Assembly: GCF_002970935.1 (NCBI RefSeq)
Contig: NZ_CP027194.1
Span: forward strand, 2,356,001 to 2,420,000
DNA length: 64,000 bases
DNA from: Lactobacillus sp. CBA3606
GTDB lineage: Bacteria; Bacillota; Bacilli; Lactobacillales; Lactobacillaceae
Direction of reading: 5' to 3'
Position numbers and translations under genes: made by a program. The notes under the pieces are model-generated. The model was not told the DNA's origin, ran no database searches, and saw only the letters and a list, made by a program, of their open reading frames with translations. This document shows, in pieces, positions 1 through 64,000 of the stretch; within the stretch, counting starts at the first letter, position 1, and each line of letters opens with the position of its first letter.

Positions 1-85
1 GACTTTCAACCAAAGTATGATCAATAGCGTTAGTTAACAGGTCCATCCAGTGGTCGTAGCTATAGCCGTTCTCACTTAAGGTCAT
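1..85 (-). CDS. N-terminal end of a gene cut by the window edge
   Basis: An ATG at 85 follows a good ribosome binding site (GAGGTGATT) and opens a frame that runs uninterrupted to base 1, giving 28 residues that begin MTLSENGYSYDHWMD. It lies 11 bases after the stop of the cell wall hydrolase gene, in the same direction, so it is the next gene of the conjugation operon. In Tn916 the corresponding position holds Orf13 (TcpC), but this short N-terminus shows nothing that identifies it as that protein. Function unassigned. Confidence 0.6.
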   Translation of the reverse strand, partial: MTLSENGYSYDHWMDLLTNAIDHTLVES

Positions 86-96
86 GGATAATCACC

Positions 97-1095
97 TCAT
101 TTCTTGATGCGACCAGCACCAACAAGGTGTGCTTGCCAGTAGGCGGTATTTAAGTTAGCGTAGCCAAGGGGATCGCCAGCATTATACATGCGCATATTAC
201 CGACATAGATGCCAACGTGGGTAATGTAATCTGAAGTTGCGTAAGTGCCTTTGAAAAATACTAAGTCACCGGCCTTGGAGTTTTTGATACTGATATGTTG
301 GGTCACATTATATTGCGCTTGGGCGGTACGCGGGAGCTTAATACCAGCCTTGGCGTAAGCCCAACTGGTTAACCCAGAACAATCAAAACCTGTGGTTGGC
401 GTTGAGCCGCCAAAAACATAGGGCGTGCCTTGGTATTTAAGTGCTTCGGTCATTATGGCTTTGACCGTTTTATCACTGAAGTTAGCCACAGTCGGGCTAA
501 GATATTGGCTGACTAAACTTACATAGAACATATTGCCATAAGCGTAGCGCCAACCTTCATCAGAAACTGGATTGGTGTAAGTGACTTTTTTGCCGCCGGC
601 CTTTTCTTTAGCGAAATCACTGGCTATTTGTAGCGAATATTTCTTACCATGCGTAGCCACATAATTAATAAAAGCGCCACCGAAGTTGTAACTTTGAATA
701 GCTGTATTTAAATCAGTTTTGGTTGTTTTCATGGATTTGATTAAACTAGCAAAGTATTTCACGCCTTGTTTGATCGAAGCATCCGGCGATAAACTACTGG
801 GAGCTTGGCCCAGTGATTCACTAGACTGCATGACATCGCTACCTTTACCGCCAGATTCAACTTGCATAATCGCGAGAATCACGGTTACTTGATCAGGAAT
901 ACCAAACTCCTTGCAATATTTTTCAACGGTACTTTTGTACTTGAGTACTTCTGCGGAAAGGTTCATCGAATCAACCACTAACTCAGTAGAATCGCTACTA
1001 TCATCGTCATCAGCTGTCATTGCCACTGAAAAGAACAACAAGCTAATGAGTATGATCGGCAAAACGGCTAGGCCTAACCATTTCTTATTCATCAT
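97..1095 (-). CDS. bifunctional cell wall hydrolase, lysozyme-like plus NlpC/P60 (CwlT/Orf14 type)
   Basis: This 332-residue protein opens the peptidoglycan for the conjugation channel. It has an N-terminal membrane anchor, then a lysozyme-like domain (ILAIMQVESGG, the Glu being the likely catalytic acid, followed by QSYNFGG), and a C-terminal NlpC/P60 endopeptidase domain with the catalytic Cys in FDCSGL and His in THVGIYVG. The same two-domain order is found in CwlT of ICEBs1 and Orf14 of Tn916. I chose the ATG at 1095 (a second in-frame ATG is at 1092) because it follows AAGG and overlaps the stop of the upstream Orf15-like gene (ATGATGAATAA), which suggests translational coupling; a longer reading from 1149 has no ribosome binding site support. 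Confidence 0.9.
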   Translation of the reverse strand: MMNKKWLGLAVLPIILISLLFFSVAMTADDDDSSDSTELVVDSMNLSAEVLKYKSTVEKYCKEFGIPDQVTVILAIMQVESGGKGSDVMQSSESLGQAPSSLSPDASIKQGVKYFASLIKSMKTTKTDLNTAIQSYNFGGAFINYVATHGKKYSLQIASDFAKEKAGGKKVTYTNPVSDEGWRYAYGNMFYVSLVSQYLSPTVANFSDKTVKAIMTEALKYQGTPYVFGGSTPTTGFDCSGLTSWAYAKAGIKLPRTAQAQYNVTQHISIKNSKAGDLVFFKGTYATSDYITHVGIYVGNMRMYNAGDPLGYANLNTAYWQAHLVGAGRIKK

Positions 1096-3127
1096 GTTTT
1101 TGCCTTGGCTTGACCAGCAATTTACGGTGCATGGTTGTTTTATTGACAACGAGATTCAGTGGCTTGTCAGTTGTCGGTTTGAATTGCCGTTTCTCACCAG
1201 TTTTGGGTGCAGTCGTGAATGATTGTTTGGGCCGTGATGTTGGCTTTTCTATTGGTGTTTTAGTATGTGGTAGTTTAGTGGTACTGGGATCGCGTGGCTT
1301 TGGTTGCGTGACTGGAGAAACTGCCGACTTTTTCTTGATCGGATCAGAATTAGACGGTTGCCGTGGATTCTTTGGCGGATCAACCACTAATTTACGCCGT
1401 TGCATTTCTTCCCGACGTTTTTTAGCGGCCAGTTCGCGTTCTGATTGATTGTCTTGACGCTGATTTTTCAACCCATTTTTGAAATCACCAATACCTTTTT
1501 TAGCCGTTTCTTTACCTTGATGTAACCCATATTTTGTATTGGTTGGCAGATCCTTTAACTGTTCTTTGGTGTGTTTCGCAGTTGCGGCCATTTTCTTTTT
1601 GGTATCTAATGCAGCACCCACTTTTTTACCAGCACGGGTCATCTTGCTAGTGGTGGCATCGCGTTTATTGGGCTGTGGTCGTTTTGAATTACCTTTACCG
1701 GTTGCATCAGTACCAGTTTCAGTCTGCGGCTGTGGACGTGGTTTTAAACCGCGTGCGAGCATACCACCCATTGCGGCGTTGCCCATGACCTGCCGGATCA
1801 AACGGCTACTACTGCGGCGCAAGCGACTAGCACCAGCTTGGGAGTCAGAACTTTTAAGCTGCATCATGCCCATTAAATCGCCGAGCTTCATCCAGATGCC
1901 GGCAAAGATGACGATTTGGAGAAAGGCGACCAGAAAGAATGGGGTGGTGGTCGATAGCCCATAGATCATGGTGGAAAGGCAGAACGTCAATGTTAGGACA
2001 ATAGTGACGCCAGCACGCATCATGATCGTATTGAATAGCCGCAAAACAGCCGTTTTCATTAAGCCGTTAAATCCTGGGATCATGGCTAAGAGACAACTGA
2101 TCGGTAAGAAAATGGCGTAAATAATAAAGAGGATTTGACTAAATAACATCATCGCTGTGAGAAAGAAGACAAAAATGGTGATTGCGATATCGAAGATACA
2201 CACAAAGGTGGTCACACCTAAACGTTGAATCGTTTTGACCGCTGATAGATTGTCGTTTTCTTTATCTTCAATTTCAGCCTTGACGATCTCTGTTCGATCT
2301 TTACCTTTGTTCTTGAACGGATCAGTTTTGACCAGTTTGTTGACGCGATCCTCGCCAACCTCCTTGAGATTAGAATCGCCAAACTGTAATAACGTCCACG
2401 GCTGTTTGACTTGAATGTTGAATAACGTTTCACGAATCGCATCAACCCCGTTTTTTGAGGTGGACTGTTTATTTTGCATGATCATTTTAGAACCAGTGTT
2501 TAAAGCTGAGGTACTCATATCGGCGGAAAATTGGTTGATCTTGCCAATATAGTCGGGTGAGTAGGCAATGAAGCTTGCCGACAGAATAAAAATCACGATA
2601 AAATTGGCTACCGCTGAGATGGCTTTGGAGGATTCACGTTTGATCAGGCCAGTATAGGCGACATACACGCCAAGCACTAATATCAGCAACAAAAGCATAC
2701 CGGGATAAAAGCCGTCAGCGCTAAAGCCGTTTTTAGAAACCCCGGCGAGTAGTTGCATGTTTTTACCAATGGCATCGGTGGTATCTTTGATGAAATCTAG
2801 TGAGTAAGCTTGTTGAATCAGGTAACCCGTGGCGTAGGAGAGGTAGACGGAGATCAGCCACAGAAAATTGGTGATAGCATAAATAGCGTACATGACCGAC
2901 TTGCCAATGCCGTCACCCCAGTTCCATGGCAACCAATCCCATGATGAATCGACGAAATAATCTAGTTGATAGTTATTGACTGGATATTTGGAAAATTCGT
3001 GTTTATTATTGACGGTTTCATCGACTAGGCCTGCTGCGTGGACACTTTGGAGAGAAGTAGCACTCACTAGCACCACGACTAGCACAAAGCCGATCAGTAA
3101 TAAAAGTCGTTTTTTACGTACCGACAT
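1085..3127 (-). CDS. conjugation channel membrane protein, Orf15/VirB6-like (CD3337/EF1877 family)
   Basis: A 680-residue protein with a signal-like N-terminus, several hydrophobic segments in two groups (about residues 85 to 200 and 305 to 410) and a long hydrophilic, basic, Pro/Thr/Lys-rich C-terminal tail (about 440 to 680). This plan matches Orf15 of Tn916 and its relatives, thought to form the membrane channel like VirB6 of type IV secretion systems. Its ATG follows directly on the stop codon of the VirB4-like gene, with its ribosome binding site GGAGGTGAG inside the end of that gene. The tail is low in complexity and probably disordered, which is usual for the family. Confidence 0.85.
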   Translation of the reverse strand: MSVRKKRLLLLIGFVLVVVLVSATSLQSVHAAGLVDETVNNKHEFSKYPVNNYQLDYFVDSSWDWLPWNWGDGIGKSVMYAIYAITNFLWLISVYLSYATGYLIQQAYSLDFIKDTTDAIGKNMQLLAGVSKNGFSADGFYPGMLLLLILVLGVYVAYTGLIKRESSKAISAVANFIVIFILSASFIAYSPDYIGKINQFSADMSTSALNTGSKMIMQNKQSTSKNGVDAIRETLFNIQVKQPWTLLQFGDSNLKEVGEDRVNKLVKTDPFKNKGKDRTEIVKAEIEDKENDNLSAVKTIQRLGVTTFVCIFDIAITIFVFFLTAMMLFSQILFIIYAIFLPISCLLAMIPGFNGLMKTAVLRLFNTIMMRAGVTIVLTLTFCLSTMIYGLSTTTPFFLVAFLQIVIFAGIWMKLGDLMGMMQLKSSDSQAGASRLRRSSSRLIRQVMGNAAMGGMLARGLKPRPQPQTETGTDATGKGNSKRPQPNKRDATTSKMTRAGKKVGAALDTKKKMAATAKHTKEQLKDLPTNTKYGLHQGKETAKKGIGDFKNGLKNQRQDNQSERELAAKKRREEMQRRKLVVDPPKNPRQPSNSDPIKKKSAVSPVTQPKPRDPSTTKLPHTKTPIEKPTSRPKQSFTTAPKTGEKRQFKPTTDKPLNLVVNKTTMHRKLLVKPRQKHDE

Positions 3128-5581
3128 TTACTCACCTCCAGTTATCTGCGCTGGTGGGCGAGTGTCGAAGGCCTTGTATAGATGTTCAAAGATATAATCA
3201 AAGTGTAGGACACCGACGTGGCCCCAAATATCTTGAAATAAGCATTCACCATTATCCAGTGAACGTAGGCGGTGTTGATTACTTTCATCTTCGGCATCAA
3301 GCCCAAAGAAAGTGAGGGTGTTTTTGATTTCATTAATATCGGTCGAACGAAAGGCAAATTTCATACCGATATTATTTTTCATCTTTTCGTCTAGAAGATC
3401 ATTAGCGTTTTGCGTGACTAGATAAACCCCAGCATTCATTGAACGGCCTTCACGGATCAACTTCATAGAAAGAGCTTTACCTTGCGCTACATTCAAAAAT
3501 GCCCAAGCTTCATCGAGATCGACAATTTTAAATTGCGAACGATCGGCATGGATAAAGTCGATGGCGAAAGTCGAGATGATCATCAACATGGCGACGGATA
3601 ACATTTCCGCGGTGATGTATTCATCTTGCGTTTTGTCCGCATCAGGCAGGACCAAATCGGCAATTTGAATGATATTGATTTTGCGGTCCAAGGCGATCGA
3701 ACGGCGAGTGGAGCCATCTGAAAAGAGTAAGGCGGCAAAATCATAATCGGTGAACGATTCAATATGATCAGCGATATTGTTGGCAATCGGGGTCCCTTCG
3801 CGGCGCAGTTCAGTGATCACTTTCAATAATCCGGGTTGCGGATCAAGGGTGACGTTGCGAATCGCTTTACGTAAAGTCGGAAACCGTTCGGCATCACGAC
3901 TAGAGATTCCCGTTAAAAAGGTGAGTGTATCGACCGCCAGACTTTCAGAATCTTTTGGATTACTGAGAATGATATAAGGATCAAGTAAACCGCGATTCGC
4001 TTCTTCGCTGGTCAGGTTAACGATGTTAATATCGTCTTGCATGAAGTCTAAATTTTTCGCCCAATCAGTTCGTTCCGATTTTGGATCAAGTATCAAAGCT
4101 TGTGCGCCATAGAGTACGGCGTAGTAAACGAGTAAGTTATTAGAAAATGATTTACCACCGCCAAGTGAACCAAGGAAAGCGGCCGAAAGAGCATTGGTCA
4201 CTGTTCCCTTTAAGCCTTGCGCGGCTAAGTCAGGTTTGATGAAAACATTGCGGCCGGTATCCACGTTGTAGCCCACATAAATTCCTTCGCGTTCTCCTAA
4301 AGCTTGAGTAGCACCAAAGCCTAATGAGGCAATGAAATCACTAGTCACGTATTGAATGTAGTCATTCATGTAGCGCTTTGAAGCGGGCATGAACTCGCTG
4401 TGTAGCCCCAGCATATCGCCGAACGGGCGAACCAATTTAATATTCAATGAATCATAGAAATCGAGGACTTGATCAGCGCGCTTTTTCATTTCATCGTAGC
4501 TTTTTCCACTGACGCGAATGACATAGGAAATTTTGTACATCGCGTCTTTAGTTTGATCAAGCTCAGCCTCCAAGTCGTCAACGGAATCAAGGGCATCGGC
4601 GACACCGCGAGTGGTTTCGTTATTAGATTCATAGGCGTGGTTATCTAAATCTTTCAATTCTTTCTTTTTGTTACGCACCTTAGTTAGTGCCTTTTTGTTA
4701 GTCACAATTTCCACATTCAGTGAGGTATCAATGGGAAAATCGAATTGTTGTTGCTGGAAGTAGAAAATCTCACTACCGGGAAAATCTAATTCACCAACAA
4801 TATCGGATAAGGCCATATAGGTGACATAGGATTCGGTGAAACCGTGGGTGATGATCAAGTAACGCTGCTTTTGTTCAATCAACGAACGCGTTGGCTTGAT
4901 CAAGTCATATTTTTTGATTACCGTATCTTGTTCATTTTTTTGTCGTGGCAGGTGGTATTGGTAGTCTTCATAATCTTGCCCTGACATACCGTAAAGATGT
5001 TCTAACAAGTAACCAAAGTCATCTTTAATCAACGGTCGAATTTTAAACCGGCGACTGACTTTATCGGCAAGGAAGCGGGCGACTTTACGAAAACGATCAA
5101 CTTCGCTGTTGTTCATGACCATGAAGTCACCGGTGTATTTTTCATTGAATTCATGAAGAAAATCCTGAATGCCAAGCATGATATCATGCCAAACGCCTTT
5201 AGCGGATAACTCGCGGTCGTTTAACAGCAGTTTAAAACCAATAAAAAAACGATAATCAACTTGATTATCGCCAATATTGTCGATCAACGCGGCGGCTTGA
5301 CCGTCAATATGCGTATCGGCAATACTTTTTAAATTTCCTTTGACCGTGGCTTTGGAACGGCGCATCGTGTCTTTGATACTGGATTCGGTGGCAAGTTGTA
5401 AGAGATGCAGTTTACCGTCACGGTTTTGTGAGATCAACTGACGGAAATTTTCGTGGACTTCCGCTTTTTGATCAGGTGAGAGAAAAGAGTAATTATAGGG
5501 GACGAGTTCGTAATAGGCGAAGCATTCGCCATCACGATTAAACACTAAATTGTCTTCGATATATTTTATGGGAAACTTCAC
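3128..5581 (-). CDS. VirB4/TraE-like conjugation ATPase (Orf16 type)
   Basis: An 817-residue cytoplasmic ATPase that powers the type IV secretion machine. Walker A is GSLGGGKS (about residues 471 to 478) and Walker B IVDLDEAW (about 686 to 693), followed by a conserved Arg/Gln-rich segment (LIREGRSMNAGVYLVTQNA). Length and motif spacing are those of Tn916 Orf16 and ICEBs1 ConE. The start is a GTG that overlaps the TGA of the TcpE gene (GTGA), a tight coupling. The gene is intact, with no sign of frameshift. Confidence 0.93.
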   Translation of the reverse strand: MKFPIKYIEDNLVFNRDGECFAYYELVPYNYSFLSPDQKAEVHENFRQLISQNRDGKLHLLQLATESSIKDTMRRSKATVKGNLKSIADTHIDGQAAALIDNIGDNQVDYRFFIGFKLLLNDRELSAKGVWHDIMLGIQDFLHEFNEKYTGDFMVMNNSEVDRFRKVARFLADKVSRRFKIRPLIKDDFGYLLEHLYGMSGQDYEDYQYHLPRQKNEQDTVIKKYDLIKPTRSLIEQKQRYLIITHGFTESYVTYMALSDIVGELDFPGSEIFYFQQQQFDFPIDTSLNVEIVTNKKALTKVRNKKKELKDLDNHAYESNNETTRGVADALDSVDDLEAELDQTKDAMYKISYVIRVSGKSYDEMKKRADQVLDFYDSLNIKLVRPFGDMLGLHSEFMPASKRYMNDYIQYVTSDFIASLGFGATQALGEREGIYVGYNVDTGRNVFIKPDLAAQGLKGTVTNALSAAFLGSLGGGKSFSNNLLVYYAVLYGAQALILDPKSERTDWAKNLDFMQDDINIVNLTSEEANRGLLDPYIILSNPKDSESLAVDTLTFLTGISSRDAERFPTLRKAIRNVTLDPQPGLLKVITELRREGTPIANNIADHIESFTDYDFAALLFSDGSTRRSIALDRKINIIQIADLVLPDADKTQDEYITAEMLSVAMLMIISTFAIDFIHADRSQFKIVDLDEAWAFLNVAQGKALSMKLIREGRSMNAGVYLVTQNANDLLDEKMKNNIGMKFAFRSTDINEIKNTLTFFGLDAEDESNQHRLRSLDNGECLFQDIWGHVGVLHFDYIFEHLYKAFDTRPPAQITGGE

Positions 5582-5958
5582 TGGTTGAACCTCCTTACGT
5601 GGGTGATGTGGTCAAGGGCATGGGCTTTAACGGGTTTGACTGGCCGTCCGGAAAACGTGATCTTCTGGGCGGTAAAATAAGTGATCACCGAGCGAAGAAA
5701 ACCTAGTGGCCGTTTGTTATCAAAAGTCTTTTGACTCATGAACCAAGTAATGGCTGCTGGAATACCGAGATATTTTAGGAACGCGCCATCAATAAAACTT
5801 AGTGGTGGTACATCGCCCAGCAACATGACCAAAAATAGCGCAACGATGAACCAAGTCATTTGCGTGAACGTGACGGGGAATGGTAGATTAACATCATTGA
5901 TCGCGTAGAGCACTTTTTCCACTGACCAAATGCTGGTGTAACTACGAATCTTTTTCAT
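5578..5958 (-). CDS. TcpE-family conjugation membrane protein (Orf17 type)
   Basis: A 126-residue protein that reads MKKIRSYTSIW and then two hydrophobic segments (about residues 28 to 45 and 53 to 70), with a basic C-terminus (RPVKPVKAHALDH). The starting motif, the size and the place between ArdA and the VirB4-like ATPase agree with TcpE, a component of the transfer apparatus. The ATG at 5958 follows GGAGG; the longer open frame to 6078 overlaps the ardA gene and has no ribosome binding site, so I reject it. Confidence 0.85.
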   Translation of the reverse strand: MKKIRSYTSIWSVEKVLYAINDVNLPFPVTFTQMTWFIVALFLVMLLGDVPPLSFIDGAFLKYLGIPAAITWFMSQKTFDNKRPLGFLRSVITYFTAQKITFSGRPVKPVKAHALDHITHVRRFNQ

Positions 5959-6025
5959 AAGTGACCTCCTTTCATTGGGGTAAAGAGGACTGATCCATTT
6001 GCTAGACCAGTCCCCGGGAAGAATC

Positions 6026-6529
6026 TTAGTTTGCGTATTCATAAATAGCGCTGTTGGTAACCAAGTAATTACCTTCAATTTCTATATCGCGACCCAGTGC
6101 TTCAAAGTCGAGGTAAGCGATGACTTGATCTGGAAGGTCACCGAAAATTGCACCAGATTCCACAGCATCTTGAGCTAGCTCGGCCATATCTGAAACACCC
6201 TTATAGATAACGATATCCTCAGCGTTTTCAGCTAGTTCTTCAATATCACGGAACCATTCGCCAATCAAGGCACTAACGTCAGCACCAAAATCATATTCTT
6301 CAAGCCGTTCTAAAGCAGCATACTTACGATTGATCTCGTCTATTGAATCAAAGCGATCAATTTCAAAAGGTGCTTCGTAATCATGGATCGCGTACTCTTC
6401 ACTGTCATTTTTCAATTCCAGCTGTTCGGCAATGGCATCAGGGTATAACGGTGGGGTGAACCATTTACCTGTGGTCTTGCCTTGATTGTAATAACCTAAG
6501 TTGACGATAAAAACGCGTACCGTTTCCAT
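6026..6529 (-). CDS. ardA: antirestriction protein ArdA
   Basis: A 167-residue, strongly acidic protein (many Asp and Glu, very few Lys), as expected of ArdA, which mimics B-form DNA and blocks type I restriction enzymes when the element enters a new host. The opening RVFIVNLGYYNQGKTTGKW and the segment EYAIHDYEAPFEI match the ArdA family, and the position is that of Tn916 orf18. It is separated from TcpE by about 70 bases. Together with the element's own C5 methyltransferase it makes an anti-restriction set. Confidence 0.92.
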   Translation of the reverse strand: METVRVFIVNLGYYNQGKTTGKWFTPPLYPDAIAEQLELKNDSEEYAIHDYEAPFEIDRFDSIDEINRKYAALERLEEYDFGADVSALIGEWFRDIEELAENAEDIVIYKGVSDMAELAQDAVESGAIFGDLPDQVIAYLDFEALGRDIEIEGNYLVTNSAIYEYAN

Positions 6530-6554
6530 TTAGCTACCTCTTTTCTTGCAGTAA

Positions 6555-6776
6555 TTAGGCACCAACAACACGATTGAATAAGTTCAATAGCACATCTTTA
6601 ACGCCGGCGGTATTAAATACCAGCCCCACAGCGATCAATGCAATGATCAGAAAGCCGATCAGTTTAGAAAATTCACGTTTAAAGCCTAAGAAAACACCGA
6701 TCACGGCAATTGCCATCAGCACTAAAGACTGGGCGTTGCTAGTGAACCAGTTGAAGAGATTTTGTCCGAAGTTCAT
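6555..6776 (-). CDS. TcpD-family small membrane protein
   Basis: A 73-residue protein made of two hydrophobic helices (about residues 16 to 30 and 38 to 55) with a basic loop GFKREFSKL between them and an amphipathic end. It fits the TcpD membrane protein family, found in conjugation operons of this type just upstream of ardA and tcpE. The ATG follows AAAGGATG. The opposite-strand reading of the same DNA is a shadow. Confidence 0.75.
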   Translation of the reverse strand: MNFGQNLFNWFTSNAQSLVLMAIAVIGVFLGFKREFSKLIGFLIIALIAVGLVFNTAGVKDVLLNLFNRVVGA

Positions 6777-6888
6777 AGAAGTTCATCCTTTCATTTAGAA
6801 AATATAGTCAGATTAAGATTGTTATGAATAACTCCATTATGGATTGCACGTTTTTTGACAGGGTAACGCACGACCATTCTTAGATGAT

Positions 6889-7935
6889 TTATTTATGTTG
6901 ATCACTCAATAGTTGAAACCGCGATACAATAGCTTTGATAATCGGTACCGTCACACTATTACCGGCTTGCTTATAAAGTTGTGCGTCAGATAGGCCAGAG
7001 TCCTTGGCTTTATAAAATACTTCATCAGGAAAACCTTGTAGGCGCCAGTATTCAAGTGGCGTTAAACGACGGATACGTAATGCTTGATCAACAACTGCTT
7101 CACTGCCATCAGTTAGTAAAGTGTGCGCTTTTTTATGAGCAACGCGGCCACGTCGAGTTTGACTAGTGGGATAGGTTAGACTGATGCCATCACCACTATG
7201 CGCATTAGTGTAACCACGATGAGTGGCATCTGATACCTTGAGTGATTTTTGTGTTGGTGTGATGATCTTTGTTCTAATGCCAGAGGTTGCAACCAGAGTT
7301 GGTGCGATACCATCAGGGTCATAAACGCGTTCATATTGATGCGTCACAGTTGGATTGACTTGAGCTAGTCCTTTAGTAGTCGTTGTTCCATTGTCTGGGA
7401 TAGGAAATACTTGTCGCTGACGTTTTGTTCTAAGATGTCCGACAATGAATAAACGCTCGCGGTGTTGGGGAACGAGGGCGGCAGAATCGAGAACTGACCA
7501 TTCAACGTCATACCCCAATTGGTCCAATTCAATTTGCACTCTAAGGAAGTCAAGTCCGCCGTTAATACTAAGAAGGTTTTTAACGTTCTCAATAAATAGA
7601 ATTGTGGGTCGGCGATTATCGGGTAGCTGCTTAATAAGGTTTGTAACTGTGAAGAACAGACTTGAACGATGGCCTGTGGTGAATCCTCGCAATTTTCCAG
7701 CAAGGCTGATGTCTTGGCATGGAAATCCGAAGCACCAAATATCTGCGGTTGGAAGTTCAGTAATTCTAACTGTTGTGATGTCATGGGCAGTCCATTCTCC
7801 TTTGATATCAAAAATTGCTTCGTAGCTTTTACGCGAAAATTTATCTATTTCGCAATAGCCAACACAAGTGTGCCCGGCTTGTTCCATCCCAAGCCTAAAA
7901 CCACCAATGCCAGAAAATAGGTCTAAAAATTTCAT
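6889..7935 (-). CDS. DNA (cytosine-5)-methyltransferase, orphan
   Basis: A complete 348-residue C5 cytosine methyltransferase. The SAM-binding motif I DLFSGIGG is at about residues 5 to 12, the catalytic motif IV GFPCQ has Cys at 73, motif VI ENV is at 116, motif VIII QHRER at 157, motif IX RRLTPLEYWRLQGFP and motif X GNSV near the end. The variable target-recognition region lies between VIII and IX; its site cannot be read from sequence. No restriction endonuclease gene is beside it, so it is probably a protective or regulatory methylase carried by the element. It sits between the 107-residue protein and TcpD, a place not occupied in Tn916. Confidence 0.93.
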   Translation of the reverse strand: MKFLDLFSGIGGFRLGMEQAGHTCVGYCEIDKFSRKSYEAIFDIKGEWTAHDITTVRITELPTADIWCFGFPCQDISLAGKLRGFTTGHRSSLFFTVTNLIKQLPDNRRPTILFIENVKNLLSINGGLDFLRVQIELDQLGYDVEWSVLDSAALVPQHRERLFIVGHLRTKRQRQVFPIPDNGTTTTKGLAQVNPTVTHQYERVYDPDGIAPTLVATSGIRTKIITPTQKSLKVSDATHRGYTNAHSGDGISLTYPTSQTRRGRVAHKKAHTLLTDGSEAVVDQALRIRRLTPLEYWRLQGFPDEVFYKAKDSGLSDAQLYKQAGNSVTVPIIKAIVSRFQLLSDQHK

Positions 7936-7951
7936 GATGATACCTCAAAAT

Positions 7952-8275
7952 TCAAAAATATTTGCGGGAAGATTTAATGGTTAGTAGCGGCCAACCGGTT
8001 TTAGCCGAGACCTGATAGAGCAATTGCAATAACTCTTCGCTTTTAATTGGATTACCGTACACGTCTAAAATCGGCGCCGGCCAATGCACAGAAAAACGCC
8101 AATCAATATAGCTGGTTGGCGTTAGATACTTATCTAGTTCATGTAATTGTAGAAAATTGGGATCTTCGATAACACCGACCAATTGTAATCGGTAGTAATA
8201 AACATTGAAAATATAGTCTTTGATTCCAGCGGGAAAGGTGGCAAGTGGCTTATTCAGTTCCTTGGTCGTTTTCAA
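7952..8275 (-). CDS. hypothetical protein downstream of the relaxase
   Basis: A 107-residue protein I do not recognise. It is rich in Tyr, Leu and Trp, has no clear membrane segment and no Cys pair. Start choice: a TTG at 8275 preceded by GGAGGTGATT with ideal spacing; a longer reading from another TTG at 8320 has no ribosome binding site and would overlap the relaxase gene further. The gene overlaps the end of the relaxase gene by 26 bases and the methyltransferase starts 16 bases after it, so it is co-transcribed with both. Its position equals that of Tn916 orf19. Confidence 0.65.
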   Translation of the reverse strand: MKTTKELNKPLATFPAGIKDYIFNVYYYRLQLVGVIEDPNFLQLHELDKYLTPTSYIDWRFSVHWPAPILDVYGNPIKSEELLQLLYQVSAKTGWPLLTIKSSRKYF

Positions 8276-9455
8276 AATAATCACCTCCAACTTCACTAAT
8301 ACCAAGGGTTTGTTGTTCAAGTATCGTTTGATGCTTTTGCTTTAATTCGGTGTTCTTGATTATAGCCATCGTGCTGTTATTACCGTTATAGCCGTCAATG
8401 TTCAGCAGAACTTTAAGGGTTGGAGCAACTTGCTTTTTTATCCAAGCGCGAGTGCGGCGAAGATCAAAGGGCTCGGGATCAAGGGTCAGTCGTAGTGGCT
8501 GCCTACCTTTGCCACAAAAAACTGTCCAGGTTGGATTAAGCGGCCATTTAGCCCGATCTTTATTTTTGCCTCGATTAACAAAACGAATATAGCGAGTAAT
8601 AATGCCAAAAGCAGTTCGCTCAACATCACGATAGGCAAGTAAATCTTCAATAGCTATCTTGGCGCGATCATTTTTCAAACGTATTTCAAAGCGGTTTTTG
8701 ATTCCGACCGTTTGATAGTCAGTACCAAACTTATGTTGTTGTTCCGCTTCTTTTTCATAGATACAGAAGTAAATATCACTTTTCATCGAACCAACGTATA
8801 AACTCGCACCATGATCTTCGGCTTGTTCATCAGTCATGGCACCAGATTTTAGGCCTTCAAATCGACGCATTACCGAAATACATTCATTTTTCTCACATTT
8901 GGTAATGAGTTCAGGAATACTGAGGAGACCAGCGTGATCATTAATAGCTAAATCAATTCGTTTAAAAACGGCTTTAAGTTCTAAACACCTTCGAAAAAAG
9001 TCAAACCAAGTTTCATCATTAGCCAATAGGACTCCTTCAAACTCACGGCACCCTTGGCCTTTAAGTTCTAATAGTGTACCAATTTTTTCGGTTGGGGTAG
9101 AGGCCATCACTTGGATATTGCTAAAAACATAGCTAGTGGAATAACCATATAATCCCCAGTCATTGAATAGCATGAAATCCATTTTTAGATTGAGCACCTT
9201 TTCAATCAAGGTCTCCACATCATGAGTGGGGAAGCGAATACGCACATAATCAAAATTGAGTGTTAATTCTGGATCTTCACCCCAGTGAGCTAATACATAG
9301 TCAATTTGCATTTGTAAAGAACTACTTGGACTCCGCGTGCCGTTTTCTAAACGTTGGACGTGTCTCACTGTAATCCCGATGCGTCGAGCTAAAGTTGTTT
9401 GCGTGATATTCAGTTGCTTACGCTTAGTCCGTATTTGTTCACGCCAAATCGGCAT
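8250..9455 (-). CDS. mobT: MobT-family relaxase (Rep_trans type, Orf20)
   Basis: A 401-residue DNA nicking enzyme of the Rep_trans family. An XRE-type helix-turn-helix lies at about residues 5 to 60 (TQTTLARRIGITVRHVQRLENG), followed by the Rep_trans catalytic domain with the metal-binding block RIDLAINDH and the later segment IYFCIYEKEAEQQ with Tyr residues. The N-terminal HTH plus Rep_trans architecture is that of MobT in Tn916 and NicK in ICEBs1. The ATG at 9455 follows AAAGGAG; the reading from 9503 runs into an upstream hairpin and is rejected. The likely oriT lies 130 bases upstream. Confidence 0.9.
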   Translation of the reverse strand: MPIWREQIRTKRKQLNITQTTLARRIGITVRHVQRLENGTRSPSSSLQMQIDYVLAHWGEDPELTLNFDYVRIRFPTHDVETLIEKVLNLKMDFMLFNDWGLYGYSTSYVFSNIQVMASTPTEKIGTLLELKGQGCREFEGVLLANDETWFDFFRRCLELKAVFKRIDLAINDHAGLLSIPELITKCEKNECISVMRRFEGLKSGAMTDEQAEDHGASLYVGSMKSDIYFCIYEKEAEQQHKFGTDYQTVGIKNRFEIRLKNDRAKIAIEDLLAYRDVERTAFGIITRYIRFVNRGKNKDRAKWPLNPTWTVFCGKGRQPLRLTLDPEPFDLRRTRAWIKKQVAPTLKVLLNIDGYNGNNSTMAIIKNTELKQKHQTILEQQTLGISEVGGDYFENDQGTE

Positions 9456-9480
9456 TGAATCAACTCCTTTCTTTTCAAAA

Positions 9481-9516
9481 TACAAAAAGGCGACCTTACA
9501 CAAGCTGGTCGTCTTT
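9481..9516 (-). terminator. hairpin with T-run between oriT and mobT (possible attenuator)
   Basis: On the minus strand a 10-base stem (9507-9516 paired with 9486-9495, one G-U pair), an 11-base loop and a following CTTTTTGTA tract form an intrinsic-terminator shape. It ends 25 bases before the mobT start, so transcription coming from the coupling protein side through oriT would meet it just before the relaxase gene. Confidence 0.55.
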
Positions 9517-9587
9517 AGGTAAAGCTATTAAGTTGTAGTTACGGCAACGTTTCTACGCTATTTTCGGCCGTGACGTATCAGTTTTCT

Positions 9588-9680
9588 ACCCCCGTGTTAC
9601 ATACCGGGGGTTGATGCGGCCGGCTTGCGCCGACCGCCGCCTCCGCTCGCGCTTTTCGCGCTGCACAGCACGGCGGGGCG
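9588..9680 (-). other. oriT: putative origin of transfer (oriT)
   Basis: An inverted repeat ACCCCC (9588-9593) and GGGGGT (9606-9611) surrounds the 12-base loop GTGTTACATACC. The nic regions of ICEBs1 and Tn916 have the same ACCCCC/GGGGGT pair around a short loop and lie at the same place, upstream of the Rep_trans relaxase gene. To its right (9615-9680) is a very GC-rich stretch with further short inverted repeats such as CGCG-CTTTT-CGCG, unlike the AT-rich surroundings. The exact nick position is not assigned. Confidence 0.7.
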
Positions 9681-9761
9681 AATCAGTCTAAGGTTATTGT
9701 TATATCAAAAAAAGTGTTACAATTTTTACTATATATTATAAAATTAGGTGAGGCGAATGTT

Positions 9762-11195
9762 ATGGCCGAGAAAAAAACATTATTCATTATAGGAAATGGT
9801 TTTGATTTAGCACTTGGTATGCAATCAACCTTCAAAGAATTTGGTATTTATCGCCGTAAACAGTTAGAAAATGTTAAACTTTCAGATTGGACAATAATTG
9901 ATCTTGCTCTGGAGACCCATACCTATGGTGGATGGGGAAAACAAGAACAAAATGACAATTGGGATTGGTGGAACTTTGAAAAATTTTTAAAAGATTCCGT
10001 CCTTGATGTAATATATAATCAAGATTTTTTGGGATTAATTTCTGGTAGAGGTATTGAATCCAAAAAGGAAGACGAAGAGAAAATCATTTCGGCAATGGAT
10101 GAAGTGGGCATTGTATTATCACGTGATGAATTTCTATTAAGAAATACGGATGGTCTGGATGCTGAGCTAGTTGTTAACCTTAATAAATTGTTGGCTATTA
10201 CTCCTGACAACTTAGATCATGTGAGTAATGGTTATTTTTGGCAATTACTATTGTTGTATCGAGTGAATAAATTTTATACAGAAAAGTCATCTCGATTGGA
10301 CCTTTTTAATCCGTATTTTTTGCATACTGGTGATGTTAAGACCTCACAGACTATAAAAATGGATAATATCAGTGATCCTGAAAAAGATCTGCAAATTCCC
10401 GGGATATTTCCTAGTTTTTATTCTCTTCAACCCGTATTAATACGAGACATTAATATTTGGGAATCCGAGTTTTCAAAGTTCATTGCTGAACGCCAAGGAA
10501 AACTTCTAAACAGTGGACTTAACTATCAAGATGCATCAAACGCTTTGATGTATTCTGTTCTCAATGAAACCCAGCAAAATCAACAAGTTCAAATACTTAA
10601 TTTTAACTATTCTCGACCTGCACTGAAGGAATCTAAGAGCCTTTACTGTGGGAATCAACTAAACATACATGGATCAATAGAAAATGAATCGTTGGTCCCA
10701 GAAGAAAATTCTGGAATCATTATTGGATTTGATTATCAAGTAATTCTCGACTATCCAGAATTTACAGACTTTATGGCACCATTCACTAAGACCTTTCGTC
10801 TATCAGAGTTGAATACTGTTTTATCAAAATGTGTTCCTGATAAGAAAAGAGTTAGGCTTGATTATAACGTTGATAAAATCGTAATCCTAGGTCACAGTTT
10901 ATCAAAAGCTGACGACTCATATTTTCGAACAATTTTCGATACAGCTGATATATACAATAGTGATGTTATTATAGAGTACTGGTACACGGATTACCCTGGT
11001 CGAGATCAGTCACTTTCTATTGAAACTGAAAGCCTCAATAGAATTAATGGTTTATTAACTCGGTATATTAAGACTTCAAGGCAAGAAAATAAAAATAATC
11101 TCCTGCATAAGTTATTATTAGAAAATAGGCTCATTCTAAAGGAATATAGCATTGCAGATATTCTAGCAAAGTATGGCAAGCGAAAGAGTCAATGA
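9762..11195 (+). CDS. abiH: AbiH-family phage abortive infection protein
   Basis: A 477-residue protein with the AbiH N-terminal signature LFIIGNGFDLALGM followed by a Trp-rich stretch (GWGKQEQNDNWDWWNFEKFL) and, near the C-terminus, KIVILGHSLSKADDSYF, which is the conserved H-S/D block of the family. AbiH members abort phage infection by an unknown mechanism. The ATG at 9762 follows GGTGAGG; a longer open frame from 9714 has no such site. Its DNA is clearly more AT-rich than the conjugation genes and it runs against them, which marks it as acquired cargo. An AT-rich region upstream (9690-9740) probably holds its promoter, but no good -35/-10 pair can be named. Confidence 0.85.
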   Translation: MAEKKTLFIIGNGFDLALGMQSTFKEFGIYRRKQLENVKLSDWTIIDLALETHTYGGWGKQEQNDNWDWWNFEKFLKDSVLDVIYNQDFLGLISGRGIESKKEDEEKIISAMDEVGIVLSRDEFLLRNTDGLDAELVVNLNKLLAITPDNLDHVSNGYFWQLLLLYRVNKFYTEKSSRLDLFNPYFLHTGDVKTSQTIKMDNISDPEKDLQIPGIFPSFYSLQPVLIRDINIWESEFSKFIAERQGKLLNSGLNYQDASNALMYSVLNETQQNQQVQILNFNYSRPALKESKSLYCGNQLNIHGSIENESLVPEENSGIIIGFDYQVILDYPEFTDFMAPFTKTFRLSELNTVLSKCVPDKKRVRLDYNVDKIVILGHSLSKADDSYFRTIFDTADIYNSDVIIEYWYTDYPGRDQSLSIETESLNRINGLLTRYIKTSRQENKNNLLHKLLLENRLILKEYSIADILAKYGKRKSQ

Positions 11196-11210
11196 AAGCC
11201 AAAATAATTT

Positions 11211-11263
11211 ATCCGTTTTTTACTCACTATATGTTATAATTTGAGTAGAAAGCGGATTTTTTT
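11211..11263 (+). promoter_or_regulatory. abiE promoter with inverted-repeat operator; also terminator of abiH
   Basis: A 16-base inverted repeat (11211-11226 and 11242-11257, 14 of 16 positions matching) surrounds an extended -10 box TGTTATAAT (11232-11240). AbiEi antitoxins are known to repress their own operon by binding inverted repeats in the promoter, so this is the likely operator. The right arm ends in GCGGAT followed by seven T, and the whole repeat can fold as a hairpin, so it can also terminate the abiH transcript that stops 16 bases before it. Confidence 0.65.
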
Positions 11264-11279
11264 GAATTGAGGTGGAATA

Positions 11280-11873
11280 ATGAGCCAACAAGATGAGATC
11301 ATTGAGTACTTGAACAAAAACGGTGGTCAAATTACATCTAAAACTGCTAATTCAATGGGCATCTCACCTAGAGTGCTGCGCAACATGTATGCTCATGGAC
11401 AGCTTGAAAGATTAGCACCGGGTGTTTATATTGATCCACTTGAATTTGGTGACGATATTGCTGCGATACAATATAGCCTTTCAAAAGGTGTTTTCTTTAA
11501 AGATACGGCATTATTCCTTTATGGAATGATTGATCGAACGCCAAGTACCTATGAGATGAACTTTCCGTTGCCATACGCGTACAGTACAAAAACCGATGCA
11601 CCAATCAAGATTTATCGACAAAAAAAGGATCTTTATGAAATTGGCATAACAACAACTAAAACTCCCGGTGGACACCTAGTTAAGGTTTACGATGTTGAGC
11701 GCACCTTGTGTGATATCCTGCGAACGCGAGATAGGTCTGATGCCGAGACGATTAAACAAGCAATGAATAGTTACGCCCATCGGAAAGAAAAGAATCTCCG
11801 CCAATTAATGGCGTACGCAAGAACATTTAAGGTAGAAGAAGAAATTAGAACGTATATGGAGGTCCTACTGTGA
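11280..11873 (+). CDS. abiEi: AbiEi-family antitoxin and autoregulator
   Basis: A 197-residue protein with an N-terminal winged helix-turn-helix (about residues 3 to 50: EIIEYLNKNGG, then GISPRVLRNMYAHGQLERLAPGVYI), followed by the AbiEi antitoxin core (DVERTLCDILR). In the AbiE system this protein represses the operon and counteracts the nucleotidyltransferase toxin. The ATG at 11280 follows GAGGTGG. Its end overlaps the GTG start of the toxin gene (GTGA), the usual tight antitoxin-toxin arrangement. Confidence 0.9.
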   Translation: MSQQDEIIEYLNKNGGQITSKTANSMGISPRVLRNMYAHGQLERLAPGVYIDPLEFGDDIAAIQYSLSKGVFFKDTALFLYGMIDRTPSTYEMNFPLPYAYSTKTDAPIKIYRQKKDLYEIGITTTKTPGGHLVKVYDVERTLCDILRTRDRSDAETIKQAMNSYAHRKEKNLRQLMAYARTFKVEEEIRTYMEVLL

Positions 11874-12727
11874 AACTTGAATTTACTAACCAGAAGCAAT
11901 TTTTGGCTAGAATCAGAAAGTTAGCAAAAGAAAGAAAAATCACACCACAAATTATGTTGCAGGAGATTGTTTTGGATGATCTAATTGATAGAATCTCTAA
12001 TTCGCCTTACCAAAAAAATCTTGTACTAAAAGGTGGCTTCTTGATTGCATCACTAATTGGTAACGACACTCGCTCAACACGGGATATTGATACCTCAATT
12101 GTTGGTTTACCAGTGACGGAAGATAAAATGAAAAGTGTGTTTCAAGAAATCAGTGACATTGAATTACCAGAAGATATAATCAAACTATCAATTGTAAGGA
12201 TTGGCGAAATTAGGGAAGATGATGAGTATTCTGGTTACCGGATTCATATCCGTGCACAAATCTATACCACACGAGTTGATGTTAAGATTGATATATCAAC
12301 TGGAGATGTGATTACTGAGCGCGCCATCCAGTATGGACACAAAATGATACTTGAGGATCGGACTGTCCAAGTTATGGCGTACACAGTTGAAACCATCATT
12401 GCCGAAAAGTTGGAGACGATTGTTAGCCGGGCTGATGCTAATACACGATTGAAGGATTTTTACGATTTATTTTTGCTCGATCATCAGGATAAGACTGAAA
12501 TAAAGTTTGACGTATTAAAAAAGGCAATACAAGCAACTTCTGCAAAAAGAGAAACAACTAATCAATTAGGTACCTATATTTCAACATTAACAGCTCTTAA
12601 AACAAGTCCAAGTCTTCAAAGATTATGGATTGCTTATCAAAAGCCCAATGAATATGCGCACGGGATTGAGTTTGGAGCTACGTGTAATGCAGCGATTGAT
12701 TTAGTCCGTAAATCAGGTATGGAGTAA
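11870..12727 (+). CDS. abiEii: AbiEii-family nucleotidyltransferase toxin
   Basis: A 285-residue toxin of the type IV AbiE system. The nucleotidyltransferase core shows KGGFLIASL, then STRDIDTSI with the catalytic Asp pair (about residues 72 to 74), and the later conserved block AEKLETIVSR...TRLKDFYDLFLL. Family members act as NTP-binding nucleotidyltransferases that stop growth, so infection by phage is aborted. Start is GTG at 11870 with GGAGG eight bases upstream, overlapping abiEi. The gene ends 25 bases before the convergent coupling-protein gene, with no strong terminator between. Confidence 0.92.
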   Translation: MKLEFTNQKQFLARIRKLAKERKITPQIMLQEIVLDDLIDRISNSPYQKNLVLKGGFLIASLIGNDTRSTRDIDTSIVGLPVTEDKMKSVFQEISDIELPEDIIKLSIVRIGEIREDDEYSGYRIHIRAQIYTTRVDVKIDISTGDVITERAIQYGHKMILEDRTVQVMAYTVETIIAEKLETIVSRADANTRLKDFYDLFLLDHQDKTEIKFDVLKKAIQATSAKRETTNQLGTYISTLTALKTSPSLQRLWIAYQKPNEYAHGIEFGATCNAAIDLVRKSGME

Positions 12728-12752
12728 CATAAATAACTACCTGAATAAGCGA

Positions 12753-14120
12753 TTACAGTGTTTTGTTATTGCTCTGGTAGGCAGCATCGATCTCACCCAG
12801 AAAATCATAGCCCTTCGGTACCAGTGGTGTGTAAAACTCACTAATAACGCTAATACCAGTATCAACGTAACCACGACCTTTGATGGGTTTTAAGAAGAAA
12901 TCTTTATCGGTTTCACCAAACATCATGGTATAACCAAGGTCCGACATTCGACCAAGTGCTGCTCGGAACATAAACTGATCACGAATACCATCACCTAAAT
13001 ATTTTGCGTCAGGGCGCTGGCAGGCCAAGATAAGAAAGAATCCTGATTGACGGCCAAGCATGACAATTTGTTTAAGCTTACTCATGACTTGTACAGCTTC
13101 ACGTCCGATCATATCCATGAAAGCCACATACTCATCAAAGACTAGAAAATGGGCGGGAAGTCCAAGCGCGGCATAGTTATTGCCTGTTTGGTAACCGGCC
13201 ATTTTTTTCATCTCTTTATTACGTTCCATCATTTCTTGGTAAAACTGAGCTACGGCGGCAATCATATCGTCTTGTTCATAGTGAACATCTGGAATAACAT
13301 CGGTCAAATCGGCTAGGTCGGAATTTTTTGGATCAAGAATGGTCAACTGATTACCATCGCGAATCAATGCTTGGATCAATGTGAGAATAAAATAGGTTTT
13401 TCCACCACCAGTGCCGCCAGCGATTAGCATATGGGGCAAAACATCGTATTCCCAAGCAACATTATTCATAAGGTTGACGGCGCCTTTTTGACATTTCACA
13501 TGTTCAATCGAAATTCGATTACCAATCGTATCATAGAGTAGCGTGTACTCTACAAATGAATCATGGAGGATTTTATCAACGATTTCACAGTATAAGCCGG
13601 ATTCAAGTTTCTTTTCCAAATGGATCAGTTGATCTTGGTAAGGACTCATTACAATTTCCACCTGCACATGGATCAGACCATTTTTCAAACGATAGTAAAC
13701 TCGTGGAAACCGTGAGATTCGTTCTTTTGAACCCCCTAAATCTAAGTCTTTAAAAAAGCCATCATTTTTCCTTGTCTCACTCTCATACCAGTTATTCGTC
13801 ATGAACATTCGCGCAATTTTTTGTCGATGTATCAATTTGCGGTATTGGTCGGGAAATCTGATTAATATCAGTAAGATGATTATTAATGAAACCAGAAATG
13901 TAATGATGGAACTGATAATCAATCCGCTAAACGACCAAGGGAGGCTATGAATTGTTGGCCATGAAACGGTTTTGAGGTTGATTTTAGACAGTAACGGCAG
14001 ATAAAAGAAAATAGTCAATGGTAGCAAGATGAATAGAATCATACTTAGCAATGTTTGAAAAACTAGGTTCTGATCACGTGGATGGATTTGAGTGCCGCGA
14101 TAGTGAAAAATTGCTTTCAA
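12753..14120 (-). CDS. FtsK/SpoIIIE-like coupling protein (TcpA/Orf21 type)
   Basis: A 455-residue membrane ATPase that brings the relaxase-DNA complex to the channel. Two N-terminal membrane segments (about residues 22 to 45 and 64 to 90) are followed by an FtsK-type motor domain with Walker A AGGTGGGKT (234 to 242) and Walker B FLVFDEY (325 to 331). Size and plan match Orf21 of Tn916 and ConQ of ICEBs1. In Tn916 the relaxase gene follows directly; here the 3-kb abi cassette and oriT lie between. Confidence 0.92.
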   Translation of the reverse strand: MKAIFHYRGTQIHPRDQNLVFQTLLSMILFILLPLTIFFYLPLLSKINLKTVSWPTIHSLPWSFSGLIISSIITFLVSLIIILLILIRFPDQYRKLIHRQKIARMFMTNNWYESETRKNDGFFKDLDLGGSKERISRFPRVYYRLKNGLIHVQVEIVMSPYQDQLIHLEKKLESGLYCEIVDKILHDSFVEYTLLYDTIGNRISIEHVKCQKGAVNLMNNVAWEYDVLPHMLIAGGTGGGKTYFILTLIQALIRDGNQLTILDPKNSDLADLTDVIPDVHYEQDDMIAAVAQFYQEMMERNKEMKKMAGYQTGNNYAALGLPAHFLVFDEYVAFMDMIGREAVQVMSKLKQIVMLGRQSGFFLILACQRPDAKYLGDGIRDQFMFRAALGRMSDLGYTMMFGETDKDFFLKPIKGRGYVDTGISVISEFYTPLVPKGYDFLGEIDAAYQSNNKTL

Positions 14121-14153
14121 ATTATCACCTCATTTCAATTATTTTAGAATCAA

Positions 14154-14414
14154 CTAGGCGGCATCAGCTACGCCAATATAAATCATTGTTAGACCCTCTT
14201 CGGTCTGCATACTCTTGAAGGTAAATTCTTTAGCAACACCATCTTTAGTCACTTCCGATAGAGCTGTTAAACTAAAACCAGAATCAGGCGATTCAATCGC
14301 AATTTCATGAGCTTCCTGAAGTTTTCTCTCAGCTTCGTTAACAGAGCTTTCTTTGATATTGGCTACAAAATCGTCCATAAAGCCGATTTCATTAATACAG
14401 ACAAGTACATTCAT
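14154..14414 (-). CDS. small hypothetical protein of the element
   Basis: An 86-residue acidic protein (starts MNVLVCINEIGFMDDF) that I do not recognise. It seems to have an alpha-beta composition with a helical centre (NEAERKLQEAHEIA) and no membrane segment. The ATG at 14414 has GGAGA seven bases upstream; the longer frame from 14456 lacks one. It sits between a DUF961 gene and the coupling protein gene in the same direction and is probably co-transcribed with both. Confidence 0.6.
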   Translation of the reverse strand: MNVLVCINEIGFMDDFVANIKESSVNEAERKLQEAHEIAIESPDSGFSLTALSEVTKDGVAKEFTFKSMQTEEGLTMIYIGVADAA

Positions 14415-14507
14415 AAAAAATCTCCTAACTTCTTTTTTGTGATGACCAGGGAACACTTAAACCGCCATAGAGACGGTGGGGAGCGCTGGGATGAGAACTT
14501 CCGATGG

Positions 14508-14891
14508 TTATTTTTTGTCATTTGTATTTTTCTCCGTGGTTACTGAACCAGTTTTAGATTGGTTATTTTTGACTGATACAATATCAGATGCTTTGAGATA
14601 CCAAGAAACAGTTACACCTCGGAAATCCGCATTGGCGACAGTGTCGATCTCAGGATTAACTAGTTCTATTTCTTGATCATATTCAAAATTCTTAGTCCCA
14701 GCTTCGGCCGGAATGGAGACTTGAACCATCTGACCTTGTACTGTACTTTTTAGATCAAAGGTACGTGAGCGAACATTAGTTGTTTGGTTGCCTTCATCGT
14801 CTTCGATAAATCTTTCACGGCGTTGGGCGGAGAATAATAATTTACCGAACGTTTTTGGTGTGTCTAGCTTAATGCCTTCTGGTAATCGCAT
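14508..14891 (-). CDS. DUF961 protein, HelP-like helicase processivity factor (first copy)
   Basis: A 127-residue protein of the DUF961 (YdcP) family: MRLPEGIKLDTPKTFGKLLFSAQRR, then RSRTFDLKSTVQGQMVQVSIP and ELVNPEID. In ICEBs1 the family member HelP helps the host helicase PcrA unwind element DNA during plasmid-like replication; Tn916 Orf22 and Orf23 are relatives. A hydrophilic Lys/Asn/Thr tail of about 15 residues is added at the C-terminus. The neighbour upstream is a second member of the same family, so the pair matches orf22/orf23 of Tn916. Confidence 0.85.
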   Translation of the reverse strand: MRLPEGIKLDTPKTFGKLLFSAQRRERFIEDDEGNQTTNVRSRTFDLKSTVQGQMVQVSIPAEAGTKNFEYDQEIELVNPEIDTVANADFRGVTVSWYLKASDIVSVKNNQSKTGSVTTEKNTNDKK

Positions 14892-14926
14892 ATAGGGTTC
14901 CTTCTTTCTTTAATTTTGATAAGTGG

Positions 14927-15247
14927 CTAAATCTTGACGAAATCATCAGCCATGCAGGTGTAATTTACAAATGCTGCTTCGGCAATCCGATAACCAACTG
15001 CGGCGATTCGTGGATTAATTAATCGAACCCGATCAAATGGTTCGAGCGTGTCATTTTTTTCACCGGCTGCCACTGGGATCGTCACTTGAATGTTGTCGGC
15101 ACGTTGAACATTGGAGTAAAGGTCATAAGTGCGCGAAACAACTTTACGATTGGCACCGGAGCCTTCGCGAGTTTCGCTAAAATTACCGGCAAAGGTGAGT
15201 TGACCGAAAGTTTCACGTACTTCGGGAATTACATATTTAAGATCCAT
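14927..15247 (-). CDS. DUF961 protein, HelP-like (second copy)
   Basis: A 106-residue DUF961 protein with the same blocks as its downstream neighbour: ETFGQLTFAGN, VVSRTYDLYSNVQ, VTIPVAAGEK, RVRLINPRI, ending FVNYTCMADDFVKI. It corresponds to Orf23 of Tn916. Its role is inferred from HelP of ICEBs1: assisting helicase-driven replication of the excised circle. The two genes are 35 bases apart and share direction. Confidence 0.85.
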   Translation of the reverse strand: MDLKYVIPEVRETFGQLTFAGNFSETREGSGANRKVVSRTYDLYSNVQRADNIQVTIPVAAGEKNDTLEPFDRVRLINPRIAAVGYRIAEAAFVNYTCMADDFVKI

Positions 15248-15302
15248 AATTGGGTCCTCGCTTTCTTTTCTTGAATTTTAGGCAAACTAAAAGTCAGATA
15301 AT

Positions 15303-15551
15303 TTAACTATCTGACTTGGAATGTGCATAATATTCGATGACTTGGTTGAGTAAATATTGATATAGATCAGTATTGAGGGGATAGATAAGCCGCTGATTGC
15401 GAACTTGGGGGAAGTTTAAGAACAGACGATGGTGTCCTTGAATGAGTTGTACTTGGTTGATGATCAGACTATGGTTCAGAATGAGTTCACCTTCAAGCAA
15501 AACATTCGGTTTACCACTGGATGACATTTTAATGGAAGATACGTAAATCAT
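15303..15551 (-). CDS. SpoVG-like protein
   Basis: An 82-residue protein resembling the SpoVG family: a conserved strand pattern VSSIKM...VLLEGELILNHSLIINQVQLIQGHHRLFLNFP, then YPLN and a C-terminal helix QYLLNQVIEYY, matching the SpoVG pattern of ASITLDxxFVVHDIRVIxGxxGLFVAMP and HPIN. SpoVG proteins bind nucleic acid and regulate genes; copies on mobile elements may control element genes. It lies upstream of the DUF961 pair in the same direction. Identification rests on this pattern match only. Confidence 0.55.
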   Translation of the reverse strand: MIYVSSIKMSSSGKPNVLLEGELILNHSLIINQVQLIQGHHRLFLNFPQVRNQRLIYPLNTDLYQYLLNQVIEYYAHSKSDS

Positions 15552-15590
15552 TTGACCTCCTAAATATGAAAATTGGGTATTTATTGAAAC

Positions 15591-15866
15591 CTAATCCAGA
15601 AGTACACCACGATAACTCAGAAAAGGGTTGTTACCATTAATAAAACCTGAGTTGAACAAAAAGGTAATATAGGCGCCTAATTTACATTCATCTTTTGAAA
15701 TTTCAAACCTAATTGACGTTTCTAGATTAGCTTGCGCCTCTTGCAGTACATCTTTTAAAATTTCATCTTCTGTTGGTGAGGTAGGGAACATTGGATTGAT
15801 CAATTCTCTAAAGTCATGATGAAATTCGGATAAATTAAAAACAGAATCAATTTTTTCTTTTGGCAT
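15591..15866 (-). CDS. small hypothetical protein of the element
   Basis: A 91-residue acidic protein beginning MPKEKIDSVFNLSEFHHDFR. I do not recognise it. It appears soluble, mostly helical at the N-terminus, with a hydrophobic end (AYITFLFNSGFINGNNPF). The ATG at 15866 has only a weak AAAGAGTG upstream. It stands between the adhesin gene and the SpoVG-like gene, all on the minus strand, and is probably part of the same transcript. Confidence 0.5.
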   Translation of the reverse strand: MPKEKIDSVFNLSEFHHDFRELINPMFPTSPTEDEILKDVLQEAQANLETSIRFEISKDECKLGAYITFLFNSGFINGNNPFLSYRGVLLD

Positions 15867-15892
15867 ACGATCACTCTTTCCGATGGGAGAGA

Positions 15893-18800
15893 CTATTCAT
15901 TGTTCCAGTTATCATCTTCATCTTCATCGTCATAAAAATCCGCATTAGTTTTTCTTGAATGATGAATCCACCAGACAATTAAGCTAGTGATTAATAGTAG
16001 AATCACGCCAATAACGCTTAACAATTGATTACGTTCTTCACCAGTTTGTGGTAGGTGAATTAGTGGCCTATCGACCGCTTCATCTTTCATTTGCGCCTTG
16101 ACGATTTCACCATCTTTAGTGATTTCAAAATCGACAGGTGTTTCATTGATCTTGTAACCTTTTGGTGCGTCATACTCCACAAATTGGTATTTGCCAGCAG
16201 GCAGGTTGGCAAAACTGAAAATACCCTTGTCATTAGTCCGACCTGATACAACTGTTTTGCCATCTTGATCGAGAACTTTAATACCAGTGTTTGGCAAGAC
16301 TTTACCATTGCTGACATCAGTCTTGGTTAATTCACCAGTACCCTTGATCAAATTATTTTTCAGTGTGAAACTAATTTCTGGTTTTTTGGTGGTTTCTTTA
16401 GTTTCAGTTGTTGCTTTTTCGTCTGCCTGTTTTTTATCCTGACTAATTAATTGACCTTTAGCATCATAGACAGTGATACCAGTTTTGGTTGAAACAATTT
16501 TAGTTAAGTCCTTAGTCAAAACAAGATTGGTCGCGGAAGGAGTCTTTTCCCGTAAATAGAAGGTGCCAACCGGTACATTCTTGAAGGCACCAATCGACTT
16601 GTCATCAATTGTAGTGGTTTGAATGACTTTCTTATCCTTATCTAGTAATTCAAACACCGCACCCTTGGCGTTGCCATCAAAAGTGAATTGATAACCTTTA
16701 TCTTCAACTAACTTAGCGGTCTCGTTGATTTTCTTAAAGGTAAATTCGTTGAAGTGTAGTTTATTTAGAATTGGGGCGTCCTTATCATCATTGATCGTGA
16801 AATTTTTAGTCGCGGTGTTGTCAGTTGCCTTAAATTCAAAATCATAAGTTTGGTCATCAAGCTGATAAGCTTCACCGGCATCTAGTTCTTGCGCATAATA
16901 GCTATCTTCAGGCAATTGAATGTCGGCAAAGGTTGCTTTACCATCTTTGACGATCGCAGTTGCGACTAATGCCTTTGCCGGAACCTTGATGTCGCTATTG
17001 GTGTAGCCAGCTTTACTGAACAGTCCGAAGACTTGACCATTAGCAGCTTTATTTTCAAGCGTGGGTTTGTTTTTATCCCAACTCTTGATTTGTTCAGCTT
17101 GCTTGTTAACCACCACGTTTAATTTCTGAAAATCGTTAGTCGCTTTGAGAGAAGTTGAAGTCACTTCAACATTTTGACCAGCGTATTTTAATTCAAAATC
17201 AATTGGCTTGTCATTGAGAATAAAGCCATTTGGTGCGGCAACTTCTTTAACTGAGTATTTACCGAGATAAAGTTGTGGGGTTTTGATTTGTCCGTTAGCA
17301 TCAGTCGTAGCCGTGGCGACAATCTCACCCTTTTTGGCGTGGACAGTACCATCAGCGGTGGTGATATTTTTACTGGCAGTAAATTCAAACTTGGCACCGG
17401 CCAGTGGGGTGTAGTCATAGTTAAAACCGTATTGTTCGCCGTACTTGGTTGACTGTTTAGTTACCTCAACAGGCGTGGCACCAGTTTTATGCAAAGTGAC
17501 AATACCTTTTTGCGACTTATCCGTAAATTTGACGGTCACAATACCATCACTATCTTTGCCAGTGATCGAAAATTTAGCTGGGTCTTTGGCAAGAACATAG
17601 CCTAATGGTGCTTGTGTTTCGACTAATTCATATTGACCATAGGGGAGTGCCTCAGTTGTGGTCAAGTAGCCCTCTTCATTAGTCATAAAAGTGTCTGTTG
17701 TCCCGTCATGATTGAGATTAGGCATGGAAACATATTTACCAGTTTGTAGTGATTTAATTTTAAAGCCAGCGTTGGCACGCGGAATTGTTTTGCCGGATTC
17801 GGCGTCAGCTTTGACTACTTTCAAACGTTCTTCCAATACATTATTGACGACTGAATAATGATGGGTCTCGTTTTGTTGATGAATCGTGACTTTGAATGGA
17901 TCGGCGGTTTTATAGCCTTCTGGTGTTTTTGTTTCCGTCACGGTATAAGTGTCATAGGGTAGATCAGTAAATTTGAGATAACCTTCTTTATCGGTTGTAC
18001 CCGTTGTGACGACCTTATTTGTTGTGTTGCTAGTGACTGTAAACTCAACATTAGCCAGTGGATTAGACTTGTTTTCTTTACCAGTTAAATGGCTAGAAAG
18101 TGCGGTGTGCCAATCATAGTTACCAATCTTGATTAAGTCGAAGCCACCAGTAATGACTTGTTCTTTAACGGTTGTTGATACGGTGGCTGTTTTCGCATTT
18201 TGCCCAGCGTAGGTCAGTTTGAATGCATGTTTTTCTGTATCTTTAATGTAGCCAGTTGGCGCTGCTTTTTCGAGCCAGTAGTAGTCGTCTAACTTTAGAT
18301 TGGCGACACTTGCTTGATTGTTTTTAATCGTAACGGTATCAACTAGTTCATCATTTGAAGCTCGATGTAGTTCATAGACAGCACCATCAAGTGATGCAGC
18401 GCCTTGTGGCGTTTTACCAGTTTTAGTATCTTCCTTGATCAAAGTGGCAGTACCGAATTGTTCATCATCGGTCGCTTTAACCGAAGTAGCAGTGACCGCG
18501 ACATTTTGACCAGCATATTTCAACTCAAAAGGTACCTTCTCGTTGTTAAGAATATAACCGGCCGGAGCTTTTTCTTCAACGGCGTAGTAGTTACCGAGTT
18601 TTAGATTTTGTAGCGCACCTTTACCAGTACTATCGGTAGTGATCGTTCCAACTTTTTTACCATCGGTTGAATAGATGCCATACATGGCGCCATTTAATGA
18701 ATAGTATTTGTTAAACATATTGGTGCCAAATTGGCGGCCAATCTTCGTTAGATTTACATTACCAAGTTGTTCTTTGTTGCCAAGAACGACTTCGATTGTT

Positions 18801-19816
18801 TGATTAGGTGCGATCGTGGCCGTCTTGATTTCACCTTTATTAACGTAGCCATTAGGTGCGGTTACTTCTGAAACTTTGACTTGGGTACCGGCCTTGATGT
18901 CGTTTAAAGCGGCGTAACCATCAGTGCCAGTGGTAACTTCTTTGGTTTGACCATTGTACTCAAATTTGAGTTTCGCACCTGGCAGAGCCTTGTTGGTATC
19001 AGCGTCAACTTTTTTAGCTTTCAAATTACCATTCAGATTTACCTTAATGTTTAGATCAAAGTTATTTCCGTTTGGCAGTTTGAAATAGGCAATTTTTTGT
19101 TGATTACCTTTACCATAAAGGAGGGAAGTACCAATATTAGCAGCCTTAGCTTTAGCAAAGGAAATCTTACCAGATTCCTTGGAATTAGCTGTGGCAGTCA
19201 AAGTCAATTTATTGCCAGCTTTTGTGATGTTCAAATTAGCGGTATTAGCAGTTTGTTCAATATATGAAGCCAAAGTGCCATTAGTGTCGGTTAAAGTGAT
19301 TGAATCACCAACGTTTAAGGTAATATTTTGATCATTGAACGATGGCTTGGTGTTGAACGCTGCAACTTTTGCCAGCACAGCCGCTTTTTTATTTTGATAA
19401 TCTGGATAGTCGGTGGTCAATAGTTCATTACCTAAGGCTTCCCAGATCATAATTTGTGCTAGACCATAATTGGCGTCAGTTGGATTTTGTTGATAAGCAA
19501 AATACGCAATTTCGGCTAGCTTGTCTTTCTCAGCCGCCGAATAATCAGTTGGTGTCCAACCTGAACCAGAATTTTCAATATCGATCCCGTGTTCAACACA
19601 GAAAGTGATTTGGCCATCAACAACTTTTTTGTAAATACCGGTGTCAGTCCAATGAAGACCATTCAATAGACTGAGATGCCAAGTTGATACCCAGTCGCCA
19701 GCTTTAATGTTGGTCATGTCAGCGGCAAAAGCACTTGTGATTGGGGTCATAAAAATTGAAGTGAACAAGGTCAGCAGGGCTAACCAGACAGAAACTTTAC
19801 GGGTTGCTGTTTGCAA
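15893..19816 (-). CDS. giant LPXTG surface adhesin with thioester domain and SpaA/Cna_B repeats
   Basis: A 1,307-residue cell wall protein. A Sec signal peptide (about residues 1 to 32, ending near AFA/AD) is followed by a thioester domain in which the Cys of FCVEHG and the Gln of LAQIMIWEALG would form the reactive bond, able to attach covalently to host surfaces. Then come about nine SpaA/Cna_B-like domains, each ending in an E-box such as VSEVTAPNGY, VEEKAPAGY or VTETKTPEGY, which typically carry Lys-Asn isopeptide bonds. A sortase signal LPQTG, hydrophobic segment and charged tail end the protein. Start: TTG at 19816 after GGAGGTAATC; the ATG at 19831 would contain that site. It is probably element cargo. 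Confidence 0.93.
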   Translation of the reverse strand: MQTATRKVSVWLALLTLFTSIFMTPITSAFAADMTNIKAGDWVSTWHLSLLNGLHWTDTGIYKKVVDGQITFCVEHGIDIENSGSGWTPTDYSAAEKDKLAEIAYFAYQQNPTDANYGLAQIMIWEALGNELLTTDYPDYQNKKAAVLAKVAAFNTKPSFNDQNITLNVGDSITLTDTNGTLASYIEQTANTANLNITKAGNKLTLTATANSKESGKISFAKAKAANIGTSLLYGKGNQQKIAYFKLPNGNNFDLNIKVNLNGNLKAKKVDADTNKALPGAKLKFEYNGQTKEVTTGTDGYAALNDIKAGTQVKVSEVTAPNGYVNKGEIKTATIAPNQTIEVVLGNKEQLGNVNLTKIGRQFGTNMFNKYYSLNGAMYGIYSTDGKKVGTITTDSTGKGALQNLKLGNYYAVEEKAPAGYILNNEKVPFELKYAGQNVAVTATSVKATDDEQFGTATLIKEDTKTGKTPQGAASLDGAVYELHRASNDELVDTVTIKNNQASVANLKLDDYYWLEKAAPTGYIKDTEKHAFKLTYAGQNAKTATVSTTVKEQVITGGFDLIKIGNYDWHTALSSHLTGKENKSNPLANVEFTVTSNTTNKVVTTGTTDKEGYLKFTDLPYDTYTVTETKTPEGYKTADPFKVTIHQQNETHHYSVVNNVLEERLKVVKADAESGKTIPRANAGFKIKSLQTGKYVSMPNLNHDGTTDTFMTNEEGYLTTTEALPYGQYELVETQAPLGYVLAKDPAKFSITGKDSDGIVTVKFTDKSQKGIVTLHKTGATPVEVTKQSTKYGEQYGFNYDYTPLAGAKFEFTASKNITTADGTVHAKKGEIVATATTDANGQIKTPQLYLGKYSVKEVAAPNGFILNDKPIDFELKYAGQNVEVTSTSLKATNDFQKLNVVVNKQAEQIKSWDKNKPTLENKAANGQVFGLFSKAGYTNSDIKVPAKALVATAIVKDGKATFADIQLPEDSYYAQELDAGEAYQLDDQTYDFEFKATDNTATKNFTINDDKDAPILNKLHFNEFTFKKINETAKLVEDKGYQFTFDGNAKGAVFELLDKDKKVIQTTTIDDKSIGAFKNVPVGTFYLREKTPSATNLVLTKDLTKIVSTKTGITVYDAKGQLISQDKKQADEKATTETKETTKKPEISFTLKNNLIKGTGELTKTDVSNGKVLPNTGIKVLDQDGKTVVSGRTNDKGIFSFANLPAGKYQFVEYDAPKGYKINETPVDFEITKDGEIVKAQMKDEAVDRPLIHLPQTGEERNQLLSVIGVILLLITSLIVWWIHHSRKTNADFYDDEDEDDNWNNE

Positions 19817-19886
19817 GTAGATTACCTCCATTTTGATCAAATAGATTTAGCCAGCAGTGAAAAATATTGAACTAAAAAATGGGTAC

Positions 19887-19920
19887 AAAAAAGGTAGACC
19901 AATATATAAATCGGACTACC
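19887..19920 (-). terminator. terminator-like hairpin upstream of the adhesin gene
   Basis: On the minus strand GGTAGTCC (19913-19920) pairs with GGTCTACC (19893-19900, one mismatch) and is followed by TTTTTT. It lies about 70 bases before the adhesin start, so it is either the end of an upstream transcript or a leader attenuator of the adhesin. Confidence 0.5.
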
Positions 19921-20195
19921 CGTAACTGTGGTTTTGAAGTTTAGATTTCTCAATACTACTGGCACTAAAATGGCACATCGCATTTGATTTTTTAGTTTTT
20001 TATTGCTATTAGTTGTTTCGATAAACGCCTTAAACACGCTGATTCATCCTGATACTGTTAAGGTGAAGTATAGAATGGGAATAGGAAGCTAAATAAATTA
20101 AAAAAGGGAAACCTCGTTTAACGGTGTTTAGCGGAACGAAGCCTAATAAGAGACAAGTAATGTGGACGAAGCTGTCTATCAAAAGTTTACCGGTT

Positions 20196-20231
20196 AGCCT
20201 CATCGGAATGTGTAATTCTGGTGAGGCTTTT
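20196..20231 (+). terminator. intrinsic terminator with no obvious gene before it
   Basis: AGCCTCATC (20196-20204) pairs with GGTGAGGCT (20220-20228, one G-U pair) and is followed by TTTT. There is no plus-strand gene directly upstream inside the window, so it may be left from a gene disrupted by the arrival of the element. Confidence 0.5.
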
Positions 20232-20288
20232 CTGGCGCTTGGTCCAATTTTTGGGGGTTCACATCACAGTACCAAATAGCATAGAACC

Positions 20289-20342
20289 AAAAAAATGGAT
20301 TCTTAAAATTGGCCTAACCGGCTGATTTTGGGAGTCCATTTT
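20289..20342 (-). terminator. terminator of the Ric-like gene
   Basis: On the minus strand AAAATGGACTC (from 20342 down) pairs with GAATCCATTTT, followed by further T (seven in all). An inner imperfect palindrome (AAAATTGGCC/CCGGCTGATTTT) lies in the loop. It is 24 bases after the stop of the Ric-like gene. Confidence 0.65.
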
Positions 20343-20366
20343 GTAGATACAATCACTTTTCAGGCT

Positions 20367-20651
20367 TTAGGCTGAAGCATTGAGATGATCAGCTTGGGAC
20401 AACATCAGATAGGTTGCCTTAAACACGGGGCAAACATCGCTTGGAATGGCGTAATTATGGGTTGTTCGGCGCAATTCAGTGAAGTTAGCGTCTAAGCGGT
20501 GATTGGCTGTGGCATCCGCACGTAATTTCAGATATTGTTCACGCACAGCAAAAACTTCAGGGTGATTTTGACCATGGGCATTTGTGATTGCGTGGGTATA
20601 AAAGTCTAATTTGTCATAGTGACAATCTAAATAGATTTTAACGGTTGTCAT
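20367..20651 (-). CDS. short Ric-like (iron-sulfur cluster repair di-iron family) protein
   Basis: A 94-residue soluble protein. The segment YTHAITNAHGQNHPEVFAVREQYLKL resembles the conserved helix of the ScdA/RIC family (consensus around VHGxxHPEL), which repairs iron-sulfur clusters damaged by oxidants or nitric oxide. It is much shorter than ScdA (about 220 residues) and lacks the N-terminal ScdA domain and several His ligands; short forms annotated as ric occur in lactobacilli. The ATG at 20651 follows AGAGGTGG; a GTG nine bases upstream lies inside that site. It has its own terminator downstream. Function is tentative. Confidence 0.55.
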   Translation of the reverse strand: MTTVKIYLDCHYDKLDFYTHAITNAHGQNHPEVFAVREQYLKLRADATANHRLDANFTELRRTTHNYAIPSDVCPVFKATYLMLSQADHLNASA

Positions 20652-20869
20652 GTGATCCACCTCTTTATATTTGATGGTTTAAGTATAACGTCTGGGCTCA
20701 CCAAATAACTTGATGGTGGTCAAGCTTAAGCTATTTTGGGTAGTCAATTAAAGCTTGAAGTTTCTAAGCTTGCCCAAATTAGAGCATAACTGAGGGTTTA
20801 GCATGTTTTTCAGTTCGTTTTTGTCGCGGTGGATAAGTGGACAGCGAAGACACGGTGATTTGAAACAGT

Positions 20870-20898
20870 TTGCAACCCCGCAAGCAAACCGATAGAAT
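20870..20898 (+). promoter_or_regulatory. promoter of the Mrr-like gene
   Basis: TTGCAA (20870-20875), 17 bases, TAGAAT (20893-20898). The mrr start is about 90 bases downstream, so the message has a leader of about 80 bases in a 320-base intergenic region that holds no gene. Confidence 0.5.
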
Positions 20899-20986
20899 TA
20901 TCTTTATATACAAATAGTCGTATGATTCAATGAAAGCTTTACGATTATGTCAGTGAAAAAAAGTTCCTTTGGAGGATTGATTGCGT

Positions 20987-21961
20987 ATGTCGTACTATCA
21001 AGAGGCAAAAAAGAGTAGTGATGGTCAGCCGGTTTGGGATAGTTATTTACCAATAATCTTGATAGTCATTCAGGAGAAGCCAGTGTGGCGGAGTCGCGAT
21101 TTGAAAATTGCGGCAGTTGAGCGGATGGATGTGCCAGCAACACTACGGATGAAAAGGTATCAAAAAAGTAAATATGATGATAATATTGCTGAAAATCGGG
21201 CCGGCTTTTCGTTAAGTTTGCTGAAAAATGCTGGATTAGTTGATTTCCTAGGCGCTGCTAAATATGCCCAAAATAGTGCTGGTAATAAATTTATTAATCA
21301 ATACGCCGGTGATATTACTGAAAAACGCGTGCTGAATTTACCAGCTTATCAAGCACACCAGCAGTTAATTGAGGAACGGCGGCAAAAAAAGCAACAACAG
21401 GCAGTTCAAGTTGCGGACAACTTGGCAACAGTTGCTGATAACGATTTGCCGATTGATGGTAAAATGCATCGGTTGCAAGAGCAATATAATGATGCCATTG
21501 CGAATGAGTTGCTAGAACGAATTTGGCAGATGAATCCCTATCGCTTCGAGAATCTGCTGGTTGAACTGTTAGTGGCGATGGGTTACAAAGGTGATCAAGG
21601 GAGTGCTTTTGTCACCAAAAAATCCAATGATAATGGGATTGATGGTGTGATTAATCAAGACCCACTAGGGACCCAGACCGTGTATGTCCAGGCCAAACGC
21701 TATAGTAAGACTAATTTGGTTCAACGACCAGAAATGGCATCGTTTTACGGTGCAATAGCGGAGAATCATAGTAATAAGGGGGTTTTTATCACATCGTCGG
21801 CCTTTACCAAAGGCGCGCTCGCAACAGCTAAACAACTTGGTATCCTAACGATTGATGGTATTCAGTTAACTGATTTGATGGTGCAATATCAAGTTGGTGT
21901 CCGAATACGTTACCGATATGATCTCTATGATGTAGATGAAGATTTTTTTGAAGTTGATTAG
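20987..21961 (+). CDS. mrr: Mrr-type modification-dependent restriction endonuclease
   Basis: A 324-residue protein with an N-terminal Mrr winged-helix domain (about residues 15 to 95, SYLPIILIVIQEKPVWRSRDLK, then a charged linker) and a C-terminal Mrr catalytic domain of the PD-(D/E)XK type: FENLLVELLVAMGYKG, then DNGIDGVI with the metal-binding Asp and VYVQAKRY (the QxK variant of ExK), and GVFITSSAFTKGA. Mrr enzymes cut DNA carrying methylated bases. No methylase gene is adjacent. GGAGG precedes both a TTG at 20981 and an ATG at 20987; I chose the ATG. It stands alone with its own promoter. Confidence 0.88.
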   Translation: MSYYQEAKKSSDGQPVWDSYLPIILIVIQEKPVWRSRDLKIAAVERMDVPATLRMKRYQKSKYDDNIAENRAGFSLSLLKNAGLVDFLGAAKYAQNSAGNKFINQYAGDITEKRVLNLPAYQAHQQLIEERRQKKQQQAVQVADNLATVADNDLPIDGKMHRLQEQYNDAIANELLERIWQMNPYRFENLLVELLVAMGYKGDQGSAFVTKKSNDNGIDGVINQDPLGTQTVYVQAKRYSKTNLVQRPEMASFYGAIAENHSNKGVFITSSAFTKGALATAKQLGILTIDGIQLTDLMVQYQVGVRIRYRYDLYDVDEDFFEVD

Positions 21962-22060
21962 TCGCACGTGGTTAAAAGTGGTGAATTAGATCATTAGGAA
22001 CGTAAAGCTTGGGGCGTATCGGTTGTGATACTAAAAATGAAATGGGGAGGACGTAGACAT

Positions 22061-22084
22061 ATGAAGAAGTGTACGTGCAAATAA
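22061..22084 (+). CDS. possible 7-codon leader peptide
   Basis: An ATG at 22061 with the strongest ribosome binding site of this region (GGGGAGG) starts the short frame MKKCTCK and stops at 22082-22084, two bases before the ATG of the lipoprotein gene. The lipoprotein ATG itself has no good site, so it may be translated by re-initiation after this peptide. Confidence 0.35.
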   Translation: MKKCTCK

Positions 22085-22086
22085 GC

Positions 22087-23082
22087 ATGAAAAAATTATG
22101 GTATGTGAGTTTGGCTAGTACAGTGTTATTGACGGGATGTGCCACGAAAAATAGCCAACAGGCGGCTAAAAGTGCCAGTTCGTCGGTGACTACTGTTAAA
22201 AAGACAACAACTAAGACTAGCCAATCAGTTGGCAAGTCCGCTACTGGGGCTAAAAAGGTTGCGTCAACGTTATGGAATACGACAAAGGCAAGCGCGTTAT
22301 CAACGTTTATGCATCATTGGCAAGCCACAATGGGCCAGACTTATCAAGGAACCTACGATGGGGCCAATCCTGATCACCTTGGTTATATCTTCCCAAAAGC
22401 GATTACTAGTGGTGAACTAGCAGGTCGCGTCAGTTGGGGCAATCAACCAATTGAGTTAACTTGGTCACAGGACGGGGAGAATGGGAAATCGTTCCAAATT
22501 GTGGCCGTTGCTACTGGTGGCAAGCCCAAGACGATGTTTCCAACGTCTTACCTTTTCTGTTTGCATAATCAACGGCCAGTGGTTTTCATGTCACGAACGA
22601 CTAATGGAGATACATTCTACCTACAAGATACACAAAATAGCGCATTGCAAGCGGGATTCGCTGAAATTGTGACTGGTAGTCGGCCGACGGTGCAAGATAG
22701 TGCGACACTAAATGCGGACGTTAGCGCTGCAGTTCAAGCGAAGCCCCAACGTTGGCCTAGCAATTATCAAGGAATTTGGTATTATTATGAAGCTTACACC
22801 AAGCGCGTTGAAACGGTCGAAAATAATAGAATCAGTGAAGTTAAATTGAACTATTTTGATACTGGCACACCGAAATTTCTAAATGTATTAGGTGCGACCC
22901 AGACGGCGGGGGATGGCGAGTTTGACTATGTTCGTTATCAATACTACGATGGTCGCCAAATTCCAGTGATGATGATGGCGAGTGGTGCAGAGATGTGGTT
23001 TGATAATAATGCCTATCGTGATAAAGCGATTGCAGCCCAATTACGTGGCTTACAATTTGGAGATGAAACCGCAAGTCGCTAA
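22087..23082 (+). CDS. secreted lipoprotein of unknown function (DUF4767-like)
   Basis: A 331-residue lipoprotein: MKKLWYVSLASTVLLTGCATK has a hydrophobic core and the lipobox LTGC, so the mature protein starts at Cys17 or so and is anchored to the outer face of the membrane. A Ser/Thr/Lys linker (to about residue 70) leads to a globular region with WQATMGQTYQGTYDG and YQGIWYYY motifs that fit the DUF4767 lipoproteins of lactobacilli; this family match is from memory. Upstream is the possible leader peptide; the next gene, pepN, has its own promoter. Function unknown. Confidence 0.75.
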   Translation: MKKLWYVSLASTVLLTGCATKNSQQAAKSASSSVTTVKKTTTKTSQSVGKSATGAKKVASTLWNTTKASALSTFMHHWQATMGQTYQGTYDGANPDHLGYIFPKAITSGELAGRVSWGNQPIELTWSQDGENGKSFQIVAVATGGKPKTMFPTSYLFCLHNQRPVVFMSRTTNGDTFYLQDTQNSALQAGFAEIVTGSRPTVQDSATLNADVSAAVQAKPQRWPSNYQGIWYYYEAYTKRVETVENNRISEVKLNYFDTGTPKFLNVLGATQTAGDGEFDYVRYQYYDGRQIPVMMMASGAEMWFDNNAYRDKAIAAQLRGLQFGDETASR

Positions 23083-23132
23083 AAAATTAGCAACTAAGAA
23101 CCACTTTCAGCGCACCGGGCAGTTAATTGTCG

Positions 23133-23138
23133 TATAAT
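23133..23138 (+). promoter_or_regulatory. candidate -10 box of pepN
   Basis: TATAAT at 23133-23138, 32 bases before the pepN ATG. No matching -35 box at the right distance is clear, so only the -10 is claimed. Confidence 0.35.
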
Positions 23139-23169
23139 TGAATTATTCTAACAAATCAAGGAGAATTTC

Positions 23170-25704
23170 ATGAAAGAATTAACGCATTTTTATCAAATGT
23201 TTCAACCAGAACATTATGATATTTATTTAGATATTAATCGTGAAACGAAACAAATCACTGGTCAGACGGTCATTACTGGTGAAGCCAAGACGAAAGCAAT
23301 CGCCATTCATCAAAAAGATTTAACCGTTAATACGGTTCAAGCGGATGGTCAAGCAGTACCATTTGCAATTGACGCTAAAGCTGATGCAATTCGGGTTGAT
23401 TTGGAAAAAGCTGGTCAAACCACGCTAACCATCGACTATACAGCACCTTTAACGGATACCATGATGGGCATCTATCCATCGTATTACGAACTTAATGGTC
23501 AAAAACAACAGATTATTGGGACGCAATTTGAGACAAATTCAGCGCGGCAAGCGTTCCCTTGTATTGACGAACCTGAAGCCAAAGCGACGTTTGATTTGGC
23601 TATTAAATACGACGAACAACCAGGTGAAACGACCATTAGTAACATGCCAGAAATTAAAGTGGTCGATGGCGTGCACTATTTTGACACCACGTTGCGGATG
23701 TCTACTTACTTAGTGGCGTTTGCCTTTGGTGACTTACAACGTAAGTTGACCACTACTAAGAGTGGGGTTAAAGTGGGCGTTTTCGGGACTAAAGCGCATA
23801 AGGCAAATGAACTCGACTTTGCTTTAGACATTGCGAAACGATCAATTGAATTTTATGAAGATTTTTATCAAAAACCATATCCACTCCCACACTCATGGCA
23901 ATTAGCCTTGCCAGACTTTTCAGCTGGTGCCATGGAAAACTGGGGTCTAGTGACTTATCGGGAGGCTTATCTCTTACTTGATCCTGATAACACGGCGCTG
24001 GATATGAAGCAACGTGTTGCCACCGTGATTGCGCATGAATTGGCGCATCAATGGTTCGGTGATTTGGTTACCATGAAGTGGTGGGATGACCTCTGGTTAA
24101 ATGAAAGTTTTGCCAACATGATGGAATATGTCGCCATTGATGCAATTGAACCGGATTGGCATATTTGGGAAACTTTCCAAGCCTCCGATGCACCAGCCGC
24201 GTTACAACGAGATGCGACGGACGGGGTGCAATCGGTACACGTGCAAGTTGAAAACCCAGCAGAAATCGATTCCTTATTTGATGCAGCAATTGTGTATGCC
24301 AAAGGCGCGCGGATGTTAGTAATGGCCCGGGCCCTAGTAGGTGATGACGCCTTACGTGCCGGCTTGAAACAGTACTTTGAAGCACATCAGTATGGTAATG
24401 CCACTGGTGCTGATTTATGGGCGGCACTTGGTCAGGCGTCTGGCATTGATGTCGGGGCGATTATGACTTCGTGGCTCGAACAGCCTGGTTATCCAGTTGT
24501 GACAGCAGCGGTGGTTGAGGGGCAATTAACCTTATCACAAACCCAATTCTTTATTGGTGATGGTCAGGATGCTAATCGGCAATGGCAGATTCCATTGAAC
24601 AGTAATTATGCCGCAGCGCCACAAATTATGGATGCCAGTCACTTAGTATTGGGTGACTATGCTAAATTACGTGCTGAAAATGGACAACCATTCCGCTTAA
24701 ATGTTGGGAATAACTCACACTTCATCGTGAAATATGATCAAACATTATTAACGGATATTTTAAAACAGGCTAATAGTTGGGATGCAATTTCACAATTACA
24801 AGTATTACAGGACCTACGTTTGTTAGCTGAGGGACGCCAAATTTCGTATGCATCAATGGTACCGTTATTGGCACAGTTTGCGAACAGCACCTCAACTTTG
24901 GTTAACGTGGCTTTGTACCGGGTTGCTAATGATTTGAAGAAATTCGTTAAACCAGCCTCAACTGAAGCACAACAATTGCAACACTTGTTTGATCAATTGA
25001 GTGTAAAACAAGTTGATCGTTTAGGTTGGCAAGCAGCAGCTCAAGAATCTGATGATGATCAATTGACACGACCCGTTGTTTTAAATGCTTCGTTATATGC
25101 TGAAAATGCGGGTACCATTTTAGCTGCGCATGAATTATTTGAAGCGAACCAAGGCAAACTCGAAACTTTGCCAGCAGCGGTGCGAGTCTTGGTCTTACGC
25201 AATGAAGTCAAAAAATTTGGCAGTTTAGCGTTGTTCAATCAATTATTGGCAACTTATCGGCAAACCTCAGATGCTAGCTTTAAAGCAGATATCTGTGCTG
25301 CATTAACTGCCACGACGGATGCGAGCTTGATTGCAAAGCTAATCACAGCCTTTGAAGATGCTGATACGATTAAACCACAAGATTTACGTGCTTGGTTCCG
25401 CGGTGTCTTAGCCAATGATGCTGGTGAACAAGCAGCTTGGGACTGGATTCGTCAGGATTGGTCATGGCTAGAAGCGACGGTTGGTGGTGATATGGAATTT
25501 ACCACTTACATCACGGTCATTGCCGGAATCTTTAAGACTGCGCCACGATTGGCTGAATTTAAAGCGTTCTTCGAACCGAAGTTACCAACGCCAGGCTTAA
25601 CCCGGGAAATAAATATGGATATTAAAGTAATTACTACCCGGGTTGCGCTAATTGAGGCGGAACAAGTAGCTGTGAATGCGGCTGTTGCTAAGGTGATTAA
25701 ATAG
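23170..25704 (+). CDS. pepN: aminopeptidase N, M1 family zinc metallopeptidase
   Basis: An 844-residue cytoplasmic aminopeptidase that releases N-terminal amino acids from casein-derived and other peptides. The exopeptidase motif GAMEN is at residues 253 to 257; the zinc site HELAHQW has His289, Glu290 and His293, with the third ligand Glu in NESFANMMEY about 19 residues further on. Length is that of lactobacillus PepN. ATG at 23170 follows AAGGAG. A clear terminator follows, so it is a single-gene unit. Confidence 0.97.
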   Translation: MKELTHFYQMFQPEHYDIYLDINRETKQITGQTVITGEAKTKAIAIHQKDLTVNTVQADGQAVPFAIDAKADAIRVDLEKAGQTTLTIDYTAPLTDTMMGIYPSYYELNGQKQQIIGTQFETNSARQAFPCIDEPEAKATFDLAIKYDEQPGETTISNMPEIKVVDGVHYFDTTLRMSTYLVAFAFGDLQRKLTTTKSGVKVGVFGTKAHKANELDFALDIAKRSIEFYEDFYQKPYPLPHSWQLALPDFSAGAMENWGLVTYREAYLLLDPDNTALDMKQRVATVIAHELAHQWFGDLVTMKWWDDLWLNESFANMMEYVAIDAIEPDWHIWETFQASDAPAALQRDATDGVQSVHVQVENPAEIDSLFDAAIVYAKGARMLVMARALVGDDALRAGLKQYFEAHQYGNATGADLWAALGQASGIDVGAIMTSWLEQPGYPVVTAAVVEGQLTLSQTQFFIGDGQDANRQWQIPLNSNYAAAPQIMDASHLVLGDYAKLRAENGQPFRLNVGNNSHFIVKYDQTLLTDILKQANSWDAISQLQVLQDLRLLAEGRQISYASMVPLLAQFANSTSTLVNVALYRVANDLKKFVKPASTEAQQLQHLFDQLSVKQVDRLGWQAAAQESDDDQLTRPVVLNASLYAENAGTILAAHELFEANQGKLETLPAAVRVLVLRNEVKKFGSLALFNQLLATYRQTSDASFKADICAALTATTDASLIAKLITAFEDADTIKPQDLRAWFRGVLANDAGEQAAWDWIRQDWSWLEATVGGDMEFTTYITVIAGIFKTAPRLAEFKAFFEPKLPTPGLTREINMDIKVITTRVALIEAEQVAVNAAVAKVIK

Positions 25705-25719
25705 TAAATGAGTCGTTAG

Positions 25720-25753
25720 TCGTCACTGCATTAAGTTGTGGTGACGATTTTTT
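25720..25753 (+). terminator. pepN terminator
   Basis: TCGTCAC (25720-25726) and GTGACGA (25741-25747) form a perfect stem followed by six T. Confidence 0.85.
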
Positions 25754-25771
25754 ATGAGAGGAGCAAAGTGA

Positions 25772-26275
25772 ATGACTAAATATAAATTCAATTATGACCA
25801 AGCGACGACATTAACTTACGGTAATCGACAGGCACCGCAGCAGTTAACGGTAATCCTAAATTTGGGCTGTGTCGATACGCAGAACTGGTGGTTACCGAAT
25901 CAAGCAGCGTTGTTTGAAGCTGTTGATCAGGGCCGATTAGTCTTGCATTTAAAGTTCTGGAATAAAGTTAATCCGGCATTGATGAATGGCAATATTGCGA
26001 ATGGGTATGTTGACTATCAACACCCAACGGCGGCATTGGCCTTTATCCAGGCGGTCTTTCAACAGCAAGCAGCGTTACGAGCGTTGACGACTACGGCGGT
26101 ACCTGCCTATTTACAGACAACTTTTCAGGTACAACCGTATCCTGAAGCAACGGCAGTGCAGCAACAAATTGACCGAGAAATTTTGGATAATGGTATTACG
26201 AGTGTGCCAACATTGATTATGTCAGGGCAAGCTTATTTTGATGAACAATTACGGCCGATTGAACAACTGCTTTAA
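25772..26275 (+). CDS. DsbA-like thioredoxin-fold protein with a single active-site Cys
   Basis: A 167-residue cytoplasmic protein of thioredoxin-4/DsbA plan: strand VILNLGCVDTQNWW with the expected active-site position, a helical insert, and the cis-Pro segment NGITSVPTLIMSGQAYF. The active site is CVDT, so the resolving Cys of a CxxC pair is missing; it may work as a one-cysteine enzyme or a glutathione S-transferase-like protein. The ATG follows GAGGAG. It begins right after the pepN terminator and ends about 160 bases before the first CRISPR repeat. Confidence 0.7.
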   Translation: MTKYKFNYDQATTLTYGNRQAPQQLTVILNLGCVDTQNWWLPNQAALFEAVDQGRLVLHLKFWNKVNPALMNGNIANGYVDYQHPTAALAFIQAVFQQQAALRALTTTAVPAYLQTTFQVQPYPEATAVQQQIDREILDNGITSVPTLIMSGQAYFDEQLRPIEQLL

Positions 26276-26435
26276 TCAGTATCAGCAGTGTGGTTAACGA
26301 TGTAAAGGATAAAATCGTGATTGTTAATGGTGCATTGCTGTTGTATGCTTTAAAATATAAGCAGTTTAAAACCAAGTTAATGTAATTCGGTGTTTTTTGA
26401 AATTTGGAATGCTGTTATATCAAGGATTCTTTAGT
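26276..26435 (+). promoter_or_regulatory. CRISPR leader
   Basis: This AT-rich stretch without a gene precedes the first, intact repeat, while repeat decay is confined to the other end of the array (repeats 25 and 28 and a distant relic). That polarity marks this side as the leader and new-spacer end, with transcription to the right. No clean promoter box pair was identified. Confidence 0.6.
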
Positions 26436-28109
26436 GTATTCCCCACGCATGTGGGGGTGATCCTGATCTATCCGCTTGGTCAATCAAAAAAATGCAGTAT
26501 TCCCCACGCATGTGGGGGTGATCCCAGCCGATTGGTCACCGCTAACTGTGTTTCCCGTATTCCCCACGCATGTGGGGGTGATCCTGCCGGTCAGACCACG
26601 GGTTAAACGTGATTACTGTATTCCCCACGCATGTGGGGGTGATCCTTGGAATGACGTATTTTTCAATCTCATCTAACAGTATTCCCCACGCATGTGGGGG
26701 TGATCCTGATAAATCAGGAAATACAGCAACTTCGTGGGAGTATTCCCCACGCATGTGGGGGTGATCCCAATGAGAACAGATTTAATCAAGGAGACGAAAT
26801 GTATTCCCCACGCATGTGGGGGTGATCCCGTTAACAGCGTCGTTATTACTATCACTAACGCGTATTCCCCACGCATGTGGGGGTGATCCCTGGTTAGCAT
26901 CGCTCACAGACGATTCTGTGGTGTATTCCCCACGCATGTGGGGGTGATCCCGTATAAAGGCGTCTGGTCGGATATTATGAAATGTATTCCCCACGCATGT
27001 GGGGGTGATCCTATCCGTCAGGATCAGATAACAACGCATAAATTGTATTCCCCACGCATGTGGGGGTGATCCTCCCCAGTAGGTATCCCCACGCTTTGTC
27101 CGTCTGTATTCCCCACGCATGTGGGGGTGATCCCTGCGATTTACAAAGCATTATCTGGTGGTAAGAGTATTCCCCACGCATGTGGGGGTGATCCTAATGG
27201 GTCGACTGTGGCTGGACAGACGGCGGAGTATTCCCCACGCATGTGGGGGTGATCCTTAAATTTAGGAGGTAAAGAACGGCATCAAAGCGTATTCCCCACG
27301 CATGTGGGGGTGATCCTCACAGTGACCGGTTCAATCCTAGTCGCGTCCCGTATTCCCCACGCATGTGGGGGTGATCCTTTCGTTCGAGCTAACGGCAGGC
27401 TCGTCTAAAAGTATTCCCCACGCATGTGGGGGTGATCCTCTTATTCAAAGTATTCTGTGATGATTAATTCAGTATTCCCCACGCATGTGGGGGTGATCCT
27501 TAGTGGTAGTAATGCGACAGCAATCCGGTCATGTATTCCCCACGCATGTGGGGGTGATCCTGTTAGCGTGATTAATAAGCGGTAATTCGCCACGTATTCC
27601 CCACGCATGTGGGGGTGATCCTCGGTTCCAGCCGGATTATTCGTTGCCCCGGCTGTATTCCCCACGCATGTGGGGGTGATCCCGCTATCGGCATTTGATT
27701 TAACAGCATTGAAATGTATTCCCCACGCATGTGGGGGTGATCCCGGGAACAGCAGTATCACTGGAAGAAACCGCAGGTATTCCCCACGCATGTGGGGGTG
27801 ATCCTTTCTGGTCGAACTTAGTAAAAATCGCCAAATAGTATTCCCCACGCATGTGGGGGTGATCCTGGCAAGTGGCTGGTATACCGATCAGTTTACCGGT
27901 GTTCCCCACGCATGTGGGGGTGATCCCACCCATAATTTTACCCGCTAGTCCAACTGTTCGTATTCCCCACGCATGTGGGGGTGATCCTATGACCGAATCG
28001 CAATTGCGCTAATTCCTGTAGTATTCCCCACGCATGTGGGGGTGATCCTTTGGATAGTTGGAAGCAACGCGGCGTTAAGCAGTATTCCCCACGCATGTGG
28101 GGGTGATTC
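26436..28109 (+). CRISPR. type I-E CRISPR array, 28 repeats and 27 spacers
   Basis: Repeats of 28 bases with the palindromic core CCCCACGCATGTGGGG begin at 26436 and recur every 61 bases; counting each start gives 28 copies ending with the one at 28082. Spacers are 33 bases, except spacer 2 (26525-26556), which is 32. Repeats 1 to 24, 26 and 27 look identical; repeat 25 (27899) has G for A at position 3, and repeat 28 ends GATTCC with an extra T. Every spacer starts with T or C, so the functional repeat is probably 29 bases with a variable last base. Repeat sequence and lengths fit type I-E. No cas gene is in the window. Confidence 0.98.
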
Positions 28110-28182
28110 CTGGTGAAGGAGTCGATGCTGGTTCAGCTACCGGTGTTGTCGCAAGTGTTGATTCTGAATTATCATCTGCCAT
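28110..28182 (-). pseudogene. truncated N-terminus of a phage scaffold-like protein
   Basis: An ATG at 28182 with GAAGGAAG upstream opens a frame starting MADDNSESTLATTPVAEP and going on STPSPG, an acidic and Pro/Thr/Ala-rich start typical of phage scaffolding proteins that follow minor capsid genes. After 24 codons the frame enters CRISPR repeat 28 and stops in the last spacer (stop at 28075-28077). The rest of the gene is absent. Confidence 0.5.
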
Positions 28183-28256
28183 TTTTTTGCTTCCTTCAAA
28201 ATTTAGGTATAAAAAATGAGCCTTTTAATGCCATGCTTAGGGCAATAAAAAACACG

Positions 28257-28460
28257 CTATCCAGCGTGCCACACAATTCGTTTAATTTGCGATGCTTTGA
28301 TGCTAATCGTATCCCAATCCTCTGGTCCGCTACCGATATCCGCTTCAAATCCAGTTGTTGGGTCTTTAGGAACAAACACAATGGTGGCTTCACGACCATC
28401 AGTTAGCTCTACTATGTCGAACTCACAAATATCCCGTGAATCAACGCTCGCTTTTTCCAT
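28257..28460 (-). CDS. small phage-type protein, intact
   Basis: A 67-residue acidic protein starting MEKASVDSRDICEFDIVEL, with a strand-rich centre (GREATIVFVPKDPTTGFEAD) and the ending IKRIVWHAG. The ribosome binding site AGGAGG nine bases upstream is perfect (a second ATG is directly before). I do not recognise the family. It lies between the broken minor capsid gene and the scaffold-like start in the same direction, where small phage proteins are usual. It is the only uninterrupted gene of the fragment. Confidence 0.55.
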   Translation of the reverse strand: MEKASVDSRDICEFDIVELTDGREATIVFVPKDPTTGFEADIGSGPEDWDTISIKASQIKRIVWHAG

Positions 28461-28497
28461 CATTGTGTTTATCCTCCTTTACATAAATTGAAGTTAA

Positions 28498-29285
28498 TTA
28501 CATTTCTTTAGAATCCTCGTCATCAATCCAGGCAGTTCGTATACGTTTAGTCTTACCATTGGGACTTTCAATCATGTATCCACTTGATAAAAGTCATGCC
28601 GTGGCCGTGATTACCCTTCTTAACTACTCGTGAATGTGGCAATACGCTTTGAACCTAATTTATTAAATCCTTATAGTTGTTTTGAGTATAACCCCAGGAT
28701 GAGTTAAAAACTATTGCTTTATTCTTTCCAACTGGATGTTCAGGATTTAATGCATAATCTCGTAACATAGGCACAGGGATGATCGCAGCTTGATAACGTG
28801 GCAATAGTTCCATATTGTTTTTGGCATGGCTGTATGGTAGCTTAATTTTTTCACGATTGTATTGTCGCATAAGTCCGTGGTGTTTAATAAAGTCGTTCAG
28901 TATTGACTGCCGTCTGCCAATCAATTGTTGAGCGTTAGTAACTTCGCTTTAATCACCTAATTCATTAGCAGCTACTAATTTTCTGCGTGCCCGGCGAACC
29001 TCACGTTCAGGCCGTCGTTGCGACTGTTCTAATTGACGCATTCTCCTCATCACTCTGTTGCGTCACAGGCATAGCCCCAATACCATCAACATAAGGTATT
29101 GTATAGTGACGGCAATTAATACCACCAACGCCGGTAATCGTACCGTATCCTGTTGTTGATTCGAAATCTGGATACTTGTCCGTATTACCGTCCAAGGAAT
29201 AGACCTGGTCTTGATACTGCAAGTGGCTTGGTCGACATCCAATGTGAGAACTAACCTTCACTAACGAGCGATACTGGCGATATCT
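28498..29285 (-). pseudogene. decayed phage minor capsid protein with DUF6883-like C-terminus
   Basis: From the right end: SLVKVSSHIGCRPSH, then QDQVYSLDGNTDKYPDF and TGYGTITGVGGINCRHY match the C-terminal part of phage minor capsid proteins (Phage_min_cap2). After a frameshift near 29040 the reading continues as QLEQSQRRPEREVRRARRKL, then a stop near 28950, then QLIGRRQSILNDFIKHHGL. A DUF6883-like domain follows: LLPRYQAAIIPVPMLRDYAL, KAIVFNSSWGYT, another break near 28655, and IESPNGKTKRIRTAWIDD before a stop at 28498. At least three disruptions make it non-functional. Confidence 0.7.
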
Positions 29286-29313
29286 ATATTCTCCATGCAT
29301 GTGAGGGTGATTT
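29286..29313 (+). repeat. relic CRISPR repeat
   Basis: These 28 bases match the array repeat at 22 of 28 positions, in the same orientation. All six differences are transitions (positions 1, 7, 11, 19, 27 and 28 of the repeat), as expected from old point decay. It lies 1,176 bases after the end of the last array repeat and directly borders the phage fragment. Confidence 0.8.
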
Positions 29314-29381
29314 CAGTGGCTTTTAAGCGTAAGAGGTACGTTTTATTCAGTATTTGCCATGGACGCCAAGCATCATACAAA

Positions 29382-29430
29382 ATAAGCGACGGTTACGAAA
29401 CCAGTAATCAGTTTCGTAACCGTCGCTTAT
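29382..29430 (-). terminator. asnA terminator hairpin
   Basis: A perfect 20-base inverted repeat (29382-29401 and 29411-29430) with a 9-base loop. On the minus strand it is followed by TTTTGT, and it lies about 40 bases after the asnA stop. The T-run is short, but the stem is unusually long. Confidence 0.7.
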
Positions 29431-29468
29431 CTAAAATCCTAAAAGGTTATTTCAATTGTCGTTTAAAC

Positions 29469-30476
29469 TTAAAGTAAGTGAATCCCGTTAGCTTCGCATT
29501 GGTCAATCATGGTTTGTGGCCATAAAGCCGCTTGCACTTCACCAACATGCGCTTTGCCTAATAACAACATGCAAAGGCGTGATTGTCCAATACCGCCACC
29601 GATGGTGAAGGGAAGTTCATCATGTAAAATCATTTGGTGATAGGGGAACTTGAGACGATCTTCAGCATCCGCTAACTTAAGTTGACGGGCCATTGATTCG
29701 GCATCTACCCGAATACCCATGCTAGAAACTTCGAGAGCGATTTGTAATGGTTCGTACCAGAATAAAATGTCGCCGTTTAATTGCCAGTCATCGTAGTCTG
29801 GGGCGCGGCCATCATGGCGCTTACCGCTGTGAAGTTCACCACCAATTTGCATTAAGAAGACGGCCCCGAGTTTTTTACAGATGGCATTTTCCCGTTCTTT
29901 CGGGGTCATATCTGGATAGCGGTCTTCCAATTCTTGGGTGGTCATGAAGTGAATTTCGTCTGGTAAATGGTGCACCGCTTGTGGGAACTTGTACCAAACT
30001 TCGTGTTCCATATGCTTAATGACTTTGAAAATGGTTTTGACAGTTTGCTTCAGGGTATCTAAGTTACGTTCATCTTTGGCGATAACTTTTTCCCAATCCC
30101 ATTGGTCGACATAAGCCGAATGAAGGTTGTCTAAATCTTCGTCTTTACGAATGGCGTTCATGTTGGTATAGAGGCCAGTGTGTAATTCAAAGCCATAACG
30201 ATGTAAGGCCATCCGTTTCCATTTGGCTAATGAATGCACGATTTCAATCGTTTGATCGGGTAAGTCTTGCATTGTAAAGGAAACAGGGGTTTCAACGCCG
30301 TTTAAATTATCGTTTAGCCCGGTTGATTTTTCAACAAACATTGGCGCTGACAAACGTGATAAGTTGAGTTCTTTACCGAATTCATCTTGGAAAGTTTCAC
30401 GAATGTAACGAATGGCAGTCTGAGTTTCTTTAACTGATAACTTAGGATCATATGATTTTGGAATAATTAAATGCAT
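29469..30476 (-). CDS. asnA: aspartate--ammonia ligase (asparagine synthetase A)
   Basis: A 335-residue cytoplasmic enzyme that makes asparagine from aspartate, ammonia and ATP, with the class II aminoacyl-tRNA synthetase fold. Family blocks seen: [54 protein letters not shown] and, near the end, [17 protein letters not shown]. Length is typical. The ATG follows AAGGAG. A T-box leader lies directly upstream, so expression should rise when charged tRNA-Asn is scarce. Confidence 0.97.
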
Positions 30477-30514
30477 AATGTGGCACTCCTTTGGGGTTTT
30501 AAATTAACAAGACG

Positions 30515-30805
30515 AAAAAAGTCTCCCGTCTCTTGACTAAATCAAGGGACGAAAGACTTTTTTCGCGGTACCACCCAAGTTGTTTATCTTACAATAAACC
30601 AGCTTTAAATAGCGTACTAACATACGCCACCGATGATAACGTACCGGCCAACGACTAATCCTACTTTAACTAAGTTATTTCAGTTAGCAACTAAGAAAGT
30701 GTTTTTCGGCTAATTCAAGGTCTGATCAGGTTTCCACTAAGCCCCGATTCACTGGCAGGTTGAATTAACGTACTCCTCTTTCCTCCGTTTTTTATCTTGT
30801 GTCAT
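30515..30805 (-). promoter_or_regulatory. T-box leader of asnA
   Basis: The minus strand contains the T-box core TGGGTGGTACCGCG (30564-30579 region), which pairs with the tRNA acceptor end, followed by an intrinsic terminator stem (AGTCTTTCGTCCC ... GGGAGACT, 30515-30563) with a T-run. About 220 bases of structured leader precede it, with the typical GC-poor stem I region. From the gene controlled, the specifier should be an Asn codon, but I did not locate it with certainty. The leader start is approximate. Confidence 0.92.
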
Positions 30806-30880
30806 TAATATTAGCACTCATTTTTAAAAAGTAAACCCTAAAATTAAAATTCAGCGAGTGATTATGGCCGACTTTCTCAT

Positions 30881-32287
30881 TTAATCATTGAGATTATAGC
30901 GTAATTTCATTTGTTCGGAACCTGCAATGACCATATCACCTAATAATTTGGTTTGGCGGCGCATCGATTCATCAGCTAGTTGTTGGTTAGCAGCGGCTAA
31001 ATAGGTTTGAATCTTAGTCTGTCGGCTTAAACCAGCATCGGTGGTGTGTTGAATCTGACGATAAGCGCTCATGGCGTTTAAGTCAAAGCTATTCCGCATA
31101 TCAACGTAAAAATCGTAGTTGGTATCGCCTAATAAGGCAGTGGTACAGCTTAACCAGTACATATTATTCAAGTTAAAGGTACCATCCGCATCTTTATAGC
31201 TAGCAGGGGTATCGGTGACATTTGAATAAAAAGGAACGACGGTATTAAACGTATTGGCACCAAATGCGAGCCAATGAATCCCAGCAATTTCAGCGGGGAC
31301 ATGATTCCGAATCTGCAAAATATGCACATCATGATTACGATTAATCCCAATTGGTCGGAACAAGGTCTTATCTGCTTCGGTACCACTACCGTAAACATCG
31401 TATTTCGTATTTTCGTAGTGCGAGCTCAAAACGAACTTAACGTCTTCAATCGAAATTTTCCGATTAGCATGACAAATAAAAGGTAAATCTTGGGCCATCG
31501 GGTCTTGTTCAACTGCTGGCGTGAAGTATTTTTGACCAAACCAAGCACGCGGATTATTGTAAACAGTGTCTTTAATCGTTGCGCTACCAAAGATGTGGCG
31601 TAAGTTGTAGTGATCAAAGTCTGGATTAAGATCATTATCATTGATGAACTGTTCTAAATCAGCAGAAGCCATAGTGTCTGCAGTGCTGAAATCAAAGGCA
31701 TCGATGTTCATCCGGTTAGGTGCAACTACGTAAGCGTCATCAGGAATTCGTTTGGCAGCCCAATGGTGCCCACCAATGGTTTCTAACCACCAAATTTCGT
31801 TGTTATCAGAGAACGCAATCCCATTAGGTTCATAAGTCCCATAGGTTTTTAAGAGGTTGCCTAGGCGTTCGACCCCTTCCTTTGCACTATGAATATAAGG
31901 CAAGACTAGAGTGACCAAGTCCTCTTCACCAATACCATCGGTAACGAATGGATCAAGGCCTAAAACGCGTGAGTTAGTCGTAATGGTTTCAGTTGCAGAC
32001 ATTGCGATATTTTCACTATTAATCCCGGCTGCTGGCCAAGTCCCATTAGTGAGAATTGAGTTAGGAATCGACGTGTACCGCAACGGATTGGCTGGTAAAT
32101 CCATGTTGAATTTGCTTAAGACTGCTTGATAGTGGCGGGGTTGATCAGCAGGATTAACGACTACTAATCGTTCGGGATCTAAAGCTTCGTGACCATCATC
32201 ATTACGAGAAATAATGGTTGATCCATCGATTGAGGCCTTTTTACCAACGAGAATGGTGGTACAAGAACCTTTAATACGTTTTGTCAT
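30881..32287 (-). CDS. pepD: C69-family dipeptidase
   Basis: A 468-residue Ntn-hydrolase dipeptidase of family C69. The nucleophile is Cys9 in [25 protein letters not shown], which becomes N-terminal after removal of the first eight residues. Further family blocks are [19 protein letters not shown] and [22 protein letters not shown]. It acts on a broad range of dipeptides inside the cell. ATG at 32287 follows AAAGGAAG. It is a single gene with no close partner. Confidence 0.93.
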
Positions 32288-32348
32288 ATGAACGACACTT
32301 CCTTTAAGTTATTAAAGCCATTATACGCTTTCTAAGCAGTCAAAAAAA

Positions 32349-32596
32349 CTAGCTGGAAATCGGTTGGCCGACCATAAATTTCGTGATGACGAATTGGTGG
32401 CGCTGATTATAGTGACCTAATAAAGCTAATTGGACATTGGGCCGTAACTGATAGAAGCGGGTCAAGGCATGTTGGACGATTAAGCAGTTAATGGGTGGTG
32501 CTGCGGTCAGTGGTGTGACGCGGAGGTACAAAAAGGATCGAATTTTAAAATTTTAGTTTGATTGTCAAATTTAACCAGTTGGTTTTGATTAGCCAT
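32349..32596 (-). pseudogene. small hypothetical gene broken by a one-base deletion
   Basis: An ATG at 32596 with GAGGTGAG upstream starts MANQNQLVKFDNQTKILKF, then DPF, and after codon 23 falls into a stop. The other frame, starting exactly there, gives LYLRVTPLTAAPPINCL and runs 60 codons to 32349. Adding one T to the run of five T joins the two into an 82-residue protein. Either a real frameshift mutation or a sequencing error in the T-run. Function of the restored protein unknown. Confidence 0.6.
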
Positions 32597-32744
32597 AGAC
32601 TCACCTCAATAGTCATTATACGAACAAACGTTCTCTTTTGCCAGTAAGAGAACGTTAATAATGCGTAAAAAGCTAAATTTAAAGCTATAAAAATTTGGCA
32701 TCTCTTGGTATGATAAAACATGGTTAATAAAAGGGGGCTTGGTG

Positions 32745-32945
32745 ATGGCACGTGGACGGCGAGCGACATATACTGAAAGAATTGAGATTGTTCAATATAC
32801 GTTAGCGCATGATAATAATTATCAGCAGGCCGCTGATAAGTTTAAAGTATCCTATTCGCAAGTGTATACTTGGGTCCGGAAATATCAGCAAGCGGGTGCC
32901 GACGGTTTGGTTGATCATCGTGGTCGGCCGAAACAGTCAAAATAA
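32745..32945 (+). CDS. lone helix-turn-helix protein, IS3/IS150 OrfA-like
   Basis: A 66-residue basic protein: MARGRRATYTERIEIVQYTL, then NNYQQAADKFKVSYSQVYTWVRKYQQAGADGLVDHRGR. This is the helix-turn-helix of IS3-family first-frame proteins (pattern AAxxFxVSxxQVYxWVRKY, GLxDxRGR). The rest of a transposase is missing and no inverted repeats or second frame are near, so it is either an insertion-sequence remnant or a small domesticated DNA-binding protein. RBS AGGGGG; alternative GTG/TTG starts are 3 and 6 bases upstream. Confidence 0.65.
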   Translation: MARGRRATYTERIEIVQYTLAHDNNYQQAADKFKVSYSQVYTWVRKYQQAGADGLVDHRGRPKQSK

Positions 32946-32971
32946 CGGGATTACATAAAAAGCATTGTGTT

Positions 32972-33022
32972 CATTAAAGGGTCGGTAGTTGATGATTAGA
33001 ATCAACTGCCGACCCTTTAATG
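32972..33022. terminator. bidirectional terminator-like hairpin
   Basis: A 22-base inverted repeat (32972-32993 and 33001-33022, one G-U pair) with a 7-base loop follows the HTH gene. T-rich ends (CCCTTTAATG) are short, so termination is likely but not certain. Confidence 0.55.
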
Positions 33023-33125
33023 ATAGTTGAGTGGCAAACCATTTTTTTTACGACCGCTCAAGTTGTAACTTGGTAAAATTCTCGGTAGAATAGAACCACT
33101 GAATTAAGACGGAGGAGCTTAGGTG

Positions 33126-34916
33126 ATGGACTTAGCGGCGGCACAACAAGTATTAAAAACAACGTTTGGTTATGATGAATTTCGGCCGGGACAAAAAGCG
33201 GTCATCGAACAAGTGTTGGCGGGAGAAAACACGTTAGCAATCATGCCAACTGGGGGCGGTAAATCGCTCTGTTATCAGATTCCAGCGTTACTCTTTGACG
33301 GATTGACGGTTGTTGTTTCACCGTTGATTTCATTGATGAAAGACCAAGTTGATGCGCTCAATGATAATGGAATTGCAGCCACGTTTATCAATAGTTCGCT
33401 GGACTATCAGGCGATTAATCAGCGGTTACAAGCCCTACGAGCAGGCGACTACACCTTACTCTATATTGCACCTGAACGGCTGGATTCACCCCAGTTTATT
33501 CGTGATTTAGGCCAGTTACCAATTAAATTATTGGCCATTGATGAGGCCCACTGTATTTCACAATGGGGGCATGATTTTCGACCGAGTTATTTAGCGTTGA
33601 GCACTGCCGTTGAGCAATTGCCGAGCCAGCCGCAAGTCTTGGCGTTAACAGCGACAGCAACGGAACAAGTTGCTAAGGATATTCGACACTTATTAAAGAT
33701 TGAACCAGATCATGAGGTGAACACGGGATTTGCCCGTGATAATTTGGATTTAGCGGTTGTGAAGGGCCAAGATACGGATCGTTATATTTTAGACTATCTG
33801 GCTGCTAACGCTAACGAAGCTGGAATTATTTATGCCAGTACTCGGAAAGAAGTCACGCGGTTAGCGGGGTTGTTGAATAAGCATCAGATTAAAGCGACCC
33901 AGTATCATGCGGGCTTGGATGACCAAGTGCGACGGCAAAATCAAGAAGATTTCTTGTATGATCGGGTACAAGTGATGGTGGCAACAAATGCGTTTGGCAT
34001 GGGGATTGATAAAAGCAATGTACGGTTTGTTATTCATGCCCAAGTTCCGGGAACCCTAGAAGCTTACTATCAAGAAGCTGGCCGGGCTGGTCGAGATGGC
34101 TTGCCGAGTACGGCGGTCTTAATGTACCGGGCCCAAGATGCACATATTCAGCATTTCTTTATTGATGAGTCCGAAATGGATACGGAACATAAGCATCGCG
34201 CCTATCAAAAACTCCAAGTCATGTCACAATATGCCAATACCCAAGGCTGTTTACAACAGTTTATTTTAAACTACTTTGGTGAGTCCTCTGAGCCGTGTGG
34301 GCGTTGTAGTAATTGTCAAGATGAACGGGAAGAACAAGACATTACCACGGCCACACAAAAAGTCCTTTCTTGTGTGGTGCGATTACATGCACGGTTTGGC
34401 AAAATTGTGGTGGCACAAGTATTAACGGGTGCTAATAATCAACGTGTTCGCGAGTCCCATCTGGATGACTTACCCACCTATGGGATAATGGCCGGTCAAC
34501 GACAAAAAAGTGTTGCTAGTTTGATTGATTTTTTAACAGCTACTGGGTATTTGCAAAGTATGGGTGGTCAGTATCCGACCTTAGGCGTGACTAAAACAGG
34601 CGTCGCCGTGCTTAAAGGCGAAACCAAGGTCTATCGCAAAACAGCGCAAACCGTGGAACGGTCGACGCCTGAAAATGATGCGTTATTTGAACAATTACGG
34701 ACCTTACGTCGGAGCTTGGCCGAAGCCCAACACGTGCCACCTTTTGTCATTTTTTCAGATAAGACATTGCATTCAATGGGTGAAATTATGCCGGAAACGG
34801 ATGCGGCCTTTTTGGACGTTAAAGGGGTTGGCGCCAGTAAGCTTGAAAAGTATGGTGAGACTTTCATGGCAACTATTCGGGCTTTTGCACATCAACAACC
34901 GGCAACGGCTGATTAA
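33126..34916 (+). CDS. recQ: ATP-dependent DNA helicase RecQ
   Basis: A 596-residue 3'-5' DNA helicase for recombinational repair. SF2 motifs: the Gln motif region YDEFRPGQ, Walker A PTGGGKS, IDEAHCISQWGHDFRP (motif II and the aromatic-rich loop), LALTATATEQV (III), and QEAGRAGRDG (VI). The RQC zinc-binding cysteines follow (GCLQQF ... CGRCSNC), and an HRDC domain ends the protein (LRRSLAEAQHVPPFVIFSDKTL). GGAGG precedes both a GTG at 33123 and the ATG at 33126. Length is typical for bacilli. Confidence 0.96.
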   Translation: MDLAAAQQVLKTTFGYDEFRPGQKAVIEQVLAGENTLAIMPTGGGKSLCYQIPALLFDGLTVVVSPLISLMKDQVDALNDNGIAATFINSSLDYQAINQRLQALRAGDYTLLYIAPERLDSPQFIRDLGQLPIKLLAIDEAHCISQWGHDFRPSYLALSTAVEQLPSQPQVLALTATATEQVAKDIRHLLKIEPDHEVNTGFARDNLDLAVVKGQDTDRYILDYLAANANEAGIIYASTRKEVTRLAGLLNKHQIKATQYHAGLDDQVRRQNQEDFLYDRVQVMVATNAFGMGIDKSNVRFVIHAQVPGTLEAYYQEAGRAGRDGLPSTAVLMYRAQDAHIQHFFIDESEMDTEHKHRAYQKLQVMSQYANTQGCLQQFILNYFGESSEPCGRCSNCQDEREEQDITTATQKVLSCVVRLHARFGKIVVAQVLTGANNQRVRESHLDDLPTYGIMAGQRQKSVASLIDFLTATGYLQSMGGQYPTLGVTKTGVAVLKGETKVYRKTAQTVERSTPENDALFEQLRTLRRSLAEAQHVPPFVIFSDKTLHSMGEIMPETDAAFLDVKGVGASKLEKYGETFMATIRAFAHQQPATAD

Positions 34917-35106
34917 GGGGTGGCGCTGTTCAGAAAACCATAAATATCACTCAGAACTTGACCAAAAGATGCGATGTTATTTTGGATGTTTGACATTAAG
35001 ACAATGTATGTCTGTCCGCTATGGCTAAAATTATTTGTGACATTCCAGCCACTGATAATGCCATGACTGCTATACCATGCTTGTACATACGAAGTGGTTA
35101 AGTTTT
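34913..35106 (-). pseudogene. C-terminal relic of a class C beta-lactamase-like serine hydrolase
   Basis: On the minus strand a frame of about 62 codons without start reads SYVQAWYSSHGIISGWNV, then FSHSGQTYIVLMSNIQNN and ends SATP before a stop that overlaps the recQ stop. The HSG block (the KTG/HSG motif of these enzymes) followed by a hydrophobic strand and MSN is the usual C-terminus of class C-like serine hydrolases in lactobacilli. The rest of the gene is gone; the upstream frame meets a stop at about 35107. Confidence 0.5.
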
Positions 35107-35132
35107 AGTTTAATACAGAGAGGATACCTAAA

Positions 35133-36005
35133 ATGCAAGTTGACTGGCGCCATACTGGCGAGCCCGTTTCTATGAAACATTTTTTGACACAACACGGGAT
35201 TAGTATGCGACTGATTAAAGCCATAAAACATGGTGAGGGCCAATTCATCGTGAATCAGCGTGTTCAAACCGGTGTAATCACGGTTAATGCAGGCGAGGTT
35301 GCCGGGATTCGACTCCCCGATGAGGCTGCTGATCCGACCGTTGCTGTGAGCACCGGTCCCATAGCGGTTATTTATGCGGATGAAAATTGGTTGGTGGTCA
35401 ATAAACCGGCGGGCTTAACGAGCGTGCCTGGTCCTAGTAATCGCACCGACACTCTAGTTAATCGGGTTAAGGGTTACCTGTTAGCGACGCATGCTGCCAA
35501 CCAAAAGCCCCATTTAATTACCCGCTTGGATCGAGATACCAGTGGGTTAGTGTTGATTGCGAAACATCGCATTGCGCAGAGCATGTTAACGTTTGCGCCC
35601 ATTCAGGCGACGTTAACTAAAACTTATTTGGCTTGGGTTAGTGGGCAACTAACGCCAGCGACGGGGACCATTGCGTTACCAATTGGTCGTGAAGGGGCTA
35701 GTCCTAAACGAATGGTGATGACTAGTGGTCAACCAGCGGTAACCAAGTATTGGGTTTTACAAACAACTGCTAAGATGACGCAGGTGAAATTACAATTGGT
35801 CACTGGGCGGACGCATCAAATTCGAGTGCATCTAACCGCCCTTGGTCATCCGTTATTGGGTGATGTGCTGTATGGTGGCGACCAGACCTTAATCGATCGC
35901 CAAGCACTACATGCGGCCACTTTAGCCTTTCAAGATCCCTTTAGTGACCAACGTTTGACGTTTACCGCGCCGTTACCACCTGAGTTACAAAAGTTAAGGT
36001 TTTAA
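35133..36005 (+). CDS. RluA-family pseudouridine synthase
   Basis: A 290-residue RNA pseudouridine synthase. The catalytic motif RLDRDTSGLVLIAK carries the essential Asp, and the KxxR/GRTHQIRVHL motif and HPLLGDVLYGG follow. The N-terminal part (KHFLTQHGISMRLIKAIKHGEG) resembles a weak S4 domain. Several RluA paralogues exist in these bacteria, with different rRNA or tRNA targets, so no symbol is given. ATG at 35133 follows AGAGGATA. Shares a bidirectional terminator with the convergent arsR-type gene. Confidence 0.93.
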   Translation: MQVDWRHTGEPVSMKHFLTQHGISMRLIKAIKHGEGQFIVNQRVQTGVITVNAGEVAGIRLPDEAADPTVAVSTGPIAVIYADENWLVVNKPAGLTSVPGPSNRTDTLVNRVKGYLLATHAANQKPHLITRLDRDTSGLVLIAKHRIAQSMLTFAPIQATLTKTYLAWVSGQLTPATGTIALPIGREGASPKRMVMTSGQPAVTKYWVLQTTAKMTQVKLQLVTGRTHQIRVHLTALGHPLLGDVLYGGDQTLIDRQALHAATLAFQDPFSDQRLTFTAPLPPELQKLRF

Positions 36006-36034
36006 AAGCGATACGAAAGCAAATTTTAGGATTC

Positions 36035-36066
36035 AAAAAAGGCCTTTGGATAAATTCCAAAGGTCT
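36035..36066. terminator. bidirectional terminator between rluA-type and arsR-type genes
   Basis: GGCCTTTGG (36041-36049) pairs with CCAAAGGTC (36057-36065). The minus strand continues with six T (36035-36040), the plus strand with CTCTTT, so it is strongest for the arsR-type gene. Confidence 0.75.
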
Positions 36067-36076
36067 CTTTAAGTTC

Positions 36077-36406
36077 CTAATGTTGATCGGTCACAGGTCT
36101 GAAATCTGATGCCAGCGTGGTAAAGGTGGCTTGTAGTTGTGCTAATGGTTGCGCTAAAGTGAGGTAATAAATATGTTCTACGCCATTACTTCGCATGGCG
36201 ATCACGCCTGCTTCACGCATGAGGCGTAAGTGGTGAGAAACTGCTGGTCGTGAGATGTTGACTAAAGCAGTAATGTCAGTCACATTTAAGCCGTCACCAC
36301 TGTTCCCCAGAGCAATGATAATTTGACGGCGGACTTTTTCAGCGAAAATGCCAATTAATTGGGCACTTGCTGCTAATGATGCCTCTGATTTTTGATAGTT
36401 AGCCAT
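36077..36406 (-). CDS. ArsR-family winged-helix regulator
   Basis: A 109-residue regulator with a winged helix-turn-helix: LIGIFAEKVRRQIIIALG, then VTDITALVNISRPAVSHHLRLMREAGVIAMRSNGVEHIYYL, ending with a short dimerisation helix. It has no Cys-x-Cys metal site in the recognition helix, so it may sense something other than arsenic or cadmium. The ATG at 36406 is preceded by AAAAGG; a longer frame from 36520 has no such support. No transporter or enzyme gene is adjacent that would suggest its target. Confidence 0.88.
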   Translation of the reverse strand: MANYQKSEASLAASAQLIGIFAEKVRRQIIIALGNSGDGLNVTDITALVNISRPAVSHHLRLMREAGVIAMRSNGVEHIYYLTLAQPLAQLQATFTTLASDFRPVTDQH

Positions 36407-36894
36407 AACTGACCTTTTCCTTTCGATTCTATTTAATGGCCTTAAGACCAAGTCCCCATCATTACAAGTTAGCAATGAAGTGGTCGTTAAGGTAATTAAG
36501 CAGGTAACTACGCCATCCACGGCGTTTACGAACCCGGTTGCTAGTCCGTAATTTATTTTGAGTCATTAAAAAGTGACTGTCCAATCATTAAAGTCCGCAA
36601 GTTGCCGAACGGACTGTTGACTTAAAAACACGCCGAGACTTACATTTTAATTAAAACAACTCCTTAATTGATTGTCAATCGTTTTTATTGGAATGCTTTA
36701 TAATTAGCCGGTTTAATCGTTAAGGTTTGTTCCGTATCCTATTTGATGACTGGCACAACTATCAGTGATTATAAGATTTGGGTTGCTTCTAATATTAAAC
36801 AATCAAACCACCCACTCCAGTTGTAAACTGATTTTAGTAGTTAATAATTTTAAACCAATCAACAGCTTGAAATTGTGCTAATATAGAGAGGTAG
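36407..36894. other. intergenic region upstream of the arsR-type gene and tRNA
   Basis: No gene is seen in these 488 bases. They contain a short palindrome GATTGTCAATC (36669-36682 region), which could be an operator, a hairpin AGTCCG/CGGACT (about 36587-36613) and, at the right end, the extended -10 box of the tRNA gene. Confidence 0.4.
36876..36884 (+). promoter_or_regulatory. extended -10 box of the tRNA gene
   Basis: TGCTAATAT, with TG one base before TAATAT (36879-36884), ten bases ahead of the tRNA 5' end. No good -35 box. Confidence 0.4.
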
Positions 36895-36966
36895 GCGCCC
36901 TTAGTGTAAAGGATAGCACGCGAGATTTCGGTCCTTGCGATCCGAGTTCGATTCTCGGGGGGCGCA
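36895..36966 (+). tRNA. tRNA-Arg, anticodon TCG by position
   Basis: A 72-base tRNA folds as follows: acceptor GCGCCCT with GGGGCGC (last pair G-U), D stem GTGT/GCAC with an 8-base loop, anticodon stem CGAGA/CCTTG with loop TTTCGGT, 4-base variable loop, T stem CCGAG/CTCGG with loop TTCGATT, discriminator A. CCA is not encoded. Positions 34 to 36 read TCG, decoding CGA and CGG (Arg). The closing pair of the anticodon stem is A-C, a mismatch. A C at 34 would make the more usual CCG tRNA. Confidence 0.85.
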
Positions 36967-36981
36967 ATTGGTAAAAGTAAT

Positions 36982-37025
36982 AGCCGGTACTAGCAGGTCA
37001 CAAACCTTGCTGTACCGGCTTTTTT
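36982..37025 (+). terminator. tRNA terminator
   Basis: AGCCGGTAC (36982-36990) and GTACCGGCT (37012-37020) with inner pairing, followed by a T-run. Confidence 0.9.
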
Positions 37026-37056
37026 ATTTGGTTCATAGTTTAGTACTGGTTGAAGA

Positions 37057-37275
37057 TTACTTATGATTTAACTGATGTTGCTTGTAAGCAATATAAAATA
37101 AGTAGATAGCTAAAGTAAAACTGCCAAGCATAATTAATAACCAACCGTAGCGTATGAACCAGGCGACTAGGGTGACGACAATTGCAAAGCCGATCAACCA
37201 CCAAAGCCATTTCGTGAAAAAGTGATAAGTGGCCCAAATACTAAAAATTGTGAGTAATAATAGCAGTGACATCAT
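37057..37275 (-). CDS. small membrane protein
   Basis: A 72-residue protein that is almost wholly hydrophobic, with two to three membrane segments (about residues 2 to 18, 23 to 40 and 45 to 63) and a basic end KQHQLNHK. The start is one of two ATG codons at 37275 and 37272 behind CGAGGTATCG. No family recognised. It stands alone between the tRNA terminator and the divergent phosphodiesterase gene. Confidence 0.6.
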   Translation of the reverse strand: MMSLLLLLTIFSIWATYHFFTKWLWWLIGFAIVVTLVAWFIRYGWLLIMLGSFTLAIYLFYIAYKQHQLNHK

Positions 37276-37442
37276 CGATACCTCGTTTTTAATCAGTTCA
37301 GGGGATAAGTTCTGTGCGTTAAACTTACGGTATACCAGCAGGATCTAAAAGTAAACCAGATTGCGATGATACCAGCAATTGGCGCTAATATTATAACGGA
37401 TAACTGGTATAATTAAAATAATCTTTAAGTAGGGGTGTTTGA

Positions 37443-39260
37443 ATGCAATTCGGGTGGCATTATTGGCAACAGGCGAATCGTTATTTTTGGCGGCGCTGGT
37501 TAATGTATGGTGCGTTAATTTTATTAGTTAATGAAACCGTTTCATCAGTGGTGATTCCAATCTACAATTGGCTAGCAGCGGAATTATTAGTGGTGTTTGG
37601 GGTACCGTACTTAACTTATAGTAACCTCGGCACGGTTTTGTTGAAGCAGCCGTGGGTCTTAATCGGTCTGGTGGTGATCGTCTTATTAATTATCGGGACG
37701 ATTTATTATCAATTTTGGTTATTACTCACTGGCATTAAACGGTTACGGGAAGGGAGCCGCTTAGCCATCGGCCATTTGTTGTGGCAAGCGCTCGGGCAAA
37801 CTGTCCGTCAGGTGCCCCAAGCATTTGGATTCTTACTGTTATATTTTATTTTAATTTTGCCATTTGGCGGCATCGGTTTTTCTACTAGTTTACTGGCAAA
37901 AGTGCGCATCCCGGTCTTTATTATTGAATGGCTGGAAAGCGGGCATTGGGTCTTATATGCATTGTTAATGGTCGCGTATGCCGGCACTTTTTATGTAGGT
38001 GTCCGATTAATCGCCGTATTACCACTAATGATTTTAAAAAATTATCCGGTTAAGTCGGCACTAACTGCGAGTTGGCAACGGACCAGTGGCAAAACCGGCA
38101 AGATTATTTGGACACTACTCCTCATTGGAGGTGTGACTTGGTTAACCACTTGGGGGATTAATTTAGCTGTTTATGGGATTCAGTTGTTCGTTGATGATTA
38201 TGTCCGCTATCGCGCCGTCATTGCGGTGATTAACTTAGTCTTGGTTGAAGTTGTCCAAGTCCTATTGAGTGTGTACCTAACGGCCTTGTCACTAATGTTT
38301 TTTAGTGATTTGGCTGGTATTACAATTACCCAAAGTTGGTTGAGTTGGCCATTGGGTAAGCCAGCAGCTCGGCGGCCTGTGTTAATTGCCCTGGGGGGAG
38401 CGATTGTTGGTCTAAGTTTGGTGGTTGTTAGTATTGCTTATCTAGGCGGTTGGGGGTTCTCACAGCCCCAAACGGCCTCTCATCGTGGGGTGACTAATCA
38501 TAATGGTGTGCAAAATTCCATTGCTGCCTTACGTCGAACGGCCAAGTTGCAACCAGATTATATTGAAATGGATGTTTATGAAACGAAAGATCGTCAATTT
38601 GTTGTGATGCACGATAAAAATTTACGTGCCTTAACCGGGGTCAAGCGGCAAGTCAATCAATTGACGTTGGCGCAACTAACGCAATTAACGATGCGTGAAA
38701 ATGGTCGTCAGGCCAAAGTTGTCAGTTTTAGTCATTATTTGAAGGTCGCTGAAAAGTTGCATCAAAAGTTATTAATTGAGATTAAAACGACGAGTAGCGA
38801 TCCCGCCACATTGGTGCAAGATTTTGCCAAGCAGTATCAAACGACAATCACGACGCATCATGACTTATTACAGTCATTGAGTTATCGGATTATTGAACAG
38901 GCGCGTACGCAGATGCCTAAAGTTTCAGCAGGCTACATTTTACCGTACAATCTGATTGGTGTGCCCCATAGTCAGGCCACCTTTTTCACGATGGAATACT
39001 CTACTTTGAATTCGTCATTTGTCCGGGAAGTGCATGCGCAACATAAGCAAGTTTATGCCTGGACGGTTAATCAAGAAAAAGATATGAACCAAATGATGTT
39101 TATGGGTGTCGATGGCCTGATTACGGATAACTTGACGCAATTGACGCAAACAGTCGCAACGAATCAACGCCCAGCGACGTATGCGACTCGGTTATTGACG
39201 TTTATGCTACAAGAACAGCAACCCGTTTTTTTACGGCAAGCATCATTACGACTAAATTAA
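37443..39260 (+). CDS. membrane-anchored glycerophosphodiester phosphodiesterase
   Basis: A 605-residue protein with an N-terminal integral membrane domain of about eight segments (residues 15 to 340) and a C-terminal GDPD domain outside the membrane: SHRGVTNHNGVQNSIAALR, then DYIEMDVYETKDRQFVVMHD with the metal-binding Glu, Asp and His, LLIEIKT and the end ITDNLTQL. Enzymes of this form split glycerophosphodiesters, possibly lipoteichoic acid or phospholipid products. The Glu of the usual HRGxxxxxPENT is replaced (VQNS), a common variation in this membrane subgroup. RBS is weak (GGGGTG). Followed after 20 bases by the next gene. Confidence 0.92.
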   Translation: MQFGWHYWQQANRYFWRRWLMYGALILLVNETVSSVVIPIYNWLAAELLVVFGVPYLTYSNLGTVLLKQPWVLIGLVVIVLLIIGTIYYQFWLLLTGIKRLREGSRLAIGHLLWQALGQTVRQVPQAFGFLLLYFILILPFGGIGFSTSLLAKVRIPVFIIEWLESGHWVLYALLMVAYAGTFYVGVRLIAVLPLMILKNYPVKSALTASWQRTSGKTGKIIWTLLLIGGVTWLTTWGINLAVYGIQLFVDDYVRYRAVIAVINLVLVEVVQVLLSVYLTALSLMFFSDLAGITITQSWLSWPLGKPAARRPVLIALGGAIVGLSLVVVSIAYLGGWGFSQPQTASHRGVTNHNGVQNSIAALRRTAKLQPDYIEMDVYETKDRQFVVMHDKNLRALTGVKRQVNQLTLAQLTQLTMRENGRQAKVVSFSHYLKVAEKLHQKLLIEIKTTSSDPATLVQDFAKQYQTTITTHHDLLQSLSYRIIEQARTQMPKVSAGYILPYNLIGVPHSQATFFTMEYSTLNSSFVREVHAQHKQVYAWTVNQEKDMNQMMFMGVDGLITDNLTQLTQTVATNQRPATYATRLLTFMLQEQQPVFLRQASLRLN

Positions 39261-39280
39261 CGAAATAGGGAGGCAGTTAA

Positions 39281-40285
39281 ATGCAACTTGTCGGACAATT
39301 CATCTCAACAGTTGGTTGGTTAGGACTAGCGTTGATTGGCAGTGAACTAGGCGCAACTTTGATTTATGATTTGGGTCAGTGGCTGGGGTATCGTTTAATC
39401 GGTGCTCGAGTGGTTCAAATTGCGGGCTTTCGCTACCAGCTTAGTCGGGTCCAAGGACATTGGCGTTGGCAACATCCGCTGACGAGTTATCCGCATTTAG
39501 TTGCGGAACCGGCCGCCGACACGACGCGATTTAACTATGCGGTTGCGTGTTTTGGGGGTGGCTTATTCAGTTTACTCGTGGTGGTTTTGAGTCTCGTCAC
39601 ATTAGGACAATTTACCTTGTCATTTAATTTGTGGTTACTTGCCTTTATTATTTGGATCTGGGTGAATACGTTAAAGGTTGGTCAGCTTTTACCTATGATT
39701 TTGCATGGGCGACCGACTGCGGCCTTGAATTTTCGCACGGCTCATGAATCAGCTGCGGCAATGACCGCCGCTTATGTGACAGAACGGGCCCAAGCCTTAC
39801 AAATTAAAACTGGGCGGGTCGCTGATTTGCCAGCAGCCATGATTGTGTTACCACAAGGCGGTGGCAATCAGAATTATTTGGTGGTGCGGCAAGCTTGGCT
39901 CGTCTTAGTGTGGGGCCTACAACATGGACTCGCAATGCCCGACTTGTTAACGGGCTTGAGCCGGCTTGAGCCCAGTTTCGATAAGTTACCACCAGTGGAT
40001 TTAGCTCAGTATTTGGATGCGACGCTTTATTGGAATTTGATGGCGAATCATTTGAGCCCCCAGATTTTGGGGTGGTACCGAGATACTGGCGTCCAACAAC
40101 TGTTACAACGCTATGCGCCCTTAACCAACTATAAATTACGCGCGGTATATGCTTGGCGGGTGGATCAACAACCAGCGTTAGCGCAAACGTTAATTAAACA
40201 AGGACTTAAGGCCGCCCAGCGGACTCAAAATGTGACTGAAGTGGATTGGCTACAGGCTTTACAAACCCAGATTGAAGCTTCTTAG
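39281..40285 (+). CDS. membrane protein, M50-like fold without zinc site
   Basis: A 334-residue protein with three or four membrane segments in the first 140 residues and a soluble C-terminal half. The N-terminal stretch GLALIGSELGATLIYDLGQWLGYRL has the position and flanking pattern of the HExxH helix of site-2 proteases, but reads SELGA, so the metal ligands are missing. I suggest a degenerate relative of that family; this is inference from pattern only. AGGGAGG precedes the ATG, 20 bases after the phosphodiesterase gene, so the two are one transcript. Confidence 0.55.
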   Translation: MQLVGQFISTVGWLGLALIGSELGATLIYDLGQWLGYRLIGARVVQIAGFRYQLSRVQGHWRWQHPLTSYPHLVAEPAADTTRFNYAVACFGGGLFSLLVVVLSLVTLGQFTLSFNLWLLAFIIWIWVNTLKVGQLLPMILHGRPTAALNFRTAHESAAAMTAAYVTERAQALQIKTGRVADLPAAMIVLPQGGGNQNYLVVRQAWLVLVWGLQHGLAMPDLLTGLSRLEPSFDKLPPVDLAQYLDATLYWNLMANHLSPQILGWYRDTGVQQLLQRYAPLTNYKLRAVYAWRVDQQPALAQTLIKQGLKAAQRTQNVTEVDWLQALQTQIEAS

Positions 40286-40372
40286 TTTCTGGTAAAGATT
40301 GATGGGTAAACTCGTGCAAAGGCTAAATAGCATGCTAAGCTAAAAGCAGTACGAGCGAAAAGGGTGAAGAAT

Positions 40373-41485
40373 GTGAAGCAGATGAGACTAAAGTGTGGGG
40401 GTCGCTGGCTAACGTTAGTGGTGATTTTATTAGGATTGATCGGGGTTGGACTGACCCGAGTGGATGCTAAATTATATCAGCAAACGGTTGGTCAAGTGAC
40501 GAAAGTTCATGCAATTAATCGGACGACCAGCACGGATGAATTTGAGAATAAAGATGTGACCTATACGCAGTGGGTGACGGTGAAAGTATTGAATAACGGG
40601 CATCGTGGTCAAAGTTATCGGTTAAAAAATACGTATACGACGTCTAAGGCGATGGATCAAGCTTATCACGTTGGCAATCAAGTATTTTTACGAATTCCTA
40701 GTGATCAACATAGTTCTGTGACGTTGCAAGGATTAAAACGGGATACGGCGTTGGCTGCCGTTGTTTGGTTAGCAGTGGCGTTATTGCTGTTAATTATGCG
40801 TTTTAGTGGCTTTATGGCGCTATTAAGTGTCAGCTTAAATGCTGTCCTGTTTTATGGTGCCATCCAAATTGATTTAATGACCAATGGCAATCATTTATAC
40901 TGGTTGTTTGGCATTTTAGCGCTGATTTTTGCGGTGTTAACGTTGTTTTTGGTGCTTGGATTTAGTCGCCAGATGTTAGTGACGCTTGGCGCAACAGTTG
41001 TGGGGACTGGGTTAGCTGTGATCATCAGTCTGATTGTCTTTAACGTGACGCATGAACGTGGGATTACTTATGAATCAATGCAATATGTCACGCAAGTTCC
41101 CCGACCGCTCTTTTTAGTGGAGACCGTTTTAGGGTCTTTGGGAGCGGTTATGGATGAATCAACCGATATTGTCGCATCGTTATTTCAATTGCGAACTGAA
41201 CGACCGACGATTGAAGCACGGCAGGTCTTTAAATCGGGCATTCAAATTGGCCGGTCAATTATGGGACCCTTAATCAATGTGCTATTTTTAATTTTTATGG
41301 CCGATACATTTGCCATGACCTTATTATATTTGCGCAATGGTAATAATTGGGGCTACACGTTTTCGATGAATATGTCGTTAGGAATGGTCCAAAGCCTGAT
41401 TTCCGGAATTGGCATCGTGCTCGCAATTCCCGTGGCGAGTTGGCTAGCGAGTCAGTTAATGCCGAGGGAGGTGACTGCACAATGA
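40373..41485 (+). CDS. YibE/F-family membrane protein (YibE part)
   Basis: A 370-residue membrane protein: one N-terminal anchor, an extracellular domain (about residues 40 to 115, ETQ/TYTQWVTVKV, YRLKNTYTTS), then about seven membrane helices with the family blocks FGGLGAVMDESTDI-like GSLGAVMDESTDIVASLFQL and GRSIMGPLINVLFLIF. It forms a pair with the overlapping next gene. The family is widespread in lactobacilli; its transport role is unproven. Start: the GTG at 40373 fits AAAAGGGTG best; a GTG at 40364 and an ATG at 40382 are possible. Confidence 0.85.
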   Translation: MKQMRLKCGGRWLTLVVILLGLIGVGLTRVDAKLYQQTVGQVTKVHAINRTTSTDEFENKDVTYTQWVTVKVLNNGHRGQSYRLKNTYTTSKAMDQAYHVGNQVFLRIPSDQHSSVTLQGLKRDTALAAVVWLAVALLLLIMRFSGFMALLSVSLNAVLFYGAIQIDLMTNGNHLYWLFGILALIFAVLTLFLVLGFSRQMLVTLGATVVGTGLAVIISLIVFNVTHERGITYESMQYVTQVPRPLFLVETVLGSLGAVMDESTDIVASLFQLRTERPTIEARQVFKSGIQIGRSIMGPLINVLFLIFMADTFAMTLLYLRNGNNWGYTFSMNMSLGMVQSLISGIGIVLAIPVASWLASQLMPREVTAQ

Positions 41486-42246
41486 GTACCATTACGGTTT
41501 TAGGCCTGGTCTTATTTGCGTTGATGACCTTGGTGGGCGGCAAGACTGGTGCCACTGCTTTTTTAAGTCTCATTTTTAACTTTGGGTTATTATTCTTAGC
41601 GGTCGTCTTTATTTCCTGGGGCTTGCCAGCAATGGGGGTTTCATTAGTCATTGGCACGATTATTTTAGCGTTCACGATTTTCTTTGGCGAGGCCAATGAG
41701 GTCGCGGCCAAAACGGCCTACATTGCCGCCTTAATTGTGATGGTGGCGTTGATTTTAATTATCTTTCCCGTTGAACATTGGATTATGGCCCAAGGGTTTA
41801 GTCTTGAAGATAGTGAAGACCTAGAAGGGATGTCATTAACGATTGGCGTGTCTTTTGTGGGCGTCGCCATTACCGAAGCCATATTAAGTACGCTAGGTGC
41901 GATTGCGGAAGCGGGGATTGCAATTGCGGCCGGGTTGAGTGAGATTATTGAACAACATCCAAACGTCACGACGGCGCGACTTTACATTGATGGTATTAGT
42001 ATTGGCAAACAAATTATTGGCACGACATTTAATACGCTATTTTTCGGTTTCTTTGGGGGCTTTTTAGCCTTATTTATTTGGTTTTCTGGCTTGCATTATT
42101 CTTTTGGTAGTGTGATTAATAATAAAATTTTTGTGGCGGAAGTCATCATGGTTTTATTTGCGCTAATCGGTGTCATTCTCACGGTACCAGTCACGACCTG
42201 GGTGATGACGATTGAACATCGGCACGCAACTAAGCTAAAGGGTTGA
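41482..42246 (+). CDS. YibE/F-family membrane protein (YibF part)
   Basis: A 254-residue protein of seven or so membrane helices with the family block STLGAIAEAGIAIAAGLSEI, the counterpart of GAVMDESTDI in its partner, and IDGISIGKQIIGTTFNTLFF. The ATG at 41482 overlaps the stop of the partner (ATGA) and follows GAGGGAGGTG, so the two are translationally coupled and probably form one complex. An open frame from 41347 is only an extension into the upstream gene. Confidence 0.87.
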   Translation: MSTITVLGLVLFALMTLVGGKTGATAFLSLIFNFGLLFLAVVFISWGLPAMGVSLVIGTIILAFTIFFGEANEVAAKTAYIAALIVMVALILIIFPVEHWIMAQGFSLEDSEDLEGMSLTIGVSFVGVAITEAILSTLGAIAEAGIAIAAGLSEIIEQHPNVTTARLYIDGISIGKQIIGTTFNTLFFGFFGGFLALFIWFSGLHYSFGSVINNKIFVAEVIMVLFALIGVILTVPVTTWVMTIEHRHATKLKG

Positions 42247-42299
42247 CGGTGTTTGGTAGAATTTGGTAAAGTGACTTTAAAATTGATGGAGGTTATTGC

Positions 42300-42881
42300 A
42301 TGAAAATTCGGCAGGCTCAGCCACAAGATAGTGCCCAAATTGCACCCTTAATCGCGATTATCTATCGTGATATGGCAATGCCCGTATTAAAAGATGTTTC
42401 AACTACCGCATTACTAGCGATGTTAACGACGCTGTACGCCTTACCTGAGAACCTAAATGGTTTGGCACAGACGTTGGTCATGGTTGACGATCATGATCAA
42501 GTTAGTGGGGTAGCATTTGGTCATCCGGCGGCTAATGAAGTGGCTGTTAATGCGTGTTTGAAAAGTGTTTCCGCGGCGGCAACGGGCTTTACGGCGCCAT
42601 TAGAACTGGGCGGCGAAACGCGGCCCGGTGAATGGTATCTGAGTATGTTAGCGGTCGATCCAAAGCGACAAGGTCAAGGCATTGGTAGCCAATTATTAGC
42701 GGCGTTACCGGCCGTTGCGCAGGCACAAGGCTTAACGAAGCTGAGCTTAAATGTTGATGAGGGTAACCCTAAGGCAGCTAAGTTATACCATCGGCAAGGC
42801 TTTGTGGCTGACGGGCAGTTAATGATTGGCGTTCATTCATATCAACATATGATTAAGCCCATCGCCCCAGCAAAGGACTAA
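42300..42881 (+). CDS. GNAT-family N-acetyltransferase
   Basis: A 193-residue acetyltransferase with the acetyl-CoA site WYLSMLAVDPKRQGQGIGSQLLAAL (the Q/RxxGxG/A motif, about residues 114 to 138) and the C-terminal block LSLNVDEGNPKAAKLYHRQGFV. The N-terminus (MKIRQAQPQDSAQIAPLI) is also typical. Substrate unknown. The ATG follows TGGAGG. It stands alone, about 50 bases after the YibF-type gene. Confidence 0.9.
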   Translation: MKIRQAQPQDSAQIAPLIAIIYRDMAMPVLKDVSTTALLAMLTTLYALPENLNGLAQTLVMVDDHDQVSGVAFGHPAANEVAVNACLKSVSAAATGFTAPLELGGETRPGEWYLSMLAVDPKRQGQGIGSQLLAALPAVAQAQGLTKLSLNVDEGNPKAAKLYHRQGFVADGQLMIGVHSYQHMIKPIAPAKD

Positions 42882-42967
42882 AAATTTGGCTCATGTTGGT
42901 TTTTACTAATTAAGCGAACACGGGTAAAATAGGTTTTAATGATGCAGTGAGGAAGGTTGTTAAGTCA

Positions 42968-43639
42968 ATGCAGATCTATTTTGTGCGGCACGGTCGTACC
43001 CAGTATAATATTGAGCGTCGGTTTCAAGGCGGTTCCGTTAATTCGCCGTTGGTGGCAAGTGGGATTGAAGGTGCCCAAGCGGCAGGACGCTATTTGAGTG
43101 ACGTTCAGTTTGCCCAAGTCTATAGTAGCCCGCAATTGCGGGCGCTTAAAACGGCGGAATATATTACGGCCGCTAACCAGTGGCAACCGGCGATTAAGTT
43201 GGATCCACGGTTGCGAGAGCTAGATTTTGGCACATGGGATGGGCAACTTGAAAAAGATGTTGAACCTAAAGAACAGTTGGACTTTGTGATTCATCAGCCG
43301 GAGCGCTATCAACCAGAATTAGCGGGTGGCGGCGAAAGTTACGCTGAATTCGTGCAACGCACAACGGCGGCCGTTCGTGCAGCGGTGGCGACTGCGGGGG
43401 TGACAAATCCGCAGCCCATTTTGATTGTGTCACATGGGTTAGTGACAATAATGACCATTAAAACGTTGATGGGCATTCCAATCGCTGACTTGCGTGCACC
43501 GTTAGTTATTAACGGACAGGCGTTAACGACAGTGGGGCATGGCATCGTGGACAATGATAGTCTGACGATTGTTGAGACGCAGGATAATCAAAAATTCACC
43601 ATAAAAACTTGGAATCAAACCGATTACTTAGATGACTAG
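42968..43639 (+). CDS. histidine phosphatase (phosphoglycerate mutase-like)
   Basis: A 223-residue phosphatase with the N-terminal RHG motif (YFVRHGRTQYN, His being the phospho-acceptor), the acid ELDFGTWDGQ and the second catalytic His in ILIVSHGLVTI. It belongs to the broad cofactor-dependent branch; the real substrate cannot be told. The ATG at 42968 follows GAGGAAGG; the frame from 42947 extends into this site and is rejected. Confidence 0.9.
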   Translation: MQIYFVRHGRTQYNIERRFQGGSVNSPLVASGIEGAQAAGRYLSDVQFAQVYSSPQLRALKTAEYITAANQWQPAIKLDPRLRELDFGTWDGQLEKDVEPKEQLDFVIHQPERYQPELAGGGESYAEFVQRTTAAVRAAVATAGVTNPQPILIVSHGLVTIMTIKTLMGIPIADLRAPLVINGQALTTVGHGIVDNDSLTIVETQDNQKFTIKTWNQTDYLDD

Positions 43640-43655
43640 GCTTGATTAATGACTA

Positions 43656-43696
43656 TTTAAAAGGCGCACACGAAAAAATCGTGTGCGCCTTTTAAA
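43656..43696. terminator. bidirectional terminator
   Basis: A perfect 18-base inverted repeat (43656-43673 and 43679-43696) with a loop of five A, ending both convergent genes (histidine phosphatase and murE). Confidence 0.9.
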
Positions 43697-43709
43697 TTGA
43701 GCAATTAAG

Positions 43710-45191
43710 TTAGTCCACAGTTGGCTTTAAAGCTAAAGCTTGCGCTGCTTCTTCACTGTCATCAAAATGATGTTTAGTGCGACCAATAATTTGGTAATCT
43801 TCATGACCTTTACCAGCGATTAAAACGACATCGCCAGGTTGGGCTTGCGCGATGGCTTTGGCAATTGCCACGTGCCGATCAACATAAACGGGGACTGTCT
43901 GGTCAGGGACACCAGCGACCATATCTTGTAAGATCATTTCGGGATCTTCGGTTCGCGGATTGTCAGAAGTGAAGATTGGCTTCGTACTCCGTTCAACGGC
44001 AATTTTAGCCATTTTCGGCCGTTTGCCTTTATCACGATCACCACCGCAACCAACGACGCAATAAATATCTTGTTTGGCAAAGTCTTGAATCGTTTCTAAA
44101 GCGTTCAACAAGCCATCTGGGGTGTGGGAGTAATCAACAATGACACTCACACCGGTATGTGATGGAATCGCTTGGAAACGACCTTTAACACCGGCAACTT
44201 TTTCCAGTGAAGCAATAATTTGGTCCTCTGGCAGTCCACTGGCATAAGCCGCAGCGAAAGCAGCTAGCATATTGTAGACATTAAATTGTCCAATGAGTTT
44301 CATGGTGACATGCGTGACATGACCGAAGACGGACAGGTCAAATTCTGTCCCGTGACTCTTGATTTGAACGTTTTGCGCATTGATCATGGCATCTGGCTTT
44401 AAGCCGAAACTGAGCACATGGGCGGCGGTATATTGTTCGAATTCACGGCCAATTGGATCGTCCGTATTTAACACGGCAACTTTAGCGGTCCCATTAGCAT
44501 CGTATTTATTGCCCAATTGTGCAAAGAGCATGCTTTTTGCTTGGGCATAGTTAGCCATGGTTTTATGAAAGTCTAAGTGGTCTTGCGTTAAGTTAGTGAA
44601 GACTGCAATATCATAATCAATCCCCCAAACACGACCTAAAACTAGTGCAATTGAAGAGACTTCCATGGCAACTGTTTCGACGCCGGCATCGCGCATTGCT
44701 GCTAACGTTCGTTGCGTGGTGATTGCGTCTGGTGTGGTGTTGGCAGTTGGCAATTTTTCATCTTTAATTTTACGATACATCGTGCCAATCAAGCCGGTTG
44801 CTTGTTTTTGATCACGATAGATTTGTTCGATTAAGTGGGTGACCGTTGTTTTACCGTTAGTCCCGGTTACCCCAATCATCCGCATCTTTTGGCTAGGCGC
44901 GCCATAAAAGACATCCGCTAAAATCGCCATTGCCCGTTCAGTATTTTGAACATAAACGACTGGCACACTGACCTGAATGGGCTTTTGAGCCACAATTAAT
45001 TGTGCGCCTTGTGCAACGGCTTGTGCGACTAAGTCATGGCCGTCAACGTGGTAGCCAGCGACAGCCACAAAGACAGCACCAGGTTTGATTTCACGGGTAT
45101 CTTGCGTTAATAAAGTCACCTCAAAATCGGTGGTTAACGCGGGTTGGACTTGTTTAAATTTTAAGCTGTTAATTAATTGACTTGCTTTCAT
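43710..45191 (-). CDS. murE: UDP-MurNAc-tripeptide synthetase MurE, meso-DAP type
   Basis: A 493-residue Mur ligase that adds the third amino acid to the peptidoglycan precursor. The ATP loop is VTGTNGKTTVTHL, followed by the LDFHKT block and KGRFQ. The amino acid specificity motif DNPRTEDP has Arg at 413; DNPR is the signature of meso-diaminopimelate-adding enzymes, whereas lysine enzymes differ there. This agrees with the diaminopimelate wall of the L. plantarum group. The ATG at 45191 has AAAAGGACG upstream. A strong terminator separates it from the aspartokinase gene, so it has its own promoter. Confidence 0.95.
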   Translation of the reverse strand: MKASQLINSLKFKQVQPALTTDFEVTLLTQDTREIKPGAVFVAVAGYHVDGHDLVAQAVAQGAQLIVAQKPIQVSVPVVYVQNTERAMAILADVFYGAPSQKMRMIGVTGTNGKTTVTHLIEQIYRDQKQATGLIGTMYRKIKDEKLPTANTTPDAITTQRTLAAMRDAGVETVAMEVSSIALVLGRVWGIDYDIAVFTNLTQDHLDFHKTMANYAQAKSMLFAQLGNKYDANGTAKVAVLNTDDPIGREFEQYTAAHVLSFGLKPDAMINAQNVQIKSHGTEFDLSVFGHVTHVTMKLIGQFNVYNMLAAFAAAYASGLPEDQIIASLEKVAGVKGRFQAIPSHTGVSVIVDYSHTPDGLLNALETIQDFAKQDIYCVVGCGGDRDKGKRPKMAKIAVERSTKPIFTSDNPRTEDPEMILQDMVAGVPDQTVPVYVDRHVAIAKAIAQAQPGDVVLIAGKGHEDYQIIGRTKHHFDDSEEAAQALALKPTVD

Positions 45192-45407
45192 TAATTTTTA
45201 CGTCCTTTTCAAATAAAATACGCTAATTTACGCTTTCTAGGATACCATGCAATTGCGTGAAAAGTCACCCGTTGACCTTAATTTCTAGTGGGTGGTTGGG
45301 TCGTAGCTGCACTGTCAAGTTTTGAAGTGAGACCAAAGCTACTGGTTATCGTGATATTTGGTTGCCGTTTTTCGAACAACGGCTGACCGAAATTTTAGTT
45401 GCCAATT

Positions 45408-45463
45408 AAAAAAATCCCGCCGTTACCAAGTTCGTAAACTTGATAATGACGGGATCCTTTTTT
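45408..45463 (-). terminator. aspartokinase terminator
   Basis: On the minus strand GGATCCCGTCATTA pairs with TAACGGCGGGATT around an inner CAAGTTT/AACTTG stem, followed by seven T (45408-45414). Confidence 0.9.
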
Positions 45464-45465
45464 GA

Positions 45466-46671
45466 TTATTTTTCAACGCCTAAGAATTCATCATGAAGGG
45501 CATTCATTGCGGCTTTTAAATCAGCTTGCTTAACTAAAACCCAAATAGTGGTATAGCTATCAGTTGATTGTAAAATCTCGATATGTTGGGTGCTTAACGC
45601 TGTGACGATGCGGGCAGTGACGCCCGGTGTCCCAGTGATACCAGCACCAACCACGGAAACTTTCGCACAGTCGCCGATGGCTTGACAATGAACATGAGCT
45701 TTTGTTAATAACGCAGCTGCCACGTGGGCATCACCGTTCACCAAATTAAAGACGACCTGATGTTGGGTAATATTAATGAAATCCACGCTTAAATGATGTT
45801 GCGCCATTAACTGAAAGATCTCACTCGAACTTAACGTATCCGTTGGCACTGTAAACTGCGTTAGATTGGTCTGATGAGCAATCCCAGTTACCGTCCGATA
45901 GTGTTCAATCTGAGTGGTCGTGCGGTCAGTGACCAAAGTTCCCAGTTCATCGGGAGCCTGGTAGGTGGACCGAATTCGCATCGGCACGTGAGCTTGTTCA
46001 GCAATTTCAACGGCGCGTGGATCAATCACCTTAGCGCCTTCATGAGCCATGTTAGCCAGTTCTTCATAGCTAATGGCTTCAATAAAGCGGGCATGGGTGA
46101 CTAGGCGCGGGTCAGCGGTCATCATACCGTTGACATCAGTGAAAATATCAACCCGCTTGGCTTTAAAAGCCGCGCCTAAGATTGCCGCTGATGTATCGGA
46201 ACCGCCCCGACCAATTGTGGTGATATGACCGGTTTCGGTGGCACCCTGAAAACCAGTGACCACGACCACGTCGGCGTCTTTAAAAGCGGCTTCAATTGGC
46301 TGGGTATTCACCCGTAAAATCTTAGCATTTTGAAAGTCGTCATTCGTCACGATACCGGCATCTTGTCCGGTCATTGCCAAGACATTGAGGCCTTGTTCAC
46401 GAGCGAGTTCAGTAAAGACAGTTGTTGAGATTGTTTCGCCAACAGAGACCAGCATGTCGAGTTCACGGTCGGTTAAGCGGGATTGGTCACCATGGACCAA
46501 TCCGAGTAAGGAGTCCGTCGCGTAGGGCGCCCCTTTACGACCAATCGCCGAAACGACGACAATGACTTTATCACCTTGGTCAATCGCATATTGCACGTGT
46601 TTTAAAGCTTGTTTACGTGACGGTTCATCCTTAACCGAAGTCCCGCCAAATTTTTGAACAATAATTTCCAT
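45466..46671 (-). CDS. aspartate kinase
   Basis: A 401-residue aspartokinase, the first step from aspartate to diaminopimelate, lysine, threonine and methionine. Blocks: VQKFGGTSV at the start, GRGGSDTSA and FTDVNGMMTADPRLV in the kinase domain, and two ACT domains for feedback control at the C-terminus (about residues 270 to 400, including VSVVGAGITGTPGVTARI). It ends close to a terminator and starts five bases after the asnB stop, so asnB and this gene form one operon. Which amino acid inhibits it cannot be read. Confidence 0.93.
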   Translation of the reverse strand: MEIIVQKFGGTSVKDEPSRKQALKHVQYAIDQGDKVIVVVSAIGRKGAPYATDSLLGLVHGDQSRLTDRELDMLVSVGETISTTVFTELAREQGLNVLAMTGQDAGIVTNDDFQNAKILRVNTQPIEAAFKDADVVVVTGFQGATETGHITTIGRGGSDTSAAILGAAFKAKRVDIFTDVNGMMTADPRLVTHARFIEAISYEELANMAHEGAKVIDPRAVEIAEQAHVPMRIRSTYQAPDELGTLVTDRTTTQIEHYRTVTGIAHQTNLTQFTVPTDTLSSSEIFQLMAQHHLSVDFINITQHQVVFNLVNGDAHVAAALLTKAHVHCQAIGDCAKVSVVGAGITGTPGVTARIVTALSTQHIEILQSTDSYTTIWVLVKQADLKAAMNALHDEFLGVEK

Positions 46672-46676
46672 CAGCT

Positions 46677-48578
46677 TTATGACTCCTCAAGTTGACTAGC
46701 ATGGGCATTTGCCGTGGGACTATCCATTAAGGTATCCGCTTCAACGTAGATTTTATGCCACATCATAAAGGTCAGCACCGTCCATAATTTACGTGAGTTA
46801 TCACGGACGCCAGCACGATGGTCAGACAAGAGCTTCAAGAAGTAAGCCTTATTGAAGTATTGATCAGTTTGAGAATCGTTAATAATCTTTTCTGCCCAAG
46901 CGTACATCTCATCTTTTAGCCAGAACCGGATGGGTACTGGGAAACCGAGCTTCTTGCGATGCAAGACATGTTCAGGCACGACATCTTCAACGGCTTTACG
47001 TAAGATATACTTCGTAGTGCCATGACTGATCCGAAGATTTGCTGGAATTTCAGCGGCCAAGTTGTAAACTTCACGGTCAACAAATGGTGTCCGGAGTTCC
47101 AAGCTATGGGCCATCGTTGTCCGGTCGGCGTTATGCAATAAGTCACCGTTTAACCAAGTGTGCATATCGATGAACTGCATTTGACTGATCGGGTCATAGT
47201 TTTCAGATTCATCGTAGAATGGTTGGGTGATTGATTGGAACGGATGTTTCTGATTGTAGTCTTTAATGAAGGCTTGCTTTTCTTGTTCGCCAAAAATAAA
47301 GGCATTCCCAACGTACCGGTTTTGTAAAGGCGTGGTACCACGTAGTAAGAATGACCGGCCACGCATACCTTCAGGCATCATGGTCGCAATTCGTTTGAGG
47401 GCACCGTTGATGGGCTTGGTATACCGGAAAGGCTTCAAAGATTCGGGTTCGTGATAGATGGTGTAACCACCAAATAATTCATCCGCACCTTCACCGGTTA
47501 AGGCTACTTTGACGTGCTTGACAGCTTCTTTGGCTAAGAAGTACTGCGGCACAGCGGCCGGATCAGCCAAGGGATCATCCATACTCCAAACGAAGTGTGG
47601 GAAAGCATTCATAAAGGCTTCTGGTGTAATCAACATACTGTGATTTTGAACACCTAGCTTTTGAGCAGTTTCTTGGGCCACATCTAATTCACTATAGCCT
47701 TCACGTTCAAAACCGACGGAAATGGTTTCCAACTTAGGATTATAGTTTTTAGCAATAGCCACAATAATTGACGAATCAATCCCACCGGATAGGAACGACC
47801 CGACTGGCACGTCCGAGCGCATATGAATCTTAACGGAATCGAAGAGGGCGTCTTTGATTTTTTGCGCATATTCAGCTTCGCTCCGTTGTACCGGGTGAAA
47901 TTCACGATGGTAGTAACGATTAAGCCGTGGTGCGGCGCCAATCTTCTTGGTTAAGGAACACCCAGGAGCCAACATTTTAATTTCTTTAGTTAACGTTTCG
48001 GGTTCGGGCACGAATTGGAACGTCATATAATCTTGCATGGCGTTTTTATCAAAGGTCTTGTCTTTGAGAATCTTATAGATGGCTTTACTTTCAGACGCAT
48101 AGTAGAAGTCATCGTCTTGAATCGCATAATAAAATGGTTTGATGCCAAATTGATCCCGAGCCGCAAACAAGGTCTTTTCTTGCTTATCCCAAATAACAAA
48201 GGCAAACATCCCACGTAAGTATTTAGTGGCGTTTTCTTTATATTTGGCATACATGCCAAGAATAACTTCAGAGTCAGAATTAGTTTTAAAGTCATAACCG
48301 TCGGCTTTAAGTTGTTCTCGTAATTCAACGTAATTGTAAATTTCACCATTAAAGGTCATCCAGTAACGTTCATGGTCATACGAGAGTGGTTGGTGACCAC
48401 CAGCTAAATCAATAATACTTAGCCGTCGAAAGCCCATTGTAATGTTATCATCAGCGAAGTAACCATCGTCATCGGGGCCCCGATGGACAATCATCTTCGT
48501 CATTTCGTGGATGGTCTGATCGTAAGCTGCGTTATCCGCTTTCGTCCGATCAGTTAAGCAACCAGCAAAACCGCACAT
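46677..48578 (-). CDS. asnB: AsnB-type glutamine amidotransferase (probable meso-DAP amidation)
   Basis: A 633-residue enzyme with an N-terminal glutaminase domain whose nucleophile is Cys2 (MCGFAG, then HRGPDDDGYF and FNGEIYNY) and a C-terminal synthetase domain with the PP-loop SGGIDSS and LTGEGADELFGGY. By fold it is asparagine synthase. In L. plantarum an AsnB homologue is reported to amidate meso-diaminopimelate in peptidoglycan. Because asnA already provides asparagine here and this gene is joined to aspartokinase beside a meso-DAP MurE, I favour the wall role. RBS GAGAGATGA before the ATG. Confidence 0.9.
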   Translation of the reverse strand: MCGFAGCLTDRTKADNAAYDQTIHEMTKMIVHRGPDDDGYFADDNITMGFRRLSIIDLAGGHQPLSYDHERYWMTFNGEIYNYVELREQLKADGYDFKTNSDSEVILGMYAKYKENATKYLRGMFAFVIWDKQEKTLFAARDQFGIKPFYYAIQDDDFYYASESKAIYKILKDKTFDKNAMQDYMTFQFVPEPETLTKEIKMLAPGCSLTKKIGAAPRLNRYYHREFHPVQRSEAEYAQKIKDALFDSVKIHMRSDVPVGSFLSGGIDSSIIVAIAKNYNPKLETISVGFEREGYSELDVAQETAQKLGVQNHSMLITPEAFMNAFPHFVWSMDDPLADPAAVPQYFLAKEAVKHVKVALTGEGADELFGGYTIYHEPESLKPFRYTKPINGALKRIATMMPEGMRGRSFLLRGTTPLQNRYVGNAFIFGEQEKQAFIKDYNQKHPFQSITQPFYDESENYDPISQMQFIDMHTWLNGDLLHNADRTTMAHSLELRTPFVDREVYNLAAEIPANLRISHGTTKYILRKAVEDVVPEHVLHRKKLGFPVPIRFWLKDEMYAWAEKIINDSQTDQYFNKAYFLKLLSDHRAGVRDNSRKLWTVLTFMMWHKIYVEADTLMDSPTANAHASQLEES

Positions 48579-48990
48579 GTCTGTTCATCTCTCAATCTTA
48601 AGGTTTAAATTTTAAAGTACTCAATCAGCACTTAGGTTTTGTTGTTAATTTACCTGATTCCTAATATGAAGTAAAGTAATCTAGCGAATTATAACCGTTT
48701 CTTACCGAACTGCCATCATTTTTTTGAATAATCTGAGTTGGTTTGACTATTAATAGACTAATAATTCAATGATTTGCAAAACTTATGAGTACACTTTCAT
48801 TATTATACTTGCTTTCTGGAATAAGATAAAGCCGTTCAAGGTATTCACCATGTTTGCTACGTAAAATAATTTTTATAAGCTGAAATGTTAGTTATTTTCA
48901 CACCCCACTCATTCCAGCCTTAATATTACGAAGTATTACATAAAGCCGGTTTTATTACAAGCAATCACCTAAATAGTAATCAAACTGCTA

Positions 48991-49018
48991 TTGCCTTGTT
49001 ACATTGAGTCCGTATACT
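48991..49018 (+). promoter_or_regulatory. promoter of the LysM protein gene
   Basis: TTGCCT (48991-48996), 16 bases, TATACT (49013-49018). It lies in a 520-base AT-rich region (48579-49100) without genes. A hairpin GCCAGCA/TGCTGGT (about 49037-49060) sits in the resulting leader. The rest of that region shows nothing I can name. Confidence 0.55.
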
Positions 49019-49100
49019 TAGCTTCTGTTGTTAAGGCCAGCAATCCGTTGGGTGCTGGTCAAAGGAAACTATCAAAAATTACAGGAGTGACGTTATTCAT

Positions 49101-49700
49101 ATGAAGATCAAAAATTTATTATTATCCACAGTGGCTGCGACTGGACTACTAGTTGTGACAACGACCGCAGTTAATGCTGATACGATTACTGTCAAAGCTG
49201 GCGATACGGTGAGTGCCATTGCACATGCCCATCAAACGACGATTTCAAGTATTGAAACGGCTAATTCATTAGCCAATGTTAACTTGATTTATGTGGGCCA
49301 ACAATTGATCGTCAATGGGACCACTGCAGTTGCTGAACCGACTCAAGCGACCGCAACGCCTAGTCAAGCTCAAAGCCCAGCAGTCGCACAACCAGCAACT
49401 CCTAGTGCACCAGTAGTTGCAGAAGCGCCAACTAGTGCGCCCGCAACCACAGCACCGGTCGCAGAAACGACGAGTAATTCAGATAGTGCAGCCAAAGCTT
49501 GGATTGCCAACAAAGAATCCGGCGGGTCATATAGTGCTCGTAATGGACAATATATCGGTAAATATCAATTGAGTGCCGCTTATCTAAATGGGGACTACTC
49601 AGCAGCCAATCAGGAACAAGTTGCCAATAACTATGTGGCTTCACGTTACGGTTCATGGACTGCTGCGCAAAGCTTCTGGCAAGCAAACGGCTGGTATTAA
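49101..49700 (+). CDS. secreted LysM protein with Apf/transglycosylase-like C-terminus
   Basis: A 199-residue exported wall protein. A signal peptide (cleavage near VNA/DT, residue 26) leads to one LysM domain (ITVKAGDTVSAIAHAHQTTI, then LIYVGQQLIV), a long Ala/Pro/Thr linker (residues 73 to 128) and a C-terminal domain KAWIANKESGGSYSARNG, GKYQLS, and the end YGSWTAAQSFWQANGWY, as in aggregation-promoting factors and lysozyme-like muropeptidases (the Glu of NKESGG being the likely catalytic residue). Own promoter and terminator. Confidence 0.88.
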   Translation: MKIKNLLLSTVAATGLLVVTTTAVNADTITVKAGDTVSAIAHAHQTTISSIETANSLANVNLIYVGQQLIVNGTTAVAEPTQATATPSQAQSPAVAQPATPSAPVVAEAPTSAPATTAPVAETTSNSDSAAKAWIANKESGGSYSARNGQYIGKYQLSAAYLNGDYSAANQEQVANNYVASRYGSWTAAQSFWQANGWY

Positions 49701-49727
49701 GCTTAGCTCATTAGTTGATACAGCTCA

Positions 49728-49763
49728 AAGAGGTGCGAGACGATTTTGTCTCGCGCCTCTTTA
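49728..49763. terminator. terminator between the LysM gene and azlD
   Basis: AAAGAGGTGCGAGAC (49728-49742) and GTCTCGCGCCTCTTT (49749-49763) with a 6-base loop and one G-U pair; it serves both convergent genes. Confidence 0.88.
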
Positions 49764-49785
49764 TTAGGTCACGGTTTAGGTGCGG

Positions 49786-50112
49786 TTAACTGAAACCGAT
49801 AAAGCGAAGGGCCGCCATGGCTAATACGCCAGTCACAACGACGGCCAGTAAATTTTTAGTCAGGATACCAGCTAAAATGGCGGGGAGGGCCGCCAAACTA
49901 TTCGCCAAATTAAGACTCGGCCAGTGGCCAGCGTGATAAATAAGTAAGTTTTCAATGAAAATAGCGGTCATAATGGCAACCGGCACGAAAGATAAAAAGC
50001 GGATGACGCCGGCTGGGACGGTTAGATTCTTAATAATGGCAAATGGTACCACCCGAGTTAACCAGGTCACCAGCCCACACAGTAGAATTGTGACGAAAAT
50101 ATAAGTTGTCAT
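49786..50112 (-). CDS. azlD: AzlD-type branched-chain amino acid exporter subunit
   Basis: A 108-residue protein of four hydrophobic helices with the AzlD features TWLTRVVPFAI near the start and SFVPVAIMTAIF. With AzlC it forms an exporter for branched-chain amino acids or analogues. The ATG at 50112 overlaps the azlC stop (ATGA) and follows GGTGGTGAC within azlC; a longer frame from 50187 lies inside azlC and is rejected. Confidence 0.9.
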   Translation of the reverse strand: MTTYIFVTILLCGLVTWLTRVVPFAIIKNLTVPAGVIRFLSFVPVAIMTAIFIENLLIYHAGHWPSLNLANSLAALPAILAGILTKNLLAVVVTGVLAMAALRFIGFS

Positions 50113-50810
50113 TTGGGCGTCACCACCATGCCGAAAGCGCAGCCTAATAGTGTTGCGATTAATAAGGCGATGTTTCCTGGGACCCAACGCATGAGTAAGA
50201 TCATCATGAGAGCCACGAATAGGACGACGAGTAGTTGGGTTTTAAGTGGCTTACTGCGATCCGTAATGAGTTGCAAGTACAAGAGGCCGATAAACATGCC
50301 AACAACGGCAAAGTCGAGGCCAAATTGATCCGGATCCGTAATGAGATTGCCAAGTAAACAGCCAGCGACGGTCGCAGCTGCCCAGACAAAATAAGCGACT
50401 AAATTGGCGGCATGTAACCAGTTAGGCCGTAACTTTTGATGGGTAAGATTGACTTTGTTCATACTCAGCGCAAAAGTTTCATCAGTTAGTAAGGTGCCCA
50501 AAGCCAGATTTTGCCAGAGGGAGTCGTGTTTGAAAAATTGAGCAATGGATAAACTCATCAACATCATGCGAGAATTGATGAGCCAAGTGGATAAGACAAT
50601 TGCCGAAATTGGACTGCCTGCTAAGAGCATGCTGACCATAATAAATTGGGCTGAGCCAGCATAGACAATGAGGGACATTGCTAAGACGGCTAGGACTGAT
50701 AGGTGACTTGTATTAGCGACAATGCCCATGGCGAGTCCAACCCCGATGTAGCCAAAGACGGTTGGTATCACGTCTTTTAGCCCACTCCGAAAAGATAAAT
50801 TAGCAGTCAC
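50109..50810 (-). CDS. azlC: AzlC-type branched-chain amino acid exporter subunit
   Basis: A 233-residue membrane protein with about seven helices and the AzlC blocks GYIGVGLAMGIVA, YAGSAQFIMVSMLLAG and LLTDETFALSM. It is the large subunit of the AzlCD exporter. It starts with ATG at 50810 behind GGAAAGGAAG and overlaps azlD by four bases. A divergent MerR-type gene upstream may regulate it. Confidence 0.92.
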   Translation of the reverse strand: MTANLSFRSGLKDVIPTVFGYIGVGLAMGIVANTSHLSVLAVLAMSLIVYAGSAQFIMVSMLLAGSPISAIVLSTWLINSRMMLMSLSIAQFFKHDSLWQNLALGTLLTDETFALSMNKVNLTHQKLRPNWLHAANLVAYFVWAAATVAGCLLGNLITDPDQFGLDFAVVGMFIGLLYLQLITDRSKPLKTQLLVVLFVALMMILLMRWVPGNIALLIATLLGCAFGMVVTPK

Positions 50811-50923
50811 AAGGTTAGCTTCCTTTCCTAATTAAAAGTTGTAAGTTACAGTGTACACGTTTTGGTGAAAATAATGAACAAAATTATCATTCAATTTTAA
50901 TGATGACGTCAGGAAAATATTAC

Positions 50924-50952
50924 TTGCATTTATTTTGACGCGGGCGTAACAT
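50924..50952 (+). promoter_or_regulatory. promoter of the small MerR-type gene
   Basis: TTGCAT (50924-50929), 17 bases, TAACAT (50947-50952), about 40 bases ahead of the start codon. Confidence 0.5.
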
Positions 50953-50992
50953 AAGCACATTGATTTTTTGAAAGGACAAATGGTGAGGGAAA

Positions 50993-51211
50993 ATGACTCT
51001 GGAACAATTAGCAGCCCGTAGTGGGGTTACTGCTGATAAAATCGTCGCTTATACGAAGGCCGGCTTATTGCCTTGTAAAGATGAACACGCGTTGTTTAGC
51101 GTTGACGATCAATATTGGCTAGATATGGTCAATTGCTTCTTAGAAAATGGCTCATCCGTTGAGGACTTAAAAGATTTGATGCCACTTTGCGAGCAATGTG
51201 CAACAAATTAG
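50993..51211 (+). CDS. minimal MerR-type helix-turn-helix protein
   Basis: A 72-residue protein: LEQLAARSGVTADKIVAYTKAGLL is a MerR-type first helix pair, followed by DDQYWLDMVNCFLENGSSVEDLKDLM and a Cys-containing end (PLCEQCATN) that could bind a metal. It lacks the long coiled coil and effector domain of full MerR proteins. It diverges from azlCD, which makes azlCD a possible target. Own promoter and terminator. Confidence 0.7.
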   Translation: MTLEQLAARSGVTADKIVAYTKAGLLPCKDEHALFSVDDQYWLDMVNCFLENGSSVEDLKDLMPLCEQCATN

Positions 51212-51238
51212 TTCAAAATTAGGATTGCAATCATGTTA

Positions 51239-51279
51239 AACGCAGATTACTGAGAATTAATCAGTAACCTGCGTTTTTT
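51239..51279 (+). terminator. terminator of the small MerR-type gene
   Basis: AACGCAGATTACTGA (51239-51253) pairs with TCAGTAACCTGCGTT (51261-51275, one mismatch), followed by TTTT. Confidence 0.85.
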
Positions 51280-51310
51280 GGTCTTTAAAGCCGTTGTCAG
51301 TGCAACTAAA

Positions 51311-51342
51311 AGGGGTGTCCGGTAAAGTTACCGGACACCCCT
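51311..51342 (-). terminator. terminator of the DUF4811/MFS operon
   Basis: A perfect 15-base inverted repeat (51311-51325 and 51328-51342); the minus strand continues TTTTAG. It lies nine bases after the stop of the DUF4811-like gene. Confidence 0.85.
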
Positions 51343-51350
51343 AATCATTA

Positions 51351-52070
51351 CTAGTGGCTTTGTTTAACGGTTTTAATCATGCTTTGTAAAGCACTAGCTT
51401 GATACTTTGCTGCAGCTTGCTTTTCAAGTTGGGCTAATTGTGTTTGTGACAGTGATGGATTTTTGACCATCGCTGCTTTAACTTCATTAGCGACGTAAAC
51501 TTTTGCGCGGGCTTTTAATGTCTTTTGTTGTTGTTTAACTAACTTCGTCAATTGTTTAGCTTGCGACGTACTTAAAACGACCCATTGCTTCCCAACGTAG
51601 AAGTGATTTGTCCGTTTAATTAATTGGTTATCATTGTCAGCAATGCCAAACCAGAATTTTGCGGCCTTATTTTGATAAACCCAGCGCGTGGTTTTAGTAA
51701 CGAGCTTAGGGGTACCAGCGGTCGTTTTTACCTGATTCGTCGTTTTAATATTGGCTGGTGTATGACTAACCTTTTTTTGATTAGTGGTGGTTTTGTAGAT
51801 GTAAACGCGATTTTTATCAGCTGTGCCGACGGATTGATACAGTAAGAGATCCATCTGGCTACTGCCGGCTGACTTCAAAGTCGTTGTCTTAGTTGTTGTG
51901 ACTTTACTCATGCCAAGATGGGCACTGTCGTTACGAATCACTAAGACTAAGGAAGCGACCACAAGGACGACCAAAACGGTGACTAAACCTAACTGGAGTT
52001 TCGAGCGGCGCATGTAAACGAAACTGAGGAATAGGGCAATCGTACTAAGAACTAATAAGACTAGAATCAT
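51351..52070 (-). CDS. membrane-anchored protein, DUF4811-like
   Basis: A 239-residue protein with two N-terminal membrane segments (about residues 1 to 18 and 26 to 45) and a basic, Lys/Thr/Gln-rich remainder that should lie outside the cell (TTKTTRWVYQNKAAKFWFG, YVGKQWVVLS). Such proteins are found directly after DHA2-type exporters in lactobacilli and carry the DUF4811 label; this assignment is from memory. It overlaps the exporter stop by four bases (ATGA), so the two work together, perhaps as exporter and accessory protein. Confidence 0.75.
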   Translation of the reverse strand: MILVLLVLSTIALFLSFVYMRRSKLQLGLVTVLVVLVVASLVLVIRNDSAHLGMSKVTTTKTTTLKSAGSSQMDLLLYQSVGTADKNRVYIYKTTTNQKKVSHTPANIKTTNQVKTTAGTPKLVTKTTRWVYQNKAAKFWFGIADNDNQLIKRTNHFYVGKQWVVLSTSQAKQLTKLVKQQQKTLKARAKVYVANEVKAAMVKNPSLSQTQLAQLEKQAAAKYQASALQSMIKTVKQSH

Positions 52071-53542
52071 TGTGCATCACCCGCCTTAGCTGGAAGTTTA
52101 GCTGAGTGGGTGTTATCTTTCAAGAAGAAAGCGACCACTAAGCCAATGACACAGAAGGCTACGGCAACAATAAAGGCTGCATGGTAACCACTTAATGTGG
52201 CATTTAAATACTTATCTTGATAAGCCAATGGTTGGCTCTTAAGCAAACTGTGAACTGGTTTTTGGGCAGTCGTGACATTAGATAAGACGGACGTTAAGAT
52301 GGCCGTTCCAATTGAACTGGCAATCTGACGGGTCGTATTATTAACGGCTGTCCCGTGTCCCATCATATCAACTGGCAAAGCGTTCATCCCAGAAGTTGTG
52401 GCTGGCATCATAACCATTGAAATACCGAACATCCGTAAAGCATATAAAATCACGATATAGACGGTCGCAGTGTTACGGGTTAAGAACATAAATGGAATCG
52501 TTCCAGCGGTTAAGAGGAACATCCCTAAGATGGCTAAGCGGCGTGCCCCGAACCGGTCAAAAGCTTGACCAGTAATGGGACTCATAATCCCCATCATCAA
52601 GGCACCAGCTAATAAAGTTAGGCCAGATTCAAAGGCAGAGAAGCCGTGAATAATTTGTAGATACAGCGGAATGACCATTTCGGCACCGACCATCGCCATA
52701 TTGGTGACGGAACTTAAGACAGCGGCAACCGTGAAGGCGGCATGTTTGAAGACCCGGAATTCCAAGAATGGTTTTTCCATCGTCAATTGACGCCAAACAA
52801 AGAGCACGATAAAGATAATTCCGAGAATGATGCTCGTTAAGACTTTCGCAGAAGTCCAACCGCTATCACCAACGGATGAGAACCCATAGAGTAAGGTCCC
52901 AAAACCAATGGTAGACATCACCAGTGAGGCAAAATCAAGTTTTGGTTTTGAGGTTTCTAAGACGTTAGCCATGAAGAAGAAGCCGGCAATAATGACCACG
53001 GCCACGATTGGAATAATTAGGCCGAATAAATCACGCCAGCTTAAATTATCAATGACCCAACCAGAAAGTGTGGGTCCAATCGCAGGAGCTAAGCCGATAA
53101 CAATTCCGGCCATCCCCATGGCGGCACCACGTTTGTTAGCTGGAAAAATGGTTAACATAATTGTTTGCAATAATGGCATGGTGACCCCAACCCCAACCGC
53201 TTGAATTAAGCGACCAGTTAATAGTAACTGGAAATTAGGGGCGGTAAAACAAATAATCGTACCGATTTCAAAGATTGTCATCGCTGATAAGTAGAGCCAC
53301 TTGGTACTAAAGCGGGTACTTAACCAAGCGCTAACCGGGATCATAATCCCGTTCACCAGTAGAAATCCGGTTGTAAGCCATTGGACGGTTGAAGTAGTGA
53401 TATCGAATGCCTTCATCAAAGTTGGAAAGGCAGTGGTTAAAATAGTTTGGTTGAGAACCGTACAAAAGGTTCCCACCAATAATATGGCAATCAGCAAGCC
53501 GCGGTTATAGGGCTTGCCATTTGCATCAACACTCGTTGACAT
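52067..53542 (-). CDS. DHA2-type MFS multidrug exporter
   Basis: A 491-residue transporter with 14 predicted membrane helices, in line with the DHA2 drug:H+ antiporters. Motifs: LNQTILTTAFPTLMKAF and TTSTVQWLTTGFLLVNGIMIPVSAWL in the first helices, LTGRLIQAVGVGVTMPL (motif C-like GVGVTMP region), and GLAPAIGPTLSGWV. Substrate unknown. ATG at 53542 behind AGAAGGG; the frame from 53668 crosses the promoter and is rejected. A divergent MerR regulator shares the promoter region and is its likely controller. Confidence 0.93.
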   Translation of the reverse strand: MSTSVDANGKPYNRGLLIAILLVGTFCTVLNQTILTTAFPTLMKAFDITTSTVQWLTTGFLLVNGIMIPVSAWLSTRFSTKWLYLSAMTIFEIGTIICFTAPNFQLLLTGRLIQAVGVGVTMPLLQTIMLTIFPANKRGAAMGMAGIVIGLAPAIGPTLSGWVIDNLSWRDLFGLIIPIVAVVIIAGFFFMANVLETSKPKLDFASLVMSTIGFGTLLYGFSSVGDSGWTSAKVLTSIILGIIFIVLFVWRQLTMEKPFLEFRVFKHAAFTVAAVLSSVTNMAMVGAEMVIPLYLQIIHGFSAFESGLTLLAGALMMGIMSPITGQAFDRFGARRLAILGMFLLTAGTIPFMFLTRNTATVYIVILYALRMFGISMVMMPATTSGMNALPVDMMGHGTAVNNTTRQIASSIGTAILTSVLSNVTTAQKPVHSLLKSQPLAYQDKYLNATLSGYHAAFIVAVAFCVIGLVVAFFLKDNTHSAKLPAKAGDAQ

Positions 53543-53576
53543 TGAATCCCTTCTCTCTAAAAAATGTACGTTGTCT

Positions 53577-53605
53577 AATATAGTCGGATTTGATGTCTTT
53601 GTCAA
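53577..53605 (-). promoter_or_regulatory. promoter of the MFS exporter gene
   Basis: On the minus strand TTGACA (53605-53600), 17 bases, TATATT (53582-53577): a near-consensus promoter, about 30 bases before the exporter start. Confidence 0.8.
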
Positions 53606-53610
53606 CAAAC

Positions 53611-53638
53611 TTGACATTAATATCAAAAAATATATACT
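53611..53638 (+). promoter_or_regulatory. promoter of the divergent MerR gene
   Basis: TTGACA (53611-53616), 16 bases, TATACT (53633-53638). Its -35 box and that of the exporter promoter form the inverted repeat TGTCAA-5 bases-TTGACA, so the two polymerase sites are back to back. Confidence 0.8.
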
Positions 53639-53672
53639 GAATATTGAAAATGTTAGAAATGGGGGCAAGACT

Positions 53673-54128
53673 GTGGATGATCAAGACGAAGCATTAGTAA
53701 GGCGATTAAAAGCTCAATTTAATGCGCACCAATTTGAACTTGGCATTAGTGATTTATCAAAAGGAACGGGGGTTTCTCAGACCCAATTACGGTATTGGGA
53801 ACAAAAAGGGTATATCTATAGTAAAAAGATGGCCGAAAAAAATGCTGCCCATCATTATTCATATGGGACGTTTATGCGGGTCCACTTGATAAAAGCCTTT
53901 TTGGATGAGGGGTTTACGTTAGCAGCGGCGGCTAAAATGGCGGCTGATCGACGCAATCGTTTGGATATGATGCGGTTGTTTACAGTAAAGGCGCTTCAAG
54001 GAATCGAAGAACGCGATGGCCATCATATGCTGAATTTGGGTTACTTTGATGAAGCTAAAACGCAAGTGTTATATGGTTATCTGGTGAATGATGAAGTTCA
54101 TTATCGGGTTTACCCAAGAAATAAGTAG
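53673..54128 (+). CDS. MerR-family transcriptional regulator
   Basis: A 151-residue regulator with a MerR helix-turn-helix (ISDLSKGTGVSQTQLRYWEQKGYI, about residues 24 to 47) and helices for dimerisation (LIKAFLDEGFTLAAAAKMAADRR). The C-terminal effector part is short (GIEERDGHHMLNLGYFDEAKTQVLYGYLV). The frame before 53673 is the promoter region; GTG at 53673 behind GGGGGCAAG is the start. It faces away from the MFS exporter and probably controls it. Confidence 0.88.
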   Translation: MDDQDEALVRRLKAQFNAHQFELGISDLSKGTGVSQTQLRYWEQKGYIYSKKMAEKNAAHHYSYGTFMRVHLIKAFLDEGFTLAAAAKMAADRRNRLDMMRLFTVKALQGIEERDGHHMLNLGYFDEAKTQVLYGYLVNDEVHYRVYPRNK

Positions 54129-54294
54129 GTTTTAGCTGGCTTCTAGCTTGTGAAACCGATTAATTAATGGTAAATTAAGATTGGTAAGTGTCGGTAAGTC
54201 ATTTGGACAATCAAGTTTCCCGCTCGTCAATCGATCTTATGGCTGGATTGACCGTTGTGTCATGTTGGTCGTGTTTTGAAGTTTAACTTTGTAA

Positions 54295-54460
54295 AAGGAT
54301 TTACAACAGAGCGCGAAAGAGCGCAGAGATGCCTGGTTTTAATCAGGTAGTGATCGTGCATAAAAACAACGTGTTATTGAATCTAGAAGTAGTGTTCAAT
54401 TGTCCGGTGATGATACTTACCAGTGGGGCCCAAGTGATGCGGGAAAGCTTGGGTCTTTTA
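54295..54460 (+). ncRNA. candidate structured non-coding RNA
   Basis: This 410-base gap (54129-54541) has no gene, but a stretch of about 165 bases contains a row of possible hairpins: GCGC/GCGC (54311-54324), CCTG/CAGG (54332-54347), ATTGAA/TTCAAT (about 54376-54400), and then an intrinsic terminator at 54427-54459. No open frame precedes the terminator, so it seems to end a non-coding transcript. It does not show a T-box core or another leader motif I know. No good promoter boxes were found; start is approximate. Confidence 0.35.
54427..54459 (+). terminator. intrinsic terminator without a preceding gene
   Basis: GGCCCAAG (54427-54434) pairs with CTTGGGTC (54448-54455, one G-U pair), followed by TTTT. 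Confidence 0.75.
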
Positions 54461-54479
54461 TAGTACCGTTGGTGAGACT

Positions 54480-54520
54480 AAAAAAGCCATTAAGTGTGAC
54501 AACACACTCAATCGCTTTTT
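54480..54520 (-). terminator. terminator of the 114-residue gene
   Basis: On the minus strand AAAAAGCGATTGAGTGTG pairs with CACACTTAATGGCTTTTTT (one or two mismatches), 21 bases after the stop codon. Confidence 0.85.
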
Positions 54521-54541
54521 CAACTTAAAGCTTACTGATTA

Positions 54542-54886
54542 TTAAGATGTCGCGACCTGACTGAAATGACTAGCGTACCATTCATTCCAAGTGACGGCTG
54601 GATTGCCACTGGCAAAGTAAGCCTGATCGAGTTTGTCGATTAGGTGGAGATAGTCAGCGAATGAAAAAGTAACACTATCAGCTAGTCGTTGTGCCCTGGT
54701 CATGAAGCGGGTTAATGCGAGATGTTCGTTAATGTCAGTCATATAACTGGCAACGTCGTAATCAGACATTAATTCTAGATTGTTGGCATCATATAGCCGT
54801 TGATAGAACTTAGCAAAAGCTTCAACAGCTTGGTGTTGTAGTCGACCATTAAGTTGGGTAATTGATAATTGAGCATCATTAGTCAC
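54542..54886 (-). CDS. hypothetical helical protein
   Basis: A 114-residue soluble protein that I do not recognise, mostly helical (HQAVEAFAKFYQRLYDANNLELM, TRFMTRAQRLADSVTF) with aromatic-rich ending NEWYASHFSQV. Start: GTG at 54886 with GGAGG nine bases upstream; a frame from 54955 has no such site. It diverges from mntR and has its own terminator. Confidence 0.65.
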   Translation of the reverse strand: MTNDAQLSITQLNGRLQHQAVEAFAKFYQRLYDANNLELMSDYDVASYMTDINEHLALTRFMTRAQRLADSVTFSFADYLHLIDKLDQAYFASGNPAVTWNEWYASHFSQVATS

Positions 54887-55128
54887 GATGCGGTTCCTCC
54901 TTAGTATTGAAACACGGTCCCCGATAAAAAGATTTAAAACGGGTGCAAACTCCAAGGCCTGAGTTTGCGCTACAATTTAATTATGGCACGATTAGGCCCA
55001 CTTTTCAAAAGTTTACTAGCTTGTACGTGAATTGCGTGGTTAGTGGCGAAAGTTTGTTAAGTGTAGTACGATAGTTGGACTAATGTGTTGAAATGGACAG
55101 ATAAATTTAGTTGAGGTGACGAATATTC

Positions 55129-55776
55129 ATGACCCCCATGAAGGAAGATTACTTAAAAATTATTTTCGAACTTGGTGGTACAAAGAAAAAGGTGTCCAAT
55201 AAGCAGATTGCTTTGAGTTTGGACATTGCAGCTGGTTCCGTAACGGAAATGGTTGGTAAATTAGTACAAGAAGGTTTGGCTAAGCATACGCCTTATGCTG
55301 GTATTTCATTAACTAAAAAAGGCATTCGGTATGCTGAAACCTTGGTTCGTAAGCATCGTATTTGGGAAGATTTTTTAGTGGATAAGCTAAATTATGAGTT
55401 ACCCGATGTGCATACGGAAGCAGAAGTTTTGGAACATGTGACCAGTGAACGGCTGGTAGATTCCTTAGAAGCTTATTTAGGTCATCCGACTTATTGTCCC
55501 CATGGTGGGGCGATTCCAGATAAAGATGGGCACTATAAGGAAGACAGCCATACCACGTTAGCAGATACTGAAGATGGTACCGTGGTCAATGTCGAACGGT
55601 TCATTGATAACCATGATTTACTCGTTTATTTGCATGGGTTAGCGTTAAAGATTGGGCAAACTGTGCAAGTTATGAAGCATGATCCATTTGAAGGCCCGGT
55701 GACGATCGAAGTACAAGCGACGGGACAACAAATTCCGGTCAGTTATAAGGCGGCTCACAACATTTTTGTGAAATAA
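55129..55776 (+). CDS. mntR: DtxR/MntR-family metal-dependent repressor
   Basis: A 215-residue repressor: N-terminal winged helix (MKEDYLKIIFELGG, KQIALSLDIAAGSVTEMVGKL, GLAKHTPYAGISLTKKG), dimerisation and metal-binding domain with the ligand row HRIWEDFL and EAEVLEHVTSERLVDSLEAYLGHP, and a C-terminal SH3/FeoA-like domain (about residues 145 to 215) that short MntR proteins lack. It should repress Mn2+ (or Fe2+) uptake genes when metal is plentiful. No transporter gene is adjacent. ATG at 55129 behind GAGGTGACG. Confidence 0.9.
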   Translation: MTPMKEDYLKIIFELGGTKKKVSNKQIALSLDIAAGSVTEMVGKLVQEGLAKHTPYAGISLTKKGIRYAETLVRKHRIWEDFLVDKLNYELPDVHTEAEVLEHVTSERLVDSLEAYLGHPTYCPHGGAIPDKDGHYKEDSHTTLADTEDGTVVNVERFIDNHDLLVYLHGLALKIGQTVQVMKHDPFEGPVTIEVQATGQQIPVSYKAAHNIFVK

Positions 55777-55902
55777 ATTAAATTAATCGTATTATAAGTC
55801 AGTTTTACTAAAGGGTTGTAACGCGGTGGGACAGGCTTTCGCCAATAAAGCTAAAGAAATTTAGGAAATATGCGTGATTAGCTATCCTTTTCGAAAACAA
55901 TA

Positions 55903-55911
55903 TGCTACAAT
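55903..55911 (+). promoter_or_regulatory. extended -10 box of the cold shock gene
   Basis: TGCTACAAT (TG one base before TACAAT at 55906-55911). Transcription from here gives a leader of about 115 bases before the cold shock gene, which is usual for these messages. Confidence 0.5.
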
Positions 55912-56033
55912 TGTTCTTGTAGCTTGGTTAGGTAATTTTGGTCAGATCGTTTCAATAAACTATCCCCATTTGCACCGAATCATGATTTACATTAATTTAT
56001 ATGTGCAAAAAAGCACTAGGAGGATTTTTTATT

Positions 56034-56234
56034 ATGGAACATGGAACAGTTAAATGGTTTAACGCCGACAAGGGTTTTGGTTTTATCACTCGCGAAAACG
56101 GTAGCGATGTATTCGTACATTTCTCAGCTATCCAAGAAGACGGCTTCAAGACTCTTGAAGAAGGCCAAGCTGTAGCATTCGACGTTGAAGAAAGCGATCG
56201 TGGCCCACAAGCAGTTAACGTTACTAAAGACTAA
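56034..56234 (+). CDS. cold shock protein (CspA family)
   Basis: A 66-residue RNA chaperone, a single cold shock domain: [16 protein letters not shown] holds RNP1 (KGFGFI) and DVFVHFSAI holds RNP2, ending [10 protein letters not shown]. The ATG at 56034 follows TAGGAGGA; the frame from 56001 extends into the leader. Codon use is that of a highly expressed gene. Lactobacilli have several paralogues, so no specific symbol is given. Confidence 0.96.
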
Positions 56235-56281
56235 TTAACAGCTTAAACGGCTAATCTCTAATTTATTAGAGGTTCTTCAAA

Positions 56282-56319
56282 AACCCGGTTATGGAAGGAA
56301 ACTTCCGTGGCCGGTTTTT
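56282..56319 (+). terminator. terminator of the cold shock gene
   Basis: ACCCGGTTATGGAAG pairs imperfectly with CTTCCGTGGCCGGT around GAAA, followed by six T. Confidence 0.88.
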
Positions 56320-56400
56320 TCGTCGTCTCATCAAAATAATGGTTGGTTTTAGGGTTGAGTTAGCTTATGATATTTGCAAGTGCAAAAGGGGGTGCCGGTC

Positions 56401-57144
56401 ATGACGGCGGATGAATTAATAATTGCAACATGTTTGAAAGCTGGCAAAATTATGGTTGAAAATGGCTCCGAAATTTCGCGGGTGGATGATACCATGATTC
56501 GCATCGCCCAAAATGCTGGGGTGATTCAGGCCAATACATACGTGACGATTACGGGGGTCATGATGTCGATTCAAGGACGCAATGCCACCCAGATAGCGGC
56601 CATCACCCAACGGACGATTGATTTGGAAAAAGTTGCGCAAGTGAACCAATTATCGCGAGCTTTTGCGGCACAAACGTTAGATTTGCCCGGCCTATATGCG
56701 GCCTTAAACGATTTGGATCAAGCGTCACGTTCATTTCCATTATGGTTACAACTGGTTGGGGCCGCCTTAGTCAGTGGGCCGCTAATGATTATGTTTCGAC
56801 AAGAAACGGTGAATACCTGGCCTACTGTATTGATTGGAACGCTGGGGTACCTCGTCTTTTATTTATTGAATCGCTATTTAAAGATCAAGTTTTTGAGTGA
56901 ACTAGTAGCGGCTTTGTTTATTGGGATAACAGCCGAATGGGTCTGCCAACTTGGTTGGGGAACGACGATTAACGATATTATCATTGGCGCGTTGATGCCA
57001 TTAGTGCCTGGTGTCCCATTAACTAATGCAGTCCGTGATATTTTAGCCGGTAATTTTGTTAGTGGACCAGCTCGTGCGGTGGAAGCCTTAATTAGTGCGG
57101 CAGCATTGGGATTTGGGATTGCAGTTATTATTACGATTTTTTAA
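56401..57144 (+). CDS. threonine/serine exporter, ThrE N-terminal half (YjjP type)
   Basis: A 247-residue membrane protein: a cytoplasmic start with the family block LKAGKIMVENGSEISRVDDTMIRIA, then five membrane helices and the conserved MPLVPGVPLTNAVRDILAGNFVSG. In other bacteria this is fused with the next protein to form ThrE. ATG at 56401 behind AAAGGGGGTG; a TTG frame from 56374 overlaps that site. Confidence 0.92.
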   Translation: MTADELIIATCLKAGKIMVENGSEISRVDDTMIRIAQNAGVIQANTYVTITGVMMSIQGRNATQIAAITQRTIDLEKVAQVNQLSRAFAAQTLDLPGLYAALNDLDQASRSFPLWLQLVGAALVSGPLMIMFRQETVNTWPTVLIGTLGYLVFYLLNRYLKIKFLSELVAALFIGITAEWVCQLGWGTTINDIIIGALMPLVPGVPLTNAVRDILAGNFVSGPARAVEALISAAALGFGIAVIITIF

Positions 57145-57156
57145 GGAGGTCCGCCC

Positions 57157-57609
57157 ATGCATATTGTTGGTCAACTGGTGTTAGCCTACTTAGCCGTTTT
57201 AGGATTTGGTTTAATTATCAATATTCCTCGCCGCGCATTGAATCTGGCGGGCTGGATTGGTACCTTAACTTGGGGTTGTTATTTGATTGTGCAAGCCGCT
57301 GATGGTGGCGTTGTTTTAGGAAGTTTTATTGGGTCAGTCGGCATTGGGGTCCTCAGCAATTTAGCGGCTCATTATAAAAAAATGCCATCTATTATTTTTA
57401 ATATTCCGAGTTTGGTGTCGTTTGTGCCCGGGAGTCAAGCGTATCAAATGGTTCGCAACTTTGCCCTCAGTAAGTACAGTGTCGCCGTTGGGTTCATGTT
57501 ACAAGTCGTCGTCATTACAGGTGCGATTGCCTTGGGGTTTCTGATTGCAGAACTATTGAATCGGTCGATTGCTTTTTGGCTGTTGCAAATGCGACGATTA
57601 CGACGATGA
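57157..57609 (+). CDS. threonine/serine exporter, ThrE C-terminal half (YjjB type)
   Basis: A 150-residue membrane protein of four or five helices with the block PSIIFNIPSLVSFVPGSQAYQMVR, the counterpart of the PGVP loop in its partner. ATG at 57157 behind AAGGAGGT, 12 bases after the first half; the two form one exporter and end at a strong terminator. Confidence 0.9.
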   Translation: MHIVGQLVLAYLAVLGFGLIINIPRRALNLAGWIGTLTWGCYLIVQAADGGVVLGSFIGSVGIGVLSNLAAHYKKMPSIIFNIPSLVSFVPGSQAYQMVRNFALSKYSVAVGFMLQVVVITGAIALGFLIAELLNRSIAFWLLQMRRLRR

Positions 57610-57631
57610 GGGATTGCCATTTTAGGACAGT

Positions 57632-57664
57632 AAAAAGGCTTGGGTTTTTGCCCAAGCCTTTTTT
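57632..57664. terminator. bidirectional terminator
   Basis: AAAAAGGCTTGGG (57632-57644) pairs with CCCAAGCCTTTTT (57651-57663), with T-runs on both strands. Confidence 0.92.
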
Positions 57665-57678
57665 AGTGATCAGTTGTT

Positions 57679-58695
57679 TTATTTACCGTACAAACTCCCG
57701 GTAGTGGCGGCTTTAAGATCTAATGACTTACGTAAAACGTTAGTAACCCGTTGCTTTTCAGTCTGGGAAACAACTTCGAAGGATTGACCATCGATGTTTT
57801 TGCCAGTGCCTTGTGCATGGTCGGAAACGATGTTCTTAGTTGCTTTGCGGTAGTTAGAAACGATGCTAGTTAAGTTACCAAAGGTCAAATCAGTTCGTGT
57901 TTGTTTGGCAATTGACTTCAAGAAGTCTTGCTTCATTAAGTTAGTTGCACTAGAACTTTCACTGATAATAGCGGTAATTAACTGCCGTTGGCGTTGTTGC
58001 CGACCATAGTCACCTAAAGGATCATCGTAACGCATCCGTGAGTAGGCCAAAGCTTTAGCCCCGTTCATGTGGGTCTTGACGCCTTTGGTGAACGTATAGC
58101 CTTCATAGGTAAAGGTTCGGATGGGGGTAATGTCGATTCCACCAATTTCGTTAATAACTTTTTTCATCCCACCCATGTTAATTAAGGCGTAGTAATCTAT
58201 TGGCACGTTTAGCCAGTTTTGGACTGTTTTAATAGTGGTACCCGCACTACCATAAGCGTAGGCGGCATTTAATTTAGCTGGAAAGTCTTGTTCAAAGCCA
58301 GAAATTGCAACTTCTGAGTCACGCGGTAAACTCATTAAAGTCGTGGTCTTAGTCTGTGGATTGATGGTAGCGACGATCAAGGTATCGGTCCGTCCTTTGT
58401 AATCCCGTCCTAAGGCCCCAGTATCCGTACCCAATAATAAGATTGAGACGGGCTTCTTACCATTTAATACGGCGCCAGTATCACGCGTCTTCTTGATGCC
58501 ACTGCTTTGATAAACAATCTTGGCGGCGCTTTTAGCGTTGAAATAAGTTCGAGCAGCAAAGGCACCAATGCCGACTAGCAATACGGCAATGATAACTAAG
58601 ATGGTATTACGAACAGGGTGCCGTCTTTTTTTCTGTGGACCTTGGCCCCCAGACTTTTCTTGGTGTAACTGTGAACGACTTGGCATTTCTTCCAT
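57679..58695 (-). CDS. LytR-CpsA-Psr (LCP) family wall polymer ligase
   Basis: A 338-residue membrane-anchored enzyme of the type that attaches teichoic acid or polysaccharide to peptidoglycan. A basic N-terminus and one membrane segment (about residues 29 to 52) lead to the LCP domain: KPVSILLLGTDTG, GRTDTLIVATINP, LMSLPRDSEV and LAYSRMRYDDPLGDYGRQQRQRQ with the conserved Arg residues. ATG at 58695 behind GGAGGAG; the frame from 58722 overlaps that site. Confidence 0.93.
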   Translation of the reverse strand: MEEMPSRSQLHQEKSGGQGPQKKRRHPVRNTILVIIAVLLVGIGAFAARTYFNAKSAAKIVYQSSGIKKTRDTGAVLNGKKPVSILLLGTDTGALGRDYKGRTDTLIVATINPQTKTTTLMSLPRDSEVAISGFEQDFPAKLNAAYAYGSAGTTIKTVQNWLNVPIDYYALINMGGMKKVINEIGGIDITPIRTFTYEGYTFTKGVKTHMNGAKALAYSRMRYDDPLGDYGRQQRQRQLITAIISESSSATNLMKQDFLKSIAKQTRTDLTFGNLTSIVSNYRKATKNIVSDHAQGTGKNIDGQSFEVVSQTEKQRVTNVLRKSLDLKAATTGSLYGK

Positions 58696-58894
58696 GAACT
58701 TTCTCCTCCAAAATGATTGCATAAAAAACTATCCATAGTTTAGCATTTTTTCACGCTATCGGAAACTAAATCCAAACCATGATAACGATAAAAATGTCAC
58801 TTTAGTTAATCATAACGGTTTTAGCGCGTGAAAATGATTAATTCATGATTTCTTTGGGCTTTTTTAATGTTCACGAACAAATTGTTGGACTTAT

Positions 58895-58923
58895 TTCAGA
58901 CAATGATGGGGTTATGGTATAAT
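58895..58923 (+). promoter_or_regulatory. promoter of the PAP2 gene
   Basis: TTCAGA (58895-58900), 17 bases, TATAAT (58918-58923) with an extended TG at 58915-58916. Confidence 0.6.
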
Positions 58924-58966
58924 TTTGTTAATTATTAATTATTAATTGATGGGGGTTCTAGTTTTG

Positions 58967-59629
58967 ATGATCGATAAGTCGCGAAGTCGGCCGATCAAGT
59001 TTGTCGTGGGGGTCATTTTATTTGCTTACCTAAGCTATTTTATTAGTGAAGGGGCCATTGGGATTGATTTATTGGACGCTGGGGTGACATCACTGGTGAC
59101 AATTAAAGTTAATGGCTTTTTTACCGGTAGTTTTAAGCTGATTTCTTGGCTTGCATCACCAGGCCGTGATATTTTGTGGCTAGTGTTGCTGTCATTCTTA
59201 CTGTACGGCTTCAAATATAAAATTCAGGCCTTTTGGTCGTTAGGGTTAATGGCCGGCGGGGTTATTTTAGATTTTATTTTCAAACACCTCGTTGCGCGGG
59301 CTCGACCGATTGACCATTTGGCAGCTGATAGTGGCTATAGTTATCCGAGTGGTCATGTCATGGGAACCTTTTTGTTAGTAACAGTTATTATTATATTTGT
59401 CGTACCGGAGTTAGCCAGTTATCGCTGGGCACTAGTCCTTAAATGGGCTAGTATTGTTTGGCTCTTGTTAGTCATGATTGCGCGTATTTATATGCAAGCT
59501 CATTATCCAACTGATACCCTTGGGGCAGTTTTATTAGGTTGGATTTGGGTGGAAGTCATGGAATGGCTATATGTGTTATATGCTCGGAATTTATTACGTT
59601 GGCAATTGTTCTATCGTTCCTACCTATAG
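58967..59629 (+). CDS. PAP2-family membrane phosphatase
   Basis: A 220-residue phosphatase with six membrane helices and the three PAP2 motifs: KHLVARARP, YSYPSGHVMG and ARIYMQAHYPTDTLGAVLLGW (catalytic His in the last two). It may act on undecaprenyl pyrophosphate or lipid phosphates. The ATG at 58967 follows GATGGGGG; further in-frame starts at 58946 and 58949 overlap this site. Confidence 0.92.
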   Translation: MIDKSRSRPIKFVVGVILFAYLSYFISEGAIGIDLLDAGVTSLVTIKVNGFFTGSFKLISWLASPGRDILWLVLLSFLLYGFKYKIQAFWSLGLMAGGVILDFIFKHLVARARPIDHLAADSGYSYPSGHVMGTFLLVTVIIIFVVPELASYRWALVLKWASIVWLLLVMIARIYMQAHYPTDTLGAVLLGWIWVEVMEWLYVLYARNLLRWQLFYRSYL

Positions 59630-59637
59630 AATCACTT

Positions 59638-59683
59638 AAAGCGACTTACCTTGACAAAGTTTTCAAGGTAGTCGCTTTTTTTT
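59638..59683. terminator. bidirectional terminator
   Basis: AAAGCGACTTACCTTGA (59638-59654) pairs with TCAAGGTAGTCGCTTT (59663-59678), with a T-run on the plus strand. Confidence 0.9.
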
Positions 59684-59685
59684 AG

Positions 59686-60483
59686 TCATTTGGCTTGCAT
59701 GGTCAGCCACTCCAAGGCAAGGGTGAACCAATGGGCGACATGTGGTTGATTAGCCGCCGGTCGCCAGGCTGTCTGGGCGTTAGCTAAAGCCAACCCGTGC
59801 GGACCGTGTTGAAAAACATGTAGTTCGTAAGGGATTTTAGCGTGCGCCAAAGCTTGCGCATAGGCTAATGAATTAGTCGCTGGGACTAATGGGTCATCCG
59901 CAGTGACCCAAATGAAAGTCGGTCGATTAGTCGTCTGAACGTGCTGGTCGGCGGCGAGTTCAGTGGGATTGGCCGTCCATGTGGCTAAGGTCGCTGAATC
60001 AGCAGGGTAGCCGTATTGCGGGTTAATCACCGGGTAACTTAAAATGACGGCTGCCGGTTTGAGTTGATCAGCGGTTGTGTTTAAAGCGGCTGGTAACCAA
60101 TCGTGCCAATAGTCATTATATAAGGCCACAACATGACCACCGGCACTGAAGCCGACTGGCGTAATTTGCTGAACATCTAACTGCCAAGCGGTGGCCTGTT
60201 GATGCAAAAATTGAATGGCACGACCAAGTTCTAATACAGGAGTTAGCCCGAGTGGCTGCACGTCCGTTAGTAAGGAATATTGTAAATAAAAAGCTTGATA
60301 GCCATGGTCGGCAAAGGCCAGGGCTAAGGTTTCAGCTTGTGCAACTGGGATATGAGTATAGCCACCCCCAGGGACAATAATAATACTCGGATAGTTGGTT
60401 GTGCGTTCAGTTGGCGCAGCGGGATGTAAAAAGCCAGTTAGTTGGGCATCACTACCAGTTAATTTGTGTTGAATCACTTGCAT
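59686..60483 (-). CDS. alpha/beta hydrolase (BD-FAE/acetylesterase-like)
   Basis: A 265-residue cytoplasmic esterase-like protein. The oxyanion segment IIVPGGGYTHI stands for the HGGG of the family, the nucleophile elbow is GFSAGGHVVAL, the acid lies in WVTADDPLVP and the His in FQHGPHGLAL. Close in plan to lactobacillus acetyl- and xylan-esterase-like hydrolases. ATG at 60483 behind GAGGTGAT. It diverges from the next GNAT gene. Confidence 0.9.
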   Translation of the reverse strand: MQVIQHKLTGSDAQLTGFLHPAAPTERTTNYPSIIIVPGGGYTHIPVAQAETLALAFADHGYQAFYLQYSLLTDVQPLGLTPVLELGRAIQFLHQQATAWQLDVQQITPVGFSAGGHVVALYNDYWHDWLPAALNTTADQLKPAAVILSYPVINPQYGYPADSATLATWTANPTELAADQHVQTTNRPTFIWVTADDPLVPATNSLAYAQALAHAKIPYELHVFQHGPHGLALANAQTAWRPAANQPHVAHWFTLALEWLTMQAK

Positions 60484-60543
60484 GCAATCACCTCTATTGA
60501 TATGGTTAACATAACTAGTATAACGCAAACGGGGTGGGAACTA

Positions 60544-61119
60544 ATGCCAATGACAACGGCTGATTTACATAATGAACAATTAAATTTACGCCCATTTACA
60601 ATGGCTGATGGGGCGGATTATTATGCGTTAGTCCGAGAAAAATCGGTGGCGACTAACGCTGGTTTTACACCGGTCGCTGGCTTGATGGAGGCCCAATATT
60701 TATTAAAACGGCAGCTAACATCACCACAACTTTTTGCAATTGTCTTACGAGCAACTGGTAAAGTGATTGGCAGTATTGGGTTGTACGAGCGAATGAACGC
60801 CCAAGGTGAACCGGCACCCAGTCAAATGGATCTGGGTTACATGTTGAACGTGGCCTACTGGCATCATGGCTATATGACGGCTGCCGTGCACCTGCTGCAA
60901 AAATATGCCTTTGAAGCCTTGGCCCTAAAACGACTAACAGCGAGCTGTTTGCAAGCTAACGTTGCGTCAGCCTTAATCTTGCAACACGCTGGTTTTCGGC
61001 AATACGACCAAGTGACACATCCAGCGTACGCTCAGTTTGGCGCGGGGCAAACGGAATTGTTTTTTGAGAATGTTCCGACTAAGTCAACGACAGGAGATGA
61101 GCACGATGCAACTCGCTAA
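60544..61119 (+). CDS. GNAT-family acetyltransferase, RimJ/RimL type
   Basis: A 191-residue acetyltransferase: EQLNLRPFTMADGADYYAL, GKVIGSIGLYERM, DLGYMLNVAYWHHGYMTAAVHLLQKYAF and LTASCLQANVASALILQHAGF are the strands and CoA-binding helices of the RimJ/L branch that acetylates protein N-termini or small molecules. ATG at 60544 behind GGGGTGGGA. Its last 14 bases overlap the start of the next gene, so the pair is one transcript. Confidence 0.88.
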   Translation: MPMTTADLHNEQLNLRPFTMADGADYYALVREKSVATNAGFTPVAGLMEAQYLLKRQLTSPQLFAIVLRATGKVIGSIGLYERMNAQGEPAPSQMDLGYMLNVAYWHHGYMTAAVHLLQKYAFEALALKRLTASCLQANVASALILQHAGFRQYDQVTHPAYAQFGAGQTELFFENVPTKSTTGDEHDATR

Positions 61120-61630
61120 ATCATTTGAACAAGCGGCTTGTATTTTAGTCTTATTAGCCACCCAACGGCCAGATATTCCGTTGACTGCGGATGTTATTCA
61201 TGAACGGATTGGGGGTTCTGCAACTTATATCCGAAAAATCATTCGTAAACTGGTCGTGGCTGATTTAGTCGCATCAACGAGTGGCAATAACGGTGGGGTT
61301 CAATTAGCACGCTCGCCAGAAACGATTACGATTAAAGATGCTGTGTTGGCAATTGAAGGGCCTTTGCATACCTTTCCCGACCATGGTTATTTTGATCAAG
61401 TCTTTAAGGACGTTGAACCGGTAGCAGACGAGGGCACTAAAGTGGTTAATGCGATTTTTGCGCAAGCGGATGAACGATGGCTGAGCTTCTTAGCACAACA
61501 AAAAATTGCGACGCTGATCAAAGAGTTATTAGTGGTCAATCAGATTCCAGTCTTAAATTGGACCAATCAATCGGAGAATAAAATGGCACAATTAAATGAA
61601 ATTTTGGCACATTTACGGCCGACTAAGTGA
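61106..61630 (+). CDS. Rrf2-family transcriptional regulator
   Basis: A 174-residue Rrf2 regulator: SFEQAACILVLLATQRPD, then LTADVIHERIGGSATYIRKIIRKLVVADLV and NNGGVQLARSPETITIKDAVLAIEG. The Cys cluster that binds FeS in IscR-like members is absent, so it is of the YwnA/CymR-like kind. ATG at 61106 lies nine bases after AGGAG; the ATG at 61097 directly abuts that site. It overlaps the GNAT gene by 14 bases. alsS follows in the same direction with its own promoter. Confidence 0.88.
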   Translation: MQLAKSFEQAACILVLLATQRPDIPLTADVIHERIGGSATYIRKIIRKLVVADLVASTSGNNGGVQLARSPETITIKDAVLAIEGPLHTFPDHGYFDQVFKDVEPVADEGTKVVNAIFAQADERWLSFLAQQKIATLIKELLVVNQIPVLNWTNQSENKMAQLNEILAHLRPTK

Positions 61631-61774
61631 GATAAGCTACATACTTGGCTGAAATTGTATCCGGTTTCAGCCGGATGCGTCGATTAAGCCGGGGTGGACC
61701 GCGTTTTTGGTGACATAATGATTCAGAAACTTTTTTTCACAAGTGCCAAAACGCTGTTATTACGGCGTTATCTG

Positions 61775-61783
61775 TGATATTCT
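61775..61783 (+). promoter_or_regulatory. extended -10 box of alsS
   Basis: TGATATTCT (TG one base before TATTCT at 61778-61783), 35 bases ahead of the start codon. A short inverted repeat AACGC/GCGTT lies just upstream, where a regulator could bind; the -35 box (CTGTTA, 61754-61759) is poor. Confidence 0.5.
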
Positions 61784-61818
61784 AACAATAACTTTCACAA
61801 AACAGGAGCGAAATAAAA

Positions 61819-63501
61819 ATGGCAGATAAGAAGTATTATGGGGCCGACGCAATTGTCGACAGTCTTGCGAATCATGACGTCAAGTATGTTTTTGGGATTC
61901 CCGGTGCTAAGATTGATCGGGTTTTTGAACGACTTGAACATCCAGTTAACCCGAAGAGTCCCAAGCTAGTCGTCACGCGGCATGAGCAAAATGCAGCCTT
62001 TATTGCAGCTGGCATTGGTCGGATCACTGGGAAACCCGGCGTGGTTTTAACGACATCTGGACCAGGGGCCAGTAACTTGGCAACTGGCTTAGTGACGGCG
62101 ACGGCCGAGGGAGACCCCGTGTTGGCCATTTCTGGGCAAGTCCAACGAGCTGATTTGTTACGGTTGACCCATCAAAGCATGGATAATGCGGCTTTATTTG
62201 AACCGATTACAAAGTATAGTGCCGAAGTCCAAGAACCCGGCAACTTGTCGGAAGTCCTTGCGAATGCCTATCAAGAAGCAACTGCGGCCAAGCAAGGCGC
62301 CAGCTTCGTCAGTGTACCGCAAGATGTTACGGATTCGATTGTGCGGACGCCGGTGATTGAGGCGTTACAAGCGCCTAAATTAGGTCCTGCAAGTCCGGTT
62401 GAAGCAACGTTGTTAGCGCAAAAGATTAAAGCTGCGAAATTACCAGTATTGTTAGTTGGAATGCGGGCATCCTCGCCAGAAGTCACCCAAGCAATTCGTA
62501 ATTTGGTGACGGCGGCCAATCTGCCAGTGGTCGAAACGTTCCAAGCAGCGGGCGTCATTTCTCGTGATTTAGAATCACAACATTTCTTTGGTCGCGTGGG
62601 CTTGTTCCGCAATCAACCTGGGGATATGTTGTTGAAGAAGTCTGATTTGGTCATTGCAGTTGGGTATGATCCAATCGAATATGAACCACGTAACTGGAAT
62701 GCCGAAGGTAAGTCGCGCATTGTGGTTGTCGATGACATGCGCGCTGAAATTGATCATAACTTCCAGCCGGAGACTGAATTGGTGGGGGATATTGCCCAAA
62801 CCTTAGACTTCTTATTACCTTATATGAAGGGCTACGATATCAGTGATGCGGCTAAAGACTATTTAAAAGAATTACAAGAGAAATTAAAAACGCGCGATTT
62901 TGTGCCGAATATTGATGAAAGTTCGGCCTTGAATCATCCGTTATCGGTCATTGCCGCCTTGCAACAACGTGTGACGGATGAGATGACGGTGACCGTGGAT
63001 GTCGGTAGCTTCTACATCTGGATGGCCCGTCATTTTCGGAGCTACGAACCACGGCACCTCTTATTTAGTAATGGGATGCAGACGCTAGGGGTCGCTTTAC
63101 CTTGGGCGATTGCAGCAGCTTTAGTTCGACCGAAGACGCAGATTGTATCGGTGTCAGGTGATGGCGGCTTTCTTTTTTCGGGTCAAGAACTTGAAACGGC
63201 AGTGCGCTTGAAGTTGAATATCGTTCATTTGATTTGGAATGATGGCAACTATGATATGGTCAAATTCCAAGAAGAAATGAAGTATGGTGAAGATGCAGCG
63301 GTTAGTTTTGGGCCGGTTGATTTTGTAAAATATGCTGAGAGCTTCGGTGCTACTGGGTTACGGGTCAATAAACCTAGTGAGTTAGAACAAGTTTTAGATG
63401 CTGCTTTTAAAACGACTGGTCCGGTCATTGTGGATATTCCAATTGATTATTCCGATAATCAAGCTTTAGGACAAACAATGTTACCAGATCAATTTTATTA
63501 A
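61819..63501 (+). CDS. alsS: catabolic acetolactate synthase
   Basis: A 560-residue thiamine diphosphate enzyme that joins two pyruvates to acetolactate, leading to acetoin or diacetyl. The catalytic Glu is in [12 protein letters not shown] (Glu56), the central part is FAD-free in type, and the ThDP motif begins [18 protein letters not shown] (from Gly447) and ends at [10 protein letters not shown]. The length and [16 protein letters not shown] block agree with AlsS/BudB rather than the anabolic IlvB or pyruvate oxidase. No alsD follows. RBS AGGAGCG. Confidence 0.92.
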
Positions 63502-63521
63502 GCTACAACGGCTTAACGGAG

Positions 63522-63550
63522 TTGTCAAACCTAATTGGGTTTTGTATAAT
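63522..63550 (+). promoter_or_regulatory. promoter of the lysine riboswitch and permease gene
   Basis: TTGTCA (63522-63527), 17 bases, TATAAT (63545-63550). Confidence 0.8.
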
Positions 63551-63564
63551 GGTTGAGTATATCG

Positions 63565-63725
63565 AAAGAAGAGGACGCGATTAACAAGAGTAACTGATTG
63601 GAGGCGGGTAACCGCTGGGGATAATCAGTGAAAGGGGCAATCGCCGAAATGGTTCCGGTTGTTACTGGCTGGACTGTTGGGCTTTGGTTGAATAAATCAA
63701 GGACTGTCGCAACTTAGGTTTAAGT
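63565..63725 (+). promoter_or_regulatory. lysine riboswitch (L-box)
   Basis: The leader shows conserved L-box elements in order: GAAGAGGACGCG, AAGAGTAACTG, GGGTAACCGC, AGTGAAAGGGG and CGCCGAA, then the closing half of the first helix (near ACTGTCGCAACTTAGG). Lysine binding should favour the terminator at 63775-63810 and switch off the permease gene behind it. The ends of the aptamer are approximate. Confidence 0.9.
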
Positions 63726-63774
63726 TGCGGGGCGCTATCGACGATGAAATCAGCATTAACAGGCCATCTGATTT

Positions 63775-63810
63775 AAAGTCTTTTTGCGCACATTGCGAAA
63801 GGACTTTTTT
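63775..63810 (+). terminator. riboswitch expression-platform terminator
   Basis: AAAGTCTTTTTGC pairs with GCGAAAGGACTTT (several G-U pairs), followed by T. It lies between the aptamer and the permease start. Confidence 0.85.
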
Positions 63811-63880
63811 ATTTTGGTTTTGAAAAACTGAATCGGTGTGAACACTTTTAGATATAAATTAGATTTTTGGAGGGTGCCGC

Positions 63881-64000
63881 ATGGCAGAAGAACAACATCA
63901 CGAGGTCCATCGTGATTTAAAGACGCGTCATTTATCAATGATTGCGTTAGGAGGCAGTATTGGGACGGGGTTATTTGTGGCTTCCGGATCCGCAATTTCA
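63881..64000 (+). CDS. lysP: lysine-specific permease, N-terminal part (cut by the window edge)
   Basis: ATG at 63881 behind GGAGGGTGCC starts [20 protein letters not shown], then [20 protein letters not shown], which is the beginning of an APC-family amino acid permease (GGSIGTGLF lies in the first, substrate-binding helix). The lysine riboswitch in front makes lysine the likely substrate. Only 40 codons are inside the window. Confidence 0.85.

Follow-up and report, generated by a model that had tools for sequence, protein, structure and literature searches.

How did more than a kilobase of phage DNA come to lie flush between two CRISPR repeats, and can the borders tell by which process it was joined to them? 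The question is raised by the end of an array in the window, that is, the whole stretch of 64,000 nucleotides analysed here (C1:2356001-2420000 of a 2.56-Mb genome). The original prediction, that phage DNA is trapped there between two repeats of the same orientation, is borne out by a segment of 1,176 bp whose phage homology ends at the repeats.

The CRISPR array and its cas genes

26436-28109, plus strand: type I-E CRISPR array, 28 repeats of 28 nt (GTATTCCCCACGCATGTGGGGGTGATCC), with the leader on the left side
28082-28109, plus strand: repeat 28, the last near-consensus copy, one base off the consensus
28110-29285, plus strand: phage-derived insert as a whole, flush with the repeats at both ends
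29286-29313, plus strand: degenerate terminal repeat in the orientation of the array, shared with the sister species (L063 10929-10956)

The array is of type I-E, with uniform repeats, unique spacers of nearly constant length (26 of 33 nt and one of 32 nt) and a type I-E cas operon in the genome. It is flanked on the left by an aminopeptidase N gene (best model TIGR02412, under the cut-off) and a small gene with no NCBIfam match, and on the right by asnA. No cas genes adjoin it; the operon lies elsewhere in the genome, beside a second array of 34 repeats, and comprises cse1, cse2, cas7, cas5, cas6e, cas1 and a cas2 fused to a DnaQ-type/DEDDh exonuclease, with a 936-aa open frame ahead of cse1 whose counterpart in genome G001 is Cas3. 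G001, referred to below as the sister species, is the closest of the 20 other genomes of the genus that were searched (asnA 95% identical) and has a type I-E operon of its own, in which cas1, the cas2-exonuclease and cas3 were tested by search and the remaining genes were read from the frames; the Cas2-DEDDh fusion is present in both genomes. In the second array, spacers 26 and 27 (L041 9516-9548 and 9577-9609) are identical, a spacer duplication. Spacer 25 of the same array (L041 9427-9487) and spacer 31 of the sister species (L063 10307-10367) correspond to overlapping stretches of one source, so that both species have probably encountered one element or two related ones.

The terminal repeat

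The repeat that closes the insert on the right has six mismatches to the consensus and five to repeat 28; elsewhere in the window the consensus scan yields nothing below ten mismatches, and the best of 200 dinucleotide shuffles has nine. This repeat is not a chance match. The original prediction had named two circumstances that would tell against it, a match at 29286 due to chance and the occurrence of the segment as plain chromosome beside pepN/asnA in strains lacking the repeat, and neither is what was found. Eighteen stretches beside asnA, taken from as many further species of the genus (G007, whose contig starts there, was left out), contain no repeat and no match to the insert at E 1e-3, and 13 of them extend to the pepN match. 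The explanation in which the segment is ordinary chromosome next to asnA and the second repeat a coincidence is thus refuted by the shuffles, none of which matches the repeat, by these 18 relatives and by the phage homology, and its probability is negligible. A solitary repeat brought in by the phage, an idea found in an excerpt of PMC8616872, was likewise rejected as the source of the terminal repeat, because both the repeat and its flank (93.6% identical from 29314 onwards) are also present in the sister species. A pattern search of the genome contigs with the terminal repeat and its flank returned no match.

Phage content of the insert

28110-28182, minus strand: start of a scaffold-type phage gene, truncated by repeat 28 after 24 codons
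28257-28463, minus strand: 68-aa phage protein, function not assigned (phrog_34731, 2.7e-7)
28501-28804, minus strand: DUF6883-like tail, broken (Pfam DUF6883, 2.1e-9)
28847-29285, minus strand: C-terminal part of a minor capsid protein gene, broken, truncated by the terminal repeat (Phage_min_cap2, 2.9e-17; phrog_581, 1.7e-16)

The family matches agree with the predicted composition, a minor capsid end with a DUF6883-like tail, a small protein and the start of a scaffold gene, all on the minus strand, and the scaffold-type gene is related to a head scaffolding protein gene in L021 (phrog_2303, 1.8e-21); the frames are not intact, the phage genes being decayed by stops and frameshifts. A minor-head gene with a DUF6883 tail is plausible, since in a Pfam scan DUF6883 ends Phage_Mu_F proteins in three of five bacterial-family loci, the other two having DUF6883 without Phage_Mu_F.

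A search of viral contigs with the insert gave 37 stretches, 25 of which were confirmed as relatives. In blastn against these 25 phage contigs two homologous blocks appear, 28111-28247 and 28847-29286, the right one ending at the terminal repeat (29286) in all 25 and the left one starting at the edge of repeat 28 (28111) in 21 and at 28156 in four. The middle of about 600 bp (28248-28846) is absent from all 25, and no single phage carrying the entire insert was found among the contigs searched; colinearity with known phages is therefore established for the two ends only. No match was obtained by blastn of the insert against 50,697 phage records and 72,556 plasmid records. Among 395 genomes of the order, with few candidates scored in each, six match the insert, the own genome included, the other five over 32-49 bp; among 41 genomes (the own and 40 relatives) four do, again with the own genome counted.

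The 68-aa gene has relatives with 77-79% DNA identity in two other genomes, G019 and G015. These relatives (L013 1575-1784 and L011 1515-1757) are neighbours of lepA, which was confirmed in one of the two genomes, and no phage genes were recognised by eye in the 3 kb examined. With the 68-aa protein, a search of IMG/VR gave no confirmed relative; the single IMG/VR match of the DUF6883 query (L094) covers only 21 residues in frames that read as unrelated, and was rejected as a chance match.

The insert is a fossil, for which no present function is claimed. A guide could in principle still be made from repeat 28 and the 33 nt that follow it; normal guide processing looks unlikely, as no downstream repeat is nearby.

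A second trapped fragment in the sister species

On either side of the array the sister species is 93% and 94% identical to the window, and its leader is 94% identical; its array, of 33 repeats, has no spacer 18-mer in common with that of the window. There too, the last, degenerate repeat is followed by foreign DNA, here of 472 bp, and then by the same terminal repeat. These 472 bp, read on the plus strand, align at 61-69% DNA identity with another phage minor-head gene, of which they retain the beginning and the end but not the middle; the full-length gene in L085 has 561 codons (phrog_115, 2.5e-105; Phage_Mu_F, 1.2e-16). The broken frames themselves give weak results in family searches (phrog_115 at 0.024, and nothing above the cut-off in Pfam), blastn of the segment against the 50,697 phage records found no match, and an IMG/VR search with its 67-aa frame gave no confirmed relative. 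Seven of 301 family genomes match the segment, among them G000, which does so by way of the terminal repeat only.

The presence of different fragments in the two species points to separate events, or to an ancestor that carried both inserts, one being lost in each lineage. Both trapped fragments derive from minor-head genes. None of the 110 spacers of the two genomes matches either fragment within 11 mismatches, so that no self-targeting is seen.

Acquisition motif and the borders of the insert

28049-28081, plus strand: spacer 27, the last ordinary spacer, with one mismatch to a phrog_115 minor-head gene in L083, where AA precedes the protospacer
28110-28142, plus strand: position that an ordinary 33-nt spacer would occupy; at its start, 21 of the 25 phage contigs read CAA-T and the remaining four CAA-C

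The spacers of five arrays of the own genome and the sister species, 110 in all, are without exception 32-34 nt long, with no intermediate lengths, and 108 of them start with T or C. In the array of the window the first base is T in 18 of the 27 spacers and C in nine, and the base after repeat 28 is C; the earlier statement that all real spacers, as well as the insert, begin with T has to be withdrawn. Protospacers were read at six loci examined among the 34 matches listed, and at L083: AA precedes the protospacer of each of the seven different spacers that match with at most three mismatches. Weaker matches break this rule, AG standing before those in L037 and L036 (five and seven mismatches) and AT before that in L120 (six mismatches), the last of which sits within the array of another genome. 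From the T or C starts and the AA before all seven close protospacers, the acquisition motif is taken, on the sequences compared, to be AA plus a pyrimidine, the pyrimidine becoming the first base of the spacer. The gene matched by spacer 27 (phrog_115) is of the phage type whose fragment sits trapped in the sister species.

At the left border, this motif stands where an ordinary spacer would have been cut from its source: CAA-T in the 21 contigs read by alignment and CAA-C in the four placed by a shared anchor. The 25 contigs are mutually related and hence amount to one observation of the motif, for which the accident rate is 4.7%, the share of positions in the phage contigs that have AA followed by a pyrimidine. 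At the right border of the window, AA-pyrimidine is absent at 32, 33 and 34 nt before 29286, AA-C being present at 31 nt and at 35 nt. The last 70 nt or so before this border align gaplessly to the phages (about 40 nt in the sister species), so that the reading is not blurred by indels. In the sister species, homology to phages on the left stops a few bases short of the repeat, and the motif, judged by eye, fits some phage relatives only, and then on the assumption that one base of the repeat was lost; at its right border AA-pyrimidine is again absent at 32-34 nt. The insert, in sum, has the flush, same-orientation repeat junctions of a spacer and, in its source, the PAM of a spacer at the 5' end, together with a length of 1,176 bp in place of 32-34 nt.

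Origin of the insert

The explanation that we tentatively prefer, although we would put it at somewhat less than an even chance, is that the insert is an over-long spacer, properly processed on the PAM side and left untrimmed on the other, which arose in one aberrant adaptation event. A large aberrant spacer had been mentioned earlier as a secondary possibility, and it fits the borders better than does recombination of two spacers, the length remaining outside the 32-34 nt range. In a related system described in PMC10284694, trimming of the prespacer is the work of the Cas2-fused exonuclease; Cas1 protects the PAM-side end, which is integrated after the other one. By analogy, the Cas1-Cas2/DEDDh complex would have captured a phage fragment of more than 1 kb, processed its PAM-side end correctly and joined it to the 3' edge of a repeat, while the non-PAM end would have escaped trimming to the 33-nt ruler and been attached, unchanged, to the 5' edge of a repeat; this untrimmed end would presumably have been joined first and the PAM side, as is normal, second. 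The usual repeat duplication would then have produced the order repeat, 1.2-kb 'spacer', repeat, and the insert would have persisted at the trailer end and decayed. In vitro, according to the same paper, the trimmer-integrase needs a duplex of 23 bp for functional processing and its trimming is set by a ruler, for which reason the two ends of 1.2 kb could hardly sit in a single complex; a looped substrate or a pair of complexes would be called for.

As to persistence, trailer ends are rarely deleted and terminal repeats are often mutated or degenerate, according to an excerpt of PMC8047081, so that recombination there should be hindered. The terminal repeat of the window is degenerate and common to both species, and an insert adjacent to it could therefore persist; we propose that the insert survived because this neighbouring repeat is too degenerate for recombination to remove it. 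The observations behind the over-long spacer are the phage origin of the insert, its flush borders, the PAM on the left, the lack of an ordinary spacer on the right, the second fragment in the sister species and the Cas2-DEDDh fusion in both genomes; what we infer from them is that both joints are the work of the adaptation complex, and the reason for the persistence of the insert. Against it stand the ordinary spacers, every one of which keeps to the normal length, and the single, chance-prone nature of the left-border PAM. More doubtful is the wider reading that type I-E Cas1-Cas2/DEDDh complexes sometimes insert kilobase-long, PAM-anchored foreign DNA, that phage pieces the size of genes are thereby kept at trailer ends, where recombination does not remove them, and that this took place separately in the two sister species.

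The model put forward originally, in which two adjacent spacers from one phage recombined with phage DNA, a double crossover or gap repair exchanging the repeat between them for 1.1 kb, appears less likely than an over-long spacer in the light of the right border. Recombination between spacer and phage has been reported (Varble et al. 2019, as cited in excerpts of PMC8616872 and PMC10434264), the orientation and the order are compatible with it, and the left border, with CAA and a pyrimidine in all 25 related contigs, is a perfect spacer start. This model calls for such a start at both borders, and at the right one the absence of the motif at 32-34 nt, in the window as in the sister species, leaves a second ordinary spacer unsupported, considering that 108 of 110 spacers start with T or C; the AA-C 31 nt before the right border would come to lie at 32 nt if base 29286, which equals the phage base, were counted as spacer. 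Two fitting spacers and two crossovers within about 33 bp would moreover be needed, and needed again in the sister species.

An eroded prophage, that is, a phage that entered the array by a single crossover at the left spacer or in some other way and of which later deletions left 1.2 kb, is improbable. Prophage integration into CRISPR loci has reportedly been described for Streptococcus pyogenes, and the loss of the middle of the gene in the sister species would suit such erosion. A single crossover, however, duplicates the left spacer, so that a copy of it should stand next to the terminal repeat; the sequence there differs, by which this variant was rejected; the deletions would also have had to stop exactly at the repeat edge in two species. 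No integrase and no further phage genes surround the insert, and the flanks, 93-94% identical to those of the sister species as far as the array on one side and beginning with the terminal repeat on the other, leave no room for further remnants. Still less probable is illegitimate joining, the capture of a phage fragment in a break at the repeat edge by end joining or template switching with the adaptation complex uninvolved: broken ends in arrays are plausible and any fragment would fit, but neither the PAM at the left border nor flush joints at both repeats in two species would be predicted.

Comparison with known systems and implications

The insert resembles the products of type I-E acquisition by Cas1-Cas2/DEDDh (PMC10284694) in the Cas2-DEDDh fusion of the system, in the flush insertion and in a PAM end marked by AA, or TT if the other strand is read, and differs from them in having 1,176 bp instead of 32-34 nt and a non-PAM end that shows no length set by the ruler. 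With the recombination of spacer and phage (Varble et al. 2019, as cited) it shares phage DNA joined at the start of a spacer; the right joint here lacks a spacer, and the process described there is the transfer of CRISPR loci by phages in staphylococci. The MITE in a Haloquadratum spacer is, in an excerpt of PMC3119063, likewise a case of an array interrupted by foreign DNA, although that element lies within a spacer, whereas the phage DNA here fills the whole interval between repeats. The S. pyogenes prophage (Varble et al. 2021) is also phage DNA within a CRISPR locus, whereas in the window it is a head-gene fragment, and the interval between the repeats contains no integrase gene. No report of kilobase-long spacers or inserts was found in the open-licence literature, a scope that leaves most subscription journals aside; work on ectopic spacers (PMC5338259) has no bearing on spacer length.

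If the insert is indeed an over-long spacer, the length ruler of CRISPR adaptation is open to failure at one end of the prespacer, and adaptation becomes a route by which bacteria can acquire whole stretches of phage genes. The border test is general: a PAM-matched spacer start at one border, as against both, sorts an adaptation error from recombination.

Other long intervals between repeats in the genus

Repeats were mapped in 15 further stretches of the genus, chosen among the matches listed, and four long intervals were read (L115, 1.0 kb; L116, 0.55 kb; L117, 0.72 kb; L121, 1.5 kb); intervals longer than these are present in L118 and L123. In the frames of these four, read by eye, there are no head genes, and small regulators, a GrpB-like gene or nothing recognisable were seen instead. 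Trapped phage fragments were thus observed in two cases, in two sister species, from which no rate can be derived. The GrpB-like gene, identified by eye in L117 (G014, 1607-2509, minus strand), lies between a mini-array of three repeats and a repeat with a leader-like sequence of its own. A family of small HTH-like proteins is encoded between solitary or degenerate repeats in the own genome (L040 18014-18196), in L116 (1814-2026) and in L115 (2746-2907, minus strand); it is present in 7 of 21 genomes of the genus, and its tie to CRISPR repeats is only suggestive. Elsewhere in the own genome, a leader-like stretch with one degenerate repeat lies downstream of rlmH (L040 8935-8962); at the rlmH position the sister species has an array of 15 repeats (L121 2635-3516), and the remnant is probably a collapsed array.
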